Shown here: in pieces, positions 1-64,000 of the stretch | Layout of the letters: every line of letters begins with the position of its first letter | Numbering within the stretch: the stretch's first letter is position 1 | Assembly (NCBI RefSeq): GCF_029633965.1 | Contig: NZ_CP091277.1 | Location: forward strand, 1-64,000 | DNA from: Methanogenium sp. S4BF | Lineage (GTDB): Archaea > Halobacteriota > Methanomicrobia > Methanomicrobiales > Methanomicrobiaceae | Length of the DNA: 64,000 nucleotides | Reading direction: 5' to 3' | The notes under the pieces: generated by a model | What the model was told of the DNA's origin: nothing | The model's input: only the letters and a program-made list of their open reading frames with translations | The model's database searches: none | Made by a program: the position numbers and the translations under genes

Positions 1-813
1 ATGCACACAGGAACACAGCATATTACGTTTTCAGACTCCGGCAGAGGTACTGTCAGGTATGCCCTGAAAGAGACCGACTGCACGGTAATCTCCCTCCCCG
101 ATGACCTGGGAATCGGACCAATACAATTCTATGATATCCGAAAGAGGATTGACTTTTTCACCGCATTGTGCCCCGGGGGTGAATTTGCCCGATATGCAGA
201 TGAGATGAAGGCGTTATCGGAACAATTCTGGGAATCTGTGTCAGAACCGTATGAGAAGAAAGTGGTCTGGTTCTCACGGCGCTCTGTGATGGAATATGCG
301 GGATTTCTCCAGTTTTTATCACGGCAGCACGATCTGTCCCGGATTGAAGTGGTTGATCTGACAGATGGCATCCCTGGTGTCGATGCAGAGATGTATGGCG
401 GAAAGCCGTACAAAATCGTGACTGATGCAGTCGGTGCGATGAAACCGGAGTGGATTTGCTCTGCACTCAGCACATCACGGCCTCTCCGGGACGATGAAGC
501 TGCGTACTATTGTGCAATATGGGCAAGGCTTCAGGATGAAAATACGAATCTCAGGACATTATGGAGGGGACAGCTGTATTCGGCCGACGATGACTTCTAT
601 GATGATGTGATCTGCAGTCTTGTTCCTGATGTCTGGAGGTATGCCGCACGGGTTGTCGGAGAAGCGCTGGGAAAGCTCAGTGACGAATATCATCAGACCG
701 GTGACAATTTCATCTACAGCAGATTACTTCATCTGGTGGATACCGGGGAGATACGGTGCAAGGGAAACCGGAAGGCGATGCGGTTTCTCGAAGTGAAACG
801 GAATCATCGGTAA
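1..813 (+). CDS. DUF1835/DUF3658 domain protein
   Basis: The 270-residue product begins with HITFSDSGRGTVRYAL, followed by a LPDDLGIGPI segment. This is the layout of the DUF1835 domain (a GDS-type glycine loop, then a D-x-L-x-x-GP motif). The C-terminal ~120 residues resemble the usually fused DUF3658. The biochemical role of this pair is unknown. No signal peptide or membrane segment is visible. The ATG is the first base of the window, so a longer N-terminus and the promoter cannot be judged. Family assignment is by motif recognition only. Confidence 0.75.
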   Translation: MHTGTQHITFSDSGRGTVRYALKETDCTVISLPDDLGIGPIQFYDIRKRIDFFTALCPGGEFARYADEMKALSEQFWESVSEPYEKKVVWFSRRSVMEYAGFLQFLSRQHDLSRIEVVDLTDGIPGVDAEMYGGKPYKIVTDAVGAMKPEWICSALSTSRPLRDDEAAYYCAIWARLQDENTNLRTLWRGQLYSADDDFYDDVICSLVPDVWRYAARVVGEALGKLSDEYHQTGDNFIYSRLLHLVDTGEIRCKGNRKAMRFLEVKRNHR

Positions 814-944
814 AAATCGTGAAAGAACGTGCATGACAGCTGTATTCCCCGGCATCTCCCATGAGATGGCGGCCGGGAAGAGGAATATCCTGCCCCTGGC
901 CGGGAATGCCTGTTATGTGCCTCTACGTCAATAATGGTGTAGGA

Positions 945-1448
945 ATGAAGACACCTGCCGACGCCCCGGAGAAGACCTGCCGTGAAAAGGAGGCGGATCG
1001 CATCCAGCGGTTCTTTATCCGGCCCTTCTTTTTGAGCCTCACCATAGGCATCCCGTTCTGTGTGTTCAAGCTGCTCTTCGGCATCACCGCTGTCCGCATC
1101 GGGATGGAGACATCCCCTGCCCTCGTCGCGGTTGGCTGGGGTGTCATTGGCTGGGCAGCAGCAGATCTGATGATGAACACCGGCAGGAGTGTCTTCGATA
1201 TTCTGGGACGACCCGCACGCTTTGAGTACTGCACGATTGCGCAGGCAGGAAGCATTGTGGAACGGCCGCTCGTGTTTCTTGCCGTCGATACCTTCCTCTC
1301 GTTTACCATAATCTGTTTCATGCTCTGGTCCGGGTGGATAACGAAGCTTACCCAGTTTGAGGCCTATCTCTGGTATGCGGCCACCACGATGAACCTGATC
1401 AGCCTCTCGGTGGTATCTATCTATAATGAGGTGAGGAGAGGGGAGTGA
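945..1448 (+). CDS. Small multi-pass membrane protein, unknown function
   Basis: This encodes 167 residues from the ATG at 945. The frame is open from 861, but the extra 28 residues look like shadow translation. The first ~30 residues are charged and soluble (TPADAPEKTCREKEADR). Four hydrophobic stretches follow: FFLSLTIGIPFCVFKLLFGI, the GWGVIGWAAADLMM area, the FLAVDTFLSFTIICFMLWSG area and the C-terminal ATTMNLISLSVVSIY area. That suggests a four-helix inner membrane protein with a cytoplasmic N-terminus. I do not recognise a family. It stands alone, with no operon partner closer than ~130 bp. Confidence 0.6.
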   Translation: MKTPADAPEKTCREKEADRIQRFFIRPFFLSLTIGIPFCVFKLLFGITAVRIGMETSPALVAVGWGVIGWAAADLMMNTGRSVFDILGRPARFEYCTIAQAGSIVERPLVFLAVDTFLSFTIICFMLWSGWITKLTQFEAYLWYAATTMNLISLSVVSIYNEVRRGE

Positions 1449-1725
1449 GGCAGGAGGCGGATGCGAACAGGGTTTCGTCTGTACGACCGGTCAGACTGTG
1501 CTGACATATTCTGATATCGAAAGCGGATGTCCGGCAATTATCCACGCTCCATGACGAAATTAATCGATGTCAGGTCACTTTCCCCTATCCCGAAAAAGAG
1601 GATATCTGTTCTGTTCGTACCGCATTCCCGTGTTTCCTCTCACCAATCATGCCCGGAATGCCCGTTATGATTTCGGGTGGGGCATCCGCAAACAATAAAG
1701 CTATATGATCCCTTACAGGGGGACT

Positions 1726-2421
1726 ATGCCAAAGCATATCGGAATCGTTGCATGCAGTGCCGAAGGGGCGGCACTCTGCTACCGGACTCTCTGCGGCGAG
1801 GCGCCGGCACGAATGGGGGAGTACTTGCACCCGGAAGTCTCCATGCACACCTATCCGCTGGGAGATTATATGGTGCACATCCGGTCAGGAAACTGGGATG
1901 GGGTGGCAGAGCTGATGCTCTCATCTGCAGAGAAACTCAGCTCTATCGGGGCAGAACTGCTCATCTGTCCGGGCAACACGATTCATGAGGTATTTGAACA
2001 GGTTGCCGGGTCCTCCTCGGTCCCGTGGATTCACATTGCGGATGCCGTCGGAGCGGAGGCGAAATCACAGGGGTATACCAGAGTCGGTATTGTGGGAACG
2101 AAATATCTGATGGCAGGGTCTGTCTATTCCGAAAGGTTTGGCAGGTTTGGCATCTCCTGTGAAATTCCGGACGAGAAGGACCGTGAACGGATTAACACCA
2201 TCATCTTTAGTCAGCTGGTCAACGGGATCTACACCTCAGAATCCCGTCTCTATTTCAATGAAGTGGTCAGGAAGTTCAGGGAGCGGGGATGCGATGCGGT
2301 TATTCTCGGCTGCGTCGGGATTTCGCTCATTGTCGACCCGAATACGTGCCCGCTGCCGGTGCTTGATTCCACCCGCCTGCTTGCACGGGCGGCACTGAAG
2401 AAGGCGCTGGAAGAAGATTAG
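1726..2421 (+). CDS. Aspartate/glutamate racemase family protein
   Basis: This 231-residue protein has the Asp/Glu racemase superfamily pattern: an N-terminal IGIVACSAEGAALCYR loop carrying the first catalytic-type Cys, a central ICPGNTIHEVF segment at the usual substrate-loop position, and a C-terminal ILGCVGISLIVDP segment with the second Cys, followed by PVLDSTRLLA. Families with this fold racemise Asp or Glu through a two-Cys mechanism; the substrate here is inference. The start at 1726 is preferred over the ATG at 1705 because GGGGG lies 4 nt upstream. An AATAAAGCTATAT stretch near 1694-1706 could be the TATA element. No operon partner is visible. Confidence 0.8.
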   Translation: MPKHIGIVACSAEGAALCYRTLCGEAPARMGEYLHPEVSMHTYPLGDYMVHIRSGNWDGVAELMLSSAEKLSSIGAELLICPGNTIHEVFEQVAGSSSVPWIHIADAVGAEAKSQGYTRVGIVGTKYLMAGSVYSERFGRFGISCEIPDEKDRERINTIIFSQLVNGIYTSESRLYFNEVVRKFRERGCDAVILGCVGISLIVDPNTCPLPVLDSTRLLARAALKKALEED

Positions 2422-2672
2422 ACTCCTGTACCGCGGGGGTGTTTGTCATCATTTTTTGATGAGTAGTGCCTCACCCTTTGTCATCCATTTCCTTCCTTGC
2501 CCTGTTATCATTCAGATGAACGGTTCACGAGGGAGCACGGGCCGGTGATGGTGTTTCGTGAGATGTCAGAGACTGATTCCGGCGGCTCTGGCGGAGGCAG
2601 GTCCGGATGAACCGTCTCCTCCCGAAGGCAGGATTTTATAGTGGCAGGACCACCTCTCGTCCGGAATAGACC
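2422..2672. other. Intergenic spacer
   Basis: About 250 bp between two same-strand genes. There is a short T run at 2453-2457 after the racemase-family gene, and an ATTTTATAGTGG stretch near 2634 that could be the TATA element of the next gene. I see no coding signal or RNA structure. Confidence 0.3.
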
Positions 2673-3242
2673 ATGAGAGAGATCCGCGTGGACAGGAAAA
2701 CGGAAGATGACGGTGTCACCCTTTCGTTCCGGTTCAAAAGCATTAAACAGCTGCTCGATTCGGATGACCCCGCCCCCCTGCCCGGAACTGAGCTGACCCA
2801 GATTGCCGAGGAGTTCATTGCCGGATATCTGGATGAATACCGGTTGAAATTGCCGGTATCCCTGATCCTTTCGCTTAATGCAGCTGATATCACGCCTGAC
2901 GAATCCCTGCTTCTCCCTGAGGCCGTCCGGCGGCATTTTTCCTTCCGTGTGCAGGACCTGATGCATGAGCGGCGCCTCTCCCGGAGGGAAGGCCTCTACA
3001 GTCTGGGCATCGCCATCTGCAATGCCTTAATTGCCATTCTCTTCCTCTCCATCGTAACGGTATACGAACTCTCCTTAGAATCGTTCTCCGTCCTTTTACC
3101 CGGTGCATTCATCACTATCATGAACTGGGTGACCATCTGGGACACGTACGAGCATTTTTTCTACGATTTTCACGACCTTCTCCGCAGAAAGAAGATGTAT
3201 GAGAAAATATCCCGGATTCCGATCGCGGTGGAGAGGTATTGA
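2673..3242 (+). CDS. Hypothetical membrane-anchored protein
   Basis: The product is 189 residues. The N-terminal ~115 residues are soluble and charged. Two hydrophobic helices follow (around ICNALIAILFLSIVTVY and FSVLLPGAFITIMNWVTIW), then a short basic cytoplasmic tail (LLRRKKMYEKISR). This is a soluble domain anchored by a hairpin of two C-terminal helices. I do not recognise a family. An ATTTTATAG TATA-like element about 40 bp upstream of the ATG supports independent transcription. Its 3' end is ~70 bp from the convergent YkgJ-family gene. Confidence 0.6.
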   Translation: MREIRVDRKTEDDGVTLSFRFKSIKQLLDSDDPAPLPGTELTQIAEEFIAGYLDEYRLKLPVSLILSLNAADITPDESLLLPEAVRRHFSFRVQDLMHERRLSRREGLYSLGIAICNALIAILFLSIVTVYELSLESFSVLLPGAFITIMNWVTIWDTYEHFFYDFHDLLRRKKMYEKISRIPIAVERY

Positions 3243-3312
3243 GAGGGGATTGCTCCCGATTTTTCCTGCAATTCTGCAAAAACGTTTATTTTGATACATT
3301 CATCTCGCACAG

Positions 3313-3795
3313 CTACTGCCGCACACGGTAGCCGGCTGCCGTGAGAAAACGGATGACTGCCTTGTCCCATTCCCGGTCGTCAAGCCCGTTTAGTGTCGGC
3401 TTCATCTCTTCCCAGAGCCCTCCGAGTTCGGTGGTATCCGGGAGAAAGGTTCGCTGGTACAGCACACGCCCGGCTCGTCTGCCCTGTGCGTCACGAATAA
3501 GAAGGCGCCAGCAGCAGTAATCACGGCAGATATCCGGGCGGGTCAGATGGACGGTGCACCATGCCTTCCCGGTTTCCCTGTCAAACCGCAGAAACGGGCA
3601 TGCCTGCGGCAGATTTTCAAGACTGCTTCTGTCTTCATAGAGGGCAATCTTGTCGGCATCCACCCGCACCTCCTTCACGTCGCCGGAATAGTAGTTGTAG
3701 ATGACAAAGGTGTAGTTGCCCCGGTCTTCTGTTATGGCATGGACAAGCTGCATATTGCTGCAGCAGTTGCCGCACTGGCAGCACTCACAGGCGAT
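3313..3795 (-). CDS. YkgJ-family cysteine-cluster protein with unclear start
   Basis: The body from the ATG at 3753 (146 residues) has the C-terminal part of the YkgJ/Fe-S cluster-binding family: ACPFLRFDRETGKAWCTVH, then RPDICRDYCCW. The family's N-terminal CxxCGxCC motif lies upstream of that ATG in the same frame, as ECCQCGNCCSN, so translation must begin earlier. The frame is open only to the stop at 3841-3843 and contains no ATG, GTG or TTG above 3753. An AGGAGG at 3805-3810 is 9 nt from an in-frame ATC (3793-3795), used here as the provisional 5' limit. AUC initiation, a frameshift or a sequencing error are all possible. The protein probably binds zinc or an Fe-S cluster; its function is not known. 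Confidence 0.7.
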   Translation of the reverse strand: MACECCQCGNCCSNMQLVHAITEDRGNYTFVIYNYYSGDVKEVRVDADKIALYEDRSSLENLPQACPFLRFDRETGKAWCTVHLTRPDICRDYCCWRLLIRDAQGRRAGRVLYQRTFLPDTTELGGLWEEMKPTLNGLDDREWDKAVIRFLTAAGYRVRQ

Positions 3796-3930
3796 GGCGG
3801 CATTCCTCCTGCATACTGAACGGTTCGTGCCCTGTCGCGATCATGATCTGATTATTTTTACATCCCTGATGATAAGACCAGTGCCTGTTTATCCCGCTGA
3901 TGGTGTGTCTGTGCCCTCTGTCTCCCTGCA

Positions 3931-4536
3931 TCAGGCTTTCCAGTAGGTGTGCATCCCCGATGCGGTGATCCGTGCACCCTCTGGCACCTGACGCAGAACA
4001 TTTGCGGTGGTGAGAAGATCAACAGATGAGCCAAGAGCATTGAGCGTGAAGGCTGCCAGTACGAGGGGGCTGAGAAGGCCGGTCAGCCCGCACACAATCG
4101 TTCCTCCCACAGAGATGGTAAGGAATGGGCCGAGGCTGATGAGCAGGTGGCGGTCTTTCTCCAGTATCTCTTCGCAGACGACAAAGCCTCCGGCACAGGT
4201 GATCCCGAGATACGTGTGGCCGGCACGTGCGATTTTTGGAATGCAGCTCAGGTGGATGAGCTCGTGGAAGACAAGAATACCTGCAATGGCGAGCACCGCA
4301 GGCAGTCCGATGCTGAGAGAGAATGTTTCTCCGTACAGACCAAAATATCCCGGAGAGACCGGAACAAAGATTGCAGCGATCAGGAGGGTGATACCCGCTG
4401 CAAGGATCATGAACGGCACAGAAGACAGGAGGGTACCACCAGCACCTGCGGGTTCTTTGAGCAGGATCCAGCCATCGTCAGTAAGTGCATGTTCACGGGC
4501 GGGGTCGGCTTCCGGGAGGCTGGTGGAAAAATGCAT
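3931..4536 (-). CDS. DUF3267 membrane protein with HExxH motif
   Basis: The product is 201 residues with about four hydrophobic helices. It carries VFHELIHLSC near residue 91, a HExxH zinc-metallopeptidase-type motif inside a membrane helix, as is typical of DUF3267 proteins. The later LLISLGPFLTISVGG and LNALGSSVDLLT stretches fit the rest of the family, including an Asp that could be a third zinc ligand. The family is thought to be an intramembrane or membrane-associated metallopeptidase; activity is inference. The gene is transcribed alone on the minus strand. Confidence 0.75.
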   Translation of the reverse strand: MHFSTSLPEADPAREHALTDDGWILLKEPAGAGGTLLSSVPFMILAAGITLLIAAIFVPVSPGYFGLYGETFSLSIGLPAVLAIAGILVFHELIHLSCIPKIARAGHTYLGITCAGGFVVCEEILEKDRHLLISLGPFLTISVGGTIVCGLTGLLSPLVLAAFTLNALGSSVDLLTTANVLRQVPEGARITASGMHTYWKA

Positions 4537-4755
4537 GTTTCTTCTCCTGAATATCGCACGGTGGGCTTACAAAACGGTCCCATGTTCATTGTTTCTGACG
4601 GGTGGCGGGATGGTGCCTGAGAGACAGCGTATGTCTCTGAACGGTATACCTTCAGACATGCAGCAGATAAGACTGACGATGTTGTGATATGAAAGCGGTA
4701 GACGGGTATCGTCCGGGATGAAGATTTATCTCTCCCTGCCTCACACTCTCTGGTA

Positions 4756-5460
4756 ATGCAGGACCTCACGACAGAGATCTCCGGAATGCTTCTCGAACAG
4801 AATGCATCACTGGTTGGCGTCGCAGACCTCGGTGACGACAATCTCAGCCCGGTTTCGACCCTCCCGAAAGCCGTCATCTTTGGAATTGCGCTCAACCCGG
4901 AGATTGTCGCATCCCTTCGTGACTCTCCGTCTGCTGCCTATGTCGGTGAATATACTGGCGTGAACGGCCTGCTCGCATCCCTTGGCGCCCGCGTTGCAGC
5001 AGCGCTTGAAGATGCCGGATACCGTTCGTTCTGTGTCGCTCCCACGACCGGTGATTTTGACAAAGAGACCCTTTCGGCTGTTTTCCCCCACAAGACCGCC
5101 GCCACCCGTGCGGGCCTTGGCTGGGTGGGGAAATGTGCGCTTCTCGTCACCCGTGAATACGGGTCTGCCATCCGGTTTGCAACGGTTCTCACGGACGCCC
5201 CCCTCATCCCCGGCACGCCTGTCACCCGCTCCTTCTGTGGAGAATGCACCGAATGCAGGACGGTATGCCCGGCTGACGCTCCGTCCGGACGCGAGTGGTA
5301 TCCGGGACTCGCCCGCGACGACTTCTGGGACGCCCGGGCCTGCTATGCAGAGGCACAGCGTGTTGCTGATGCGATGGGGTTTGCGCATCCCGTGTGCGGC
5401 AGATGTATTGCTGCGTGTCCGTGGACGCAGCGGTATCTGCAAAGAGCGGGCAAATACTAA
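4756..5460 (+). CDS. Epoxyqueuosine reductase-like 4Fe-4S protein
   Basis: The product is 234 residues. It matches the QueG-like corrinoid/iron-sulfur family: AATRAGLGWVGKCALLVT in the middle, then two ferredoxin-type clusters, CGECTECRTVCP (about residues 159-170) and CGRCIAACPWTQRY near the C-terminus. Bacterial QueG reduces epoxyqueuosine in tRNA. Archaea make archaeosine instead and many carry shorter homologues like this one, so the substrate is open. An ATTTATC element near 4725 fits a TATA box about 30 bp upstream of the ATG, which implies a short leader. Confidence 0.8.
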   Translation: MQDLTTEISGMLLEQNASLVGVADLGDDNLSPVSTLPKAVIFGIALNPEIVASLRDSPSAAYVGEYTGVNGLLASLGARVAAALEDAGYRSFCVAPTTGDFDKETLSAVFPHKTAATRAGLGWVGKCALLVTREYGSAIRFATVLTDAPLIPGTPVTRSFCGECTECRTVCPADAPSGREWYPGLARDDFWDARACYAEAQRVADAMGFAHPVCGRCIAACPWTQRYLQRAGKY

Positions 5461-5657
5461 TTATTTTCTCCCATCTGCCGACGATAGCGTCATGTCTGGC
5501 GTATGGCCCATTGCGCAACGAATGAACACGGAAAATCCGTTCGTCAAACACATCACTCTCTGTCCCGCCATCCTTCTCATCCGTATGATACTGGTGCCCG
5601 CGGCCCGTGTGTGATTAGGGCACAAGAGATTTATCCGCCGGGGATAATAGACGGTCC

Positions 5658-5927
5658 ATGCATACGTACCTTGGCAGGGAAGAGGTTATGAGGAAAACCG
5701 AAGAGCTGTTTGAACAATGCTCGCCGGAATCGTTTCAGGATATGGAAAAGGTGCTCATGAAACTGGGCTACATCCAGAGAGGTTCAGACCCTGCATCAGC
5801 AGAGTTCCGGCATAAAGAAGCGGGCCTGATGCTCGATATTGAGTTCGATGAAGAAGGGGCTATTCACTCATATGAGCTTTTGACAACCGAGGAGATTGAG
5901 GAGAAACAGAGGAAGTTCCGGTGGTGA
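5658..5927 (+). CDS. Small conserved-looking hypothetical protein
   Basis: The product is 89 residues, acidic and soluble, and likely alpha/beta (FQDMEKVLMKLGYIQRG, then LMLDIEFDEEGAIHSYELL). It has no signal peptide, cysteines or membrane segment. An ATTTATCC TATA-like element lies about 30 bp upstream of 5658. A second ATG at 5688 has GAGGT just upstream, so the protein may be 79 residues. I do not recognise a family. Confidence 0.55.
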   Translation: MHTYLGREEVMRKTEELFEQCSPESFQDMEKVLMKLGYIQRGSDPASAEFRHKEAGLMLDIEFDEEGAIHSYELLTTEEIEEKQRKFRW

Positions 5928-6089
5928 CCCATGCGGCTCGTATGCCCCCGGCCCCCTGAGCGGGGGTCGGTTCCGGCATGACGGTACAGGTGTTTTTTCC
6001 GTTTTCCCCTCTTCCGTCGGTTTTAAGATACTCCCCAAAGGAGAGGAAACGGGAATGATGGGTAACAGGGACACCTTTCCTGACTGCAC

Positions 6090-6554
6090 TCAGGCACCGG
6101 ATGGCAAACAGAGACATTTCTCTGTTGGTTTGGTTTGATGCTCCGCATCTCTTCTGCGGTACGGGAGCATCTTTGAAATTCTTCGGTAATCGTCACGCGT
6201 GGCCCATCCGCATATGAGGGGCCGTTCACACTTTGTTTCTTTGCTCTTCTCATATCGGTCGGTCTCTGCCTCTATGATGTCATTCCAGAGGTGGGCATCG
6301 ATGTGGATGAGAATAACTGCGACAACCACGAGTACAAACAAGTGGCAGTCAGCACCGGAAAAACCGACTTCCCAAAGGGTTACCACAAATCCGATGAGAA
6401 TTGCACACCCGGTAAAAGGAATGAGCCCTCCGATCCGCAGGACATGCCGGAATGTACGAAGGTCGAAGCCGCCTCCTGCGGTGGCGGGGTTCGTACCGGT
6501 GGTGTCATAGAGATTGCAACAGGGCTTCATTCTCTCTTTGGATTGTATCATCAA
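6090..6554 (-). pseudogene. Truncated UbiA-family prenyltransferase
   Basis: The N-terminal ~115 residues contain two membrane helices (around IPFTGCAILIGFVVTLW and FVLVVVAVILIHIDAHL) and the first UbiA prenyl-diphosphate site, seen as WNDIIEAETDRYEKSKE followed by RPLICGWAT. UbiA enzymes normally have about 280-300 residues and nine helices. This frame stops at 154 residues, after a non-homologous tail rich in basic residues. No further UbiA sequence appears downstream (5928-6089). The second aspartate-rich site is therefore missing, and I infer a 3'-truncated, inactive copy. The likely start is the Met at 6530. Confidence 0.65.
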
Positions 6555-6594
6555 ATGGTTGTCGTTGGACTCATTTCAGGAGCAGGAATTCTCC

Positions 6595-6951
6595 TCAATC
6601 GCTGAATCTGACGAGGATTCGCTCTTCCTCAGTTTTCACCTCGTATGTCTTCAGGGGTCCCGGGCGCCTGAGCAGTTTCGCTGCTGATAGTTTGATCCCC
6701 GACCAGTCGGTCCACCGGAGGACGTGTCCATCACGCAGATCAAACTGGGAGTGATGGCTGGGGCAGGTCACTATCGTTCCTTCCAGTGTCCCCTGTGAGA
6801 GATCTCCCCCCATATGGGGGCAGCGATTATCAGCGGCGTAGTAGCGTTCTCCGGCCTTTGCGAGGAGGATTTCACGCCCGTCAATTGCACGCTTTCTCAG
6901 CGAACCGTCCGGCACGTCGAGGGTGCTGCATACGTCAATGAACTCACTCAT
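6595..6951 (-). CDS. Rieske-type [2Fe-2S] ferredoxin
   Basis: The product is 118 residues and carries both Rieske cluster-binding boxes: CPHMGGDL (CxH) about 45 residues in, and CPSHHSQFDL (CxxH) about 20 residues later. Spacing and length match small stand-alone Rieske ferredoxins of the dioxygenase-ferredoxin type, which are soluble electron carriers. The ATG at 6951 is chosen over an in-frame TTG at 6963. No obvious redox partner is adjacent; the only neighbour is the UbiA fragment downstream. Confidence 0.88.
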   Translation of the reverse strand: MSEFIDVCSTLDVPDGSLRKRAIDGREILLAKAGERYYAADNRCPHMGGDLSQGTLEGTIVTCPSHHSQFDLRDGHVLRWTDWSGIKLSAAKLLRRPGPLKTYEVKTEEERILVRFSD

Positions 6952-7150
6952 AGTGACTTCCAAAGACGAAGATATTATTAAAGGTTATCCGCTTCCCTGC
7001 CCCGTTGATTTCTTATCGTTGAGACCGATCAGGGGAGGCCGCTTCGTACTGATGCCGGGAGCTCTCCTGATTACGTGCTTTGATCTACCGATTCTGTGCA
7101 TCCTGCCCGTGTTTGCCCGGGGGAGGGGGGATTAGTAAACTGACATTCGC

Positions 7151-8641
7151 TCAGATGGTGATTGCCAGTTTTACCAGCACCACGAGGAGTGCTATCATGA
7201 TGGCGAAGACGACTGCACTGCTGATGGCACAGAGTATCAGGATGGGTGTGCGATAGGAGGCGAGAAAGTCGAGCCATCCCTGGGATTTGTCCAGTGATTC
7301 ATTGACATTTTCAAGAAGCGCCTTTGACTCAAGGATGGTCTCATTCATGCTGTCCAGAATGATCTCAATCCGCGGCTGCTCCTCGGTTCGGAACCGGTTG
7401 ATCGTCCGCTCCACCTCGTCCAGTGTCTTCGGGATGACGCCGGGCTCCTCTATCTTCACCCATTTGATCCGGTAGGCCGCCTTCTCAATCTTCAGACGCT
7501 CCCGTTCAAGGTACCGGATGCGTCCGATGACCGTGTTGTATCCGCCGAGGTATGCGTTCACCTCCGGTGTTTTGATGACTGAACCGAGGGTTTCTCCCAC
7601 CGGTCGTGCGGTGAGCGCTTTCTCCTTCATACTCCGGCCGGGGAGTGCTGTTTTCATCACTGCGGGTGTCCTCACCGCTGGTATGCCCGTCGGTATCTCT
7701 GTCTCGCGGTGCACCACACCGGCAGGCGCTGCTCCTCCAACAGCAGTTTTCTCCGGCGGAGTGGTTTTCAGAGCGCTCTCTTTGACAATGCCGAAATCCG
7801 TTATCACCATCCCCGATTTCACATCCGGCTTCCCGGTTTTCTGTATTGCCGAAGAGAGCAGGTCCTCCTCCGGATGAATGCGGACGAGAGGGTCCTGCAG
7901 CTGGCTGGCAATGAGCTGGTTTTTCCCAATAAGGGTGTCATACACGGACAGTGTAGCCTCCAGCCGCTCCAGTTCGGTCTGCATCACAGGCGAGAGCTCG
8001 GTGACCTTTTTCCAGCGGGTGACCACGAAGAGCTTGTGCACCTCCGTGAGAATTTCCTGCATCTCTTCCATCGAATCCCCGGTGGCATCCATGATGGCTT
8101 CTATCCGGGGCTGTTCAAGGGTGTTAAACCGCTCAAGCACCTCCTTGAAATCATAAATCGCAGTCGGGACAACGCCCGGCTCCTGATACAGAATCTCTCT
8201 GATGGCGTTTTTAACCAGATTGAGCTTTGCAAGCACCATCATGTATTCCATGTACCCGGACCAGTCGAACGACATCCACTCGTACCACGTCGTCGGGAGG
8301 GATATCTCACCGAATGCCTCCAGTTCGGTGCTAAGCGCCGTCTCCTGCTGCCTGAGGAGATTCAGCCGGGCCAGCTCTTCATCCCAGAGATCATCATCCG
8401 ACCGGGGGGTGACCCGTTCTGTGGTGAGGAGATCCTCCAGTTCGTTTACAAAGGAATTCAGTTCGTCCGCCAGTTCGGTGAAGGTCATCCCGATGATGCT
8501 GAGTGCCTCCCCCACACTGTCAGCAATTTCTTCTAATGCATCTCCTGCCTGATCGGCCGCCTTTCCTGCTTTATACGTCGTCTTTCCGAGATTGTACAGC
8601 CCCCCTGTGGCTATGCCAAACACCCAGTCATCCCATGCCAT
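7151..8641 (-). CDS. Coiled-coil protein with internal duplication and C-terminal anchor
   Basis: The product is 496 residues. The N-terminus is a Gly/Ala-rich amphipathic region (GGLYNLGKTTYKAGKAADQ), followed by long helical coiled-coil-like stretches. A ~45-residue module occurs twice, at about 154-198 and 398-442. Both copies contain EPGV(V/I)P and F-x-T-x-EQPRIE. A low-complexity Pro/Thr/Ala linker lies between them. The last 34 residues form one strong hydrophobic helix ending at the C-terminus, so this looks like a tail-anchored membrane protein facing the cytoplasm. I do not recognise a family; a scaffold or cell-envelope role is speculation. Confidence 0.65.
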   Translation of the reverse strand: MAWDDWVFGIATGGLYNLGKTTYKAGKAADQAGDALEEIADSVGEALSIIGMTFTELADELNSFVNELEDLLTTERVTPRSDDDLWDEELARLNLLRQQETALSTELEAFGEISLPTTWYEWMSFDWSGYMEYMMVLAKLNLVKNAIREILYQEPGVVPTAIYDFKEVLERFNTLEQPRIEAIMDATGDSMEEMQEILTEVHKLFVVTRWKKVTELSPVMQTELERLEATLSVYDTLIGKNQLIASQLQDPLVRIHPEEDLLSSAIQKTGKPDVKSGMVITDFGIVKESALKTTPPEKTAVGGAAPAGVVHRETEIPTGIPAVRTPAVMKTALPGRSMKEKALTARPVGETLGSVIKTPEVNAYLGGYNTVIGRIRYLERERLKIEKAAYRIKWVKIEEPGVIPKTLDEVERTINRFRTEEQPRIEIILDSMNETILESKALLENVNESLDKSQGWLDFLASYRTPILILCAISSAVVFAIMIALLVVLVKLAITI

Positions 8642-8922
8642 ACTTCATTCAATCCTCCATCTGGTGCGGTGATATACGTGGGGAAATATAAATGTTCCTG
8701 CGGGGTTTCGGACGGATTTCAGTAACCGGTGAGAGGGCCGCATTTTCGGAAAGCCGGGAGCTTTTTGGCAGACACGGGGGATTTTGATCCGTTATTCTGC
8801 ACCTGTCCGGATCCCCTCTGAAAAGCATGTCAAACCCACGTCATCTCATACGAAATGGTGGATGTTATTTTCGGCTGCATCAATAGATGTACAATAAATC
8901 CGTACGCCGGGATGGTGGAAAC

Positions 8923-9282
8923 ATGAAACGAGACATGGATTTGGTACGAAAAATATTACGCTCCGTTGATGTGAATGAAGACGAAGGTGCGATATCAGGC
9001 ATGCAGATTGACGGGTATTCTCATGAGGAGATTGCCTACCATGTCATGCTTCTGAAAGAGGCGAATATCATCCGGGCGAACATTGTGTGTGCTGAGGGTT
9101 CAAAAATTCCCGAAGGATATGCCATTTATTCGATTACACGGGAAGGCTATGCATTCCTGGATGCCTTCTCCAACGAAAGACGGTGGAAGAAGGCACAATC
9201 CCTCATCGGTGATATTGGCGACGCACCCCTTCATCTCGTCATCCCGTTGTTCATGGAGCTGATAACGGCCCGTATCATATAG
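8923..9282 (+). CDS. DUF2513-family protein
   Basis: The product is 119 residues and begins MKRDMDLVRKILRSV. A YSHEEIAYHVMLLKEANII segment and YSITREGYAFLDAF follow. This is the winged-helix-like DUF2513 pattern common in phage and mobile-element gene sets, where the function is unknown. The start at 8923 is preferred over 8887 because GGTGG lies 6 nt upstream. It is isolated here, next to a damaged gene and a MITE-like element, so it may be an old mobile-element remnant. Confidence 0.75.
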   Translation: MKRDMDLVRKILRSVDVNEDEGAISGMQIDGYSHEEIAYHVMLLKEANIIRANIVCAEGSKIPEGYAIYSITREGYAFLDAFSNERRWKKAQSLIGDIGDAPLHLVIPLFMELITARII

Positions 9283-9552
9283 GTCATATCTGAATATGTG
9301 ACAGATACCTGTCTATTATATCGTTCTCCGCTGAAGGGCTGCGTTCGTTATGGCTCACATGGTATGATCGTGTCATGTCGGGTCGGGACAGATTTCTCCG
9401 GTATTTCGAAGTCATCTTCCCTCGTATGCATCCGGGATCAGGATGAGTCTGCCCGCACTGCAAAGCTCCGGCAGTCCATCCTTTCTCAGGCATTCCCGGG
9501 GGGGGCAGCTGGTGCCGATGAGGCGGAGGGTCTTCCGGCCCATCCCTGACGG

Positions 9553-9735
9553 TTAAAGGGCTCTTTGGAATAAGAATTCGTAGCCGTACTCGTCTCCGTG
9601 CTCCCGGTGCATCTCAATCTCCCGCTTCGAGAACGCGACGAACATTTTTCCGCGTCGGGATTGCCGGCCGCCGCCTCTTTCAGGTCGGGCAGCCGTTCGA
9701 GGAGTGGGCTGTAGTAGTTTTCCCACCACACGGAT
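9553..9735 (-). pseudogene. Frameshifted gene remnant
   Basis: Two overlapping minus-strand frames join into one plausible sequence if one A is added to the A run near 9649: an upstream part reading WWENYYSPLLERLPDLKEAA, then a downstream part reading VAFSKREIEMHREHGDEYGY and ending in a stop at 9553. No start codon with a ribosome site is visible upstream. I do not recognise the family. It is most simply a decayed C-terminal gene fragment. Confidence 0.4.
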
Positions 9736-9812
9736 CCGGGGAGGGGGAAGTGAATAATTCGAATTTTCCAGAGGTTCTGTAATCACGAGATAATAATATT
9801 GGGCTCTGTATT

Positions 9813-9912
9813 GGGCTCTGTAGAAATCCCATTTTTTTAAAATTCAGATAATTGACTTATTTTTACCATTTAACCAGCCTATTCAGAATTAAGCAGAGGA
9901 TTTCTACAGAAA
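9813..9912. mobile_element. MITE-like element related to the IS at 38.4 kb
   Basis: A perfect 12-bp inverted repeat, CTGTAGAAATCC at 9818-9829 and GGATTTCTACAG at 9898-9909, encloses about 70 bp of AT-rich non-coding DNA. The same end sequence is found at both ends of the IS at 38387-39366, so this is probably a non-autonomous derivative. The left tip is partly duplicated: GGGCTCTGTA occurs at 9801 and again at 9813. It sits just downstream of a tRNA gene. Confidence 0.6.
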
Positions 9913-9984
9913 AAAATATTCACATTATATATGTGTGAACATTTCAGAAGCTCACGATTTCCAGATAAATATTAATAAATAAAA

Positions 9985-10067
9985 TGCGAGGGGAGGGAGT
10001 CGAACCCGCGAACGCCTGCGCGAGTGGATCTTGAGTCCACCGCCGTTGACCACTTGGCTACCCTCGC
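9985..10067 (-). tRNA. tRNA-Leu (anticodon CAA)
   Basis: The minus strand folds as a class II tRNA. The acceptor stem pairs GCGAGGG with CCCTCGC, the anticodon arm has loop CTCAAGA giving anticodon CAA, a long variable arm follows, and the T arm contains GGGTTCGACTC. The 83-nt length and long variable arm fit tRNA-Leu. The discriminator base is A. CCA is not encoded (the flanking bases are TTT) and no intron is present. Confidence 0.93.
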
Positions 10068-11149
10068 ACAGGAATGTGCATAACCTAATTGGTGTTCTTT
10101 GATAATGAGTTTACGGGTTGAGAAGGTTTTGGGCATTGAAAAAGGTCTGCATCTCCCGATTTATCCCCGTCTCACGGCAAACCCTGCCACCGCGATCCCC
10201 TGTCCGCGCCGGAAATCCCGTGGCGTTCACGCTGAGCCTCGCAGAGTCCCACGACACGGTCCGGCATGGGCCTGTTTTGTCCTGCGCTTTTGTTTTAACC
10301 GGTTTGTTTCGGTTCACCTTCGTCCGGCCCGTCTGTCCGGCGCGTTCCGTCTGTTCACCACGGTTCCGGTATTCATGGTGATTGCCGCATCAGGGATAAA
10401 AACCACTGTTTTCAATGCCTTTGCTGACTAAATAATCGCTATAACGGAAAAATAAAGCATATTCGGCCAAATTTTCGGGCAAAATGAATAAAATGGTTCA
10501 GGACCCTGACCTGCAAAGGGTTTGTGTTAGTGTGAACCAGTGAGGACAGGGTGCTAATCTGTTTATTCCGAAGGGTAATAAGGAATTGCATCTGAATTTC
10601 AGGCGTTCATCTCAGGTTTGGGCGAAGACGATGTGGCCGGCCGGTGGAGAATCCATCCGGATGCATGGCGGGAAGCCGGATTTCTGTTAGCAGGTCAGTA
10701 ACATGCAAATCAGACGTAAATCCGATGGGAAACGCCGGAGGTCAGTCCGGTGAATATGCAGACCCCGGGAAACCCGGTGGCGCAGACGGGCGGGCAGGCA
10801 GATGGGTAGGCAGTCATGCATCCATACAGCCATCCACCCCATTCGTTCCGTCACGCACTGTTCCGGACCACGCACTGTGCCACTCCTTCCATACGCTCAT
10901 TCTCCAATCATTCCATCATCCGCTCGTGCCATCCCCAACCCCTCCAGCTCACCCCATCACTTCATCACCCGGATCATTCACCCCCCGGCATCACCATCCG
11001 CACACCTATATGCCGAAACGTGGCGAAAACAAGCAAAACATATCGAAACCTACCAAACCTTATCGAATCCTACCCGATAATACCGAAATCACCCCCACCA
11101 TTCAAATAATCCGGAAAACCCATACTGCGTTTACCTAAGGTCTGCTCTC
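10068..11149. other. 1.1-kb region without a convincing gene
   Basis: Open frames here have no family resemblance, no ribosome sites and low-complexity composition. The last ~250 bases (about 10850-11110) are markedly poor in G on the plus strand, with repeated CATTCC, CATCACC and ATCGAAACCTA-like words. The stretch ends just before the Pit transporter. I see no RNA fold that I can name. Confidence 0.4.
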
Positions 11150-12169
11150 ATGCTTCTCATCGCCGCACTCACCATCCTCATCGCCTTTGCCTTCACGTTT
11201 ACCAACGGGTTTCAGGATGCGGCCACCGTAGCGGCGACGTTCATCGCCTCCGGGTCAGCCACCCCCCGGCAGGGCATTATCATGGTGGCGGGCATGAACT
11301 TTCTGGGGGCCATCCTCGGCGGCAGTGCGGTCGCGTTCACGCTCTCCGGTCTGCTCACCATTGCGTCCGGCCCACTTCTCCTCGAAGTCCTCCTCGCCGC
11401 GCTCCTCGCCGCAGCGGCATGGAATGTCGGTGCATGGTACCTCGGCCTCCCCTCCTCCTCCACCCATGCGCTGATCGGGGGGCTGATGGGAGCGGGCATC
11501 ATGGCGGCAGGCATCGGCAGCATCTACTGGGGGGTGGCAGACCTCCTCTCCCCCCCGCACGAGATCACCGGTATGGTCAAGGTCCTGCTCTTCTTCGTGC
11601 TCTCCATCGTGCTGGGGCTTGTAGGGGGATACCTGATGCGCAGGTGTACATGGGTGCTGTTCAGGAATGCAAAACGCACCATAAACCGGAGCATTATCCG
11701 CATCAACTGGCTGGCTGCGGCAGGGATGGCCTTCTTCAACGGCTCAAACGATGCCCAGAAACAGCTGGGCATCATCGCCCTCGTCCTTTTTGCCGCGGGA
11801 GAATCTGCCGTTTTCGCCGTGCCCCTCTGGGCACGGGGTGTCTGTGCCCTGCTGCTCACCATGGGGACCCTCGGCGGCGGATGGCGTATCATGAAGACCA
11901 TCGGAAACCGGATCTTCTCCCTGAAGCCGGTGCACTCCATGGACTCCCAGATCTCATCCGGGGTGACACTGGGGCTCTCCACCCTTGCCGGTGCGCCCGT
12001 CTCATCCACGCACATCATCACCATGTCTGTGATCGGCGTCGGGGCCGCAGAAAATCCCCGGAATGTACGCTGGCGGGTGGGTGAGGAACTGATTCTCTCC
12101 ATGTTCGTGACGATTCCTTCAACCATGCTCCTCTCCGGGGCGCTGCTGGTTCTTGTGCAGCATATCTGA
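11150..12169 (+). CDS. Inorganic phosphate transporter, Pit family
   Basis: The product is 339 residues with about 10 hydrophobic helices. It shows the duplicated Pit signatures: FTFTNGFQDAATVAATFIAS at the N-terminus and AGMAFFNGSNDAQKQLG in the second half. GLPSSSTHALIGGLMGAG and GAPVSSTHIITMSVIGVG are the matching SST-H motifs. Pit proteins import phosphate, usually with a metal-phosphate complex or protons/sodium. The next gene encodes its usual DUF47/PhoU-like partner only a few bases downstream, so the two probably form an operon. The non-coding G-poor tract lies upstream. Confidence 0.93.
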   Translation: MLLIAALTILIAFAFTFTNGFQDAATVAATFIASGSATPRQGIIMVAGMNFLGAILGGSAVAFTLSGLLTIASGPLLLEVLLAALLAAAAWNVGAWYLGLPSSSTHALIGGLMGAGIMAAGIGSIYWGVADLLSPPHEITGMVKVLLFFVLSIVLGLVGGYLMRRCTWVLFRNAKRTINRSIIRINWLAAAGMAFFNGSNDAQKQLGIIALVLFAAGESAVFAVPLWARGVCALLLTMGTLGGGWRIMKTIGNRIFSLKPVHSMDSQISSGVTLGLSTLAGAPVSSTHIITMSVIGVGAAENPRNVRWRVGEELILSMFVTIPSTMLLSGALLVLVQHI

Positions 12170-12181
12170 ATGGTAATAAAT

Positions 12182-12838
12182 ATGAACGAAAATACGAATG
12201 ATCCAAAAAAACCGGGGAGAATGCGGGGAATGTTCGGCTCGCTCTTCCCCCTGAAGTATGACTTTGAGGCGATGCTGGTCGAACAGGCAGAGAGTACCTT
12301 TTCCGGGATGGAGGCATTTCTCCAGTGGATTAACGAAGACACGCTCACTCCCCCGGATGAACTCATCAGAATCGGCAGTGAGGTTGACCTTCTCCGCTAT
12401 AAACTGGAAGCGAAGCTCATCGAGGCGTTCTCCACGCCGTTCAACCGGCAGGACATCTACACGCTCTCCCGGAATATCGATTATATCCTGAATTATGCCG
12501 TTGAGACCGCCCGTGAGATGCATGCGTTCGGTGTCAGCCCCGACGAACCCATCCGGGAGATGTCTCTGTCTCTTCTCTACGGCACCCGTCATGTGGTGGA
12601 GGGGACGCAATACCTGGGGACCGACAAGGCACGGGTCGAGGACTCCATCCGGAAGGGCAGAAAGCACGTCCATGCCATCGAGGATATGTATATCACCTGC
12701 ATGACGGATCTGTTCCGGACCGGCGATGCGATGAACGCCATGAAGAAACGCGAAATTTACTACCATCTCCGGGACGCCGGGAAGGCCCTGCGGATCACCC
12801 TCTATATCATGCACAAGGCAGTTGTCGGGCTGGCATGA
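12182..12838 (+). CDS. DUF47 (PhoU-like) phosphate transport regulator
   Basis: The product is about 218 residues and all-helical. It contains LFPLKYDFEAMLVEQAES at the N-terminus and repeated helices such as YTLSRNIDYILNYAV, matching DUF47/Pit accessory proteins. These resemble PhoU and are thought to modulate the adjacent Pit transporter, probably through metal binding. Translation may start at the ATG at 12182 (weak GGTAAT upstream) or at 12170, immediately after the pitA stop codon. The tight spacing indicates cotranscription. Confidence 0.88.
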   Translation: MNENTNDPKKPGRMRGMFGSLFPLKYDFEAMLVEQAESTFSGMEAFLQWINEDTLTPPDELIRIGSEVDLLRYKLEAKLIEAFSTPFNRQDIYTLSRNIDYILNYAVETAREMHAFGVSPDEPIREMSLSLLYGTRHVVEGTQYLGTDKARVEDSIRKGRKHVHAIEDMYITCMTDLFRTGDAMNAMKKREIYYHLRDAGKALRITLYIMHKAVVGLA

Positions 12839-13042
12839 TTCTCTGCACCGGCAGGGTCGCAGATGAACAGATCCGTGCGGCAGACGCATCGGATGAACAG
12901 ATGCAGGTTTGCCGGGAATCAGCTGTTTCCGGGAGATTCCGGCGCCGGAAGCCCCGCGTTCTGCTGTGCGCTCATCCGTTTTCATCCGCAGAAGGAATCC
13001 ACATCATTTTTCCCTCTTGGTGATCAGACATTCTGTTCAGAT

Positions 13043-13936
13043 ATGGCGCAGGTATCGTATGTCTGTCCGTCTCTCAGGCAGAAGACTGACGCGTTCCGGG
13101 GGGGGCTTGCCGGCCTTTGGGAGGAGGCCGCCCGGCATGGGTGCACCTATTGTGAAATAACCGCAGGCTTTGTCTGCAGCATCGCAGAGGAGGAGGCGAC
13201 CGGGCTTCCCATGCATGCGATGCTGACCCCGGCTGCGATTTCCACGCTCTACGGCGAAGGCAAAAATCTCCCCGCCGGGATGCGGTACCTCTTCAACACG
13301 GAACAGTCCTTTCCGCACACCGACCGATTCGGCAAACGGCACCCGGCCGCCGTCCTCCGGTGGGACGATCGCGTCTGGCTGACCGAGTTTGTCGAGATGC
13401 TGATTCTCATCTCCGATCACCTCGGAAAGCCTGCCGATGTGATTGTCATCCATCCCGGCAAGGCGCATGGCATGACATTCTCAGCGGTCGCACGTGCGAT
13501 GCGGTATATCCAAAAGACCTATGCAGATGCCTGCGGCACCGTTCCTGTCGTGCTGATTCAAAACGGTTATCCCTCCTTGATACAGTCCGGGGACGATATC
13601 CGTGAATTCTGGCTCTCCATGCAGGCGCAGGTGCCGGAATGCTGTGATACCTGCGGGGTGCTGCTGGACCTGTCCGCCCTCGAAACCGCCGCCCATCGTG
13701 CAAAAGCCCCTCTCTCCGCGTTTCTCTCACCGCTCCCGGCAGACGCCCTCAGGGGTTTCTTCCTCCGGCCCGCTGAAGGGGACGGAGATGCTGCTATTCC
13801 CTGGGAGAGCATCTTCCGGGCCATACAGATGCTGCCCCATGACGCCCTCCTCATCCCCGACGTCCGCCATCCGGGTGAGACCGAAGAGATGCTTGCCCGC
13901 TGCCGGACAGGTCTCGTCTCCCGTCCGGAAGAATGA
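13043..13936 (+). CDS. Xylose isomerase/AP endonuclease 2-like TIM-barrel protein
   Basis: The product is about 297 residues from the ATG at 13043; the frame is open from 12863, but the extra part looks non-coding. Features include YCEITAGFVCSIAEEE, PADVIVIHPGKAHG (strand plus HPG loop), GVLLDLSALE and GFFLRPAEGDGDAAIPWESI, in the order seen in xylose isomerase-like TIM barrels. Several usual metal-binding His/Asp positions are not obvious, so enzymatic activity is uncertain. A perfect anti-SD match, GGTGATC, occurs at 13019-13025 but is 17 nt from the ATG. The substrate is unknown. Confidence 0.6.
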   Translation: MAQVSYVCPSLRQKTDAFRGGLAGLWEEAARHGCTYCEITAGFVCSIAEEEATGLPMHAMLTPAAISTLYGEGKNLPAGMRYLFNTEQSFPHTDRFGKRHPAAVLRWDDRVWLTEFVEMLILISDHLGKPADVIVIHPGKAHGMTFSAVARAMRYIQKTYADACGTVPVVLIQNGYPSLIQSGDDIREFWLSMQAQVPECCDTCGVLLDLSALETAAHRAKAPLSAFLSPLPADALRGFFLRPAEGDGDAAIPWESIFRAIQMLPHDALLIPDVRHPGETEEMLARCRTGLVSRPEE

Positions 13937-13987
13937 TAGCAGAGATTTCAGAATCATTATCCGGGCACATCCCCTCATTCTCATATC

Positions 13988-15202
13988 ATGAATCTCAACG
14001 GCATATCCCGCTGGTCCGCGGCGGCAGCCATTCTTGTTCTTTTCATACTGGCCGTCCCGGCATCCGCTGCCGGTAGCTGGGAGACAGAAGCCGTATCGAC
14101 CTTTGATCCCGAGCCCATCGCAGCCGACATCTCCGGTTCTCATGTGGTTTATTCCGTGGCATACGGAAAAGCGATGAATCTCTCCGCACCACGCGGCCTT
14201 CTGCTCTATGACGCAGATACCGGCACAACCGTCTCCCTTGCAAACGCCTCCGGGAAGATGACCCTCACCGGCGGGCAGACTGCAGGCGATGCGGTCGTCT
14301 GGTTTGAGGAGCCGGAGGCGATGCTCAGTAACACCACAGGCCTGAACAACAGCATCATGCTCTTCTCCCCTGCGTCCGGCATAACGACAGCCATCCGTTC
14401 GTCCCCGTCGGCCGAATGGCCGAAGACAGACGGCAGCCGGATAGTCTGGTCAGAAACACCGGGTGATACCTACATTTCATTCCTCTCACTCTATGACATT
14501 GCGAAAAAGACGACCGAAGACCTGCGGGTTCATCCGATGGATGGCTCTTCTGTTGTGCTTGAGGGTGATACCATCGCCTTCCGGGATGCGAACACCTCCG
14601 TTCTCACCCTGTATGACATCCCTTCCCAAACGGACACCGCAGTCATGGTCCCTGTCCATACCAATGCGACGGACACGATGGTCGATGCCTATGCGATGGG
14701 TGGGGATGTGCTCCTCTATACATCCCGTATCCTTGAGCTCTCACCGAAACGCAGCATCTCCACTGTCCTGACCTGGTATTCTATCGCCAGCCAGACAAAC
14801 GTCACCCTGAGCCCCATCACCGGACTGCCGGTGGAAAATCTCACGGCAGACGAGCGGAATGCAGCCTTTGGCTCCCTCTTCACCGACGGAAAGACCATCG
14901 GCTGGGTGCTTGAGACGGGGATATCGGAGTCTGATGTTATTACCGTGAATGCAGAAACCGGGTCAGTCTCCCATCTCAAAATCGACGGCGACGTGGCCTT
15001 CCCGGCCGTCGACGGTGACCGGGCGGTATGGGTGCAGTCAAAAATGATGGCTGACTCTCATGTGGTGCTTGCGACATGGCAGGAACCGGCATCAGCGAAA
15101 GACCCCGCCACTCCTGTGCCGGAGACGACTGCTGCTCCGGGATTCGGCGTGCTCTGTGCAGCAGGCGCCCTTGCCGTGGCCGCATGCGGCCGGAAGAGAT
15201 AA
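13988..15202 (+). CDS. Secreted beta-propeller protein with PGF-CTERM signal
   Basis: The product is 404 residues. It starts with a signal peptide (NGISRWSAAAAILVLFILAV, then PASAA). The body consists of repeated ~45-residue blades of the TolB/WD-like type, with motifs such as LLLYDADTGTTVSLA, SRIVWSE and LTLYDIPSQT. The tail is a Pro/Thr-rich linker followed by PGFGVLCAAGALAVAACGRK: the PGF tripeptide, a hydrophobic helix and basic residues of an archaeosortase substrate. The protein is therefore predicted to be exported, processed at PGF and lipid-anchored. Multiple N-x-S/T sites fit a glycosylated surface protein. The binding partner is unknown. Confidence 0.85.
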   Translation: MNLNGISRWSAAAAILVLFILAVPASAAGSWETEAVSTFDPEPIAADISGSHVVYSVAYGKAMNLSAPRGLLLYDADTGTTVSLANASGKMTLTGGQTAGDAVVWFEEPEAMLSNTTGLNNSIMLFSPASGITTAIRSSPSAEWPKTDGSRIVWSETPGDTYISFLSLYDIAKKTTEDLRVHPMDGSSVVLEGDTIAFRDANTSVLTLYDIPSQTDTAVMVPVHTNATDTMVDAYAMGGDVLLYTSRILELSPKRSISTVLTWYSIASQTNVTLSPITGLPVENLTADERNAAFGSLFTDGKTIGWVLETGISESDVITVNAETGSVSHLKIDGDVAFPAVDGDRAVWVQSKMMADSHVVLATWQEPASAKDPATPVPETTAAPGFGVLCAAGALAVAACGRKR

Positions 15203-15283
15203 CCCGAAACCAAAACTCCTCTTTTTCCCGTTCTCTTTGCTTTGTCACTCCGGAAAAGGTCAGACCGGACACATTACCTGCCA

Positions 15284-16573
15284 TCACTGTTCCGTCTTCT
15301 TCCGTGACAAAATCCGGCCGGCACCGGCAGCACCGGCGATGAGCAGAATGCCGATGAAGAGGATCTCCCACTCCAGCTGGAACATAAAGAAGAAGCAGGT
15401 CAGAACACCAAGCACCGCAGGGACGGGTACATTCCGGACGGCGCCGGGCACCCGGTACGGCCGGGGTGTGTCAGGCATAGTCTGCCGGAGGCGGATCACC
15501 GCCGCATTGATGACGATAAACGTGATAAACAGCGTGAAATTTGCAATCAGGGCTACGTCCCGGATGTTCCCCGGCAACAGGAAGAGCATGGAGACGAGCG
15601 CCGTCCCCACGATGGCCACCACCGGTGTCCTTCTCCCCGGGTGCACATAGGCAAAAGCAGCAGGCAGCGTCTTCTTCTCAGCCATGCCGTAGAGAATACG
15701 GGATGACGCAAGCATCATCAGCAGGGCGGTGTTTGCCGTTGCAAAGAGTGCAATGACCGTAAAGAGCAGATGTCCACCGGTAAAGGCCTGCCCGGCAATC
15801 TCCGCAAAGGGATTTGGCGATCCGGCAATGGCCTCATAGCCCCCGATGCTCACCACCGATACCGAGACGGCGATGTAGAGTACAATCGTGATGGCAATTG
15901 CCATGAGAAGGGCCGCCGGGATGGTTTTTTCCGGCCGGATGGTCTCATCCGAAAGCTTGACTATTTCCTCGAACCCCTGATATGCGAAGAATATGAGGGC
16001 CGCTGCGGCAAATACGCCCGGAATACCTTCGGGTGCGGCAAAATAATCAACCGATCCGAGATACGGCAGGCCGATAATGATGATTCCGATGAGCCCGCCT
16101 GCCTCAATCAGGGTGAAAATGATGGCAAAGACTGCCGACTGCCGGATGCCTGCCAGCAGGATAAGGGAGAGCAGGATCAACAGGACGACTGCCACCGGGA
16201 GTGTCGGAGCACCCGTCGCTCCGGCGAAATAGCCGGCAAATCCGAGAGAGACCGTCGCAGCGCCCACAATGCCGGAGAGTATCACCATGATGCCGATAAC
16301 AAACGCAATACTCCTCCCGAAGGGATAGCGGGAGTATTCGTACTCTGCACTGGCGCCGGGGAACATGGACGAGAGCTCCATGTAGGAGAGTCCGGTGAAG
16401 GATGCGATGAGTGCAGCGAGAATAAAGGATATCCAGAGGGCATTGCCCGCCACCGCTGCCGCTTCACCAATCAGTGCATAGATGCCTGCACCCAGTATCA
16501 CGCCGACACCGGAGATGACGACTTCCGGCAGTGTCAGGGTGCGCCGGAGGGGTGGATTCCCGTCAGGAGTCAT
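15284..16573 (-). CDS. APC-superfamily amino acid permease
   Basis: The product is 429 residues with about 12 hydrophobic helices. It starts with the APC signature SGVGVILGAGIYALIGEAA on helix 1, contains SSMFPGASAEYEYSRYPFG after helix 2, and FFAYQGFEEIVKLSDETIRP in the middle. These match the amino acid/polyamine/organocation superfamily, which imports amino acids with protons or sodium. Substrate is not predictable by eye. Upstream on the same strand lies a strong BRE/TATA element and a hairpin with a T run, discussed separately as a possible regulated leader. Confidence 0.9.
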   Translation of the reverse strand: MTPDGNPPLRRTLTLPEVVISGVGVILGAGIYALIGEAAAVAGNALWISFILAALIASFTGLSYMELSSMFPGASAEYEYSRYPFGRSIAFVIGIMVILSGIVGAATVSLGFAGYFAGATGAPTLPVAVVLLILLSLILLAGIRQSAVFAIIFTLIEAGGLIGIIIIGLPYLGSVDYFAAPEGIPGVFAAAALIFFAYQGFEEIVKLSDETIRPEKTIPAALLMAIAITIVLYIAVSVSVVSIGGYEAIAGSPNPFAEIAGQAFTGGHLLFTVIALFATANTALLMMLASSRILYGMAEKKTLPAAFAYVHPGRRTPVVAIVGTALVSMLFLLPGNIRDVALIANFTLFITFIVINAAVIRLRQTMPDTPRPYRVPGAVRNVPVPAVLGVLTCFFFMFQLEWEILFIGILLIAGAAGAGRILSRKKTEQ

Positions 16574-16692
16574 GTGATCTTAAGAAAGTGCATCGACGCC
16601 GGGGGTAATATGTCCGCCGGTGCACGGTAGTGTGCGGCCGTCCGCCCGGAGGGCTGCCTGCCGAAAGGCATCCGGCACCGCCTCGCTCCGGC

Positions 16693-16726
16693 AAAAAAAC
16701 CCTGCCACTCCCTGAGTGAAGCAGGG
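16693..16726 (-). terminator. Hairpin plus T7 upstream of the permease
   Basis: On the minus strand a 10-bp stem (CCCTGC...CACT pairing with AGTG...GCAGGG, with an AA bulge) is followed directly by TTTTTTT at 16699-16693. This has intrinsic-terminator form. It lies between a promoter at ~16830 and the permease start at 16573, so it would end a ~108-nt transcript or act within the permease leader. Confidence 0.5.
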
Positions 16727-16822
16727 GTGTTCTATCGTAGAAATCATGGATGGGCCGGCCTGTGCCGTTCAATGGCATACATGAAGGATTTCCGGGAGGA
16801 ACCGGTGGTGCAGGGATGCGTG

Positions 16823-16836
16823 TATTTATATTTCGG
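16823..16836 (-). promoter_or_regulatory. BRE/TATA promoter, minus strand
   Basis: On the minus strand CCGAAA is followed directly by TATAAATA, a near-consensus archaeal BRE plus TATA box. It predicts transcription starting near 16800 toward the permease gene. Confidence 0.55.
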
Positions 16837-17006
16837 AATATGGGGTGGGTTATAATGGTTCTGTCTCTTTTTTAAAGCGCATACGTCTGCTGAATTTATT
16901 ATTTAAACATTTTTTGCCGGTTTTAGTCATTGCATTGGTGTATACTTTTATACTTTTTCCGGGGGCACGATAGTTTACGGTTTTTTTAAAACCGGGGGTT
17001 GAAGAG

Positions 17007-17183
17007 ATGAATATATACAGATGTGAACTGTGTCCAAAACCGTGTACCATAACTACGCTGGATGAGAAATCACCTGTCTTCTGTCCGGTCACGGGGGAGG
17101 CGGCAGAGTGGAGCCGGGTCAATGGCCGGGCCTCACAGAAGATGCCGCTTGCAGCCGAAACCGGCGAAGAAGCACTATCTTAA
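17007..17183 (+). CDS. Small Cys-rich protein, copy 1
   Basis: The product is 58 residues: an N-terminal YRCELCPKPCTITTL, then VFCPVTGEAAEW, then a polar tail. Four cysteines in a CxxCxxxC...C arrangement suggest zinc or Fe-S binding. Copy 2 at 17547 shares nearly the whole N-terminal two thirds and the upstream TTTTTTTAAAACCGGGGGTTGA block, so the gene and its leader were duplicated. A TTTTATACTTTTT TATA-like stretch is at ~16945. The function is unknown; similarity in all three parts between the copies indicates a real gene. Confidence 0.75.
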   Translation: MNIYRCELCPKPCTITTLDEKSPVFCPVTGEAAEWSRVNGRASQKMPLAAETGEEALS

Positions 17184-17283
17184 ATCATTTTTATTTCTTC
17201 TGCCCCATGTGGTGAGTATGCCCGTCCCCGCATGAATGCCGGTATATGTGAAGTTTCACAGAATCGGCAGGCAGGCATCTCCC

Positions 17284-17485
17284 TCACATAAATTCATCAA
17301 TGCCGGCCAAATCCCCTTTTCCTCACCAGCAGGTGAGACCGCTTATCTGTCTCTGTCATCCCGATACGCCGCCGTATCCGCCGGGGATACCGCAATCCGT
17401 GCCTTTATTCCGGGATGCCCCGATGCACTTCCTGAGATACCCGTCATGCACGGTTTCGATGCTTTTCCTGCCACCGCCTCGCGCA
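17284..17485 (-). pseudogene. Decayed copy of the polC 3' end
   Basis: In reverse complement this stretch reads IETVHDGYLRKCIGASRN and ends in DEFM-stop, with internal stops. It lines up with [18 protein letters not shown]... and LADFM-stop at the end of polC (17840-18040), offset by 556 bp. The adjacent Cys-rich gene copies are offset by 540 bp. The pair therefore derives from a tandem duplication that included the polC terminus and the convergent small gene, after which the polC part decayed. Confidence 0.8.
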
Positions 17486-17546
17486 ATTTGATATATGATA
17501 GTGCATACTGTTGTCCATTGTTTTTTTTAAACCGGGGGGTTGAAAA

Positions 17547-17726
17547 ATGAATATATTCAGATGCGAAATGTGCAGGAAACCATGCACGGTGACAACACTT
17601 GAGAACAAATGTGTTTCATTCTGTCCGGTTACGGGGGAAGCGGCAGAATGGCGTCAGGTCAACGGCCGGGCTTCAGAAAAAATACCACAGGCAGCAGGGG
17701 CCAAAGAAGAGGGCGTGAAATCCTGA
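17547..17726 (+). CDS. Small Cys-rich protein, copy 2
   Basis: The product is 59 residues and a paralogue of the gene at 17007, with FRCEMCRKPCTVTTL and SFCPVTGEAAEW. It carries one extra Cys (ENKCVSFC), making five. It converges on polC, with about 110 bp between the stop codons. A TATATGATA element about 55 bp upstream and the shared T-run/GGGGGGTTGA leader support expression. The metal-binding role is inference from the cysteines. Confidence 0.75.
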   Translation: MNIFRCEMCRKPCTVTTLENKCVSFCPVTGEAAEWRQVNGRASEKIPQAAGAKEEGVKS

Positions 17727-17839
17727 AATCCACTTCCGGTTTTTTAAGACCGGTGTGATGCGGGTGCCTGCCCCTGCGTACATGCCGGTATCCGTGCATC
17801 AGCATATCTTTTTGGCAGGAAAAAAAGGGTTCCGTTCTC

Positions 17840-20800
17840 TCACATGAAATCCGCAAGCCCGAGCTGAATCTCCTTTTCCTCACCAAATGTTGAGACAAGA
17901 TACATATCCAGCATCTCGATACGCTGGCGGGTATACTCCGAGATATCGTAGTCCGTGCATATTTTCCGTGACATATCGATGTACTTCTTGACCGACCCCT
18001 CATGGACGGTCTGGATGATTTTACCGCCGCACCGGCATTTTCCTGCCATCGGCATCCTCCGGTATTTCGTATTGCACGTCGGGCACCGGAGTTTCTGGCG
18101 TGAGAAGGCGTTGAGATTGCCCTGCATGTCAGGGATGAAATGGGTTTTGAGCACCCGTTCTGCCACATCGTCCTCGTCCACTGCCCGGATGATTCTTCCC
18201 AGTTCAAACTCTGCCTCCAGTTTGTCAGACATGGTGGTGAGTGTGGTATAGGTGGAGAGGAGCGGCCCTGCCGAGATATTGCTCGTATCATGCGTGAACC
18301 CCACCCCTTCATACTGGCCCGGTGTGCCCAGGCGATTCTCCAGATGATCGATGATTTTTGAGAGCTCTTTGGGATGGCGGTATTGCAGTGCCGCTTCATA
18401 GAGTTCAATCGGATACGACCGGCAGGCATCGACATTATGTGATTCACCGTCCACTTCGGCAGGGTCCAGTTTGGTGGTAAGGACAAGCGGTGCATCCATC
18501 GAGCCGCCTCGGGTTTCCGGCAGAAACGACCGCGAAAAGTTTACCAGTCCGTCCATCAGGAGCATCACGCAGTCCTCATCACCGTCGCACTGGCCGGTAA
18601 AGATGCCGTTTGCAGCGAGTGTATGATCCTCTGCAACCGTCAGGCAGTAGACATACTCCCCGAAGTTTGGGATGTATTCCTTTGCCTGTATGGTGTCAGT
18701 GATCATCATCTGCCCTTCAAAGACCGGGACGCAGTCGCCCTCATTCAGCTCGACTGCACGGACCTTGCGCTGGTAGGCGAAGTCAGACACCAGCATCGCA
18801 TGGTCGGATGTGACGGTCACGTGCTTTCCCCGCGATGTGGTGAACCGGATCAGGTGATCGGGTGCCCGGTGAACAGATACCGAGGTCACCTTTTGCAGGT
18901 GTATCATCCCGCCGGTGTCAAGGGCATGGACCCAGAAGGCAGCCTTCGGGTCAGAGTAATAGGTGCCCACCTGGTCCAGACCGGGCCGGTCCAGATCAAA
19001 GTTCTCGACCACAAAATGCCCGATCGGAAGGCTGCGCCACTCTGCACCGTCATACACGTCGATCATCGTATCGGCCGCAAAACAGTTGCGGCGCTTTGCT
19101 GCATGGAAATACGGGTGGGCATATCCCACCGGCGCCTTTGAAACACCTATCACACGGGCAAGCACTCCTGCACTGGTGTGGGGCGCAAGACCCATCACCA
19201 GCTGGCCGACGATGTCCTCCCGTGTCTTTGCGTTATAATAGGGGGGCATTCCGTAGAGCTTCTCCAGCATCTCATCGATGAATTTTGCCACCCGCAGGAG
19301 CCACCCGGCGCAGTCTTCTGAGACGAGGATGTCCTGTGCCCGGAGCTCCAGTACCTGATCCGGGCTGGTGAGGGGCACGCCGTCGATATCCTGCGGGTAC
19401 CCCAGTTCAACAAGCCTTTCGACGCTGACCCCGATTTCATTCGGCCGGATATGGGTGAGGGGCAGGTCGATCATATCGTAGCGGAGGGTGCCGTCCTTGA
19501 AGACATACAACCCGTTTTTGGCCCGGAGAATTCCTTTTTCAATCGGTTCAACGGTCCTTTCCTTTGAAATAAGTCCGCGGACGCCTTTCAGGAGTTCGAC
19601 CTCATTCGGGCGCATCCCAAGGGCGGTGAGGGCGCGTGCGTACTCCTCCTTGACATTTATCTCCTCTTTTTGGAGGCAGACACCCTCAGCGCCGCAGACC
19701 GGGCAGGTAGTCTCATCCCTGAGGTCACGGGCGCAGCGGGGGCAGGTGAAGACCGCTTCGGTGTGCGTTCCGCACTCACTGCAGATGCACTTGTAGGTCT
19801 CCTCTCCGCATGAGGGGCACCGCCGCCGCCCGACGTCAGCATGGATAGTGCCGTCACGGTTGCCTTTCCCTTTTGAGGCCTCCTGGAATGAACGGCGTGA
19901 TCCGCCTTCATCCCCGACCGGGAAGATGGCATGGGGCGGGGGGCGCATCTCGCGTGCCTTTGACTTCCCGGGTCGCCCCATCCTTCCGCCGATTCGGATG
20001 CCCGCACGGGACCGCATCTGCAGTCCCGAGAGGTGCATGGCAAGAGAGAGGCCGTCAGCATCCGGTGCACTCTCCCATTCACTCCGCGTCTTCAAATCTG
20101 CGGTGAGGCCAAGGCATGCACAGAGCACCTTCGGGGCAGAGATGAGAATAACCCCGTTGGTAACGGTATGGGGGACGAGAAGAATCTCCAGGTGCCGCTT
20201 CTCCGGTGCATCCGCCGGGAGTGTGAGGCCCTCTGCCGTAATGCTTCCGGCGGCGGCCACCCAGTCCGCAAGGGCACGTACCTCCGCTGCGGTGAGGTCG
20301 TCCCAGATGTAGGTATATGCCGGGTGGAGGTAGCCTCCCGCACATGCCATCCCGATTGCTTCGGTCTCGTCTGCCGGGGTATGGGTGCCGCCGTCCAGAC
20401 GCCACCACTCCTCGCAATAGGTCGGCGGAATAAGCGGGTGATTGTTCTCCAGGAACTCACCGTATGAAACGAGCATCTCTCCAACGTCAAGGATCTCCTC
20501 CACCTTGCTCATCAGGCGGACGGCAGTCTCTGCGTCGTCGATGCGCAGGACACTGCCGTCCTCCAGCTTCACGGTCGGCCCTTCGATGCTGTCGACCGGC
20601 ACCACACCTGCTGCCTTGCCCGGCCGCTCCACCTTCATCTGGGTGCCGACGGCAAGGAAATTGCCGAGGAGGTGCAGGGTGGCCGGACTGAACCCTGCTG
20701 CTGCAAACCCGGTATTACGTGACCGGCCATAGCGGAGCCGGAATCCACCCGCCCGCATCGGGTATGAAAAGACCGGCCTGCCTGCAATCAGGTCCCGGAT

Positions 20801-21706
20801 GTATTTGTCCTTGGGTTTGACACCGGGTTTCTTCTCCTCGCCGTCATCGTCATCGTCTTTGCTCTTCGATGCCCCTGAGATGATGATATCCAGCCAGTCC
20901 CAGCCTTCCATGCGCACCTTATCGACGGTCTTTTTGATCTTCGGCGCCTTGAGGGCGAGCCCCTCTGCCACGACGAGTGCCATGCCGCCACGGACCGTGT
21001 TGGTCTCAATCCGCTCCAGGTTGCGGTACCCAGAGACCTCTACACGTTCGGTCGGCTCTCCCTCCACACAGACCGGGCAGTTCCTTATGATCACCCTGAG
21101 TTCATCATCCGTCGGGAGATACTGCAGGGAGACCTGGCTGTTATATTTTTTTATCTCTTCAACGTAGCGTTCGACTTCCTCTTTCCGGGGAATATACGCC
21201 GCCATTCCCAGTCCACGCCGGACATAATCCCCCACAAGTACCGAGAGCGCCTGGGCGGTACCTCCCGCACTCCGGATAGGTCCTGCATAGTAGATCTTCA
21301 GGTAATCGGTCCCGTCATCGTTTTTGCCGATTCCCACTTTAGCAATGCCTTCGGTAGGTGCTGCGACCACTCCTTCCGTAAGAAGGGCCATCGAGGTCCG
21401 GATGGCATGGTCCAGCGTCTCCTCGCGTGTGGTCTCCCCGAACATGTGTGCGATGAAGTCGTCACCAATCTTGAGTGCCACCTCTTCACGCGGCATGGTC
21501 TCCGCGAGTTCACGCAGCCGGGCGGCCACCCCGGTATATCCCAGCAGGGCCTCCACCCTGTCCGCGAGATCGTTTGCCACCGGAATCTCCACCGCTGTCC
21601 GCGGGTCAATCCCCTTTGCCCGCGCCTCATTGGCGACCCCAATTGCCTCTTTGAGCTTTGCCTCAAGCCCGGCAAAGTAAGCCTCCATCTCCGGTGACGC
21701 ATGCAT
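17840..21706 (-). CDS. polC: DNA polymerase D large subunit (DP2) with intein
   Basis: The precursor is 1288 residues, about 1123 after intein removal, which fits DP2, the catalytic subunit of the euryarchaeal replicative polymerase. N-terminal landmarks include [20 protein letters not shown] and [21 protein letters not shown] zinc-ribbon region ([19 protein letters not shown]..., then CPRC and CPVC) occupies roughly residues 620-680. The catalytic-core motif ...[18 protein letters not shown] is split by the intein, and a C-terminal [10 protein letters not shown]...CRCGG finger is present. DP2 works with the small exonuclease subunit DP1 and PCNA; DP1 is not in this window. The gene is divergent from thyA. 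Confidence 0.96.
18590..19084 (-). other. Mini-intein in polC with C-terminal Gln
   Basis: This encodes 165 residues (875-1039 of the precursor). It starts at Cys in [16 protein letters not shown] (block A), has [14 protein letters not shown] (block B with TxxH), then [18 protein letters not shown] (block F) and IFTGQ/C (block G). No LAGLIDADG endonuclease is present between blocks B and F, so it cannot home. The last residue is Gln instead of Asn and the penultimate is Gly instead of His. Archaeal PolII inteins at this site are known to use a C-terminal Gln. Insertion is between RRN and CDGDED in the catalytic core. Confidence 0.92.
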
Positions 21707-21873
21707 GGTGATGTGGTCTCTCCCGGAGACTCATTATCATTTGTGTTGGTGCCTCTGTGATGCATGGGTGCAGGCGGACTTCGTTATCTTCATGTGCCAG
21801 GGTGGCATAGAGTCTGTATATACAGGCAGGCACCGTGTCCGCTGTCCCGGGTGCCTCCGGAGTGATATCTGTT

Positions 21874-22602
21874 ATGTTTAATGTCCGTGCATTCTGCCTT
21901 GGAAAGGCGCATGAAGAAGTGATCAAAACCATCGTGCGGTATGGGACGTTTCTGGTCACCGAAGACGGGGAAAAAACCCTGGAACTGCCGGAGCCCTTCA
22001 ATATTCATGTGGGCACTCCCTTTGCAGACTATATGGTAAGTCCGTACAATATGTTCGGCGAACGGGCGATGCAGCAGTATGTGCATGACCTCCTCGAGGG
22101 GTCAGAGAGTGAATTTGCCTACACCTACCATGACCGCCTCTTTGACTATCCCCGCCGTGATGAGATAGGAAATACGCGCGGCGACGGCCGTAAGGACGGT
22201 ATCGACCAGGTGGCATATATCATCGATAAACTCCGGTCAGACCCTGCATCCCGGCGGGCAGAGGGTATCACCTGGTACCCGGAGTATGATGCGGTTTCCC
22301 GCAACCCGCCCTGCCTCCAGCGTATCCAGTGCATGGTGCGTGACGGTGCTCTCAACATGCATGTCGAGTTCCGGTCAAATGACATGCTCTCCGCTCTGGG
22401 GGCGAACATGTATGCACTGGCCCATCTGCAAAAGCATATTGCAGATGCCCTTGGCCTTCCGGTCGGATGGTATTCGCATACCTCGGTATCGGCGCATATC
22501 TACTACGAACGCGACCATGAGGAGCTGATGAAGTACGTCAACGGTCTGGGGCTTGCAGAACTGATAAAAAAACTGGATAATAGTGCCTATATAACTCTGT
22601 AG
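21874..22602 (+). CDS. thyA: Archaeal-type thymidylate synthase
   Basis: The product is 242 residues. It has NPPCLQRIQC with the nucleophilic Cys, RSNDMLSALGANMYALAHLQ with the conserved RSND-x-N phosphate/dUMP-binding part, and HTSVSAHIYYERD with the H-x-Y near the C-terminus. It matches the short archaeal branch of ThyA, which methylates dUMP to dTMP, probably with a methanopterin-type folate. The start at 21874 is chosen because GGAGTGAT lies 7 nt upstream; the frame is open from 21835. It is divergent from polC, so DNA synthesis and precursor supply share a promoter region. Confidence 0.88.
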   Translation: MFNVRAFCLGKAHEEVIKTIVRYGTFLVTEDGEKTLELPEPFNIHVGTPFADYMVSPYNMFGERAMQQYVHDLLEGSESEFAYTYHDRLFDYPRRDEIGNTRGDGRKDGIDQVAYIIDKLRSDPASRRAEGITWYPEYDAVSRNPPCLQRIQCMVRDGALNMHVEFRSNDMLSALGANMYALAHLQKHIADALGLPVGWYSHTSVSAHIYYERDHEELMKYVNGLGLAELIKKLDNSAYITL

Positions 22603-22604
22603 GC

Positions 22605-23114
22605 TTATTCACACATCATTGAGCGGGCAAGGGCTTCGGTCCCCTCCCCTCCCATCCGGTAGAGTGTCATCTTTGCGCACTGTTTGCGGATACCCTCGGA
22701 CTCTTCTATAACCACCAGCAGCCGCTTTATTGCCGGTTCACCCATGCGGCCGAGGGCAAGAGCGGCATATCCCCGCACCTGTGCATCCTCGTCCCCTAAG
22801 AGTTCAACGAGCGGTTCGAGGGTTGCCTCCCCCATCTCGCCGAGTGCTGCAGCTGCATACCGGGCGGTGTCCGGGTCGTCTGAGACGGTCAACAGATAGA
22901 TCAGGGAATCAATGGCAGGATCCCCTATCATTGCAAGGGCTCGTGCCAGGTACCACCGTACGTCATTGTCATCTGCGTCGATGAGTGCACCAATGAGCGG
23001 GTCAACCGCTTCACTGCCGCAGGCTGCAGCAGCAGCGACCGCCTCACGGCGTGCCTTCACATCTCCTGTCAGGATTGCCCCGATATATCCCTCAATCTCT
23101 CCCATGTCTGCCAT
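22605..23114 (-). CDS. HEAT-repeat protein
   Basis: The product is 169 residues of tandem ~31-residue helical repeats. Each carries the PBS-lyase/HEAT pattern of D-x-x-V-R-x-x-A-A-x-A-L-G, for example DNDVRWYLARALAMIGDPAI and DAQVRGYAALALGRMGEPAI. About four to five repeats form a small protein-interaction solenoid. No catalytic residues are present. Its stop codon is 2 bp from the convergent thyA stop. An ACTATTAGT stretch just upstream of the ATG may be part of the promoter, giving a short leader. Partner unknown. Confidence 0.85.
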   Translation of the reverse strand: MADMGEIEGYIGAILTGDVKARREAVAAAAACGSEAVDPLIGALIDADDNDVRWYLARALAMIGDPAIDSLIYLLTVSDDPDTARYAAAALGEMGEATLEPLVELLGDEDAQVRGYAALALGRMGEPAIKRLLVVIEESEGIRKQCAKMTLYRMGGEGTEALARSMMCE

Positions 23115-23242
23115 ACTAATAGTATTGTTTCACAGGATCAGGTATCAGTTGTTCGGTTGGCAGAAGTGGTGCTGAGTCAGCGGAACAGGAAATCCAATAT
23201 ATTATCTGTAACGTCTCACAAACTCACCTGCAGAGGTATAAT

Positions 23243-23545
23243 ATGGAGATAGATAGCACGGAGGCACCCCTGCAGCGCACAGTCGCGATCATCGCCACCG
23301 GGCGGGTCCAGCATGTCGGATTCCGTGCCTGTGTGAAGAAGATGGCACAAAACCTGACGGTCACAGGTGAAGTCATGAACCTGCCGGACGGGACCGTTTC
23401 CATCCGTGCCACAGCGGAACCTGTTATTATCGAAAAATTTCTCTCGCTTCTCTATTCGTGTCCGCGTGCGGTAGTACGTGACCTGCAGGTAACCGACACA
23501 GAACCCTGTGCATTTGACGGCTTCTCAGTCATTATCACGGATTAA
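23243..23545 (+). CDS. acyP: Acylphosphatase
   Basis: The product is 100 residues. The core GRVQHVGFRACVKKMAQ carries the phosphate-binding loop and catalytic Arg of VGFR, and GEVMNLPDGTVSI carries the catalytic Asn. Acylphosphatases hydrolyse carboxyl-phosphate bonds. The loop reads VQHVGFR rather than the usual VQGVGFR, a small variation. There is an N-terminal extension of about 12 residues. It stands alone between the divergent HEAT-repeat gene and the convergent Cas1 gene. Confidence 0.9.
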   Translation: MEIDSTEAPLQRTVAIIATGRVQHVGFRACVKKMAQNLTVTGEVMNLPDGTVSIRATAEPVIIEKFLSLLYSCPRAVVRDLQVTDTEPCAFDGFSVIITD

Positions 23546-23820
23546 CCGTGCCTGCCCATATTCAGGCACCATCTTACGTGCCGTAATCCGGAAAAATATT
23601 TCCCATCGGAGTCCGCGACGTTTCACTCCTGGGATGATCAGATCTTTTGTATCCTGACAAGCGTTTCCAAACCAAAGAACAGGGTCTTTCTCATGGCCGT
23701 TCACCGAACAGGATTCATTCACCATCATATATCAGATGCGTACCTGTTCTGTCTCCTTTCACCGGAAAACCCCTGAAAATGGTGGGCGCTCCGGATTTGT
23801 CCTGTGCCGAAAAGCCGGTG
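23546..23820. other. Convergent intergenic spacer
   Basis: About 275 bp between the acylphosphatase and Cas1 stop codons. I see no gene, no CRISPR-like repeats and no cas2. Confidence 0.35.
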
Positions 23821-24795
23821 TCAGCGGCACTTTGGGGCAGGATCGGTGAACTGCCCGGAGATCTGGTATGCCAGGGTAAACGGCCCTTCTCCCATCACTG
23901 CCTGGGAGAGGGAGAGTACATTATCATCGATTATCTCCTGGTTAATTGAGGCACGGAGGGCGGCAATCAGGGCATCAATTACGTCTTCGTTGAGATGGCA
24001 GCGCTTGGTGCTGATTTCATATCTGCCGTTAATCAGGCCTGCACGTGCGATGGAGAATACTGCGGCATCCACCATCGATGTTTTCAGGGGATCGATGAGG
24101 TCGGAGACGAGTGAGCGTTCCCCTTCCCGCAGAAATCCGTAATCCGGGTCGAGGTAGGCACCGATGACCGAGACGATGGTATTGCCGAAGAGCATCGCAT
24201 ACCCCAGGGAAAGCATGGCATTGACCGGGTCCTGATGGGGCCTCGTTGTCCTGCGGCGGAAGCCAAGCTCCGGTGAGAGGCTGCGAGCCATGATCTCATA
24301 ATACATGTCGCCGGTCAGTTTGTGCACCCGGCGGAGTTCATCCATGGTGATGAGATACTCAAGGTCTGCGAGGAGATTATGCAGGATATCCTGCTCACCT
24401 TCATAGAAGAGGCTCTCCCCCAGCTGGTCCCCGATACGCTCTATTGCGAGCAGCCGTGATTTTAATGTGGCCTTTGCGATCTCCTGTGCAAAGGTATGGG
24501 GCATCCGGGCCCGCTGGGCGTTTCTTATATCCGCCCCCACATCATTGCCAAAGGGGTTGAGCATGCCGACCGGTGTCCCGTCCGCATCAAAGAATGAGAT
24601 GGATGACCCCTGACGCAGCAGGCGTGTCACCGCAGAAGTATGGATATTGTGCCCTCCCACAAGGAGCAGGTGCTGGACTGACGAAAGTGGAAACTCCTTT
24701 TGTTCGCCCTTGTAGAGAATACTGAGTGTTGTTCCGGTTGACTTGATGTGGGCGCCGAAGCCCGCCACAACATGCCAGGAGTGTTCGCTTGTCAT
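23821..24795 (-). CDS. Stand-alone Cas1-family protein with altered active site
   Basis: The product is 324 residues with the full Cas1 fold pattern: an N-terminal beta domain (LLLVGGHNIHTSAVTRLLRQ, then SISFFDADGTPVGML), and a C-terminal helical domain containing ELGFRRRTTRPHQDPVNAML, LSLGYAMLFGN and LDPDYGFLREGERSLVSDLI. Cas1 integrases use a Glu, His, Asp metal site. By eye the Glu position (G-I-E-G in others) is Thr161 in KLTGD, and the His of GFLH is Arg223, while Asp232/235 remain. No CRISPR array, cas2, PolB or terminal repeats are nearby, so it is neither a CRISPR module nor an obvious casposon. The start is ATG 24795; an upstream TTG is at 24807. Confidence 0.88.
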   Translation of the reverse strand: MTSEHSWHVVAGFGAHIKSTGTTLSILYKGEQKEFPLSSVQHLLLVGGHNIHTSAVTRLLRQGSSISFFDADGTPVGMLNPFGNDVGADIRNAQRARMPHTFAQEIAKATLKSRLLAIERIGDQLGESLFYEGEQDILHNLLADLEYLITMDELRRVHKLTGDMYYEIMARSLSPELGFRRRTTRPHQDPVNAMLSLGYAMLFGNTIVSVIGAYLDPDYGFLREGERSLVSDLIDPLKTSMVDAAVFSIARAGLINGRYEISTKRCHLNEDVIDALIAALRASINQEIIDDNVLSLSQAVMGEGPFTLAYQISGQFTDPAPKCR

Positions 24796-24802
24796 ATATA
24801 CA

Positions 24803-24842
24803 CACAATAGATACAGTACACAAGTACTCCATCAGTACAGTA
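24803..24842. promoter_or_regulatory. Repeated GTAC-box in the Cas1 promoter region
   Basis: Three GTAC-centred words in 33 bp (CAGTACAC, AAGTACTC, CAGTACAG) lie just upstream of the Cas1 start. AATTAATTA beyond them could be the TATA element. The spacing suggests an operator, but no regulator is identified. Confidence 0.3.
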
Positions 24843-25009
24843 ATTAATTCATCGTTTGCGTTCTTGGGCCGTTTCAGCGTTCACACGGTGAAGAGGAACC
24901 GGATGTATGAATGATTTGCCAAATTGTGGCAAAATTTGGCTGTTCAGAGTTAAATTACCCTTAATCCTTTGTGCGAATACATATATGGTTTATATGCGTT
25001 AACTGGTGT

Positions 25010-25603
25010 ATGGAATTTGAACAAACTGATATGATCGTTTCCGGAGATGAACTGATTTCCGCTGCCTGGTGGGTATTTATCCTGCAGGGCCTGTTTGGCA
25101 TCATCTTTGGCGGTCTTGCCATGCTTTTCCCTGCACTCATCGTTGAGCTGCTTGCAATACTTCTTGGCATTATCATCGTGCTCTACAGTCTGTCAATTAT
25201 TGCTCAGTCGATTGTGAGCAAAGACTCCGGCGGACGAAAGGTGCTCATGGTAATCTTAGGTGTCATCGGCATCGTCATCGGTATCCTTGCGCTGATGAAC
25301 ATGGTGGTGCTGGGCTTAACCATTGCCTTCATGCTGGGTCTCTGGGCATTTATCTCAGGATTTAGTTCGCTCTTTACGGCACTTACTGCAACTGAATACC
25401 ACTGGTACAGAATTCTCTTCTTTGTTGTCGGAATTCTCTTCCTGGTATTCGGCATCTATGTCATCATCTATCCGCTTGCCCTGACTGCGGCGTTCATCTG
25501 GGTGATGGGCCTGTTTTCCCTTATCATCGGTATTGCAACCATTGTCCTTGGATTTATCATGCAGGCCGAGATGAAGAAGGCCCTGAACGAATCCGGGATG
25601 TAA
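25010..25603 (+). CDS. HdeD/DUF308-family membrane protein
   Basis: The product is 197 residues with six hydrophobic helices arranged as three pairs, for example WWVFILQGLFGIIFGGLAML and VLMVILGVIGIVIGILALM. It matches the HdeD/DUF308 family of six-helix membrane proteins, in bacteria linked to acid resistance. The archaeal role is unknown. ATATATGGTTTATATG near 24980 is a good TATA position about 25 bp upstream, so the transcript is probably nearly leaderless from ATG 25010. A terminator-like hairpin follows the stop. Confidence 0.85.
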   Translation: MEFEQTDMIVSGDELISAAWWVFILQGLFGIIFGGLAMLFPALIVELLAILLGIIIVLYSLSIIAQSIVSKDSGGRKVLMVILGVIGIVIGILALMNMVVLGLTIAFMLGLWAFISGFSSLFTALTATEYHWYRILFFVVGILFLVFGIYVIIYPLALTAAFIWVMGLFSLIIGIATIVLGFIMQAEMKKALNESGM

Positions 25604-25638
25604 CCGGACGCCGGTGTACAATACCCAATATCGGGTGT

Positions 25639-25666
25639 GCTATGCTACGGCATAGCAATCTTTTTT
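25639..25666 (+). terminator. Hairpin with TACG loop and T6
   Basis: A perfect 7-bp stem, GCTATGC/GCATAGC, closes a TACG tetraloop and is followed by AATCTTTTTT. It lies 35 bp after the DUF308 stop codon. This is a bacterial-style intrinsic terminator shape; archaeal termination usually needs only the T run. Confidence 0.55.
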
Positions 25667-25793
25667 CAGCACTCCCCTGCATAGTTATACAATACTTATT
25701 CCGGGTGCTGCTGCACGTCCGGAATACACAATATCATCCGGATGAAACAGGCATCCACGGTGCCCGGCCCGGCGAAATCAGTTGGTTGTCAGA

Positions 25794-27089
25794 ATGAAAT
25801 ACTGGAACAGGGAGATGGAGACCCTGAAGGGTGATGCACTGCACGCCCTTCAGGCAAAACGGCTCAGGTGGACTGTTGAGCAGGCAAATAACGTACCGTT
25901 CTATCGTAAGATGCTGCAGGAGGCAGGTGTGGGGCCTGAGGATATCCGGACGGTGGACGATGTGCAGAAACTGCCCTTTACCCGGAAAACTGATCTCCAG
26001 GGCGGCTACCCGTTCGGGTTCTTTGCCGTCCCGATGAAGGAGGTCGTGCGTATCCACACCACGTCCGGGACGACGGGAAAACCGACGGTGGTGGGATACA
26101 CCCGGCAGGACCTGGATCACTGGTCTGAACTGATTGCACGGAACCTGACGATGATTGGCCTGACTTCTGACGACATCTTCCAGAACGCGGTGAATTACGG
26201 GCTTTTTACCGGCGGTCTCGGGTTCCATTACGGTGCGGAGAAGGTCGGGATGACGGTCATCCCGAGCGCCACAGGCAATACCCGGCGTCAGATCGAGATG
26301 ATCGACGACTTCGGCGTGACTGCCATCCACTGCACGCCGAGTTATGCGATGCACATCGCCGAAGTGGCGGAGCAGATGGGGACGACGCTCCCCACCCTGA
26401 AGACCGGGATATTCGGGGCAGAACCCTGGTCTGACAATATGCGCGGGATCCTGGAGGGTAAACTCGGGCTGACCGCCTATGACTCCTACGGCATGTCCGA
26501 GATGTACGGGCCGGGTGCTGCCTTTGAGTGCCCTGAGCGAAACGGCCTCCACATCTGGCATGACATGTACCTCGCAGAAATAATCGACCCGCAGACCGGA
26601 GAGGTCCTCGGGCCCGGTGAACGCGGCGAACTGGTGGTCACTCCGCTCGTGAAGGAGGCGATGCCACTCCTGCGCTACCGGACGGGTGATATCACGATGT
26701 TTCTGGAGGAGGACTGCCCCTGCGGACGCGGGGTGAAGATCGCCCGCCTCCACGGCAGGAGTGATGATATGCTCGTAATTCGGGGGATAAATGTCTTCCC
26801 GTCCCAGATAGAGCATGTACTTCGTTCCGTGCCCGAAGTGGGCGATGAATTCCTCGTTTATGTGGACCGCGTGAACCATCTGGATGAGATGACGATTGAG
26901 GTGGAGATGAACCGCAGCACTTTCCACGGTGAACTCGAAGACCTGACACGGGCGCAGAACCGGGTGGTGGCGGCATTAAAAGAGGCGCTCAACCTCCGGA
27001 CCCGCGTGAAACTGGTTGAGTCCGATTCCCTGCCCCGGTATGAGGGGAAGGCAAAGCGGGTCATTGACCGGAGAGGTGATGATGTATGA
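25794..27089 (+). CDS. Phenylacetate-CoA ligase-like AMP-forming enzyme, copy 1
   Basis: The product is 431 residues and an ANL-superfamily adenylating enzyme of the PaaK type: HTTSGTTGKPTVVGYT (P-loop), YDSYGMSEMYGPG, ELVVTPLVKEAMPLLRYRTG and IRGINVFPSQIEHVL. PaaK-type enzymes convert aryl- or acyl-acetates to CoA thioesters with ATP. The start is ATG 25794; 25782 is a TTG. The next gene is a paralogue overlapping by 4 bp (ATGA), and a double-ACT protein ends the operon. In archaea this set accompanies indolepyruvate oxidoreductase and aromatic amino acid metabolism, so the substrate is probably an aryl acid (inference). Confidence 0.9.
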   Translation: MKYWNREMETLKGDALHALQAKRLRWTVEQANNVPFYRKMLQEAGVGPEDIRTVDDVQKLPFTRKTDLQGGYPFGFFAVPMKEVVRIHTTSGTTGKPTVVGYTRQDLDHWSELIARNLTMIGLTSDDIFQNAVNYGLFTGGLGFHYGAEKVGMTVIPSATGNTRRQIEMIDDFGVTAIHCTPSYAMHIAEVAEQMGTTLPTLKTGIFGAEPWSDNMRGILEGKLGLTAYDSYGMSEMYGPGAAFECPERNGLHIWHDMYLAEIIDPQTGEVLGPGERGELVVTPLVKEAMPLLRYRTGDITMFLEEDCPCGRGVKIARLHGRSDDMLVIRGINVFPSQIEHVLRSVPEVGDEFLVYVDRVNHLDEMTIEVEMNRSTFHGELEDLTRAQNRVVAALKEALNLRTRVKLVESDSLPRYEGKAKRVIDRRGDDV

Positions 27090-28387
27090 TTGCATGGGAC
27101 CCGAATATGGAACTGATGCCTGAGGCTGAACTGAAGCGAATGCAGTTTAAGCTCCTGAAGACGCTGGTATACCGGCTGTACTCGTTCTCGAACTTCTACC
27201 ATGAGCGGATGGTGGCGCACGGTGTGCACCCGGATGACATCACCCGGCTGGAGGATGTCGTAAAGCTGCCCTTTATGGTGAAATCCGACCTGCGGGACAA
27301 TTACCCGGACAAGATTTTCACGGCGGAGCCGGAAGAGCTGGTGCGCTATCATGTCTCATCAGGGACGACGGGTAAGCCGACGGTGGTGGGCTACACCAAA
27401 CATGATCTGGACACATGGACCGAGTCTCTGGCCCGTGCCCTCACGTCCTGTGGTGTCGGCCGCGGCGACGTGGTGCAGGTGGCGTATGGCTACGGCCTTT
27501 TCACGGGCGGCCTCGGCCTGCACTACGGGGCAGAACGCATCGGTGCCTCGGTGGTGCCGGCATCGGTGGGCAATACTGAACGCCAGCTTGAACTGATGCA
27601 GGATTTGCGGGTGACGGCCATCTGCTGCACCCCCTCGTACCTGGCGCATATCGGTGAGACGGCAAAGAAGCTGGGCATCTCCATCAAGGATGACACCCGC
27701 CTGAAAAGAGCGATTCTCGGGGCAGAGCCCTGGTCTGACCAGATGCGGGAGCGTATTGAAGAGGAGATGGGCATAAAGGCCTACAACATCTACGGCACCT
27801 CTGAACTGTCCGGCCCGATGTTTACGGACTGTGCCGAACAGAGCGGGATTCACATGTGGAGTGATATCGCCTTAGTCGAAATCATCGACCCGGAGACCGG
27901 CCGTCCGGTGCCGGACGGAGAGCAGGGCGAGATGGTGGTGACCATTCTCCAGAAAGAGGCTCTCCCTATCATCCGCTACCGGACAGGGGATATCACATCC
28001 ATCGATCATGCGCCCTGCCGGTGCGGCCGCACGCACCCGCGTATTTCACGTCTCTCCGGGCGGGTGGATGACATGCTCATCATCCGGGGGATTAATGTCT
28101 TCCCGTCGCAGGTGGAGCATGCTCTCCTCGGCATCCCAGAAGTCTCCGGCCATTTCATGATTGAAGTTGACCGGGTGGGTGCCCTTGACCAGATGCTTGT
28201 CAAAGTGGAGCTCAACCCGGAGGCATTCTCCGACAAAATAAACGATATTCTGGATATCCGTCGCAAGGTAGGACACACGCTTAAGAATATGCTCAACGTA
28301 AGTGTTGATGTAGAGATCAGTGAACCGGGGTCACTGCCGCGGTTTGAGGGAAAAGCAAAACGGGTTATCGACAGGAGGGTTCTGTAA
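27086..28387 (+). CDS. Phenylacetate-CoA ligase-like AMP-forming enzyme, copy 2
   Basis: The product is 433 residues, paralogous to the preceding gene over its length: HVSSGTTGKPTVVGYT, YNIYGTSELSGPM, IIRYRTGDI and IRGINVFPSQVEHAL. Both copies keep the catalytic GTTGKP loop and the hinge region, so both look active. Start overlaps the upstream stop (ATGA) and its stop overlaps the ACT gene start (TAATG), which implies translational coupling. Retention of two intact copies suggests different substrates or a heteromeric enzyme; which is not decidable from sequence. Confidence 0.9.
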   Translation: MIAWDPNMELMPEAELKRMQFKLLKTLVYRLYSFSNFYHERMVAHGVHPDDITRLEDVVKLPFMVKSDLRDNYPDKIFTAEPEELVRYHVSSGTTGKPTVVGYTKHDLDTWTESLARALTSCGVGRGDVVQVAYGYGLFTGGLGLHYGAERIGASVVPASVGNTERQLELMQDLRVTAICCTPSYLAHIGETAKKLGISIKDDTRLKRAILGAEPWSDQMRERIEEEMGIKAYNIYGTSELSGPMFTDCAEQSGIHMWSDIALVEIIDPETGRPVPDGEQGEMVVTILQKEALPIIRYRTGDITSIDHAPCRCGRTHPRISRLSGRVDDMLIIRGINVFPSQVEHALLGIPEVSGHFMIEVDRVGALDQMLVKVELNPEAFSDKINDILDIRRKVGHTLKNMLNVSVDVEISEPGSLPRFEGKAKRVIDRRVL

Positions 28388-28821
28388 TGGATGCAACGAA
28401 GTATACTATCAAACAGATCTCGGTCTTCTCCGAGAACAGGCCGGGGAGGCTTGCCGCAATTGCAGGCGCCCTGCAGGATGAAGGAATAAACATCCTCGCA
28501 TTTTCCATTGCCGAGGCAAACGGGTTTGGCGTCGTGCGGGCACTGGTGGACAAGCCGGAGGCCGCCTATACGAAACTCAATGCAATGGGGTTCATGGTCT
28601 CTTTCACCGATGTCATCGCTGTGAAGATGCGTGACGTGCCCGGCGGCCTCTTTGAGATGGCATCCATCCTCTCGGAGGCAGGCATCAATATCGAATATTC
28701 GTATGCCTACTCGGGCCGTGAGGCAGCGGTGCTCATTCTCCGCGTTGACCGGGTGGCTGAGGCAGTTGAGAAGGTTCTTGCACGCGGCGGGACGCTCCTG
28801 AGTGCAGATGAGTTTTCGTGA
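28387..28821 (+). CDS. Double ACT-domain protein
   Basis: The product is 144 residues and consists of two ACT domains. The first begins IKQISVFSENRPGRLAAIAG and the second around IAVKMRDVPGGLFEMASIL, each with the N-x-P/V-P-G ligand-loop pattern. ACT pairs bind amino acids and regulate metabolism. Position as third gene of the paaK operon suggests it senses an aromatic amino acid or related product. No catalytic domain is attached. The gene starts one base inside the preceding stop. Confidence 0.88.
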   Translation: MDATKYTIKQISVFSENRPGRLAAIAGALQDEGINILAFSIAEANGFGVVRALVDKPEAAYTKLNAMGFMVSFTDVIAVKMRDVPGGLFEMASILSEAGINIEYSYAYSGREAAVLILRVDRVAEAVEKVLARGGTLLSADEFS

Positions 28822-29422
28822 ATATTCCTCTCCCCTGACTTTTTATCCTTCTTGTCTGACTGGTAACAGATCGGTCTGATGGTTAAACCGGGATCTGTTT
28901 TTCTGGCGGATCGATGCGTTCGATATGGCATAGCGAACTACGATTCTTCGTGTGACTGCAAAAACGTTCAATATCCCGGCGAAAGATGATAGATGAGATA
29001 ACTCTGTGAGAGCCCCGTTACCGGTGTGATCATGAAGGTATTCTCTCTCCTCCTGCCAATGTGCATTCGGTACCCCTAGTAATGGGCAAGATTCCGGCAA
29101 CAGCATAAGGAAAGCATAAATAGTCGACAAAACGGGCCAAAACTCCCCAAATTCGCATCCACACAGTGGCCCGGAGCAGCCTGTTCTCACCCAGACCCTA
29201 CCAATTTATCCTACCAAAATATGGTGGCAATGGTGCCCCCTTAATGGTCCACAATTATTCGTTATTTTTGCAAATAACAGATATTACAGCTATTTTTTCC
29301 GGCGGTAAATAATGATAAGAAAATACGCCCATATCGCTTTTTGATTCCCCAAAACAGAAGGTCAAAAGGGGGAGAAAGAGGGGTGAGGCAGGGGGGCCGT
29401 TTCCGATATGCATCCGACCAGT
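28822..29422. other. 600-bp spacer at the island boundary
   Basis: There is no convincing gene. A TTTTTATCC stretch follows the ACT gene at ~28840. The right part contains the left copy of an 82-bp direct repeat (29155-29236), followed by AT-rich DNA where the accessory island begins. Confidence 0.4.
29155..29236 (+). repeat. 82-bp direct repeat, left copy
   Basis: It starts GCATCCACACAG and ends GGTGGCAATGGTGC. It aligns without gaps to 39687-39768, with about 11 differences in 82 bases by eye. The two copies bracket the toxin/immunity island. Confidence 0.75.
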
Positions 29423-29758
29423 TTACACACCGGTGTGGGCGAACGTCCCGGCGATGACCGGGACCTTTGTCGCATCGCGGTATCCGGGAATGAGGGCGGC
29501 GAGGTCGCCCTCGGAGATCGTGGTCCCGATGTCCCGGACTTCGCTGAGAAATAAATCCATCAGTCCCATATGACCAAAGTTCTGTCTTTCTGTGCACCCG
29601 GAAATGTCCATTCCATTCACAAGCATATAAACAGATGTGCTAAGATTGAAGCAATCATGATGTTGGTGGTATAATCTGCTGATTCTCTTGACTATCTCTT
29701 GAACCTCCCGTTTATCCCATGCAATGGTAAACGTCAATTTCTCACCTACACAGTCGGG
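29423..29758 (-). pseudogene. Chimeric fragment of a WDK/DISG immunity gene
   Basis: The first ~60 residues (TFTIAWDKREVQEIVKRISR through NGMDISGCTERQN) are nearly identical to the start of the gene at 34024-35178. After ~29577 the sequence switches to GC-rich, unrelated DNA and ends IAGTFAHTGV. The position of the initiator ATG in the intact paralogue is ACG here. It is a 5' fragment fused to foreign sequence and probably not expressed. The DNA upstream also matches the paralogue's upstream region, so it came from a segmental duplication. Confidence 0.65.
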
Positions 29759-29845
29759 TTCCACTTATCGTTATACCACCTAAGTACCTGTGGTCCTTTC
29801 GTTGGGAATACGGTCGCGAAACCGTTTTTCAGATTCATGAGGATT
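29759..29845 (-). pseudogene. Remnant of a toxin-cassette 3' end
   Basis: In reverse complement this reads NGFATVFPTKGPQVLRWYND then KWNPTV-stop. It matches the last residues of the orphan toxin cassette at 35188 (TGVASVFPTKGPQVF..., NEKWNPTI-stop). It lies directly upstream of the immunity fragment, reproducing the toxin-end/immunity-start order found at 35.2 kb. Confidence 0.7.
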
Positions 29846-30011
29846 GAGTTGTAATACTAACTATGCCTCACAATCAGTAATATCAGGAAAATTATCTTCC
29901 GTCTGCTTCCATCTGGCAATCAATATAAACAAATAATACTTCACAACTCCAGAGTGGCTCCTTCTCCATACCTCTCCTTGTACCAATGAAAGATAACTCT
30001 CCTGTTATCCT

Positions 30012-30485
30012 TTAATACATGAATTCCTCATCGCCACGATATGCTGCATCAATGTTTTCTATCTCTTCCAAGAGCTTTTTCGTAGAAAGAAGAAAACCCT
30101 CTGTAAATTGTTTGAGTGGAACTTTAAGAAACTGAAATTCCTTATTTACAAAATTGATATATTTTATTGTCAACATGTCTGTCAATTTGTCATAATAAAC
30201 AAAAAATTTAAAACCTCCCGCAAATACCTCATTTTTACAAGATGCTATGTAACGGAATTCCGTATCACCTAATTTTTCAGTATCAATCGATTTGAATACA
30301 AAAAATATATTGAGAAATAGGGTGTCAAACTGTGAGATATCGCCTCTCGGTACCTTGTCAAGACCGGAAATATCCACTCCCTCGATATAGACCTGGATGG
30401 GGACCCAGAAATCAAGGAGTCGAAACTCTCCTTCTCCTGATCGGACATTCCGTTCAAGTTTTTCCTTGTCCCAAACAATTTTCAT
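30012..30485 (-). CDS. WDK/DISG-module immunity-like protein, frameshifted at its end
   Basis: The product is 157 residues of one WDK/DISG module: MKIVWDKEKLERNV, IQVYIEGVDISGLDKVPRG, then FKFFVYYDKLTDMLTIKYI. The start is placed at 30485, where GGATGAT precedes the ATG by 6 nt. The frame ends EEFMY-stop. In the next frame the DNA continues LKDNRRVIFHWYKERYGEG, matching the IRDWYQERYG end of paralogues, so a single-base loss has removed the C-terminus. No SUKH domain follows. The role as toxin immunity protein is inferred from location and paralogy. Confidence 0.7.
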   Translation of the reverse strand: MKIVWDKEKLERNVRSGEGEFRLLDFWVPIQVYIEGVDISGLDKVPRGDISQFDTLFLNIFFVFKSIDTEKLGDTEFRYIASCKNEVFAGGFKFFVYYDKLTDMLTIKYINFVNKEFQFLKVPLKQFTEGFLLSTKKLLEEIENIDAAYRGDEEFMY

Positions 30486-30551
30486 TATTTTATCATCCTT
30501 TATTGTGTTCCGGAATTGGGCATTTGATTCCATTGTTCGTGCAAAAGATGT

Positions 30552-31727
30552 TCATTGACTACATACTATAATTTGATGGTACGGCAATTCCTCATGGTAT
30601 CGTTCGTAATACCACTCACGGAGAGTGGAAATCTCATCAGCCATCCACTGGTATTCGTCGGTGTCAACAACCTCAGGCCAGACCTCCCTTACTTCCCGCA
30701 AGAACTCCTCGTTTCCCTGAACAACAGCGATTGCGAACCCTTTGAGGGGGGCCGTTGTCTGCGCATGATAGTTTATCGCCCCACTCATATAATCGACCAG
30801 AATCGTCTCATTATCATCCAGAAGGGTTACCGTGAATTCAAAACCCGGGCCGGAAACCTCCGGTACATCGGAAGAAAAATGTATTGTCTCCGGATCGATA
30901 TGTTCCGGGTCAAGCAACTGAAACACCAGATTAATATTGGGAAAGAGAAAATCAAAAAATGTCCATGCTCCGCCGATGATATCAACGTCATCGATGAATA
31001 GATGGAAGCCCATTTCGAATCCCTTCCATGTTTCGGGGTCGTAATGGATGGCAGATACTGTTCGGATTCTATCTTCCAGTTCATTCCGGTTCCAGATTAG
31101 CTGTATATGACCCGGAGATTTTTTGATATCGGAATTCGGGATTTCCCTATTCGCAGGTGCTCCTGTCCGTATAATCGTGTGGGTGGCATCTTCCCCATAC
31201 ACCTCTCGATACCAGTCTTTGATAATATCCAGATCCGCCCTGAAGATCCGGTAACTGGAGTCTCTGCACAGTGTAGAGATGTTCAGGATTTCCCCGATCA
31301 TCTCTTCTGCTGAAAGGATAACACCGGTTGCAAAGTCTCTGAGCGGGATAGCCACGGATTGAAATTCTTTTTTCCCGGTATAGATATAATCGAAGGTCAC
31401 GAGATCAGTCGTCCTGTCGTATTGCACGAAATATCGGAATCCTTTTCCCAAAACGCAGTTCTCAAGATTATAGGTGAGATGGAAGGGTTTATCCCCCAGC
31501 CGCTCCGGGTCGATGGAGCGAAAGACCGAGAAGGTGCCAAGGAATACGTCCATTAACCGTGAATAAGCGTAGTCTTGTCTTTCTTCCAGTCCAGAGATGT
31601 CCACGCCACCCACTACGACATGGAATAATGATGCGATGCCGAAACAATCCAGATGTCGTGGTTGTGAACTGGTAATACTCTCTATTACATGTTTCACCCC
31701 CATTTTATCCCATTCAATGGTAAACAT
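30552..31727 (-). CDS. Two-module WDK/DISG immunity-like protein
   Basis: The product is 391 residues with two copies of the module. The N-terminal copy has MFTIEWDKMGVKHVIES, VVGGVDISGLEERQDYAYSR and a WYREVYGED end. The second copy, from about residue 210, has IQLIWNRNELEDRIR, FHLFIDDVDIIGGAW and ends in LREWYYERYHEELPYH. No signal peptide or membrane helix is present, so it acts in the cytoplasm. About 371 bp (31191-31561) is ~93% identical to 34642-35012 in the related gene, while the first 55 codons differ. This indicates recombination between paralogues. Confidence 0.75.
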   Translation of the reverse strand: MFTIEWDKMGVKHVIESITSSQPRHLDCFGIASLFHVVVGGVDISGLEERQDYAYSRLMDVFLGTFSVFRSIDPERLGDKPFHLTYNLENCVLGKGFRYFVQYDRTTDLVTFDYIYTGKKEFQSVAIPLRDFATGVILSAEEMIGEILNISTLCRDSSYRIFRADLDIIKDWYREVYGEDATHTIIRTGAPANREIPNSDIKKSPGHIQLIWNRNELEDRIRTVSAIHYDPETWKGFEMGFHLFIDDVDIIGGAWTFFDFLFPNINLVFQLLDPEHIDPETIHFSSDVPEVSGPGFEFTVTLLDDNETILVDYMSGAINYHAQTTAPLKGFAIAVVQGNEEFLREVREVWPEVVDTDEYQWMADEISTLREWYYERYHEELPYHQIIVCSQ

Positions 31728-31738
31728 CTATTTCCCCT

Positions 31739-32182
31739 TCAGTAAAGCATATCCAGAAATGCAGTGAATGAATCCGCGATGACAACTCTTCGTCTTGGTC
31801 TCTTTATTCCGGGTGTCGCGTATAAGATCCGTGGATGCGTCCCCCTCCTGTAATCTAGGCAGATGTAGTTGCCTTCCGTATCCTGTGCAATGGGGCAGGG
31901 GCCCCTGCTGTGACCACCTGGCGAATGCCAGCCGACGGCGGTGAAATACCTCCGGAAAAAGTCTTTCGATCTCGGGTCGAGACTCAACAGTTTTGTAATT
32001 GCCTTCCCCGTCTCATCCCTTACATCAAAGCGACACGGAACGGGACTCCCGCCCCCATTTTCAGTAGCACATGTGGTATAATCCTCCGGCAGTGTCACGC
32101 GAAACATTTTCTCAATGCAGGGTAACAGGTCGTTGAGGTCTTCCCTTTTCTCTTCGGTATTCTCCCATCGAATATCTTTCAT
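31739..32182 (-). CDS. SUKH (SMI1/KNR4) family immunity protein
   Basis: The product is 147 residues. It shows the SUKH pattern: an N-terminal helix ending in IEKMFRVTLPEDYTTCA, then ENGGGSPVPCRF, a central ISLDPRSKDFF-like region and a C-terminal DSFTAFLDML helix. The family includes many antitoxins of nuclease-type polymorphic toxins. The start at 32182 is chosen for GAGGAG about 8 nt upstream. It follows the SUKH-containing gene at 32215 in the same array, within an immunity operon. The target toxin is unknown. Confidence 0.8.
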   Translation of the reverse strand: MKDIRWENTEEKREDLNDLLPCIEKMFRVTLPEDYTTCATENGGGSPVPCRFDVRDETGKAITKLLSLDPRSKDFFRRYFTAVGWHSPGGHSRGPCPIAQDTEGNYICLDYRRGTHPRILYATPGIKRPRRRVVIADSFTAFLDMLY

Positions 32183-32214
32183 AACGCGTCTCCTCTCCCT
32201 TTCATCCCGGTCAA

Positions 32215-33255
32215 TTACTCGCACCGCTCCATTATGTCAAACAGTTCGGTGAATGAGTTGCACAGAAATTGTATGGATTTTTCAGGGTCCATTTCGTAGA
32301 ATACCCAGTGGACTACCTTTGGAGGAAAGCCTTCCCGGTAATCAAAGCAGATAAGATCGTGGTTCAGGGCATCGGCGAAAGGAATCACATTGTCCGGCAG
32401 ATAGGCTCTGGAGCCCTGTACCGGGCAGTTCAGGGAGTAATAGAGAAACAATATATTGAGTTTCTCCGGGTCGAAACCGGAGAGACGGACGAACTGGTTT
32501 CTTCCCCCTGGGATTTTTTCGTTGACGATGATATTGTAAGGATAAGGAAACCCCATTGAATGTTTCCTCACGCAAGCCAGGTAGTCATCGGGATACGTGA
32601 TGTCAAGGATCTTCTGCACGCAGTCGATCATCTCCTCGTCGGCGGCATCCTCAGCGCCTATCCAGCGTATACTGTCATCGGTGACTGTCGCGGCAGGTTT
32701 CATCTCAATAGGGGGGGACGAGGCGGTCGTCCCATACCGTTCCTGATACCAGTCCCGGATGACTTCCATGTCCTCTTTCAATGCAATATAATTGTCATCT
32801 TCCCTTAATTCGGGAGCGAGTTGCAATACTTCTTCAAGAATTTCAATAGATGAATGAAGTACACCATCGACAAAATCTCTTAAATCGATTTCCAGAATCC
32901 GGTACTCGGGGTGTACAAAGTTGTGATATTTTAAGGTAAGACTGTCTCTTTCTTCATTATAATATATATAAAGATTAAATGAGCCGCCATCCACTCGATT
33001 TTTCACACTTGATATATGGTGAAAATTATCTTCTTGGAGATTCTCCGGATCAATAGAATGGAATATATGGAAAAATTCCAAGAAAAGGCCATCAAAATGT
33101 GTATTGTTCCCTTTTGGAACTTCTTCAAGTCCTGATATATCAACGCTGTTTGCATAAACCTGTATGGGTGTTAGAAAACCGATAGGCCCAGCTTCTCCTG
33201 TTCCGGATTGAATACCTCGCTTTACATCCTTTTTATTCCATACAATCCTGAACAT
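32215..33255 (-). CDS. Fusion of WDK/DISG module and SUKH domain
   Basis: The product is 346 residues. The N-terminal half is a WDK/DISG module (FRIVWNKKDVKRGIQ, IQVYANSVDISGLEEVPKG, IRDWYQERYG). A short linker leads to a SUKH-like domain (VQKILDITYPDDYLACVRKH, YPYNIIVNE, FLCNSFTELFDIM). AGGAGGAG lies 5 nt before ATG 33255, a strong ribosome site. Joining the unknown module to a recognised immunity domain is the best local evidence that the module itself has an immunity role. It is cytoplasmic, with no membrane segment. Confidence 0.8.
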   Translation of the reverse strand: MFRIVWNKKDVKRGIQSGTGEAGPIGFLTPIQVYANSVDISGLEEVPKGNNTHFDGLFLEFFHIFHSIDPENLQEDNFHHISSVKNRVDGGSFNLYIYYNEERDSLTLKYHNFVHPEYRILEIDLRDFVDGVLHSSIEILEEVLQLAPELREDDNYIALKEDMEVIRDWYQERYGTTASSPPIEMKPAATVTDDSIRWIGAEDAADEEMIDCVQKILDITYPDDYLACVRKHSMGFPYPYNIIVNEKIPGGRNQFVRLSGFDPEKLNILFLYYSLNCPVQGSRAYLPDNVIPFADALNHDLICFDYREGFPPKVVHWVFYEMDPEKSIQFLCNSFTELFDIMERCE

Positions 33256-33352
33256 TGTTTCTCCTCCTACAAAGTTGGATACCATCCTTCATTTGGAATC
33301 TATTTATATACCTGTGAACCACTGATTGGAATGATTCTCCGGAGACAGTGCT

Positions 33353-33868
33353 TTACTGCATTAGAATTTGGTGAGTATTGTTATAACAATCCCTGAGTTT
33401 TTGTACTTCCAGAGTTTCTTCTAACATTGGATTAATTGATAATAATTGGTCAATCAGATCCATTGTGGCAATTTGTAATGCCTCCACCCATTCCTCAAGA
33501 GAAACCACAATTTCTTTCCAAGGCGGGTAATTTGGATTATTCGACTTAAATATCACCTCAATTTGCGTACCATATGGAATAAATAATAGGACGTGAGGAT
33601 CATCCAAAAAATGGAGTCCGACAATTTGTCCTTTTGCAATATTTGGAATAAGTGCGTGCATGTCAACGATCAGATACCAGACATAATCGTTGATGTATTT
33701 CGATAATTCGCTGACTGTCTCTGTCAAGACGGTATCATCATTACCGACATAAATGTCACCAGCAATATCGTGTGGTTGGATCTCTCTATTTGGGTACAAC
33801 TTTAATGGATCGCTATCCCATGTTTCGGGAGAAGAGATACGTATTTTAATTAAATTTTTTGACGACAT
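33353..33868 (-). CDS. Divergent immunity-like protein
   Basis: The product is 171 residues. It lacks the WDK and DISG motifs, but its C-terminal VVSLEEWVEALQIATMDLID aligns with the IPLRDFATGVILSAEEMIGE helix region of the WDK/DISG proteins, and LRDCYNNTHQ may be the degenerate WYQERYG end. There is no signal peptide. GAGGTT lies about 7 nt upstream of the ATG. Placement inside the immunity array is the main clue to its role, and it may be a distant member of the same fold. Confidence 0.55.
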   Translation of the reverse strand: MSSKNLIKIRISSPETWDSDPLKLYPNREIQPHDIAGDIYVGNDDTVLTETVSELSKYINDYVWYLIVDMHALIPNIAKGQIVGLHFLDDPHVLLFIPYGTQIEVIFKSNNPNYPPWKEIVVSLEEWVEALQIATMDLIDQLLSINPMLEETLEVQKLRDCYNNTHQILMQ

Positions 33869-33929
33869 GTTCTGAACCTCAATTCAACTGGATCTGACGT
33901 AATAAATCCTTATAATTCGGTTGCTACAG

Positions 33930-33975
33930 TGATCCCGCCCATCATCTCCGACGGGGAAGAAATCATCAATGAATT
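33930..33975 (-). repeat. Relic of the toxin cassette inside the immunity array
   Basis: In reverse complement this short stretch reads FIDDFFPVGDDG, matching IIDDFFPVGDDG in the orphan toxin cassette (35711-35755). It lies between two immunity genes, with no surrounding frame. It is a recombination scar, too short to name further. Confidence 0.5.
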
Positions 33976-34023
33976 TCAGCCGGGGGCGGCGTTACCTCCG
34001 ATGTGAGGATAGGATACAGGAAT

Positions 34024-35178
34024 TTACGAAATCAATACCCCATATCTTCTTTCATACCATTTTCTGAGTATCGAAATATCAGTGACTTTCCGGAGATAAA
34101 AGTCTGAAGAACCCAATTCCGGCCAGACATTCAACGCCTCCCGAAGGTACTCCTCATCTGCCTGAACAAATGTCTCGACAAATTCCCTGAGAGGGGCAGT
34201 AGTCTGCGCATGATCAATCATCGCTCCAGATTGATAGTCAAACAGTAACGTTTTGTTATCCTGAAGAGTTATGGTAAATTCAAAACCCGGACCCGAAACT
34301 CCTTCCGGTCCATCAGTCAGGTAATTCATTTCTTCCGGATCGAGATATTCCGGGTTCATTTCTTTGATGATCCAATACAGATCAGAAAAAATGAAGAAAA
34401 ACAGGGAATCAAACATCGTATATGCCCCACCAATGATATCGATATCGGCAATAAACAAATGGAAGCCCATTTCAAATGTTAAATGTGGATTGTAGCGTAG
34501 TTTAGAGACAACATTTCGGGTACGATCCTCCAGTTCATTTCGATTCCAAACGATCTGAATCATTCCGGGATGAACTATGGCTGTTTCATTGATATTCTGC
34601 CTGTTCAGGGAAGGTTTTACAACTATCTGTTTCGAGGTATCTTCCCCATACACCTCTTGATACCAGTCTTTGATAATATCCAGATCTGCCCTGAAGATCC
34701 GGTAACTGGCATCCCTGCATTCTTTTGAGATACTCAGGATTTCCCCGATCATTTCTTCTGCTGAAAGGATAACGCCGGTTGCAAAGTCTCTGAGTGGGAT
34801 AGACACTGATTGAAATTCTTTTTTTCCGGTATAGATATAATCGAAGGTCACGAGATCAGTCATTTTGTCGTATTGCACGAAATATCGGAACCCTTTTCCC
34901 AAAACGCAGTTCTCAAGATTATAGGTAAGATGGAAGGGTTTATCCCCCAGCCGCTCCGGGTCGATGGAGCGAAAGACCGAGAAGGCGCCAAGGAATACGT
35001 CCATTAACCGTGTGTAAATACAGTTCTGTCTTTCTGTGCACCCGGAAATGTCCACTCCATTTACAAGCACATAAACAGATGTGCTAAGATTGAAGCAATC
35101 ATGATGTTGGTGGTATAATCTGCTGATTCTCTCGACTATCTCTCTAACCTCCCGTTTATCCCATTCAATTGTAAACAT
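34024..35178 (-). CDS. Two-module WDK/DISG immunity-like protein next to toxin cassette
   Basis: The product is 384 residues with two module copies: FTIEWDKREVREIVERISR ... GVDISGCTERQ ... WYQEVYGED, then IQIVWNRNELEDRTRN ... FIADIDIIGGAYTMFD ... LRKWYERRYGV. AGGTGAAATAG precedes the ATG, and the start is only 9 bp after the stop of the orphan toxin cassette. It is therefore the best candidate for the cognate immunity protein of that cassette. It shares long near-identical DNA tracts with two other array members. Confidence 0.78.
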   Translation of the reverse strand: MFTIEWDKREVREIVERISRLYHQHHDCFNLSTSVYVLVNGVDISGCTERQNCIYTRLMDVFLGAFSVFRSIDPERLGDKPFHLTYNLENCVLGKGFRYFVQYDKMTDLVTFDYIYTGKKEFQSVSIPLRDFATGVILSAEEMIGEILSISKECRDASYRIFRADLDIIKDWYQEVYGEDTSKQIVVKPSLNRQNINETAIVHPGMIQIVWNRNELEDRTRNVVSKLRYNPHLTFEMGFHLFIADIDIIGGAYTMFDSLFFFIFSDLYWIIKEMNPEYLDPEEMNYLTDGPEGVSGPGFEFTITLQDNKTLLFDYQSGAMIDHAQTTAPLREFVETFVQADEEYLREALNVWPELGSSDFYLRKVTDISILRKWYERRYGVLIS

Positions 35179-35187
35179 CTATTTCAC

Positions 35188-36186
35188 CTATATTGTTGGA
35201 TTCCACTTTTCATTGTAATACATAAAGACCTGTGGTCCTTTCGTTGGGAATACAGACGCGACACCGGTTTCCGGATTGATCAGAACCTTAATCTCATCAA
35301 TCCCATATAGGTGAGCATCTGGGGGAGAGTACGTTGGCTTTTTGCTTTGTGTCGCCCACCCACTCTGTGTTGCTTCGAACGCTTCATCAGCCCATTGGAT
35401 TAGTTTTTCTTTCATTTCTTCTCGTGTCAGAGTTGATGTGCCGGGATATTGAATGGGTGACCCTTTATCCGTATACCAAACAACTTGATCTGACGTTGGG
35501 AAAAGAGTTGTAGCGTCTTTCAAAACATCTTCCGTCCCATCAACGTGACGGCCAACGGCATGGTCCAAACTTTCCTCAATAAACGGTATTGCACCATCCC
35601 CCACTTTCGTGACATGAACGACCTCCGTGAGATCGACGCCCCGGCGCATCAGCATAACGAGGTCGTCCACAACAAGATCATCATACTCGGTTTTCAGGCG
35701 TGTCCCGACCTTCACTCCGTCGTCTCCGACGGGGAAGAAATCGTCAATGATCCGCAGCTGTTTGTCTGCAGAAAAAAGGCCGATGATCCCCTGCTCTGCA
35801 AGATGTCTTCCAAGAGGTTTGATGGCTTCGGGATATTTCCAGGTATATGTTGCAACATCGGCGCCCACTTTCTCTGCATCCCCGACTAGCGGGATGAGTC
35901 CGATTCCGGTGAGGGCTGCTCCATAGGTGTCATACTCGGAGACTGCGTAGATGAAATCACGGACATCCCCATATACCGCAATGCCGGAGGCAATCCAGCC
36001 CGTAACATAGGGAGGAGTGTAGGAATACGTATCTCCTCCGATCAGATCATAGCATATCTCGCCCCTCAGACCGGTTTCACCGAAGATTGTTCCCAGGCGC
36101 AGGGCGACCTGGTCCCGAATCGCATCGTTAATTGCTGTATTGTATGAAGGGATGAGGGGTTCGTCATCGTCTCCATCGATGTCAGT
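35188..36186 (-). pseudogene. Orphan polymorphic-toxin C-terminal cassette
   Basis: An open frame of about 333 codons has no ATG, GTG or TTG before the GTG at 35868. It begins at the remnant of a Ca-binding repeat (TDIDGDDDEPLIPSY), continues with IFGETGLRGEI ... GWIASGIAVYGDVRDFIYAV ... LIPLVGDAEK, the same pre-toxin region as the full toxin at 36676, and then a different C-terminal domain. That domain has HAVGRHV, TTLFP and ETGVASVFPTKGPQVF, a pattern seen in BECR/EndoU-like RNase toxins (inference). It is a promoterless spare tip, as known for orphan CDI/polymorphic toxin modules. Confidence 0.78.
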
Positions 36187-36252
36187 GGGCCAAATATTTT
36201 GTTTACAATTCCGACAGCAAACAGCAATATTTCAAATGCAGCAAATCATCCA

Positions 36253-36669
36253 TTAAATAACCATGACAATCGAACCTCCTGATTGGATTGTCCTTTCGCA
36301 CAGATCAATCAATTGATGAAGATGTGATTTAGCTCCTTCCCAGCGATGTCTTGGAGTTGTTCCACACCTGTTCATTTCTCGCCTCCGTCTTTGCTCATCT
36401 GTCTCCGTCAGGAGGATAATTCCCTTCCTGTCAAGTTCCTCAAGTTGTTTCAGCATCTTACGATAAAATGGAAGAAGTTTCTGAACGTCTTCCAGTTGAA
36501 TCACTTTTTCTTCATCCAATCCAGAGTATTCCACAATACTTTCATATTCATCCATACCGAGTCCCAATGTTTCTCCTACTCGAATAATGTCACTAAATGA
36601 ACCGTAACTCATCATAGTCACGTACTCCCGCGTACCGTCCGACTTCTGGATTTCAAAGTCCATTCCCAT
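36253..36669 (-). CDS. Presumed immunity protein of the adjacent toxin
   Basis: The product is 138 residues, mostly helical and charged. It starts MGMDFEIQKSDGTREYVTMM and contains LPFYRKMLKQLEELDRKGI and RHRWEGAKSHLHQLIDL. It is cytoplasmic, with no cysteine cluster or membrane helix. The start lies 6 bp after the toxin stop, with GGAGT about 10 nt upstream. It has no similarity to the WDK/DISG or SUKH families, which fits a toxin-specific antitoxin. The role rests on position only. Confidence 0.65.
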   Translation of the reverse strand: MGMDFEIQKSDGTREYVTMMSYGSFSDIIRVGETLGLGMDEYESIVEYSGLDEEKVIQLEDVQKLLPFYRKMLKQLEELDRKGIILLTETDEQRRRREMNRCGTTPRHRWEGAKSHLHQLIDLCERTIQSGGSIVMVI

Positions 36670-36675
36670 GGTAAC

Positions 36676-38274
36676 TTATACTCCGATTGTTTTGTAGAGT
36701 TCATGTAGTTCACGGTTTGTATAATCGAGAACATGATCAAATCCATTTCCGTCTTTCGGACCGATAGCAACCGTTTCTAACTCGGCCATTCTGAACTGTG
36801 CGGTTGAAAGGAGATCCGGTATGCTCGTTGAAATAAATCGTTCCTGGTCATTGATAACAGCCATGTCTCGGCTGAGTTGATCCTTTGCGTGTTTAGCTGC
36901 ATTTCGTCCCATTTTTGTCTGTACGATTGCTTTGACAGCGTTATCTCTTACAATAACAGTATCGATTTCACCGAGTACCATATTGTTTACATTTCTTAAT
37001 TCTACATTGGAGTAGAACGTATACATTGAATTCGGATACAGATCATTCAATATGGTCTTCTCTGCAATGATCTCCGCGATATCCCCTTCGCTTTTAACCA
37101 ATTGTGAGGAACCTTGAACAATCCCTAACGCTTCAGCGTGCCTTGCCAGATGGATTCCGTCGATTTTACCGACCTCAAGTATCCGCGTCATCGGAACATC
37201 TATATTCCGTAACGCTGTCGCGCCTCCGTCAAAACAGTGATCCAGTACATATAATTGGAGGGATTCACTTGGAATACTCTGAATTATATTTTGTTTTGTT
37301 AAATATCGTCCCAGATTGGCAGCTCTATCCGAATATCTGGTCACAACTTTTTTTAGGGCATTTACTGACCGTTCGCTATCCCCAATAAATGGAACAATAC
37401 CAAGGGTGTTTAAGCCAGCCCCTACGCTGTCGCCCTGATAAAGTGCCTCAACAGTATCTCGAATATCGCCAACAACATAGTATCCTGATGCCATCCAGCC
37501 TATAAAATACGCTGGTGATGATGCAACCTCATCGCCGACCAGCCAGTTCATCGATCCACCTTTGATCCCCGTCTCTCCAAATATGGCTCCGGTCGTTGCA
37601 TCCCGTTTTTCGATTAACCAATTGACAGGAACTGTTATGTAGGCCGGGGTCAACGGAGCATCATCATTACCATCGGAAATGAAATCACCGTCGGTGTCTG
37701 GATTAAATGGGTCTGTTTCTAGATAATCCTCATCCCAGTCGTCCAGTCCGTCGCCGTCAGTATCGATGAGTGTAGGGTCGGTGGTGTGATGGTTGCCGAA
37801 TCCATCTCTAAAGCCGTTCTCTTCGTAATCATCCAGAAGGCCGTCTCCTTCCTCGTCATCGTTGTTCAGCGTCGCGGTGACGGAGACGGTCTGGTTTTTT
37901 TCCACCGTCACGTTATCAATATATGGTGCGTAGCCGTCTTTTGTAACGGTAATCTGATGTTCGCCTATAGGAACGGTTGGTAGTACAAGTCCTCCGGTGG
38001 ATGAAGTCATGCCCCGATAATCATTATCGACATACACTCTGGCCTCTGTCGGCGGGGACATCACCTGAACGGTGCCGGATTCATCGGTCAGGTTGAAGTG
38101 GACATAGGTGGTCTGATTACTGACAACATCTACGGTATTTTCTGCATAATTGTACCCATCCTTAATGATACCTACAGAATGGGGTCCTGCCAGAAGATCA
38201 TAGACATGGTCATTCGTTCCGTCGCAGTAGATGTCGTCAACATAGATATCGGCAGGATATGGATTGGAAGACAC
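36676..38274 (-). CDS. PEGA/TSP3 polymorphic toxin with nuclease-like tip, 5' end lost
   Basis: The frame gives 532 residues from a GTG at 38274; coding continues to a stop at 38368 without a better start. Order: PEGA-type repeat 1 (~1-62) and repeat 2 (~67-136, VMSPPTEARVYVDNDYRGMT), Ca-binding thrombospondin type-3-like repeats (~140-205, DTDGDGLDDWDED), pre-toxin region (~228-325, IFGETGIKGG ... GDIRDTVEALY ... IVPFIGDSE), and toxin tip (~330-532). In the tip, GEIDTVIV and KAIVQTKMG give E436, D438, Q452 and K454, a PD-(D/E)xK-like site in QxK form. An IS begins 19 bp upstream of that stop, so the signal-peptide part is missing. Confidence 0.75.
   Translation of the reverse strand: MSSNPYPADIYVDDIYCDGTNDHVYDLLAGPHSVGIIKDGYNYAENTVDVVSNQTTYVHFNLTDESGTVQVMSPPTEARVYVDNDYRGMTSSTGGLVLPTVPIGEHQITVTKDGYAPYIDNVTVEKNQTVSVTATLNNDDEEGDGLLDDYEENGFRDGFGNHHTTDPTLIDTDGDGLDDWDEDYLETDPFNPDTDGDFISDGNDDAPLTPAYITVPVNWLIEKRDATTGAIFGETGIKGGSMNWLVGDEVASSPAYFIGWMASGYYVVGDIRDTVEALYQGDSVGAGLNTLGIVPFIGDSERSVNALKKVVTRYSDRAANLGRYLTKQNIIQSIPSESLQLYVLDHCFDGGATALRNIDVPMTRILEVGKIDGIHLARHAEALGIVQGSSQLVKSEGDIAEIIAEKTILNDLYPNSMYTFYSNVELRNVNNMVLGEIDTVIVRDNAVKAIVQTKMGRNAAKHAKDQLSRDMAVINDQERFISTSIPDLLSTAQFRMAELETVAIGPKDGNGFDHVLDYTNRELHELYKTIGV
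37982..38083 (-). repeat. PEGA-encoding 102-bp repeat, copy in toxin
   Basis: It is about 95% identical (5 differences by eye) to 41882-41983, at an exact 3,900-bp offset. It encodes ESGTVQVMSPPTEARVYVDN and the following YRGMTSSTGG part of PEGA repeat 2. Confidence 0.85.
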
Positions 38275-38386
38275 ATAGAGGGTACCTGTGGGTGCGGACT
38301 CCTGGTTGATGAGCGGTCCAGTATTTTGGTGTGTTCCGATTCGGCCAACATCACAGATATTGCGACGTCAATATAGCAGAATTAAC

Positions 38387-39366
38387 GGCTCTGTAGAAAA
38401 CCTTCCAATTATTTCAAAGAGTTATATTATGGAGGACCATTCTGATCTTGATTTCTTTCATCTGGTTGTAATATTTTCTCGATCGAACAGTGTCCCCGTA
38501 TCTTCTCTTAAGAATTGAAAAGACCGTTTCCACCATATTTCTCTGTCCGTACTTCTCCTGATTAAATTGCTCAAACATCTCCATCCGATATTTTCCGGAG
38601 TAAATATTTCCATTCCATTTTCGAACAGAAATTACTGATTCGGTGCCCTTAGTGTCTCTAATGTTTTTGTGAATATCCTCTGAATCGTATCCTTTAACCA
38701 TTGTAAAGCACTCTGATCTGGTGATCCTCATGACCTGATTTATCTGGGATTTTGCATGCTGTGAGTCATGGACCGGTACTTTTGAAAACTTCCAGCCCAG
38801 AATTGTCATTTTGTCCGAATCCACAGCAATTGAAGCTTGGATGAAACTTTTCCGTGTCTTATTGATCCTTTTCGAATAGTAGTGACTTGCATATGAGCTG
38901 GGTAAATCCCGTAGAATCAATCGATGTAATTTTTATCATCTCTCCTTTTTGATGCACTATTCGAATCACACATTTCAGAATGATTTTGAGTGAAAGGGAG
39001 GGTATTCTCGTCATAAATTTTTGGAGTGTAGTAAAATGAGGGACATTTTTCAATTCAAGCTCCTCTTGTATTGGAGTTAATATCTCCATTAATTCTGTAA
39101 AATCGCGATAATCCATACCAATTTCTTCCTTCAAAATAATCAGGGTCAGAAGCTGGTGTTGGGTATATTTCTTCTTCGAATATTTGGAAGAGTGGAGAGG
39201 TATATGAGAATTTTGGATTACACTGAGAGAGGTTTTCACAAGATTGATGTACCTGTTCTCAGACATTATTTACGGAACTCCGGAGTGTATTTGTGGTTAA
39301 ATAACACTGGAGTTCCCGTACGATCGATCTTTCGGTTGCGTTTTTCTTAGAGGATTTCTACAAGGC
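38387..39366. mobile_element. IS element with DDE transposase
   Basis: About 980 bp with imperfect inverted ends: GGCTCTGTAGAAAACC at 38387 on the left, and the reverse complement of the right end reading GGCCTTGTAGAAATCC. No clear target duplication is visible. A further end-like copy in left-end orientation lies at 39402, 35 bp beyond the right end. Insertion separates the toxin gene from its original 5' sequence. Confidence 0.75.
38414..39266 (-). pseudogene. Frameshifted IS4/IS5-type DDE transposase
   Basis: Two overlapping frames together give about 284 residues. The upstream frame (39266-38859) ends after ITSIDSTGF, which holds the first catalytic Asp. The downstream frame picks up at SSYASHYYSKRINKTRKSFI and contains KGYDSEDIHK (second Asp) and NMVETVFSILKRRYG (catalytic Glu with the Y/R-K helix). 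The shift occurs near 38900 at TTTACCCAGCTCATATG, which is not a typical A-run slippery site. It is therefore more likely an inactivating mutation than programmed frameshifting. Confidence 0.78.
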
Positions 39367-40156
39367 CCAATTTTGCTTAAACCAAAAAATAGCCAATATT
39401 TGGCCTTGTAGAAGTTTCCTCAGAAAAGAGAAATGAGATATTTCTGACCTATAATGAGCGTTAATTTTCCGAATGTGTGATATCATTATTCTATTTACTA
39501 TTTGCCTTCATCTTCCGTTTCTCAGTCAGGGAATGAAGGTCATTTTCCAGTAATGTTAGGTACTGGATATGCTGTTTCCTCACTCATGTAGTTGTAGGGT
39601 ATGGTTCGCATAACTTTGGGGTAAATCCCGACATCAGATCTAACAACGCATTAATAACCCAAAATGTATCTGTGTCCAGAAAAATTGCATCCACACAGCG
39701 GCCCGGAGTGGCCCGTTCTTACCCGGACCCTACCAATCCATCCTCCCAAAATAGAGTGGCAATGGTGCACCGTTATTAGTGTGGAATTCTTGCTCAATAT
39801 TGGAAATAATGCACAAAATGGCCGTATTTTTGACGCGCCATCATGTGTTGGGAAAGGAGGTCAATATGGGCCACGTTTTTGCAAAAACAGGGGTTGTATA
39901 TCCATGTTGTTGGTAATCATTGGGTCACGTATACGAGCCAGGGTCTACTTGTCCGTTCATGTCTAAATTTGGCCTGGATGGCATCATTCGTATTAGGACG
40001 AGATATGGGGCATGCTGTGGGATTGGTGGTTTGCACTGGTGCAGAGAGGCTATCCTCTTTTTGTCAATAATCTGAACCAATAATCTGCACCCAAAAAATT
40101 GGATTTTTGTCCTGATGGAACCGTTGTGTCTGAAGGGATGCAACTATTATTTCAGC
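39367..40156. other. Non-coding scar region
   Basis: There is no convincing gene. It contains an extra IS-end-like sequence (39402-39420), the right copy of the 82-bp repeat (39687-39768), and GGAGG spaced before an ATG at 39866 that opens only a ~16-codon frame. Confidence 0.4.
39687..39768 (+). repeat. 82-bp direct repeat, right copy
   Basis: It aligns gap-free with 29155-29236, both starting GCATCCACACAG and ending GTGGCAATGGTGC. Weaker similarity continues for ~40 bases downstream in both places. Confidence 0.75.
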
Positions 40157-40363
40157 TTAAAGTTCTGACTCATCAATACCGGCTATTTTCATCAGATGTT
40201 TCTGCAACCCGATCTTTAATGGAGTATTTCCGTGAACAGGAACTGTAATCCGGGCTGTATCTCCGGACTTGGCATAGATGTGATGGCTGCCGGTTATTCG
40301 TTTCAGCTCCCATCCATCTGATTCGAGTATTTTGCAGAATTTCTTGCCGCTGACTGGTTTCAC
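40157..40363 (-). CDS. hicA: HicA-type mRNA interferase toxin
   Basis: The product is 68 residues with the HicA double-stranded RNA-binding fold. It shows [19 protein letters not shown], the catalytic-His segment [10 protein letters not shown], and [20 protein letters not shown]. HicA cleaves mRNA when its antitoxin is lost. Start is a GTG overlapping the hicB stop codon (GTGA), so the two are translationally coupled, with the antitoxin first. It lies at the edge of the toxin island, as is common for such modules. Confidence 0.9.
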
Positions 40364-40563
40364 ACAGCAATCTCCATGACCCTGCTCTTTCCGGAGAGAT
40401 CGATGTCATGTACATCTACTGAGAGGCATCCTTCAACTGCATCGTATATATTGGCCAGTAATTCATCAAAGGTATCTCCCTGGGTCACACAGCCGGGAAT
40501 TGAAGGAACTTCTGCCCAGAAACCACCCTCTTCTGCTTCATGGATGATCACTTTTAGTTTCAT
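40360..40563 (-). CDS. hicB: HicB-type antitoxin
   Basis: The product is 67 residues. It matches the short HicB partial RNase-H fold: [40 protein letters not shown]. The separate DNA-binding domain seen in longer HicB proteins is absent, so autoregulation may need another protein. It precedes and overlaps hicA by 4 bp. Confidence 0.9.
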
Positions 40564-41159
40564 GATATACTCATATTGGTGGGGTTAATATAATAGTGTC
40601 CTTGTGCAGCTATTCACCCGGAAAACACTCAATTGAGAATGGATTTCTATCGGTCAATTTATTGTTGCGACCGATGGCTGCATCCTTTCAGCGGGTGAAG
40701 GGTGCATGGACGGAAGGGATTGACCCTTCAGATACTCGGGGCGGCACGCACTGCCTGCTCATGCAGCAATGAGCGGGAATAATCAGGGGAGAGTCGAAAC
40801 TGGGTGGATACTCGTTCCGGTACACATACAGCCCCTCAAAAAAGGTGATAAACAAAGGAATTTCCTCCCCGTTTCTCTCAGTTTTCGTTCGGTTCAGGAA
40901 AGCTCAGCCCTCATCAGCGCCAACCACCGCGTCTCGCGGGAATCGCTGTCGGGTCAAGGAGAATAAATTGCAATGGTCCTCCCTGACCTTACGAAAGCGG
41001 ATCAGTCTGTTTTGCAATCCTGGGGAATGCAGCAGAGCCGAAACCCAAGCCTTTCGCTCCCCTCCGGAAACGGGCATATTGCGACCTGTACAGTGATATC
41101 CGTCTGATTCGCCCCTGAAAGAAAAAGAGAAATAAAATAATGTGGGAATTTTGGGTGGT
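40564..41159. other. 600-bp region without a recognised gene
   Basis: Frames in this stretch have no family motifs and no supporting ribosome sites. It may hold decayed genes between hicBA and the small lysine-rich gene; nothing specific is recognisable. Confidence 0.35.
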
Positions 41160-41297
41160 TCACTTAATCTTTTTGTTGAGTTTCTTGAGCTTCTTCTTGG
41201 CCGCCTCGCTCCCCGCACCCGCCTGTTTCGAGAGTTCTTCTGCCTTGGCCATCTTCGCTTTGTTCTGCTTCTCCAGTTGTTTCTTACTCATTGCCAT
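41160..41297 (-). CDS. Small lysine-rich protein
   Basis: The product is 45 residues. It starts MAMSKKQLEKQNKAKMAKAE and ends LKKLNKKIK; it is highly basic and helical, with no Cys. AGGTAA lies about 5 nt upstream of the ATG. Strong Lys/Ala/Glu composition and a good ribosome site argue for a real gene. I do not recognise a family; nucleic-acid binding would fit the charge but is only inference. Confidence 0.6.
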   Translation of the reverse strand: MAMSKKQLEKQNKAKMAKAEELSKQAGAGSEAAKKKLKKLNKKIK

Positions 41298-42042
41298 ACA
41301 GTTACCTCGCAAGGCCTTTGCCTGGTTATATTTATTTTTTTCTTCTTATTAACCAATATCGTTGTACCCCCTTTGAAAAGCTTGGAATAAACGAATAGCT
41401 GACCTGTTCAACTGCTATTTTCAATATTTAAGCGCCATTAATGGCATATTTAAAATCAGTATGGCAAATGGACCGAACGCATATTCCATCACCATTTTAT
41501 CTGATATCCGGTCGCCCTGCTCATGGAGACCATAAAATGCAGAACCGTTCTCCCGGAGATCGGCCCGCCGTGTACGTGAATCTCCGCGGAGATGGTCTGC
41601 GGGATGAGATAGAGCGTGACCGGTCCGGCCCGGATATCTGTCCGTGGAGCCTCCGTGATGTTTATCTTGTCAGCCGCCGACTGTTCATTGGCAGTTCCTG
41701 ACATTTCACTGTTGGCGCAGGGTCTTGTGGTGGGGCTGCCCTTTCTTTTTCCAGCGTCTACGGGCTGCATGTCCGCACCTCCCCGTTCGGTATCATCTGC
41801 CGGGTTGTTTCTTCTGCGGTTTCGTTCTCCCCGACGAGCAATGCGTGCCGTTCCGGGGTGTGTTGGCTGGGAACGTCTGGCAGTATAAGTTCTCCGGTGG
41901 ATGAAGTCATGCCCCGATAATCATTATCGACATACACTCTGGCCTCCGTCGGCGAGGGCATCACCTGAACGGTGCCGGATTCACCCCCCATGCCTGTGAG
42001 TCGATGAAGAAAGGGGGGCCACCGCATCGTGGGGAAGCACTA
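41298..42042. other. Region with PEGA fragment and decayed frames
   Basis: No intact gene is supported. Around 41882-41983 the minus strand encodes a PEGA fragment copied from the toxin gene. It continues into an unrelated tail (ETAEETTRQMIPNGE) and stops at 41758. Another minus frame (41489-41770) carries ITEAPRTDIRAGPVTLYLIP, but I cannot assign it. Confidence 0.45.
41882..41983 (-). repeat. PEGA-encoding 102-bp repeat, remote copy
   Basis: This is the second copy of the 37982-38083 sequence, reading ESGTVQVMPSPTEARVYVDN. It is not part of an intact PEGA protein here. Homology ends abruptly after LPDVP. Confidence 0.85.
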
Positions 42043-42585
42043 TTACAAAAACAAAATCTTCAGCCCAATCGCCACCAGAATCACGCCCCCTGCAATCTCG
42101 GCATACTCCCCGATCAGGTGGCCGATCCTTCTCCCCGCAAAGACGCCTGCAAACGAGAGGATAGCGGTCACCGCGCCGATGATAATCGCAGGAACGAGCA
42201 CGGTCTCCCCCAGAAGGGCGATCCCCATCCCGGCAAAGAGTGCGTCAATCGATGTTGCAATGCCCATAATCATAAGGGCCGGGACGGTCTCAATCGGGCT
42301 TTCCCCTGTCCCTTCCTGCCGGCTCTCATAGATCATCTTGATGCCGATGCCGGCGAGAATCAGGAATGCGATAAGGGGGCCGTAGCCGGCGAGAAACGCG
42401 GAGACGGCACTGCCGGCATACCATCCGAGAATGGCCATGCCTCCCTGAAATCCGCCGAAGACCGCTGCCGCCAGCATTCCCGTCTTGGCAAGCGACCGTC
42501 TGGTGGTGATGCCTGCTGAAACAGAGACCGCGAATGCGTCCATCGCAAGGCCGATGGCGATAATGAAAAGTTCAGGTGCCTGCAA
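42043..42585 (-). CDS. mntP: Manganese efflux pump MntP-like
   Basis: The product is 180 residues with six hydrophobic helices. Signature motifs are IIAIGLAMDAFAVSVSAGIT at the N-terminus and IMGIATSIDALFAGMGIAL in the second half. The paired Asp residues of the MDAFA and SIDAL motifs match MntP, which exports Mn(II). The start is a TTG at 42585 with AGGAG about 10 nt upstream; no ATG sits at the right place. No riboswitch-like structure is seen in its short upstream region. Confidence 0.9.
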   Translation of the reverse strand: MQAPELFIIAIGLAMDAFAVSVSAGITTRRSLAKTGMLAAAVFGGFQGGMAILGWYAGSAVSAFLAGYGPLIAFLILAGIGIKMIYESRQEGTGESPIETVPALMIMGIATSIDALFAGMGIALLGETVLVPAIIIGAVTAILSFAGVFAGRRIGHLIGEYAEIAGGVILVAIGLKILFL

Positions 42586-42726
42586 ACCTATGCCTCTCCT
42601 GATGAATGAAGTGTCTGTCCCATGTGTCTGCTCAGTACTGTGACATCACGGTATATTGGGTTGTTTATTCTGCCCCTCTCATCAGGCCGTCGAAAAGAAT
42701 GTGGCCGGTGTTCCGGCCGGAAAAAA

Positions 42727-44019
42727 TTATTTCTTTTCCCATTTCAGGAGTTCTGTCACTGCCGCAAGGGTGGCGCCCCGGCGAATTTCCTCTCTGATGC
42801 GCCGTTCGGTCTTGTTGACCTCAAGCGCCCGGCGTGCCACCTCATAGGCACGCTCACGCGGCACGACCACAACGCCTGATTCATCCCCCACAATCCAGTC
42901 GCCGGGCCGGACCGTCTGCCCGCAGCAGGTGATACCGGCACCAATCTCGCCGAACCCTTTCGGCTCCCCTGCGTTCGGCACCACGCCGGTTGCAAAGACG
43001 GGAAAGCCGTATTCCCGGATATCGTCCACATCGCGCACCGGGCCGTCGATGACAATGCCCGCCACCTTCCGGTTCATCGCTGAGAGGGTGGCAAGTTCGC
43101 CCCAGGGGGATACCGAGGAGTCGCCGGAGTTGTTGATGACGATGACATCGCCTGGCTGCGCCACGTCAATCGCCTCCACCGGTTTTGCCCAGTCACCGCC
43201 GAAGGTCTGCACGGTCACCGCAGGACCCGCCATCCGCACCCTTCCGCAGATGGAGACGATACGCTGCATCGCTCCCGTGCGGTGCATCGCATCGGTCACA
43301 TTGGGCGCCGAGACCTGTGCAAAGAGTGCACGGATTTCCTCCCCGGTGGACTTTTTCTCCGGCGGCACAATCGACGGGTCATCGATTGCGGCTCGTATCT
43401 GTGCCGCAGAGCCGGTCACGTCATTGGACCGGACGATATTTCCGCCGACAATGACAATCGCAGCACCTGCCGCCACCGCCTGTGCCGCCGTTGCGGCATC
43501 AAGCCCCCCTGCCACCGCCACCGGTATGGTCACCTCGCCGATGATGGCAGAGAGCGTATCAAGAGAGCTTTTGCCGATCATCTGCTGGTCGATACCCACG
43601 TGGGCGTTGATGATGTCAATCCCCAGTGCCTCAAGTTCACGGGCCCGTTCTGCCGGGTTTCCGGTATTGATGAGGTCTGCCATCAGGCGCACCCCGTAGA
43701 GGCGTGCCGCCCGCACCGCATCCTGAATGACAGCGTCATCTGCATCTGCGAGCACACAGATGATGCTTGCACCGGCCTTTGCCGCCATCTCGACCTCGAT
43801 GGTGCCGGTGTCTGCAATCTTCATGTCGGCAATAATTTCATTGTCCGGGAACGCCTCTCTGAGGCGGCGGACTGCGTCCATACCGGCACTTTTAATGAGC
43901 GGGGTGCCCGCCTCAATCCAGTCGGCACCGCCTGCAACCGCCTCCAGTGCGATTGGCACTGCACGGCCGGCCTCCTGGATATCCAGGGCGACCTGCAGAT
44001 GGGGAGAATTCATATCCAT
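42727..44019 (-). CDS. Bifunctional hexulose-6-phosphate synthase / RraA-domain protein
   Basis: The product is about 430 residues. The N-terminal ~215 residues are an HPS/OMP-decarboxylase barrel: [36 protein letters not shown] (the DxKxxD site), [16 protein letters not shown]. The C-terminal half is an RraA/HMG-aldolase-like domain: [46 protein letters not shown]. In archaea HPS activity supports ribulose-5-phosphate and pentose synthesis. The RraA half may be an aldolase or regulatory domain. The start is uncertain between ATG 44019 and 44013. Confidence 0.88.
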
Positions 44020-44078
44020 TCTCTTGGAATGCAAAAAAATTAAAGATTTGGTATTCTTTAGCGGGCAGGGATGTGTAC

Positions 44079-44591
44079 CTACTCAGTGTAGGTGTCTTTG
44101 AAGGTGACGTCGTCAAACGGCTTCTTCGTCGGTGCCACCATCCGTTCTCCCATGGCCGGGTATCCTGCAGGGATGAGTGATACGAGGGTGTACTGCGGCG
44201 GGACCTTCATGAGTTCCCGCACGGCCTCATTGTATTCCATCTTGTCACCGGCGACCCAGCAGGATGCAACTCCGTAGGCCCAGAGTCCGAGGATCAGGTT
44301 TGAGGTGGCAGCACTGCAGTCTTCCACATAGAACTTCTCGTCACGCAGACCGAAGATGGCAAAACAGGCAGGAGCGTTCGCGATGAACTTCCCGTGGCTT
44401 GCCAGTTCGCCCAGCTTTGCCAGCGTCTCCTTGTTGGTGGTGACCCCGAAGAGCCACGGCTGTCCGTTCCGGGCGGTCGGTGCCAGACGGGCGCACTCCA
44501 TTGCCTGCTCGATTGCCTCCTCGGGGATCGGTTCATCCTTGTAGTTCCGGATACTGCGCCGGCCCTTGATGATGGTTGTTCCAAGATTCAT
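44079..44591 (-). CDS. Nitroreductase-family flavoprotein
   Basis: The product is 170 residues. It begins with the nitroreductase FMN-binding motif [20 protein letters not shown], followed by [13 protein letters not shown], and has a C-terminal [10 protein letters not shown] segment. These are FMN-dependent NAD(P)H oxidoreductases, usually dimeric, with unknown physiological substrate. It is short for the family but covers the core. It may be cotranscribed with the upstream TraB-family gene only after a 48-bp gap, or separately. Confidence 0.88.
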
Positions 44592-44639
44592 AACCTAAGT
44601 TTCAGTCATCACCAATATATGCTTCGCGAAAAGTGGCCG

Positions 44640-45848
44640 TCAGAAGGGGAAGATGCCCCCCAGAAACGCCATCAGGTTGGTGAGTCCGGCACTGAGAATG
44701 TCCCGCGGGTCAATGCCGAGGATCGGCATGATGAAGAGGATATAGACAAATGTCCCGATGATGCTCCCGATATTGGCGAGAGCGGCCACCAGCACTACCT
44801 TGAAGAGCGGGTTTTTGCGCATCTGTTCCAGATCATCCGCCTCTGCAATCCGGCTGAAGTCAGCGGCCGTCGGGCGGCGGACTTTCGCTTCCGTGATGGC
44901 GGCAAACCATCCGGCTGCCATGAAGGGGTTAAGAGACGTCATCCATGCCACCGCGAAGGCGGTCAGTGCCGAAAACGGATGTCCGCCTGCGGCAAAGACC
45001 CCGATTGCGGCGAGAATGCCGTTAATGAGCACCCACCAGATCATCGCGGAGAGGAGCACATCAAGACCGGCGCCGGAGAATGCAATGAGGATAAGGAAGA
45101 AGGCGAAGACTGCAAGGACAAAAAAGCCAATGGCTTTTCCCCACGGGAATGTCTTCGGCTGTTCGGTGAGGCTGGCTTTGGTGGGCAGGGTTTCCGGGTG
45201 TTCCAGGTAGCGGGCAATCCCCTCCTGGTGGCCGGCACCGACCACGGCAAGCACCCGGTCATATCTCCTGCCGAGGTCGTGAATGGCATGGGCCAGATAG
45301 GCGTCCCGCTCGTCGATGAGTGCTGATGCACCTTTCGGTGCGAACCGGCGGAACTCCTCCATCGCAGCCGAAATAACATCCTGATTCGTCATCGAATCGA
45401 TGTCCAACTCCTCGCCTGCCTTCCCGGCGCCTGAAACTGACCCCACAAGTGCATACACCATCTTCAGTTTCTCGGTAATGGGCATCAGGTGCCAGAATCT
45501 GCTGAAGGTGATGTGGATGTCACGGTCGGCAAGGGCAATCGGGATGCCCCGCTCCTCAGCCAGTTCAACGGCGGTCATCATCTCTGCGCCGGGCGAGACA
45601 CCGGTCTCTTTCCCGATGCGCCGCTGGACATAGGCAAGCAGCCACTGGGCAAGGATGGCGGAGAAGTTCCCGCCTTTGATGACCTCATCAACAGACGGCG
45701 GCGCCGCTTCACCCTTCAGCACCATCAGGCGGCCCCGGTCCAGCTCCACGGCGACAATCTGCGGTTCAAATGTCTCTATTGCGTCGGTTACTTCGTCAAC
45801 GCTCTTCTGCGAGACATGGGCCGTCCCGATAATCTTTACTTCACCCAA
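44640..45848 (-). CDS. TraB/pheromone shutdown family membrane protein
   Basis: The product is 402 residues. The N-terminal soluble half has IIGTAHVSQKSVDEVTDAIE, VAVELDRGRLMVL, ALADRDIHITFSRF and VLAVVGAGHQEGI, matching the TraB family with its GTAH and ERD/DRD motifs, proposed to be metalloprotease-like. The C-terminal half has about five hydrophobic helices. The start is a TTG at 45848 inside the stop region of the YkgJ gene (8-bp overlap), implying translational coupling. Confidence 0.85.
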   Translation of the reverse strand: MGEVKIIGTAHVSQKSVDEVTDAIETFEPQIVAVELDRGRLMVLKGEAAPPSVDEVIKGGNFSAILAQWLLAYVQRRIGKETGVSPGAEMMTAVELAEERGIPIALADRDIHITFSRFWHLMPITEKLKMVYALVGSVSGAGKAGEELDIDSMTNQDVISAAMEEFRRFAPKGASALIDERDAYLAHAIHDLGRRYDRVLAVVGAGHQEGIARYLEHPETLPTKASLTEQPKTFPWGKAIGFFVLAVFAFFLILIAFSGAGLDVLLSAMIWWVLINGILAAIGVFAAGGHPFSALTAFAVAWMTSLNPFMAAGWFAAITEAKVRRPTAADFSRIAEADDLEQMRKNPLFKVVLVAALANIGSIIGTFVYILFIMPILGIDPRDILSAGLTNLMAFLGGIFPF

Positions 45849-46383
45849 TGCGTTTCACTCCTTCACTGTCCACCACGGCACATTCGTCCGGCCCCAGCTT
45901 CATTGCCATAAATATTTCTCTGGTGCGTTCTGCATCCTCTGCCTCTGCCGCTTCACGCCTGATGCATTCCTCTGCAATCGTCTCCGCCTCACTGCATGCC
46001 GGTTTCTGCCCGATGCCCGGGCATGCATACACCGAGAGCGCTCCGTCTTCCAGTGCAAACGGGTAGGTCCGGCAGATGAGGGGGCGTACCGGGTATATAG
46101 TACACCGGTTATTCTCATCCAGAAAGATGCAGGTTTCCTCTGTCCGGCGCAGGCACCACGCAAGCGTGAACCCTCCGCCCCCCTCTGCCGGCAGCCACTC
46201 GGGATATGGCTCTGCAATATCGTCCCATGCATATCCGGTGTGCTCCATAATTCTCCGGACTTCCGGAGCACTTACCAGAACAAGCATGCCGTCATCCTCC
46301 CCCCTGGTGCAGCATCCGCTGCACATCAGGCAGGTAAACCCGGTGGCGCGTATCTCCTCTGCCAGGCGGCGGGTATCTGCCAT
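45841..46383 (-). CDS. YkgJ-family Fe-S/Zn cluster protein
   Basis: The product is 180 residues, with FTCLMCSGCCTRGED (CxxCxxCC) at the N-terminus, then CIFLDENNRCTIYPVRPLIC and TYPFAL. The full YkgJ/UPF0153 cysteine set is present. Function is unknown. The start is the second Met of a double ATG. It lies between guaA-A (3 bp upstream) and the TraB-family gene, probably in one operon. Confidence 0.88.
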   Translation of the reverse strand: MADTRRLAEEIRATGFTCLMCSGCCTRGEDDGMLVLVSAPEVRRIMEHTGYAWDDIAEPYPEWLPAEGGGGFTLAWCLRRTEETCIFLDENNRCTIYPVRPLICRTYPFALEDGALSVYACPGIGQKPACSEAETIAEECIRREAAEAEDAERTREIFMAMKLGPDECAVVDSEGVKRIG

Positions 46384-46388
46384 CACAT

Positions 46389-46949
46389 TCAGGCCCGGTC
46401 GAGGGTCAGTGCGTTGAAATTCTCATACACCCGTTTTCCGTCGACCGAGTGGCTGACTTCCGGATGCCACTGGATGCCGAAGATGGGCTCCGTCTCATGG
46501 GCCATTGCTTCCACACCGCAGATCTTTGATGTGGCAAGCACTTTGAATCCTTCCGGCACCACGGACACCTCATCCCCGTGGGATGCCCAGACCGGAATGG
46601 TGTCCGGGTACCCGGCGAGGATGGTGTCATGGTCGTGGATGGTGACTTCTATGCCGCCGAATCCGCCGGATGCACCGGGGCGGATGGAGCCGCCGCGGGC
46701 GGTGGATATGATATGCAGGCCCAGGCAGATGCCGAGGACCGGAAGGCCGGATTCCACATATTCCGGTGCATTGCCTGCCCGATTGATGTCCGGACCGCCG
46801 CCAAGGATGATGCCGCGGCAGGACTCTCTGACCTCTGCTGCAGGGACATCGTTTTTGATCATCTTTGCGTCGATATCGAGATCCCTGAGCATCCGGAGGA
46901 TAAGATGGTTAAACTGGCCAAAGTTGTTGACCACATATATGGGATGCAT
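46389..46949 (-). CDS. guaAA: GMP synthase glutaminase subunit
   Basis: The product is 186 residues of class-I glutamine amidotransferase: GIILGGGPDINRAGN, GLPVLGICLGLHII with the nucleophilic Cys, and FGIQWHPEVSHS with the catalytic His (Glu follows in the same motif). In archaea the glutaminase and ATP-pyrophosphatase subunits of GMP synthase are separate proteins; the partner is not in the window. Ammonia from Gln is passed to XMP amination. It heads the operon with the YkgJ and TraB-family genes. Confidence 0.93.
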   Translation of the reverse strand: MHPIYVVNNFGQFNHLILRMLRDLDIDAKMIKNDVPAAEVRESCRGIILGGGPDINRAGNAPEYVESGLPVLGICLGLHIISTARGGSIRPGASGGFGGIEVTIHDHDTILAGYPDTIPVWASHGDEVSVVPEGFKVLATSKICGVEAMAHETEPIFGIQWHPEVSHSVDGKRVYENFNALTLDRA

Positions 46950-47009
46950 TTTATAGTGATTTGTTGTGCGAGGGTATATCTTTTTCAGACGTACGGCAGA
47001 AACGACCGT

Positions 47010-47957
47010 TCAGGGGTAGCGTATAGTGGCTGCCAGAGCTGCCGCAATCTCCTCTTCTGAATACCCACGGCGGCGTGCCAGGGCAAGAGCGCCGCCGGCA
47101 CCGAACCCTTCTTTTACCAGCCGGATGCAGGCACGCGATGGTGACGGCGCCTGCACAAACCGGGCAGGGACGGGGGAGACGGTCACCGGCAGGTTCGCCT
47201 GCCCGGCAATGACTGCCACGTCTGCTGCTTCATCCTGCCAGACACGGTCGGTCATCGCACAGGTGATGCGGCCGCTGTTGTCATCTGCCAGGGCGGCCAC
47301 CGCACACATCTGGGTCGCGCCGCAGAGGACGATGTCACCAGGAAATCCCTGTATGAGGCCCAGTGCCGCGGCCATGACCGGATCGCCGGTCTCCCGGACA
47401 AGGGCAGCGCCCCGGAGGGAGCAGATGTCCGGGCAGCGTGTCCGGACTTTCTCCCAGAGGGCCTCCTTTTCGGCGGCAGCATCTCTGTCTGCAGAAGAAC
47501 TGACCCTGCCTTTGAATCCGCATGCCCGGAGGATGCAGAGTGCATGAGTCGTTCCGCCGGGAATGCACTCGCCCACCCAGAGGGTACGGCAGTCTTCTCC
47601 AAGGGCGGCGCCGGCGTCTGCGGCTCTCCTGACAATTTCCTCTGCATCCGGCACCGACGGGCCGTCACGGGGATCGCCTGCCGGTGTGAGTGAGAGCATG
47701 GGTGCAGAAACGGGGAGGCTCCCTGCATACCCGGCACGGAAAAAAAGAGGGGTGATGCCGGTGAGCGTGCACATCGCCCGTGTCACCCCGGCCACCGTCA
47801 GGCAGGGGGGCAGGGGGCCGGAGCCTGCTACAAAAGCAGCGTCCCGGCCCGGTGTCTGCCAGGTGTCCTCAGGTGTCCTGCCCGCCCCGGAGAGTCCGGG
47901 AATGAGGCTCAGGCGGGACGAGCCAAGAAGCACCACGAAGCCATGCGGGGTGGGCAT
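47010..47957 (-). CDS. CobT-like nucleotide phosphoribosyltransferase, copy 1
   Basis: The product is 315 residues and matches the archaeal CobT-like family (NaMN:base phosphoribosyltransferase branch). Motifs include FVVLLGSSRLSLIPGLSGAG, SLTPAGDPRDGPSVPDAEE, WVGECIPGGTTHALCILRAC, CGATQMCAVAALADD and GFGAGGALALARRRGY. The family activates the lower-ligand base for cobamides. It is the second of two tandem paralogues (10 bp apart). AGGAGT lies directly before the ATG, with unusually short spacing. Confidence 0.85.
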   Translation of the reverse strand: MPTPHGFVVLLGSSRLSLIPGLSGAGRTPEDTWQTPGRDAAFVAGSGPLPPCLTVAGVTRAMCTLTGITPLFFRAGYAGSLPVSAPMLSLTPAGDPRDGPSVPDAEEIVRRAADAGAALGEDCRTLWVGECIPGGTTHALCILRACGFKGRVSSSADRDAAAEKEALWEKVRTRCPDICSLRGAALVRETGDPVMAAALGLIQGFPGDIVLCGATQMCAVAALADDNSGRITCAMTDRVWQDEAADVAVIAGQANLPVTVSPVPARFVQAPSPSRACIRLVKEGFGAGGALALARRRGYSEEEIAAALAATIRYP

Positions 47958-47967
47958 ACTCCTGTGT

Positions 47968-48978
47968 TCAGGAGTAATCCTTCATAAATTCGCGTATCTT
48001 TTCCCAGATGGCATCCTTCGGGTGGCCCATCGTGGATGCCAGCCAGAGGGCGCCGCCGGCACCTGCGCCTTCCTTTACTTCACCGGCACAGTAGCGGGCG
48101 AGGCCGGGATGGCCGATATTGCCGAAGTCGGGGTCCACGAACCATGCGGTGGTGCCAATCTCTGCGGCGGTCTTTTCAAAGGTGGCGTTTACGTCGTCCC
48201 GGACATATACGGTGGTGGCAAGCCGGGGCGGGGTGCCGCCAAGGGCCTTCACCAGTGCCGCGACTGCAAGCATCTGGGTGCCGCCCGCGAGGACCAGCGT
48301 GTTCGGATAGGTGGAGGCGATGCCTGCACAGACCGGCATCATCGGGTCTCCTGCCGCCCGGATGATGGCGAGTGGGTCGGTGATGCCCTCGTCTTCGATG
48401 CGTTTCAGCACCGCGGCGCAGATCTCCTCTTTTACGGATGCCGGGTGCTCCACGTGGCTGGAGCTCACATTGGCAGAATAGCCGAGCGCCCGCAGCACAC
48501 AGAGTGCAGTGGTGGTGCCGCCGGGGACGCTCTCTCCTAACAGGAGGAAGTCAGAGTGCTGACCGAGGAGGGTGCCGAGGGTCTGTCCCCGGATATACAG
48601 TGCCTCGGCGTCGGGAACTGCATCGCCCTCGCGGGGGTCCCCTCCGCATGCGCCGTAGACATCAAGTGCAGGATATGACGGCGGGTATGCGACACCTGCG
48701 TTCACCACAAAGGGCTGAAGGCCGCAGAGTTCGGCCATGGCACGGGTCAGGGTGGCCGGTGTGGCACATCCGGTGGGGCTGACGGGCACGACCGGGGCGC
48801 TGGTTATTTTTCCGTTGACAATAATCTCCCCGTCCAGGACAGATGTGGCAAGCGTGAGCTCCGGTGTCGGCCCGGCAGCAGAAATCCCCGGAACGGTGGA
48901 TATTCTGGTGCTGCCGATTACCACGCCCATCATCGGGCGCGAGAAGGTGATGTCAGGTTTCTCTGAAATGATGCTCAT
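47968..48978 (-). CDS. CobT-like nucleotide phosphoribosyltransferase, copy 2
   Basis: The product is 336 residues and paralogous to the downstream gene: VVIGSTRISTVPGISAAGPT, YGACGGDPREGDAVPDAEA, LGESVPGGTTTALCVLRALG, LAGGTQMLAVAALVKALGG, GAGAGGALWLASTMGH. Both copies keep the glycine-rich signatures. Two adjacent CobT-like genes suggest that the enzyme is a heteromer or handles two bases. CobS lies divergently upstream, 150 bp away. Confidence 0.88.
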   Translation of the reverse strand: MSIISEKPDITFSRPMMGVVIGSTRISTVPGISAAGPTPELTLATSVLDGEIIVNGKITSAPVVPVSPTGCATPATLTRAMAELCGLQPFVVNAGVAYPPSYPALDVYGACGGDPREGDAVPDAEALYIRGQTLGTLLGQHSDFLLLGESVPGGTTTALCVLRALGYSANVSSSHVEHPASVKEEICAAVLKRIEDEGITDPLAIIRAAGDPMMPVCAGIASTYPNTLVLAGGTQMLAVAALVKALGGTPPRLATTVYVRDDVNATFEKTAAEIGTTAWFVDPDFGNIGHPGLARYCAGEVKEGAGAGGALWLASTMGHPKDAIWEKIREFMKDYS

Positions 48979-49125
48979 TGCCTGACTGTTGGTTGAATGA
49001 GATATTAACAGTTACAAATCAGAGTAATTAACGCAATTATATTTGTTTTCGGAACAAGCCTGCTTTGCTGGTGAAACGGGGATACAAAGGCAGTTATAGC
49101 GTGATAGTCCATCTTGGATAATACG

Positions 49126-49851
49126 ATGAGAATCACCGAAGCGCTTCGTGCGATGCTCCAGTTTACCACCATCCTTCCGATGGGCGGACATGCGGACTAC
49201 GATGCCTTTGCGCGGCATGCCTATATCCTCCCGCTCTCGGGCTACCTGATCGGGGGCATTGCTGCGCTCATTTCCATACTCTTTGTCCAACCGCAGATCG
49301 CCGGTGCTGTTGCACTGGCAGTCGTGCTGGTGCTGACCGGGTTCAACCATTTTGACGGCCTCTGCGATCTCGGCGACGGGCTGATGGCCCACGGGAGCAG
49401 GGAGAAGCGGGTGATCGCCCTCACGGACCGGACGCTCGGGGCGGGTGCGGTCGGTGCGGCAGTGGTCGTCATGCTGCTCACCTATGCGGGCCTCACCACC
49501 GTCACCTGGATTGCAGGGGCGATTCTCATTGCAGAGGTGATGGGGAAGATGGTGCAGGTCATCTTTATCGCCGCAGGTCAGCCATTCCGTGACGGGATGT
49601 TCTCCTATATCCATACATTCGCGCGCTGGTGGTTCATACCCCTCTCCTTCCTGCTGGTTGTGCCGCTTATTCTCCTGCCGGTCAGTCCGGTTTCGGTGGG
49701 GGTTGCAGCAGCAGCAGCGCTCCTCACCACTGCTGTCCTTATGGCGGTGACCCGGCGTCTCTTTGGCGGCGTGAACGGGGATATCGTCGGAGCCTCCCAT
49801 GAACTGACGCGCTGTATGGTGCTTCTTGCCCTTGCGGTCACGGGGTTCTGA
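49126..49851 (+). CDS. cobS: Adenosylcobinamide-GDP ribazoletransferase
   Basis: The product is about 241 residues with multiple hydrophobic helices. The CobS core is LVLTGFNHFDGLCDLGDGLM with HGSREKRVIAL, including the Asp-rich site for Mg and adenosylcobinamide-GDP. The C-terminal RRLFGGVNGDIVGASHELTR follows. CobS joins the activated nucleotide loop to cobinamide-GDP in the last step of cobamide synthesis. The ATG at 49126 is chosen; 49114 is an in-frame TTG. Divergent from the CobT-like pair, so the three functions are linked. Confidence 0.93.
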   Translation: MRITEALRAMLQFTTILPMGGHADYDAFARHAYILPLSGYLIGGIAALISILFVQPQIAGAVALAVVLVLTGFNHFDGLCDLGDGLMAHGSREKRVIALTDRTLGAGAVGAAVVVMLLTYAGLTTVTWIAGAILIAEVMGKMVQVIFIAAGQPFRDGMFSYIHTFARWWFIPLSFLLVVPLILLPVSPVSVGVAAAAALLTTAVLMAVTRRLFGGVNGDIVGASHELTRCMVLLALAVTGF

Positions 49852-49993
49852 ACTACACTGTCCGGGCACAGTGCAAAAACCCGGATGCATTGCTGTATGG
49901 CAGCAGTGCCGGCCCGGCCGTCCCGTGGAAGGGCTGAACCAGTGTTTGCTGCAAAGAGGCCAGCTCGGAAAAAAGATTGGGATAATGAACGAT

Positions 49994-50299
49994 TCAGTAG
50001 GAATAGAGTGACTGGAACCCTTCGTTCTTGTCGTCATTGCAGAGGAGGGCGCTTCCGTCCCTGATAAAGAGGTTGAAGGTCATCTGTGCGTTCTGGAGCC
50101 CTTCATCCCCCCCTCCGCCGAATCTCATGTCAGCGATCGCTTTTTTCTGCGGGTTTGGCATTTCGCGGCGGCCGACGACGACACCTTCACAGTGAACACA
50201 GAATGCACATTTACTGTACACGGAAACTTCTCTTTCCTCGGCACATGTGACCTTTACCATATCGTTCGGGCCTGTTCTGTTCAGTGGCAACGTCTTCAT
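49994..50299 (-). CDS. Small Cys-containing conserved-looking protein
   Basis: The product is 101 residues (88 if the start is the Met at 50260). It contains VKVTCAEEREVSVYSKCAFC and VHCEGVVVGRREMPNPQKKA; the CxxCxxC-like spacing (C-A-F-C-V-H-C) suggests a metal site. A DMRFGGGGDEG turn and a hydrophilic tail follow. It is divergent from the EF-1alpha gene. I do not recognise a family. Confidence 0.6.
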   Translation of the reverse strand: MKTLPLNRTGPNDMVKVTCAEEREVSVYSKCAFCVHCEGVVVGRREMPNPQKKAIADMRFGGGGDEGLQNAQMTFNLFIRDGSALLCNDDKNEGFQSLYSY

Positions 50300-50392
50300 C
50301 CAAAGATTTAGGTGGAATCCGATGTAATATCAGGGTGTCGGTTGGTGAGAATTTCATGCCGGAAATTCTGTGCTCTTTTCGCTGAAGAAATC

Positions 50393-50489
50393 ATTTAAAT
50401 ACCTACCCCTCCTATTAATAATACTCGTATCAAAGCGACCGGGCAGACGTCTAACGAGCCCATCCTTACGATTTGGAGGTTATTGAAAT
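50393..50489 (+). promoter_or_regulatory. EF-1alpha promoter and leader
   Basis: ATTTAAATACC at ~50393-50403 is a strong TATA box. The predicted transcription start leaves a leader of ~60 nt ending in TTGGAGGTTATTGAAAT before the ATG; GGAGGT is a strong ribosome site. Confidence 0.6.
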
Positions 50490-51767
50490 ATGGCAGCAGA
50501 TAAGCCACACATGAATCTTGCCGTGGTCGGCCACATTGACCATGGGAAGTCAACAACCGTTGGGAGACTTCTCTTTGAGACAGGAGCAGTCCCTGCGCAC
50601 ATTATTGAGAACTACCGAAAGGAAGCAGAGTCAAAAGGTAAGGGCTCATTCGAATTCGCATGGGTTATGGACAACCTCAAAGAAGAGCGTGAACGTGGTA
50701 TCACCATCGATATCGCTCACAAGAGGTTCGACACCGACAAGTTCTATTTTACCATTGTCGACTGCCCAGGTCACCGTGACTTCGTCAAGAACATGATCAC
50801 CGGTGCATCCCAGGCTGACGCAGCACTCCTTGTTGTTGCAGCACCTGACGGCCCCATGGAACAGACAAAGGAGCACGTTTTCCTGTCACGTACCCTTGGT
50901 ATCAACCAGCTCATCATCGGCATTAACAAGATGGATGCAGCAAAATACAGCGAAGAGCGCTACAATGAAGTTAAAAAACAGCTCTCTGACCTGATCAAGA
51001 TGGTTGGATACAAACCTGACGACATTGAGTTCATCCCCATGTCCTCATTCGTCGGCGACAACATCGCAACCCACTCTGCAAACACCCCGTGGTACAAGGG
51101 ACGCACACTTCTTGAGACCCTTGACACACTTGTTGCACCTGAGCTTCCAACCACACTTCCATTCCGTCTCCCAATCCAGGATGTATACTCCATCTCCGGT
51201 ATTGGAACCGTCCCTGTCGGACGTGTTGAGACCGGTATCATGAAGAAGGGAATGAAGGTCTCTTTCATGCCTGCAAACGTGGAAGGAGAAGTCAAGTCCA
51301 TTGAGATGCACCACGAAGAGCACGACACTGCACAGCCCGGTGACAACGTCGGATTCAACGTCCGTGGTGTCGGCAAGAACGACATCCGCCGTGGTGACGT
51401 CTGTGGTCCTGCAGAGAAGCCACCAACAGTTGCAGAGGAATTCATTGCACAGATTGTGGTTCTTCACCACCCCAGTGCAATCACCGTCGGATACACCCCG
51501 GTCTTCCACTGCCACACCACCCAGACTGCATGCACATTCATGGAACTTCAGAAGAAGCTCGACCCACGCACCGGCCAGGTCAAAGAAGAGAACCCCACCT
51601 TCCTCAAGACCGGCGATGCAGCAATCGTCAAGTTCCGCCCTGTCCAGCCCATGGTCATTGAGAAGATCAAAGAGATTCCGCAGCTTGGTCGCTTCGCAAT
51701 CCGTGATATGGGTTCAACTATTGCAGCAGGCATGTGCATTGACGTCATTGCCAAAGATATGAGATAA
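50490..51767 (+). CDS. tuf: Translation elongation factor EF-1alpha
   Basis: The product is 425 residues with G1 [10 protein letters not shown]3 DCPGHRDF and G4 NKMD in the GTPase domain, then two beta-barrel domains ([36 protein letters not shown]). Length and sequence are those of archaeal EF-1A, which delivers aminoacyl-tRNA to the ribosome. Codon choice is strongly biased (highly expressed). uS10 follows 26 bp downstream, the conserved archaeal operon order. Confidence 0.97.
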
Positions 51768-51793
51768 TCTCCTCTCATTTTTTGGTGATAAAC

Positions 51794-52102
51794 ATGCAAA
51801 AAGCCAGAATTCGTCTTTCAGGAACAGACTTTCAGCAAGTTGAAATGGTCTGTGATCGCATAAGAGAAATTGCAGAACGTACCGGCGTAAACCTCGCAGG
51901 TCCGATTCCCCTGCCCACAAAGCGCATGATCGTTCCGATTCGCAAGAGTCCGGACGGCGAGGGGACAGCAACCTGGGATCGCTGGCAGATGCGTGTGCAC
52001 AAGCGCCTCATCGACCTCGATGCAGATGAGCGTGCACTGCGCCAGTTGATGCGCATTCAGGTGCCAAAAGACATTGGCATTGAAATCGTTCTGGAGAACT
52101 AA
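51794..52102 (+). CDS. rps10: Ribosomal protein uS10
   Basis: The product is 102 residues: [20 protein letters not shown], then [20 protein letters not shown] and [15 protein letters not shown] match S10, a small-subunit head protein. ATG 51794 is preceded by GGTGATAAAC, a full anti-SD match. It is cotranscribed with EF-1alpha. Confidence 0.97.
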
Positions 52103-52111
52103 GGGTGCGGC

Positions 52112-54016
52112 GTGGAAGCCGCAGATTCCTCTCCAACATTTCTCCGTAGGTTACGGTTTGAACATTTATTCATTGTAATCTTTATTGTCGCGCTTATTCT
52201 GCGCTTTTTTGTCCTTGACCTGAAGCTCTTTCATCATGACGAGGCCGTGCATGCCTGGTTCTCCTTTAAACTGCTGACAGAAGGGACGTATGTATATGAC
52301 CCGGTCTATCATGGTCCGCTTCTGTATTACATAACAGCGGGCATGTTCGCTCTCTTTGGTGACTCGGATCTCATCGGCCGGATAGTCCCGGCCCTGTTGG
52401 GAACGCTGATGGTGCTTCTGGTCTGGCCGATATATCGGCTGGGATATCTTGGCAGGCAGGGTGCTCTTATTGCTGCGCTGTTCCTTGCCATATCTCCGGA
52501 TATGGTATATTTCTCCCGGTTCCTGCGCAATGATATCTTCATCGCCTTTTTCTCCCTGCTTATCGTTGTGGCGCTCCTGTATTATTTTGAATACGGGCAG
52601 CGCCGCTATGTGCTGGTGGCGGCCCTTGCCGCAGGGCTGGGCTGCTGTTCAAAGGAGAATATGCCTATCATCCTCGCAATATTCGGGGTATTCCTTCTCG
52701 CCGCCGTGGTGCTGAAATGGGTGCATCTGAAAAAGGGATGGTGGGTTGATTTCATCCTCGGTATTGCGGTGATGGGGGCGGTGGGTTCGCTCTTCTATTC
52801 ATCCTTTGGCGCACATCCGGAAGTGCTGTGGACCGGTGCATTCCGTGCCATTGAGCACTGGACGGCAATGTCGTCCCAGCAGCGTCTTGGAGGGCCGCCA
52901 TATTTCTATATCATCCTCTTCATGCTCTATGAGGTGCCGATTCTTCTCCTCGCTTGTGTGGGAACGGTGCAGGCATTTGTCTGTGTCCTGTTCCTCAGGA
53001 GGGGAAGGCGGCAGACGGAAGCAGCGGTGCCTGACGTTTCCGTGGCATCAGCCGGAGAGGATGGTGCCATACCGGAAGCGAACGGTATTTCTGCTGCTTG
53101 TGGGGCGTGTGCGGCGGAGTGCTGCATGACGCCGCCTGTCCGGTCCGAAGTGACAGAGGCGGCGGCACCTGAGCCTGTATCTGAATCTGCACCTGCACCT
53201 GAAGCGGATCTGGCTGAATCGGCGGACGGGCAGGACGCTGCAGCAGGTACGGTCGTATCTGAAAAAACGGCCACCCGTTCGTCACCGCTGCGCCGCAAAG
53301 CGTCTGCCCTTTTAGCCAGTGCGGGTGCTCTTTGTCGTGACGGAGACGGGGACAGGGAGGGGTGTAATCGCCGTCTCGGCTTTACGCTCTTCTGTATCTG
53401 GTGGATGTGTGCGTCACTTGCCACGTATGCAGTCATTGGCGAGAAGGTGCCGTGGCTGATTCTCCATCAGCTCCTTCCGATGATCTTTGTGGCGGCTTTC
53501 TTAATGACCCGCAAAAAGGCACTGCTGGCCCTTGTCCTCTCGCTCTTCCTCGTTGTGATGGTGGCCCATGTCGCCTTTACGCCGGCTGACATCAATGAAC
53601 CCATCGTGCAGGTGCAGAACTCTGAGGAGCTCCGCGAACTCTTCCGCCTGATTGATGCCGGGAATAAAACTGCGGTGACATCAGAGGGCGTATGGCCGCT
53701 GCCGTGGTATTATCGGGGTGAGGGCTCTCAGAAACTGACCTATATCTCGTCTGCGGCGGATAATCCGGAGTATTTTGCAGATGGCAGATATGATGTTGTC
53801 GTCTCCCATAATCCTGACGGATTTTCTGACCTGCCGGGGTACCTGAGGACAGATGTTATCCGGCAGAGCTACTGGTTCTCCATCCATGACAACCGGGACC
53901 GGCTGCTCGCATATTATTTCCTCCGTGACGGGCAGATGGGCAGCGTTAACTGGAATATCTTTGTTCGCCCGGAGATGGCTCTGACAGGAGATATTCCGGT
54001 GAATGGCACTGCCTGA
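52112..54016 (+). CDS. TIGR03663-type membrane glycosyltransferase-like protein
   Basis: The product is 634 residues and a large multi-helix protein resembling GT39/PMT-type transferases: HHDEAVHAWFSFKLLTEGTY (an Asp-Glu pair after helix 1), YDPVYHGPLLYY, FSRFLRNDIFIAFF, and WSGAF-like loops. A long Ala/Glu/Pro-rich linker (~residues 305-405) divides the membrane part, and a C-terminal soluble domain ends it. It most likely transfers a sugar from a polyprenyl-phosphate donor to surface proteins. The start is GTG 52112 with GGGTG upstream. Confidence 0.8.
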   Translation: MEAADSSPTFLRRLRFEHLFIVIFIVALILRFFVLDLKLFHHDEAVHAWFSFKLLTEGTYVYDPVYHGPLLYYITAGMFALFGDSDLIGRIVPALLGTLMVLLVWPIYRLGYLGRQGALIAALFLAISPDMVYFSRFLRNDIFIAFFSLLIVVALLYYFEYGQRRYVLVAALAAGLGCCSKENMPIILAIFGVFLLAAVVLKWVHLKKGWWVDFILGIAVMGAVGSLFYSSFGAHPEVLWTGAFRAIEHWTAMSSQQRLGGPPYFYIILFMLYEVPILLLACVGTVQAFVCVLFLRRGRRQTEAAVPDVSVASAGEDGAIPEANGISAACGACAAECCMTPPVRSEVTEAAAPEPVSESAPAPEADLAESADGQDAAAGTVVSEKTATRSSPLRRKASALLASAGALCRDGDGDREGCNRRLGFTLFCIWWMCASLATYAVIGEKVPWLILHQLLPMIFVAAFLMTRKKALLALVLSLFLVVMVAHVAFTPADINEPIVQVQNSEELRELFRLIDAGNKTAVTSEGVWPLPWYYRGEGSQKLTYISSAADNPEYFADGRYDVVVSHNPDGFSDLPGYLRTDVIRQSYWFSIHDNRDRLLAYYFLRDGQMGSVNWNIFVRPEMALTGDIPVNGTA

Positions 54017-54533
54017 CGGACTTTCTCTCCTTTTTTTGTGTGTTCTGAGTAGTTTGCCTCTTTCCTGCTCCCTTCTGTTCCCGGTATTATTTGATTTCCG
54101 GTATGCGGTATTGTGGCACCGGAAAATTGTTGCCCGGTATAGGCTGTTCTCTGTGTTCAATGGCAGCTGCCCTAATTCTGAAGTGGTGGTGACTGATAGG
54201 TATTCCGTCCTCTGAATGTCTACAGGTGCTGTGCGTACCGGATGGTGCTGAAATCTGTCTTCCTCGGTGATTAAGGGATTTTGTCTTCAGACAGCGCTCT
54301 CCTGTGAGTACAGGTTCTCGGGCAATATGTGTGAGTCGTGCAATGCAGGAAAATACGGGACTGTGGCTTATGTGAACTGTTGCTGCTCCGGTTATGCGGA
54401 TCTGCAAGAAACAGCGGTTAAACGTGCTTTTTATTAAAGGAAGGTGCCGTAGTGGAAGAGTGGCGTATCAGTGCACAGAACGGTTTTTTAAAAAAAGGGA
54501 GAAATATAAAGCTGAAAGCGATGACTGTGACGA
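54017..54533. other. Convergent 517-bp spacer
   Basis: No supported gene lies between the convergent stops. TTTTTTT at 54031-54037 follows the plus-strand gene. A poly-A block at 54486-54494 gives a T run for the minus-strand gene. Confidence 0.4.
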
Positions 54534-55649
54534 TTATCCCAGCTCATCCCATTTGGTAAACCGACGGTATACCACAAATCCGATGCCTGCAATGATGACG
54601 ACAGCAACGATGATGATGACATATGTCCCCAGACCGCTGAAGTCGGGGAGCAGCCCGCCTTCACCGATATTTTTTCTTAGTTCGGTAGACATTGTGAGAG
54701 CTTCATTTGCTGTCAGCTGTGCCTCGTTTGCATTCAGGCGTGACTGGTAGTAGTCCTTATTGTCTCGGAAGTCCTTTGCCTGTGACATCTGCGTCTCTGA
54801 AAGGGCCACTTTATTCTGAATCGCAGTTACCCGGGTGTCGCCCGACATGCTACGGTTGTTGATGAAGTAGGTGATGTCGCTGTTCACCTTATCGATGGTC
54901 AGCTGTGCGTCATCGATAAGCTTGCCTGCATAGGCATCTTCGAGGCTTGCTTCTGCCTGTTCAATAAGAGTCCCTGCATCCGCAAGCAGTACATTTGCCT
55001 GCGAGTAGCTGGCTGTCTTTGACTGATCAATCTTGTCATCAGCCTGCTGGAAGAGCTGTTCTGCCTGTGCGACATTCACGCCAAGTGCGGTATACTCATC
55101 AATTGATGCACGGAGCTCTGTGATCTGTTCTTCGCGGAGGTCCCGAATCTTGTCTACATCTCCGGGATTAATCACCGTACGTTCAATGAGCAACTCTCCA
55201 CCGGATGGAATGTTCCCGTTTGCATCCAGTTGGCGCAGGCGGAATAGTGCCACATCAGTGGTCTGGGTGACGGTGGGTACCTTTCCGACCAGGGTATAGT
55301 CCACACTCACTTCATTGGTGTCCGGATATGCAAGGTCCCATCCGAGGAGACGCACATACCGGCTGGTGGTATGTTTTGGGATACCCTGGCTATTTACAAG
55401 GATGGTGTAATCCCATTCCGGATCAACAAGTTCGGTGTAGGCCTCAAGTTCATCATTTGTATCAAATGTGTTCTCTCCGCTGCCTGTCAGTTTGACGATG
55501 ACATGAACAATCACCTGTTCGCCGGGTGCAAGGTCACCGGATGCCGGGTCTACGTCAGCGACGCTGTCAACAAAATCTGCTGCTGCTGCACCCTGCACCA
55601 GGCAGAGTGCGAGCATTAATGAAAGTATTAGTGTTACTCCCCGTTTCAT
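54534..55649 (-). CDS. Secreted, membrane-anchored surface protein with helical domain
   Basis: The product is about 371 residues. It has a signal peptide (VTLILSLMLALCLVQGAAAA), an N-terminal beta domain with GEQVIVHVIVKLTGSGENTF and YVRLLGWDLAYPD, a long helical region (residues ~170-325) rich in Gln/Ala/Leu with QAEQLFQQADDKIDQSK, and one C-terminal helix (TYVIIIVAVVIIAGIGFVVY) followed by RRFTKW. It is predicted to be exported, with the bulk outside. The start is ATG 55649, where GGTGA is 8 nt upstream. It sits beside CetZ and the glycan cluster; a surface-structural role is inference. Confidence 0.8.
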   Translation of the reverse strand: MKRGVTLILSLMLALCLVQGAAAADFVDSVADVDPASGDLAPGEQVIVHVIVKLTGSGENTFDTNDELEAYTELVDPEWDYTILVNSQGIPKHTTSRYVRLLGWDLAYPDTNEVSVDYTLVGKVPTVTQTTDVALFRLRQLDANGNIPSGGELLIERTVINPGDVDKIRDLREEQITELRASIDEYTALGVNVAQAEQLFQQADDKIDQSKTASYSQANVLLADAGTLIEQAEASLEDAYAGKLIDDAQLTIDKVNSDITYFINNRSMSGDTRVTAIQNKVALSETQMSQAKDFRDNKDYYQSRLNANEAQLTANEALTMSTELRKNIGEGGLLPDFSGLGTYVIIIVAVVIIAGIGFVVYRRFTKWDELG

Positions 55650-55676
55650 GGTGTATTTCACCTGATCATCTGATTT

Positions 55677-56855
55677 TCATTCAAAGAGCGGATCAATCTC
55701 GTCTCCGTCGAACATGGATGAACGACGTTCTTTGGACTTGACTACATCCTCCTTTGTTTCTTTTGCAATTTCCATCAGTTCACGGATGCGTGGTGCGTCA
55801 CCGATAGTTGCAAGGACAACCACTGCCGCCACCTTTGAGCTTTCTGTGGGGTAGTCACCACCACGGACTTCAACACCCGCGATGTTCTCTTCCACCCATG
55901 ACTTGGATTTCTCGACACCTTTGCGGTCCATTTCATTGGGAGGACCAGCTATCAGGACAAGCGCACGCTCAGCGGTGGTGTAATCACAGGGCATGGTCAG
56001 ACGGCCCAGCATAGCACGGCGCACAAGGCCGATGATCTTTGCCGATTTGTCTTCCCCGGTGAGCACTTCCTCTGCTGCTTCGCGTTTTTTGAGGCCCTTC
56101 AGAAGTCCGCCCGCAAATCCCTGTTTCTGCTTGGTGCTCTTGCTGACGGTTTCTGACACTGCATACCCGATAGTGCTCACACCGCCGCCGCGGAGCGTGT
56201 TGATGATTTCACTGGAATCAACAACCATCTCACCGACGCCGGACTTGCTGACCTCCCCTGCACGGAAGAGCACGCCGAATCTGCGGACGATTTCGTCATT
56301 AAGACGCTGATAGGCTCCGCGGACGCTCTCGCCCTCGTTTTTCCATGCACTGTTGTCAAATATGAATGTGTTGTCAGCCTCATTTACCAGCGTTGAGAGA
56401 CTGCGGGCTGCATTGTAGGAGTACAGCCTGCCTTCCTCAGGTGCCGGAAGAATGCCTAACGCATAGACTGGTTCACGGTAAATTCGCTTCAGGTGGCGTG
56501 CCAGCACCGGTGATCCACCGGACCCGGTACCTCCGCCAAGACCTGCGCAGATTACAAATGCATCAATGTCGTGGGTACCGCGGTTGTCGATGGTGTTGAT
56601 GATGCTGTCAATCTCATCTGCGGTGATTTTGGCTCCGGTTACGTTGTCAGTGCCGACTCCGTGGCCTTTGACCACGGTCTGTCCAATGAGGATGCGATCC
56701 TTGAGCTCGATGTTGTCGAGACCCATAAGATCCGTCCGTGCAGTGTTTACTGCAATTCCCCGGAAGCTCCTTGTCGGTGCCTTCTTGTCCTGTTCAATGA
56801 ACATGTCGACAATTTTTCCGCCTGCCTGGCCGAATCCTATGAAAAAAACTCTCAT
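55677..56855 (-). CDS. cetZ: CetZ-family tubulin-like GTPase
   Basis: The product is 392 residues. The tubulin/FtsZ signature GLGGGTGSGGSPVLARHLK gives the G-box, with FIGFGQAGGKIVDMFIEQ at the N-terminus and EADNTFIFDNSAWKNEGES later. This belongs to the CetZ group, involved in archaeal cell shape and motility, rather than FtsZ division rings. It is on the minus strand, 27 bp upstream of the surface-protein gene, and may be cotranscribed with it. Confidence 0.92.
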   Translation of the reverse strand: MRVFFIGFGQAGGKIVDMFIEQDKKAPTRSFRGIAVNTARTDLMGLDNIELKDRILIGQTVVKGHGVGTDNVTGAKITADEIDSIINTIDNRGTHDIDAFVICAGLGGGTGSGGSPVLARHLKRIYREPVYALGILPAPEEGRLYSYNAARSLSTLVNEADNTFIFDNSAWKNEGESVRGAYQRLNDEIVRRFGVLFRAGEVSKSGVGEMVVDSSEIINTLRGGGVSTIGYAVSETVSKSTKQKQGFAGGLLKGLKKREAAEEVLTGEDKSAKIIGLVRRAMLGRLTMPCDYTTAERALVLIAGPPNEMDRKGVEKSKSWVEENIAGVEVRGGDYPTESSKVAAVVVLATIGDAPRIRELMEIAKETKEDVVKSKERRSSMFDGDEIDPLFE

Positions 56856-56969
56856 ATGTGCACACCATCCGATCGAATGAAAATAATCGCTTCTTCAGAT
56901 TATAAGACATGTTTCTTTCATAACTTCAAAAACTTTCTTATGGCAATTCCTGTTAATAATAGATATATA

Positions 56970-58208
56970 ATGAGAATCTGCATCATAGGCGGAGGATTAA
57001 CCGGTCTTTCTGCCGCATATTACCTCTCCCGCACTTACTCTGTTGATGTGCTGGAGGCCTCAGCAGAGACCGGCGGTCTGTTATCCTCCTCTCCTGTCCA
57101 TGATACCAATATTGAGCGATATTATCACCATTGCTTCTCCGGTGATGCGCACCTTCTGGCGCTCATGGATGAACTTGGTCTCGCAGCAGATCTCACCTGG
57201 CTCAACGGGAGCACCGGTTATTTCAGCGAGGGCCGCATCTATCCGCTGACGACTCCTTTTGAGATTCTCCGCTATCCGCTTCTCACGCTGCGCGATAAAA
57301 TCAGGCTTGGGCTTCTGACGCTCAGGGCCGGAAAATATCGGGCGTCATCCTATGATGATATGACTGCAGACGCCTTTATTCTGGATACCTGCGGCCGGCA
57401 TGCCTATGATTCGTTCTTTGCGCCACTGCTGCGCAGCAAATTCGGGGACTGGCGGCATGAGGTATCGGCTGCATGGCTGATATCGCGGATTGCCATCCGT
57501 TCTGATCGTGGTCCGCAGGGAGAGCGGCTGGGATATCTGCGGCATGGCTACCAGAGCCTTATCACTGCGCTATCGGATGCAGTCCGCAGGAACGGCGGGG
57601 CAATTCATACCGGCATCCCTGCCCACGCCCTTGAAAAAACGGAGGAAGGGACATGGATGGTCAACGGGGCACCCTATGATGCAGTGGTCTCAACCGTGCG
57701 CCCCTCCATTCTCACCTCTCTGGGCGGCCCCTCGCTCCCGGAGATCCCGTATCAGGGGGCGGCCTGCGTGACGATGGGCCTCTCCCGTGATGTACTGCAG
57801 GGCATCTACTGGGTCAATGTGAAGGATGAAGCGCCATACGGGGCGGTCATCGGGCACACAAACTTTGCTCCCTTTGAGTGGTATGGGGAGCATATCGTCT
57901 ATCTGGCATCCTACTTCCGGGACCGGCTCCCCGAGGGCCATGAAGAGCGGATGATCACAGATTTCTGCAACCGTTTCAGCGTCTCCCGTGATGAAATTCG
58001 CTGGCATTATATGACGACCGATACCGCCGCAGGGCCGGTATACACCACCGGATACCGAAATCTTATTCCCCCGTATGAGGTGGACGGCCTCTACTGCGCC
58101 GGAATGTTCTCTTCTCCCAATTATCCGGAGCGGAGCATGGAGGGTTCGGTGGCTGCGGCACAGGCGGTGGCAGAGACGATCACGTCCAGGGAGGCGTCGC
58201 GTGACTGA
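56970..58208 (+). CDS. FAD-dependent amine oxidase-like oxidoreductase
   Basis: The product is 412 residues, from ATG 56970. It starts with the dinucleotide-binding motif MRICIIGGGLTGLSAAYYLS, and its C-terminal GLYCAGMFSSPNYPERSMEG closes the FAD site. These are hallmarks of the flavin amine oxidase/protoporphyrinogen-oxidase-like superfamily. Location at the head of four overlapping glycan-type genes suggests a nucleotide-sugar or polyprenyl-linked substrate (inference). The frame is open further upstream but would read through the divergent cetZ promoter. No ribosome site is seen, so the transcript may be leaderless. Confidence 0.85.
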   Translation: MRICIIGGGLTGLSAAYYLSRTYSVDVLEASAETGGLLSSSPVHDTNIERYYHHCFSGDAHLLALMDELGLAADLTWLNGSTGYFSEGRIYPLTTPFEILRYPLLTLRDKIRLGLLTLRAGKYRASSYDDMTADAFILDTCGRHAYDSFFAPLLRSKFGDWRHEVSAAWLISRIAIRSDRGPQGERLGYLRHGYQSLITALSDAVRRNGGAIHTGIPAHALEKTEEGTWMVNGAPYDAVVSTVRPSILTSLGGPSLPEIPYQGAACVTMGLSRDVLQGIYWVNVKDEAPYGAVIGHTNFAPFEWYGEHIVYLASYFRDRLPEGHEERMITDFCNRFSVSRDEIRWHYMTTDTAAGPVYTTGYRNLIPPYEVDGLYCAGMFSSPNYPERSMEGSVAAAQAVAETITSREASRD

Positions 58209-58908
58209 ATACGAGGTCTGCGCCATTCTTCCGGTCTACAATGACCGGGAGGCGCTCGAGACTGCCATCCCCCGCTCCATTGAGGTGCTGGAGGGGATCA
58301 CGGATTCATTCCTGCTCGCGGTGGCAGAGGATGGCAGCACCGACGGCAGTGCGGAGTTTGTGCGTGAATGGGAGAACAAAGACTCTCGTGTCCGGCTCTT
58401 TCATGCAGAAGAGCGCCTTGGCCGCGGGACGGCCCTGACCCGTGTCATCCGTGCAGTGGATGCAGATATTGTCTGTTATTATGATGTGGACCTTGCAACC
58501 GATATGGCACACCTGCCCGCACTGATTCAGGCCATCCGTGACGGCAGTGATGTGGCAACCGGGTCGCGCCTGATGCCGGAGAGCGATATTGTGCGCACAC
58601 AGGGGCGTGAAGTGGCAAGCCGGGGGTATAACTTTCTGGTGCGCACAGTGCTGAAGAGCACGCTGTATGACCACCAGTGCGGGTTTAAGGCGGTCCGCCG
58701 GGAGCGTATCCTCCCCCTTCTGGACAGCATTGAGGCCCCGCACTGGTTCTGGGACACAGAACTCCTCGTCCGGTCGCAGAACCGGGGATTTCGTATTGCA
58801 GAAATACCTGTGCGCTGGCGGACCAGTGACAAGACGACAGTCAGATTCAGCGATGTGTCTGAAATGGGAATGGCGATCTTCCACCTGAGGCGGCACCTGA
58901 ATGATTAA
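58201..58908 (+). CDS. Family 2 glycosyltransferase
   Basis: The product is 235 residues. It has AILPVYNDREALETAIPRSI and VAEDGSTDGSAEFV, then DADIVCYYDVDLATDMAHLP (the metal-binding DxD), and QCGFKAVRRERILPLL. This is the dolichyl-phosphate-sugar synthase type of GT2, which makes polyprenyl-linked sugars on the cytoplasmic face. The GTG start overlaps the upstream stop by 8 bp. Its product could feed the two large membrane transferases of this cluster. Confidence 0.92.
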   Translation: MTEYEVCAILPVYNDREALETAIPRSIEVLEGITDSFLLAVAEDGSTDGSAEFVREWENKDSRVRLFHAEERLGRGTALTRVIRAVDADIVCYYDVDLATDMAHLPALIQAIRDGSDVATGSRLMPESDIVRTQGREVASRGYNFLVRTVLKSTLYDHQCGFKAVRRERILPLLDSIEAPHWFWDTELLVRSQNRGFRIAEIPVRWRTSDKTTVRFSDVSEMGMAIFHLRRHLND

Positions 58909-59866
58909 AAAGGCAACAGCCATTGTGCTGCCCACCATTCTTGCCGTTGGCATCATCGCGTTTATGCTTTACCGCGTATGGGATGACCTTCTCATCGCCG
59001 TCCAGAATGCAGTCTGGTCATACCTGATTCTTGCGGTTGCCATCTGTGTGGGTGCATGGTTTCTTCGCGGCATCCGGTACCGCTCCATCCTTGCAAGCCT
59101 CGCGGTATCTGTCTCCCTCTGGCTTTCTACTGCCTGCATCTACCTCTCGCAGACGGCAAATCTCATCGTCCCGGCACGACTGGGCGACCTGATCCGGCTC
59201 TTTATCCTGAGGCATGAAGCGGATGCGACCTATACGAGCGGCCTCTCGTCTGTGGTGGTGGAACGGTTCTTCGACATCGTGACCATCGCGCTCCTGGGTG
59301 CGGTGACCCTTCCCTTCGTCCTGAATGTCCCTGACTGGTTCATCACCGTCATCTATGTGGCGCTTGGACTCTGCGGCATCTTTGTGCTGGTGCTCTTCTC
59401 TGCCGGGCGGCTGCAGTCTGAGAACAAATATCTGAAAGCGGGTATTGACCTCCTGAATCAGGTGAAGGCCGCCTCGCTCTCGGCAAAGGGGATTGTGGGT
59501 CTCTCTGCCCTTTCCATCGTGATATGGCTCACTGATGTGGTTATATGCTATATCATTGCCCTGATGTTCGGCGCGGCCATTCCGTTTGTAGTGGTCACGC
59601 TTGCCATTGTCATCGGAAATCTGGTCAAGGCGGTGCCGGTCACGCCCGGCGGTGTCGGCACCTATGAGATCGCCGTTGCGCTCACCCTGTCGCTTGCCGG
59701 TGTGGACCCTGCGGTTGCGACTCTTATTGCGGTAATCGACCATCTCGTCAAAAACGGCGTCACGGTTGCAGGCGGCGTGGCTTCGCTCTATGTCTTTGGT
59801 GACTGGGCAGTCTCCCTTCTGCGCCGTGCCTTCTCCCACTCCCTGGATGTGTCGGAGGTCAAATGA
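58901..59866 (+). CDS. Lysylphosphatidylglycerol synthase-like membrane protein (AglD-like)
   Basis: The product is 321 residues with about eight hydrophobic helices. Characteristic features are AWFLRGIRYRSILASL, the SQTANLIVPARLGDLIRLFI stretch, VVVERFFDIVTIA and KAVPVTPGGVGTYEIAVALT, which identify the LPG synthase TM-domain/UPF0104 family. In haloarchaea AglD-like proteins of related form act in glycan transfer. It starts 8 bp inside the GT2 gene. Confidence 0.9.
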   Translation: MIKKATAIVLPTILAVGIIAFMLYRVWDDLLIAVQNAVWSYLILAVAICVGAWFLRGIRYRSILASLAVSVSLWLSTACIYLSQTANLIVPARLGDLIRLFILRHEADATYTSGLSSVVVERFFDIVTIALLGAVTLPFVLNVPDWFITVIYVALGLCGIFVLVLFSAGRLQSENKYLKAGIDLLNQVKAASLSAKGIVGLSALSIVIWLTDVVICYIIALMFGAAIPFVVVTLAIVIGNLVKAVPVTPGGVGTYEIAVALTLSLAGVDPAVATLIAVIDHLVKNGVTVAGGVASLYVFGDWAVSLLRRAFSHSLDVSEVK

Positions 59867-61881
59867 TCGGGGCGGCTGCTCAGGCAGCAGGGCTGATACT
59901 CTGGCTGCTTATTTTGAAGGTCCTGCAGATGGCACTCTGGCCTGCCCTTTCAAATGCATTCGGGCGGTTTGCCTATCCGGTCTCCTACCCCCTTTCGTTC
60001 CTCCTCTTTGGCGGCATCAGCTGGTACCTGGGCCTTGTGCATATCCCGGTGCAGGCGGCGGTGGTGCCGTTTCTTTTGGTCATCGGGTATTATGCCGCCA
60101 CCGGCTGGTACACCCGCGGGAAATTTTCCGGTGTCTGGAAGTGGGACGCGGCCTTTCTGCTCTGTTTCGTGTTCATGACCGAGGTCCGGTTCTTCAACCC
60201 GATGATCTCGTACGCAGAGAAGTTCATGGACCATGCGTTCCTTGCGTCCGTAATGCGTGCGCCGGTGGTGCCTCCGGCTGACCCGTGGTTTGCCGGGGGG
60301 TCGCTTGCGATCTACTACTACCTCGGGCACTGGATGATGGGGGTGACGGGCATTCTCTCCGGCACACCGTCATCGGTCGCCTTTAATCTCATCCTGCCGA
60401 CGGTCTTAGCCAATGCAGCCGTCTCCCTCTATGCGGCCGGTCACCTGCTCCTCACCCGCTTCCGGGCACTTCCGATAGCGGCTCTCTTTCTGGTCAACCC
60501 CTCGTTTATTGTTCAGGTGATCTCCGGCGCCAATGCATCCGGTGTGCTCTGGAATTCCACCCGCACCATCACTGACACCATCAATGAATATCCGTTCTTC
60601 TCCTTTCTCTGGGGGGACCCTCATGCCCATGTCATCTCGCTCTTCGTGCAGGCGCTCTTCATCTTTCTCATGCTCTACATCCTGCATGAATGGGGTGGTT
60701 TATCCGAGCGGAGCAGGTGGATATGTCTGGGTGCGGCAGCGCTCGCACTGGGTGTGATGCCGGGCATTAATTCATGGGATGTCCTCGTGTATGCGCCGCT
60801 TCTGCTTGCCGTCGGGGCACTTGTCTGGTACCGGGCCAAAGAGGCTGCGGTACCTGACCCATATCCGTGGCGCCTCTTTCTGGTCTGTCCGGTACTCTCC
60901 GTTCTCCTCTTCGCCCCCTACTATTTGATGCTCACGACACAGGGCATCGCCGGCATCGCCATCGTGCCGGGCCCCTCTCCGATACCGGAGTTCATGCTGG
61001 TCTACGGATTTTTCATCGTAGTCTTCTGGTGCGCCACGCTTCGCGACATATGGCAAAACACCTGGCTCCTTATTGTGCTCGTGCCCTTTGTTCTCACCGG
61101 GTATGTGGCTGCAGGTCTTGCCGCAGTGCCGCTTGCCGCCCTCCTCATGCGGCGGAAGTTCCTGCCTGCTGAGGTGATTTCCATCTTCGGGATGGCTGTC
61201 CTGATATTCACCGAACTCTTCTATCTCATCGACGGGATGGGGGATGTCTACTACCGGATGAATACGGTATTCAAATTTGGTCTGGCTGCCTGGATGATGA
61301 TGAGTGCCGGTGCCTTCCTCTGGCTGGGTGACTGGCTGACACAGCATGTCGGGGATCGGTTTGCATCGGCACGGGCCGTCCGCGCCGGCACCGCTCTTAT
61401 GGTTCTTCTTCTGGTCTGTGCGCCGGTGGCCATTCCGGACCTGACCTATGGCTACGGCGGCAAGACGCTGGACGGTCTTGCCTGGGTGGAGGGATCTCAT
61501 CCGGGTGACGCTGCCGCGGTGGCATATCTCTCAGCCCTGCAGGGGAACATCACCATTGTTGAGGCTGAGGGGGGGGACTACAAATATTATTCCCGTATAT
61601 CGTCATTCACCGGCATCCCCACGGTCATCGGGATGCCGTTTCACGAGATCATGTGGCGGGGGAATGATGCCGGCGTCTTGCAGCGTGCTGCCGATGTGCA
61701 GATGATCTATGAAGATCCGTCCCGTTCTCCGTCGCTGTTAGCGCTCTACGGGGTCGACTATCTGGTGCTGGGGGATACCGAACATGAGCGATATACCGTC
61801 CTCCTTCCGGATGGGATTCTGGAGCAGGTATTTTCGGAAAACGGGACCTCAATATTCCGCGTTATGGCGCCTTCTGCCTGA
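59863..61881 (+). CDS. DUF2298/YYY-type membrane glycosyltransferase-like protein
   Basis: The product is 672 residues with about 14 hydrophobic helices. It has AYPVSYPLSFLLFGGISWY, DPWFAGGSLAIYYYLGHWMM (the YYY motif), FFSFLWGDPHAHVISLFVQA with the H-A-H signature, GVMPGINSWDVLVYAPLLL and FYLIDGMGDVYYRMNTVFKF. It matches DUF2298/TIGR03662, a family thought to be a polyprenyl-linked-sugar transferase. Its pairing with the TIGR03663-type gene at 52.1 kb, in the same neighbourhood, is typical. The ATGA start overlaps the previous gene by 4 bp. Confidence 0.9.
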   Translation: MIGAAAQAAGLILWLLILKVLQMALWPALSNAFGRFAYPVSYPLSFLLFGGISWYLGLVHIPVQAAVVPFLLVIGYYAATGWYTRGKFSGVWKWDAAFLLCFVFMTEVRFFNPMISYAEKFMDHAFLASVMRAPVVPPADPWFAGGSLAIYYYLGHWMMGVTGILSGTPSSVAFNLILPTVLANAAVSLYAAGHLLLTRFRALPIAALFLVNPSFIVQVISGANASGVLWNSTRTITDTINEYPFFSFLWGDPHAHVISLFVQALFIFLMLYILHEWGGLSERSRWICLGAAALALGVMPGINSWDVLVYAPLLLAVGALVWYRAKEAAVPDPYPWRLFLVCPVLSVLLFAPYYLMLTTQGIAGIAIVPGPSPIPEFMLVYGFFIVVFWCATLRDIWQNTWLLIVLVPFVLTGYVAAGLAAVPLAALLMRRKFLPAEVISIFGMAVLIFTELFYLIDGMGDVYYRMNTVFKFGLAAWMMMSAGAFLWLGDWLTQHVGDRFASARAVRAGTALMVLLLVCAPVAIPDLTYGYGGKTLDGLAWVEGSHPGDAAAVAYLSALQGNITIVEAEGGDYKYYSRISSFTGIPTVIGMPFHEIMWRGNDAGVLQRAADVQMIYEDPSRSPSLLALYGVDYLVLGDTEHERYTVLLPDGILEQVFSENGTSIFRVMAPSA

Positions 61882-62056
61882 ATTCAAACGGAATATGGTG
61901 CGGGTGGAGGTTAGGTTCAATAACCTTTATTTCCCACACTGTCGATATGATATGGCTACATCAATCACGAACTGATGAGTGATGAGGGAGCAATACGCTA
62001 CCCACATGCTCCGGCAGAAGGCCGGGTGCATTTTGTGCTCCTGAATGAGGTGAGTT

Positions 62057-62425
62057 ATGTCAAAAGTATACGCAACATTTGAAGTTCCAGACGAGATCCA
62101 GAACAAAGCTCTCGAAGTTCTTGAGGTCTCCCGGGACACAGGCAAAATTAAGAAAGGATCGAACGAAGCAACAAAGGCTGTCGAACGCGGAAACGCTGAG
62201 CTCGTGCTTATCGGCGGCGACGTTGAGCCGGAAGAGATTGTGATGCACCTTCCGGCACTCTGCGACGAAAAGCAGATTCCGTACCTGATCATCAATAAGC
62301 AGAATGATGTTGGCGCCGCAAGCGGACTGGACGTTGGTTCAGCAGCAGCAGCAATCGTCAAAGCCGGAAAGGCAAAAGATCTCCTTGACGAAGTTGTCGG
62401 GCAGATCAAAGAACTGAGAGGGTGA
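62057..62425 (+). CDS. rpl7ae: Ribosomal protein eL8 (L7Ae)
   Basis: The product is 122 residues. It has KKGSNEATKAVERGNAELVL and GGDVEPEEIVMHLPALCDEK, the K-turn-binding L7Ae signature. In archaea this protein is a ribosomal component and also binds box C/D and H/ACA RNAs and RNase P. GAGGTGAGTT precedes the ATG. It heads the conserved eL8-eS28-eL24-ndk cluster. Confidence 0.97.
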   Translation: MSKVYATFEVPDEIQNKALEVLEVSRDTGKIKKGSNEATKAVERGNAELVLIGGDVEPEEIVMHLPALCDEKQIPYLIINKQNDVGAASGLDVGSAAAAIVKAGKAKDLLDEVVGQIKELRG

Positions 62426-62433
62426 ACTGACCT

Positions 62434-62640
62434 ATGGCAGACGCAACGCCGGCAGAAGTCCTCGAGGTCATCGGCAGTACCGGCATGCATGGGGAAGCCA
62501 TGCAGGTGAAGTGCCGTATCCTTGAAGGAAACAACAAAGGCCGTATTATCACCCGTAACACGGTTGGTCCTATCCGTGAGGGCGACGTCCTGATGCTCAT
62601 CGAAACTGAGCGTGAGGCAAAGAAACTTTCAAGAAGGTGA
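62434..62640 (+). CDS. rps28e: Ribosomal protein eS28
   Basis: The product is 68 residues with the S28e fold and its [20 protein letters not shown] signature, a small-subunit component near the mRNA exit. The start lies 8 bp after the eL8 stop. Length is standard for the archaeal protein. Confidence 0.97.
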
Positions 62641-62645
62641 AGTGA

Positions 62646-62837
62646 ATGGTTGAGCATCATATCTGTACGTTCTGCGGTGAGCCGCTGGAACCCGGTACCG
62701 GAAAGATGTATGTCCGTAAAGACGGATCCATCTATTACTTCTGCAGCCCAAAATGCCAGAGCAACTACGACCTCAAGCGTGTCCCCCGTCGTGTTGTCTG
62801 GACCAAGGCAGGCCGCAAGGCACTTGGTAAGGAGTGA
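62646..62837 (+). CDS. rpl24e: Ribosomal protein eL24
   Basis: The product is 63 residues. [20 protein letters not shown] and [19 protein letters not shown] give the CxxC...CxxxC zinc ribbon of archaeal L24e. The start is 5 bp after the eS28 stop; cotranscribed. Confidence 0.97.
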
Positions 62838-62844
62838 TCCCTTT

Positions 62845-63294
62845 ATGGATCGCACTTTTTTAATGATCAAGCCCGATGGTGTCCAGCGCGGCCTTGTCGG
62901 TGAAATCATTGCCCGGTTTGAGAAGAAAGGCCTGAAGATGGTCGCCGGAAAGTTTGAGACTCTTCCGGAAGACCGTGTGATGGAGCACTATGCTGAGCAC
63001 ACTGAAAAGCCATTCTTCGCAGGTCTGAAGGCCTATATCACCAGCGGACCCTGTTTCCTGATGGTATGGGAAGGCAAAAATATCGTTGCCATCACCCGGC
63101 AGATGATCGGGGCAACAAACCCTGCAGAAGCAGCACCCGGCACCATTCGTGGTGACTGTGCAATGGAAATAGGAATGAACGTTATCCATGGCTCTGACTC
63201 AGATGAGACAGCAGCACGCGAGATTGCGATTCATTTCGCTCCGGAAGAGATTTCCTCATACACCCGGATTGACGAAGCATTCCTGTACGAATAA
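62845..63294 (+). CDS. ndk: Nucleoside diphosphate kinase
   Basis: The product is 149 residues: [18 protein letters not shown] at the N-terminus and [18 protein letters not shown] with the catalytic His that forms the phosphohistidine intermediate. It transfers gamma-phosphates among NTPs and NDPs. ATG 62845 is preceded by GGAGTGAT. Standard length; last gene of the ribosomal-type cluster. A run of 10 T at 63313-63322 follows the stop and may terminate transcription. Confidence 0.97.
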
Positions 63295-63312
63295 GCGGTA
63301 CAGGTAATTTTC

Positions 63313-63322
63313 TTTTTTTTTT
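63313..63322 (+). terminator. Poly-T terminator after ndk
   Basis: A run of T bases lies about 20 bp after the ndk stop and carries no strong stem. This is the usual archaeal T-rich termination signal. Confidence 0.5.
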
Positions 63323-63511
63323 GGCGCCGTGCCGACACCGATAGTGTATCCATCCGCAATCCCTGTGGGCATAGATATGCCGTCTGTTAGTTTTTTTCTC
63401 CCGCATTAAGAGACAGCGGCGGAGATATTTGTTGAATGCCGGCATGAATAAAAAGGTAAATGAAGGCATAGAAGAGATTTATTGCTGATAACCGGAGGGT
63501 GTTGTACAATC

Positions 63512-63712
63512 ATGTCTGAATTGGTACTGAGGGGGGGGATGATTCTTGTCGGCGGGTCCATTGTTCTTGCAGGGACGGTGATCGCAGCGGAGATAATGGG
63601 GTATTCTGTACCGTTTGGGGGTCCGCTGCTTCTCATCTGTGCTGCGCTTATCATTGCCGGGGTGTTTATTGTGAACAGGAGCGCTGTTGCAACGGCATCC
63701 GGGGACTCCTGA
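63512..63712 (+). CDS. Small two-helix membrane protein
   Basis: The product is 66 residues from ATG 63512. Two hydrophobic helices, around MILVGGSIVLAGTVIAAEIM and GPLLLICAALIIAGVFIV, are joined by a short loop. GGAGGG lies about 11 nt upstream. The stop overlaps the next ATG (TGATG), so it is coupled to the nitrilase-family gene. I do not recognise a family. Confidence 0.6.
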   Translation: MSELVLRGGMILVGGSIVLAGTVIAAEIMGYSVPFGGPLLLICAALIIAGVFIVNRSAVATASGDS

Positions 63713-64000
63713 TGGGGGAGGGATGCGTTCGCATCTGCTGTGTGCAGGCGAAGAGCGCTCCTGACGATCCTGAACAGAATTTTGCGCGTGCGCTGGAATT
63801 TGCGCGGGAGGCGGGACAGCGGGGTGCCTCTCTTGTCGTATTTCCCGAGCAGTATCCAACGGGGTGGGATCCCCATGGAACGGAGTTCACGGATGACGGG
63901 TCCGGTGCCATCTGCCGGGGGTGGGCGGCAGTGGCGGCGGAGGCAGGCACTCATGTGCTGGGTTCATACCGGAAAGAGACGGATACCCTGCCGCAGAATG
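63712..64000 (+). CDS. Nitrilase/carbon-nitrogen hydrolase family protein (partial)
   Basis: The first ~96 residues are present; the gene runs off the window. It contains VRICCVQAKSAPDDPEQNFA at the N-terminus and ASLVVFPEQYPTGWDP, where the Glu of FPE is the first residue of the nitrilase Glu-Lys-Cys triad. The Lys and Cys lie beyond the end. The substrate is undetermined; amidase, carbamoylase and other CN hydrolases are possible. Start overlaps the preceding stop. Confidence 0.85.
   Translation, partial: MGEGCVRICCVQAKSAPDDPEQNFARALEFAREAGQRGASLVVFPEQYPTGWDPHGTEFTDDGSGAICRGWAAVAAEAGTHVLGSYRKETDTLPQN

Follow-up and report, generated by a model that had tools for sequence, protein, structure and literature searches.

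A stand-alone Cas1 with an incomplete active site, conserved across Methanomicrobiales as a probable domesticated pseudoenzyme

The catalytic set of Cas1 consists of E141, H208, D218 and D221 in E. coli numbering, and among the Cas1-solo groups only group 2, the casposases, keeps the site in full (PMC4046053). Cas1-solo group 1, described in 2013 (Makarova et al., as cited in later work), is exclusive to Methanomicrobiales and includes no member with a full active site (Krupovic 2014, PMC4046053; repeated in PMC9939771); additionally, no sign of horizontal transfer was found in this group (PMC4046053). The solo outgroup of Krupovic et al. has been taken as probably vestigial (PMC9755687). The idea that solo Cas1 proteins of archaea normally keep their site, on which the original prediction for the present locus had relied, is thus wrong for group 1, every member of which is without the full set (PMC4046053).

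The window, that is, the whole stretch of 64,000 nt analysed here, comes from the 2.51 Mb single-contig genome of Methanogenium sp. S4BF and harbors a cas1 gene (solo cas1, product P0001) that encodes 324 aa from the ATG at 24795, or 328 aa if the start is the TTG at 24807 (Table 1). Its product is unquestionably a full-length Cas1-fold protein of the Cas1 superfamily (PF01867). It matches Pfam PF01867 Cas_Cas1 over residues 9–280 (E = 9e-52) and the NCBIfam model TIGR00287 cas1 (E = 1e-35), its AlphaFold2 model has a mean pLDDT of 88.7 and a pTM of 0.87, and the best 50 Foldseek matches in the PDB are all Cas1 or casposase structures, with TM up to 0.81, in agreement with the complete Cas1 fold that had been recognized by eye. 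The model is disordered at residues 313–324, and the majority of relatives stop near residue 310.

Table 1. Features at and around the solo cas1 gene, in window coordinates
Feature	Position	Strand	Basis or remark
Acylphosphatase gene, convergent downstream neighbour	23243..23545	+	Pfam PF00708, neighbourhood clustering
solo cas1	23821..24795	-	Pfam/NCBIfam, PDB sequence and fold searches, 124-ortholog alignment
Conserved element AAACGATGAATTAAT, candidate promoter/operator	24843..24857	-	62 nt before the solo cas1 ATG
Two PaaK-like CoA ligases and an ACT-pair protein	25782..28821	+	Pfam AMP-binding, ACT

The catalytic columns were placed by structure-anchored HMMER alignments and by a MAFFT alignment of 133 sequences (124 orthologs and nine other Cas1). 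In solo Cas1 they correspond to H158 (Glu), R223 (His), D232 (E. coli D218) and D235 (E. coli D221), the Glu column being located by RRVHKLTGDMYY against RGVEGxxxxxYF. The loss of both Glu and His that had been proposed therefore stands, and both alignments agree with the earlier choice of Arg223 for the His; the Glu column, however, is His158, three residues away from the Thr161 chosen by eye. Of the three positions considered by eye, only an Asp had been thought conserved; D232 and D235 are both acidic, so two of the four published catalytic residues persist. The full E-H-D-D/E set is found in none of the 124 orthologs compared to all 26 CRISPR Cas1 and casposases; the Glu column is E in 8 orthologs and the His column H in 47, and never are both present in the same protein. 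In the 26 other Cas1, taken from CRISPR loci and a casposon, the control columns hold E, H, D and E/D in 26 of 26 each, which indicates that the alignment is sound and the loss in the solo group real. Column 232 is D/E in 124/124 orthologs and column 235 in 109/124, and column 158 is H in 61/124 and column 223 R in 20/124, with H/F/S/Y/Q/E found at 158 and H/Y/R/N/S at 223. By entropy within the solo group, D232 ranks 33rd of 308, 158 ranks 198th and 223 ranks 218th; variability in the 124 orthologs is on the high side at positions 158, 161 and 223. T161 and R223 are thus products of drift rather than a new site and are not conserved features of the relatives, substitute catalytic residues at 158 and 223 were rejected since both columns vary, and no conserved Glu or His elsewhere in the metal site of the orthologs takes the place of the lost ones. 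The Glu and His columns are no longer constrained in the solo group, with the acidic pair partly kept. An active Cas1 integrase/endonuclease has E141, H208, D218 and D221 all present, which is not the case here, and the protein is predicted to be catalytically dead.

Orthologs were found in 217 of 232 Methanomicrobiales genomes and in 133 of the 135 of high quality, across six family-level groups and single-copy as a rule. Four genomes without the gene (G061, G138, G160 and G093) were examined via the acylphosphatase neighbour and represent either loss or an assembly gap. Across 391 Halobacteriota genomes the strong profile matches all lie within Methanomicrobiales, the last member of the order scoring 287 bits and the first outsider 126 bits; this outsider is a CRISPR Cas1 located in a cas operon, beside Cas2 and effector genes. 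In the tree the solo Cas1 proteins form one clade (support 100/100), to which neither casposases nor CRISPR Cas1 belong. In about 47 of the 133 high-quality genomes (hand count), several of them complete or single-contig, the solo gene is the only PF01867 match.

Gene order around solo cas1 is also conserved: among 56 loci the acylphosphatase gene is convergent downstream in 44, the gene on the upstream side is transcribed divergently in 46 and one encoding a PaaK-like protein is at most four genes away in 41, the CoA ligase block being divergent in most genera. This is evidence of vertical descent only. The acylphosphatase and PaaK-like/ACT genes are syntenic markers, the acylphosphatase not being claimed as a functional partner, and the search for an operon partner as a functional clue was abandoned because divergent upstream and convergent downstream neighbours are the usual arrangement, which leaves no operon. 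Other features of the region include the large subunit DP2 of PolD (17840–21706, minus strand), which is the polymerase near solo cas1 and apparently contains an intein, and a run of small proteins (29423–33868, minus strand), some of them mutually similar and without Pfam match, that looks like a tandem duplication family and within which a SUKH-family protein is located (32215–33285). An imperfect inverted repeat (GCCAAATT..AATTTGGC, about 24920–24945) between solo cas1 and the DUF308 gene is not evident in relatives.

No CRISPR-like array occurs among the repeats at 14–34 kb of the window, and the Pfam scan of the neighbours detected no Cas2, PolB or HNH, as had been noted from the sequence; in the loci that were examined, solo cas1 showed no linkage to cas loci either. 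PF09827 Cas2 has no match anywhere in the host genome, type I-E Cas2 being another family. The gene possesses neither the adjacent cas2, cas operon or array of a CRISPR adaptation module nor the PolB/HNH/HTH neighbours, terminal inverted repeats, intact site and casposase-clade position of a casposon, and descent from a casposase is ruled out by the tree and by the missing casposon neighbours. The host genome does carry a casposon, at a distance of about 750 kb, and at 1.27 Mb a type I-E cas1; each of the two has an intact Cas1 of its own. The use of solo Cas1 by a CRISPR or casposon module lying outside the window, which had been raised as an objection to the original prediction, was rejected on this ground and because many relatives are without any such module. 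The casposon-like island itself (contig C1, about 774157–781000; L206:157–6957) comprises an intact 407-aa casposase, whose C-terminal extension resembles that of the M. mazei enzyme, together with an HTH-like gene and a PolB-like protein of 909 aa, and has restriction-modification genes nearby; at a distance of about 16 kb, a fragment of Cas1 interrupted by a stop (C1:758649–758975, L003) is a possible remnant of a second copy. The type I-E cas1, with an intact active site, is located at C1:1273397 (L004, L198).

The solo gene is under purifying selection, as indicated by a dN/dS of 0.04–0.17 in 12 within-genus or close pairs, and eleven columns are invariant in the 124 orthologs at a divergence down to about 33% identity; selection and conservation together rule out a pseudogene. 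G133, E134, E153, R156, E167, R171 and R265 are invariant or nearly so and are not features of CRISPR Cas1, where the R156 column is mostly Gly. R182 is invariant in the solo group and common to most CRISPR Cas1, and R181 is invariant or nearly so. E153, R156, E167 and R171 belong to one helix and, by helical-wheel spacing, point to a side other than that of 158; consequently they look structural or interface-forming.

The capacity of the protein to hold DNA was considered with the M. mazei casposase as reference, in which H232, K238, Y243, R250, Y206, R280 and R287 hold the transposon end (PMC6977970). At these columns, matched by alignment rather than by superposition, solo Cas1 has R, E, S, K, L, N and D respectively, and in the solo group the share of basic residues is 79% at R250, 35% at K238, 25% at R287 and 2% at R280. 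The group has a median pI of 6.2 and a net charge of -5 compared to 9.0 and +6 for CRISPR Cas1 and casposases; in pairs from the same genome the solo protein is the more acidic in 9 of 13, the other four being about equal or reversed. The grip on the 3' end appears to have been dismantled along with catalysis, and with these contacts lost and the charge acidic, general DNA binding cannot safely be assumed, although R182 and the new conserved arginines may leave room for binding in another way. Of the original suggestion of a domesticated DNA-binding protein, domestication is thus upheld by order-wide presence, purifying selection and retention without other Cas1, whereas DNA binding is partly contradicted by the lost DNA-end contacts and the acidic charge.

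Alignment of the upstream DNA in Methanogenium and its sister genus revealed one conserved block in otherwise unalignable sequence, a 15-bp element (AAACGATGnnTTAAT) with a 12-base core that is nearly single-copy per genome. A weight matrix found the element (consensus AAACGATGnnTTAATs) before 71 of the 124 orthologs, usually 54–88 nt before the start, compared to 2 for shuffled controls; a handful of the 71 matches (Methanocorpusculum-like, 198 nt) are apparently within the upstream gene and probably due to chance. In 26 whole genomes the core AACGATGNNTTAAT gave 22 matches, 21 of them directly before solo cas1, and the reversed-pattern control gave 3. A global regulon site was rejected at exact-match stringency, given that 21 of the 22 matches are at solo cas1; a tiny upstream ORF (ATG-NNT-TAA/TGA) accounts for about 44 of 61 strict matches and fails in Methanospirillum-like and other clades, and no Rfam match points to a known RNA family. 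Methanoregula has a second conserved block about 22 nt downstream of the element, and this pair fits a putative TATA-like element plus initiator. An upstream element that is different yet equally conserved precedes the genes of a nearby family (cluster 6), so conservation alone is no proof of an operator at solo cas1; the cluster 6 element (TAAACCATATAATGCTATA) is very conserved in many loci (e.g., L046, L048 and L120) and common across families. On the other hand, a nearly single-copy site is what autoregulation would be expected to look like.

The explanation considered the most probable is that solo Cas1 has been domesticated into a catalytically dead pseudoenzyme whose core function lies outside CRISPR, and its having been exapted to a non-catalytic role outside CRISPR is the part that can be held with high confidence. 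The incomplete site in the examined orthologs, the fold, the selection, the breadth of occurrence and the independence from other Cas1 are what the sequence data directly support. An ancestor of Methanomicrobiales would have fixed a Cas1 no longer working in CRISPR adaptation; metal-dependent strand transfer would then have been lost as E158 and H223 drifted, together with most of the grip on DNA 3' ends, the fold being retained as a binding module. Cas1 dimerises via its N-terminal sheet, and the present-day protein may be a non-cutting homodimer with a housekeeping or regulatory role, its partner being either DNA, such as its own promoter or branched DNA, or another protein. The solo outgroup has been read instead as an inactivated Cas1 simply not yet lost (PMC9755687), and the missing catalytic residues, the absence of adjacent cas genes and the absence of a known function would suit such a relic; its near-universal presence in the high-quality genomes of six family-level groups, the low dN/dS, the invariant columns, the conserved upstream element and gene order, and a gene that outlives the CRISPR adaptation modules in about 47 genomes make this highly improbable. 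Those same genomes, several of them complete, and the lack of linkage to cas loci in the loci examined also weigh against a part in CRISPR adaptation or casposition as a regulatory or accessory subunit, such as the dead member of a Cas1 hetero-oligomer. A part of this kind is quite unlikely even though the integration complexes of both CRISPR and casposases include Cas1 subunits that are non-catalytic (PMC6977970) and intact Cas1 proteins also occur in some genomes, the host included.

The acidic pair D232/D235 is largely kept, which speaks against a pseudoenzyme inasmuch as residual metal binding is possible. The protein might still be an enzyme if this pair formed a different metal site with His158 (and His223 in other members) or with the family-specific E134, E153 and E167; the acidic residues at 232 and 235, the His at 158 in about half of the orthologs and the three invariant or nearly invariant Glu would fit. 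But 158 and 223 vary freely, unlike a catalytic site, the helix face of E153/R156/E167/R171 is not that of 158, and the positions that hold the 3' end in casposases are mostly lost, so an alternative metal site seems unlikely. Within the favoured pseudoenzyme explanation, the preferred version, put forward tentatively, is sequence-specific DNA binding that would include the protein's own promoter element (autoregulation); its narrowest form, a non-cutting binder with, in essence, a single site on the chromosome (AAACGATGnnTTAAT at the promoter of its own gene) acting as an autoregulated order-wide core factor, is doubtful. The acidic pI and net charge count against strong DNA binding, and the upstream element may be no more than a well-conserved promoter, seeing that cluster 6 has an equally conserved but different element. 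A pure protein scaffold that has lost nucleic-acid binding is a possibility of about the same standing as sequence-specific binding: it agrees with the acidic protein, with the loss of the basic residues at 274, 275 and 298 and with that of the residues matching casposase K238, Y243, R280 and R287, and less well with the invariant R182, which most CRISPR Cas1 have as well, with R181, R171, R156 and R265, with a position 238 that is basic in 79%, or with a single-site upstream element that would fit a self-binding protein.

Transitions from CRISPR to housekeeping roles have been discussed mainly for effectors and casposons. Here it is the central adaptation protein that, without its chemistry, appears to have turned into a core gene that does not depend on CRISPR and is near-universal in an archaeal order. 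Group 1 has been passed over as inactive or vestigial, and the census and the selection evidence argue for a function, which the invariant residues and the upstream element render testable. Additionally, the presence of Cas1 is no evidence of CRISPR adaptation in Methanomicrobiales, since about one third of the high-quality genomes possess only the presumably dead protein.

In comparison with known systems, the best PDB match by both Foldseek E-value and profile E-value is the Cas1 of A. fulgidus (PDB 4n06), which shares about 20% identity and is nucleolytically active according to the title of its entry. Type III and type I CRISPR Cas1 of the same phylum (e.g., loci L185, L186 and L188) are the best-scoring proteins outside the group and share full-length homology and fold, but they possess an intact site, are usually basic and have Cas2 and effector genes adjacent. 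The group 2 casposase of M. mazei (PDB 6opm) has the same fold (TM 0.81) and is also stand-alone; casposases, however, keep the catalytic set, those of family 2 with a C-terminal HTH and PolB, whereas solo Cas1 is without these and falls in another clade. From its published description, Cas1-solo group 1 is the class to which solo Cas1 is assigned: both are restricted to the same order, stand-alone, incomplete in their site and vertically inherited within one clade of their own, with no defining difference between them. The kind is therefore already known, and what is added to it is the census, the retention without other Cas1, the evidence of selection and against a vestigial protein, a corrected mapping of the active site, a residue-level profile, the charge shift, the lost DNA-end contacts and the upstream element.
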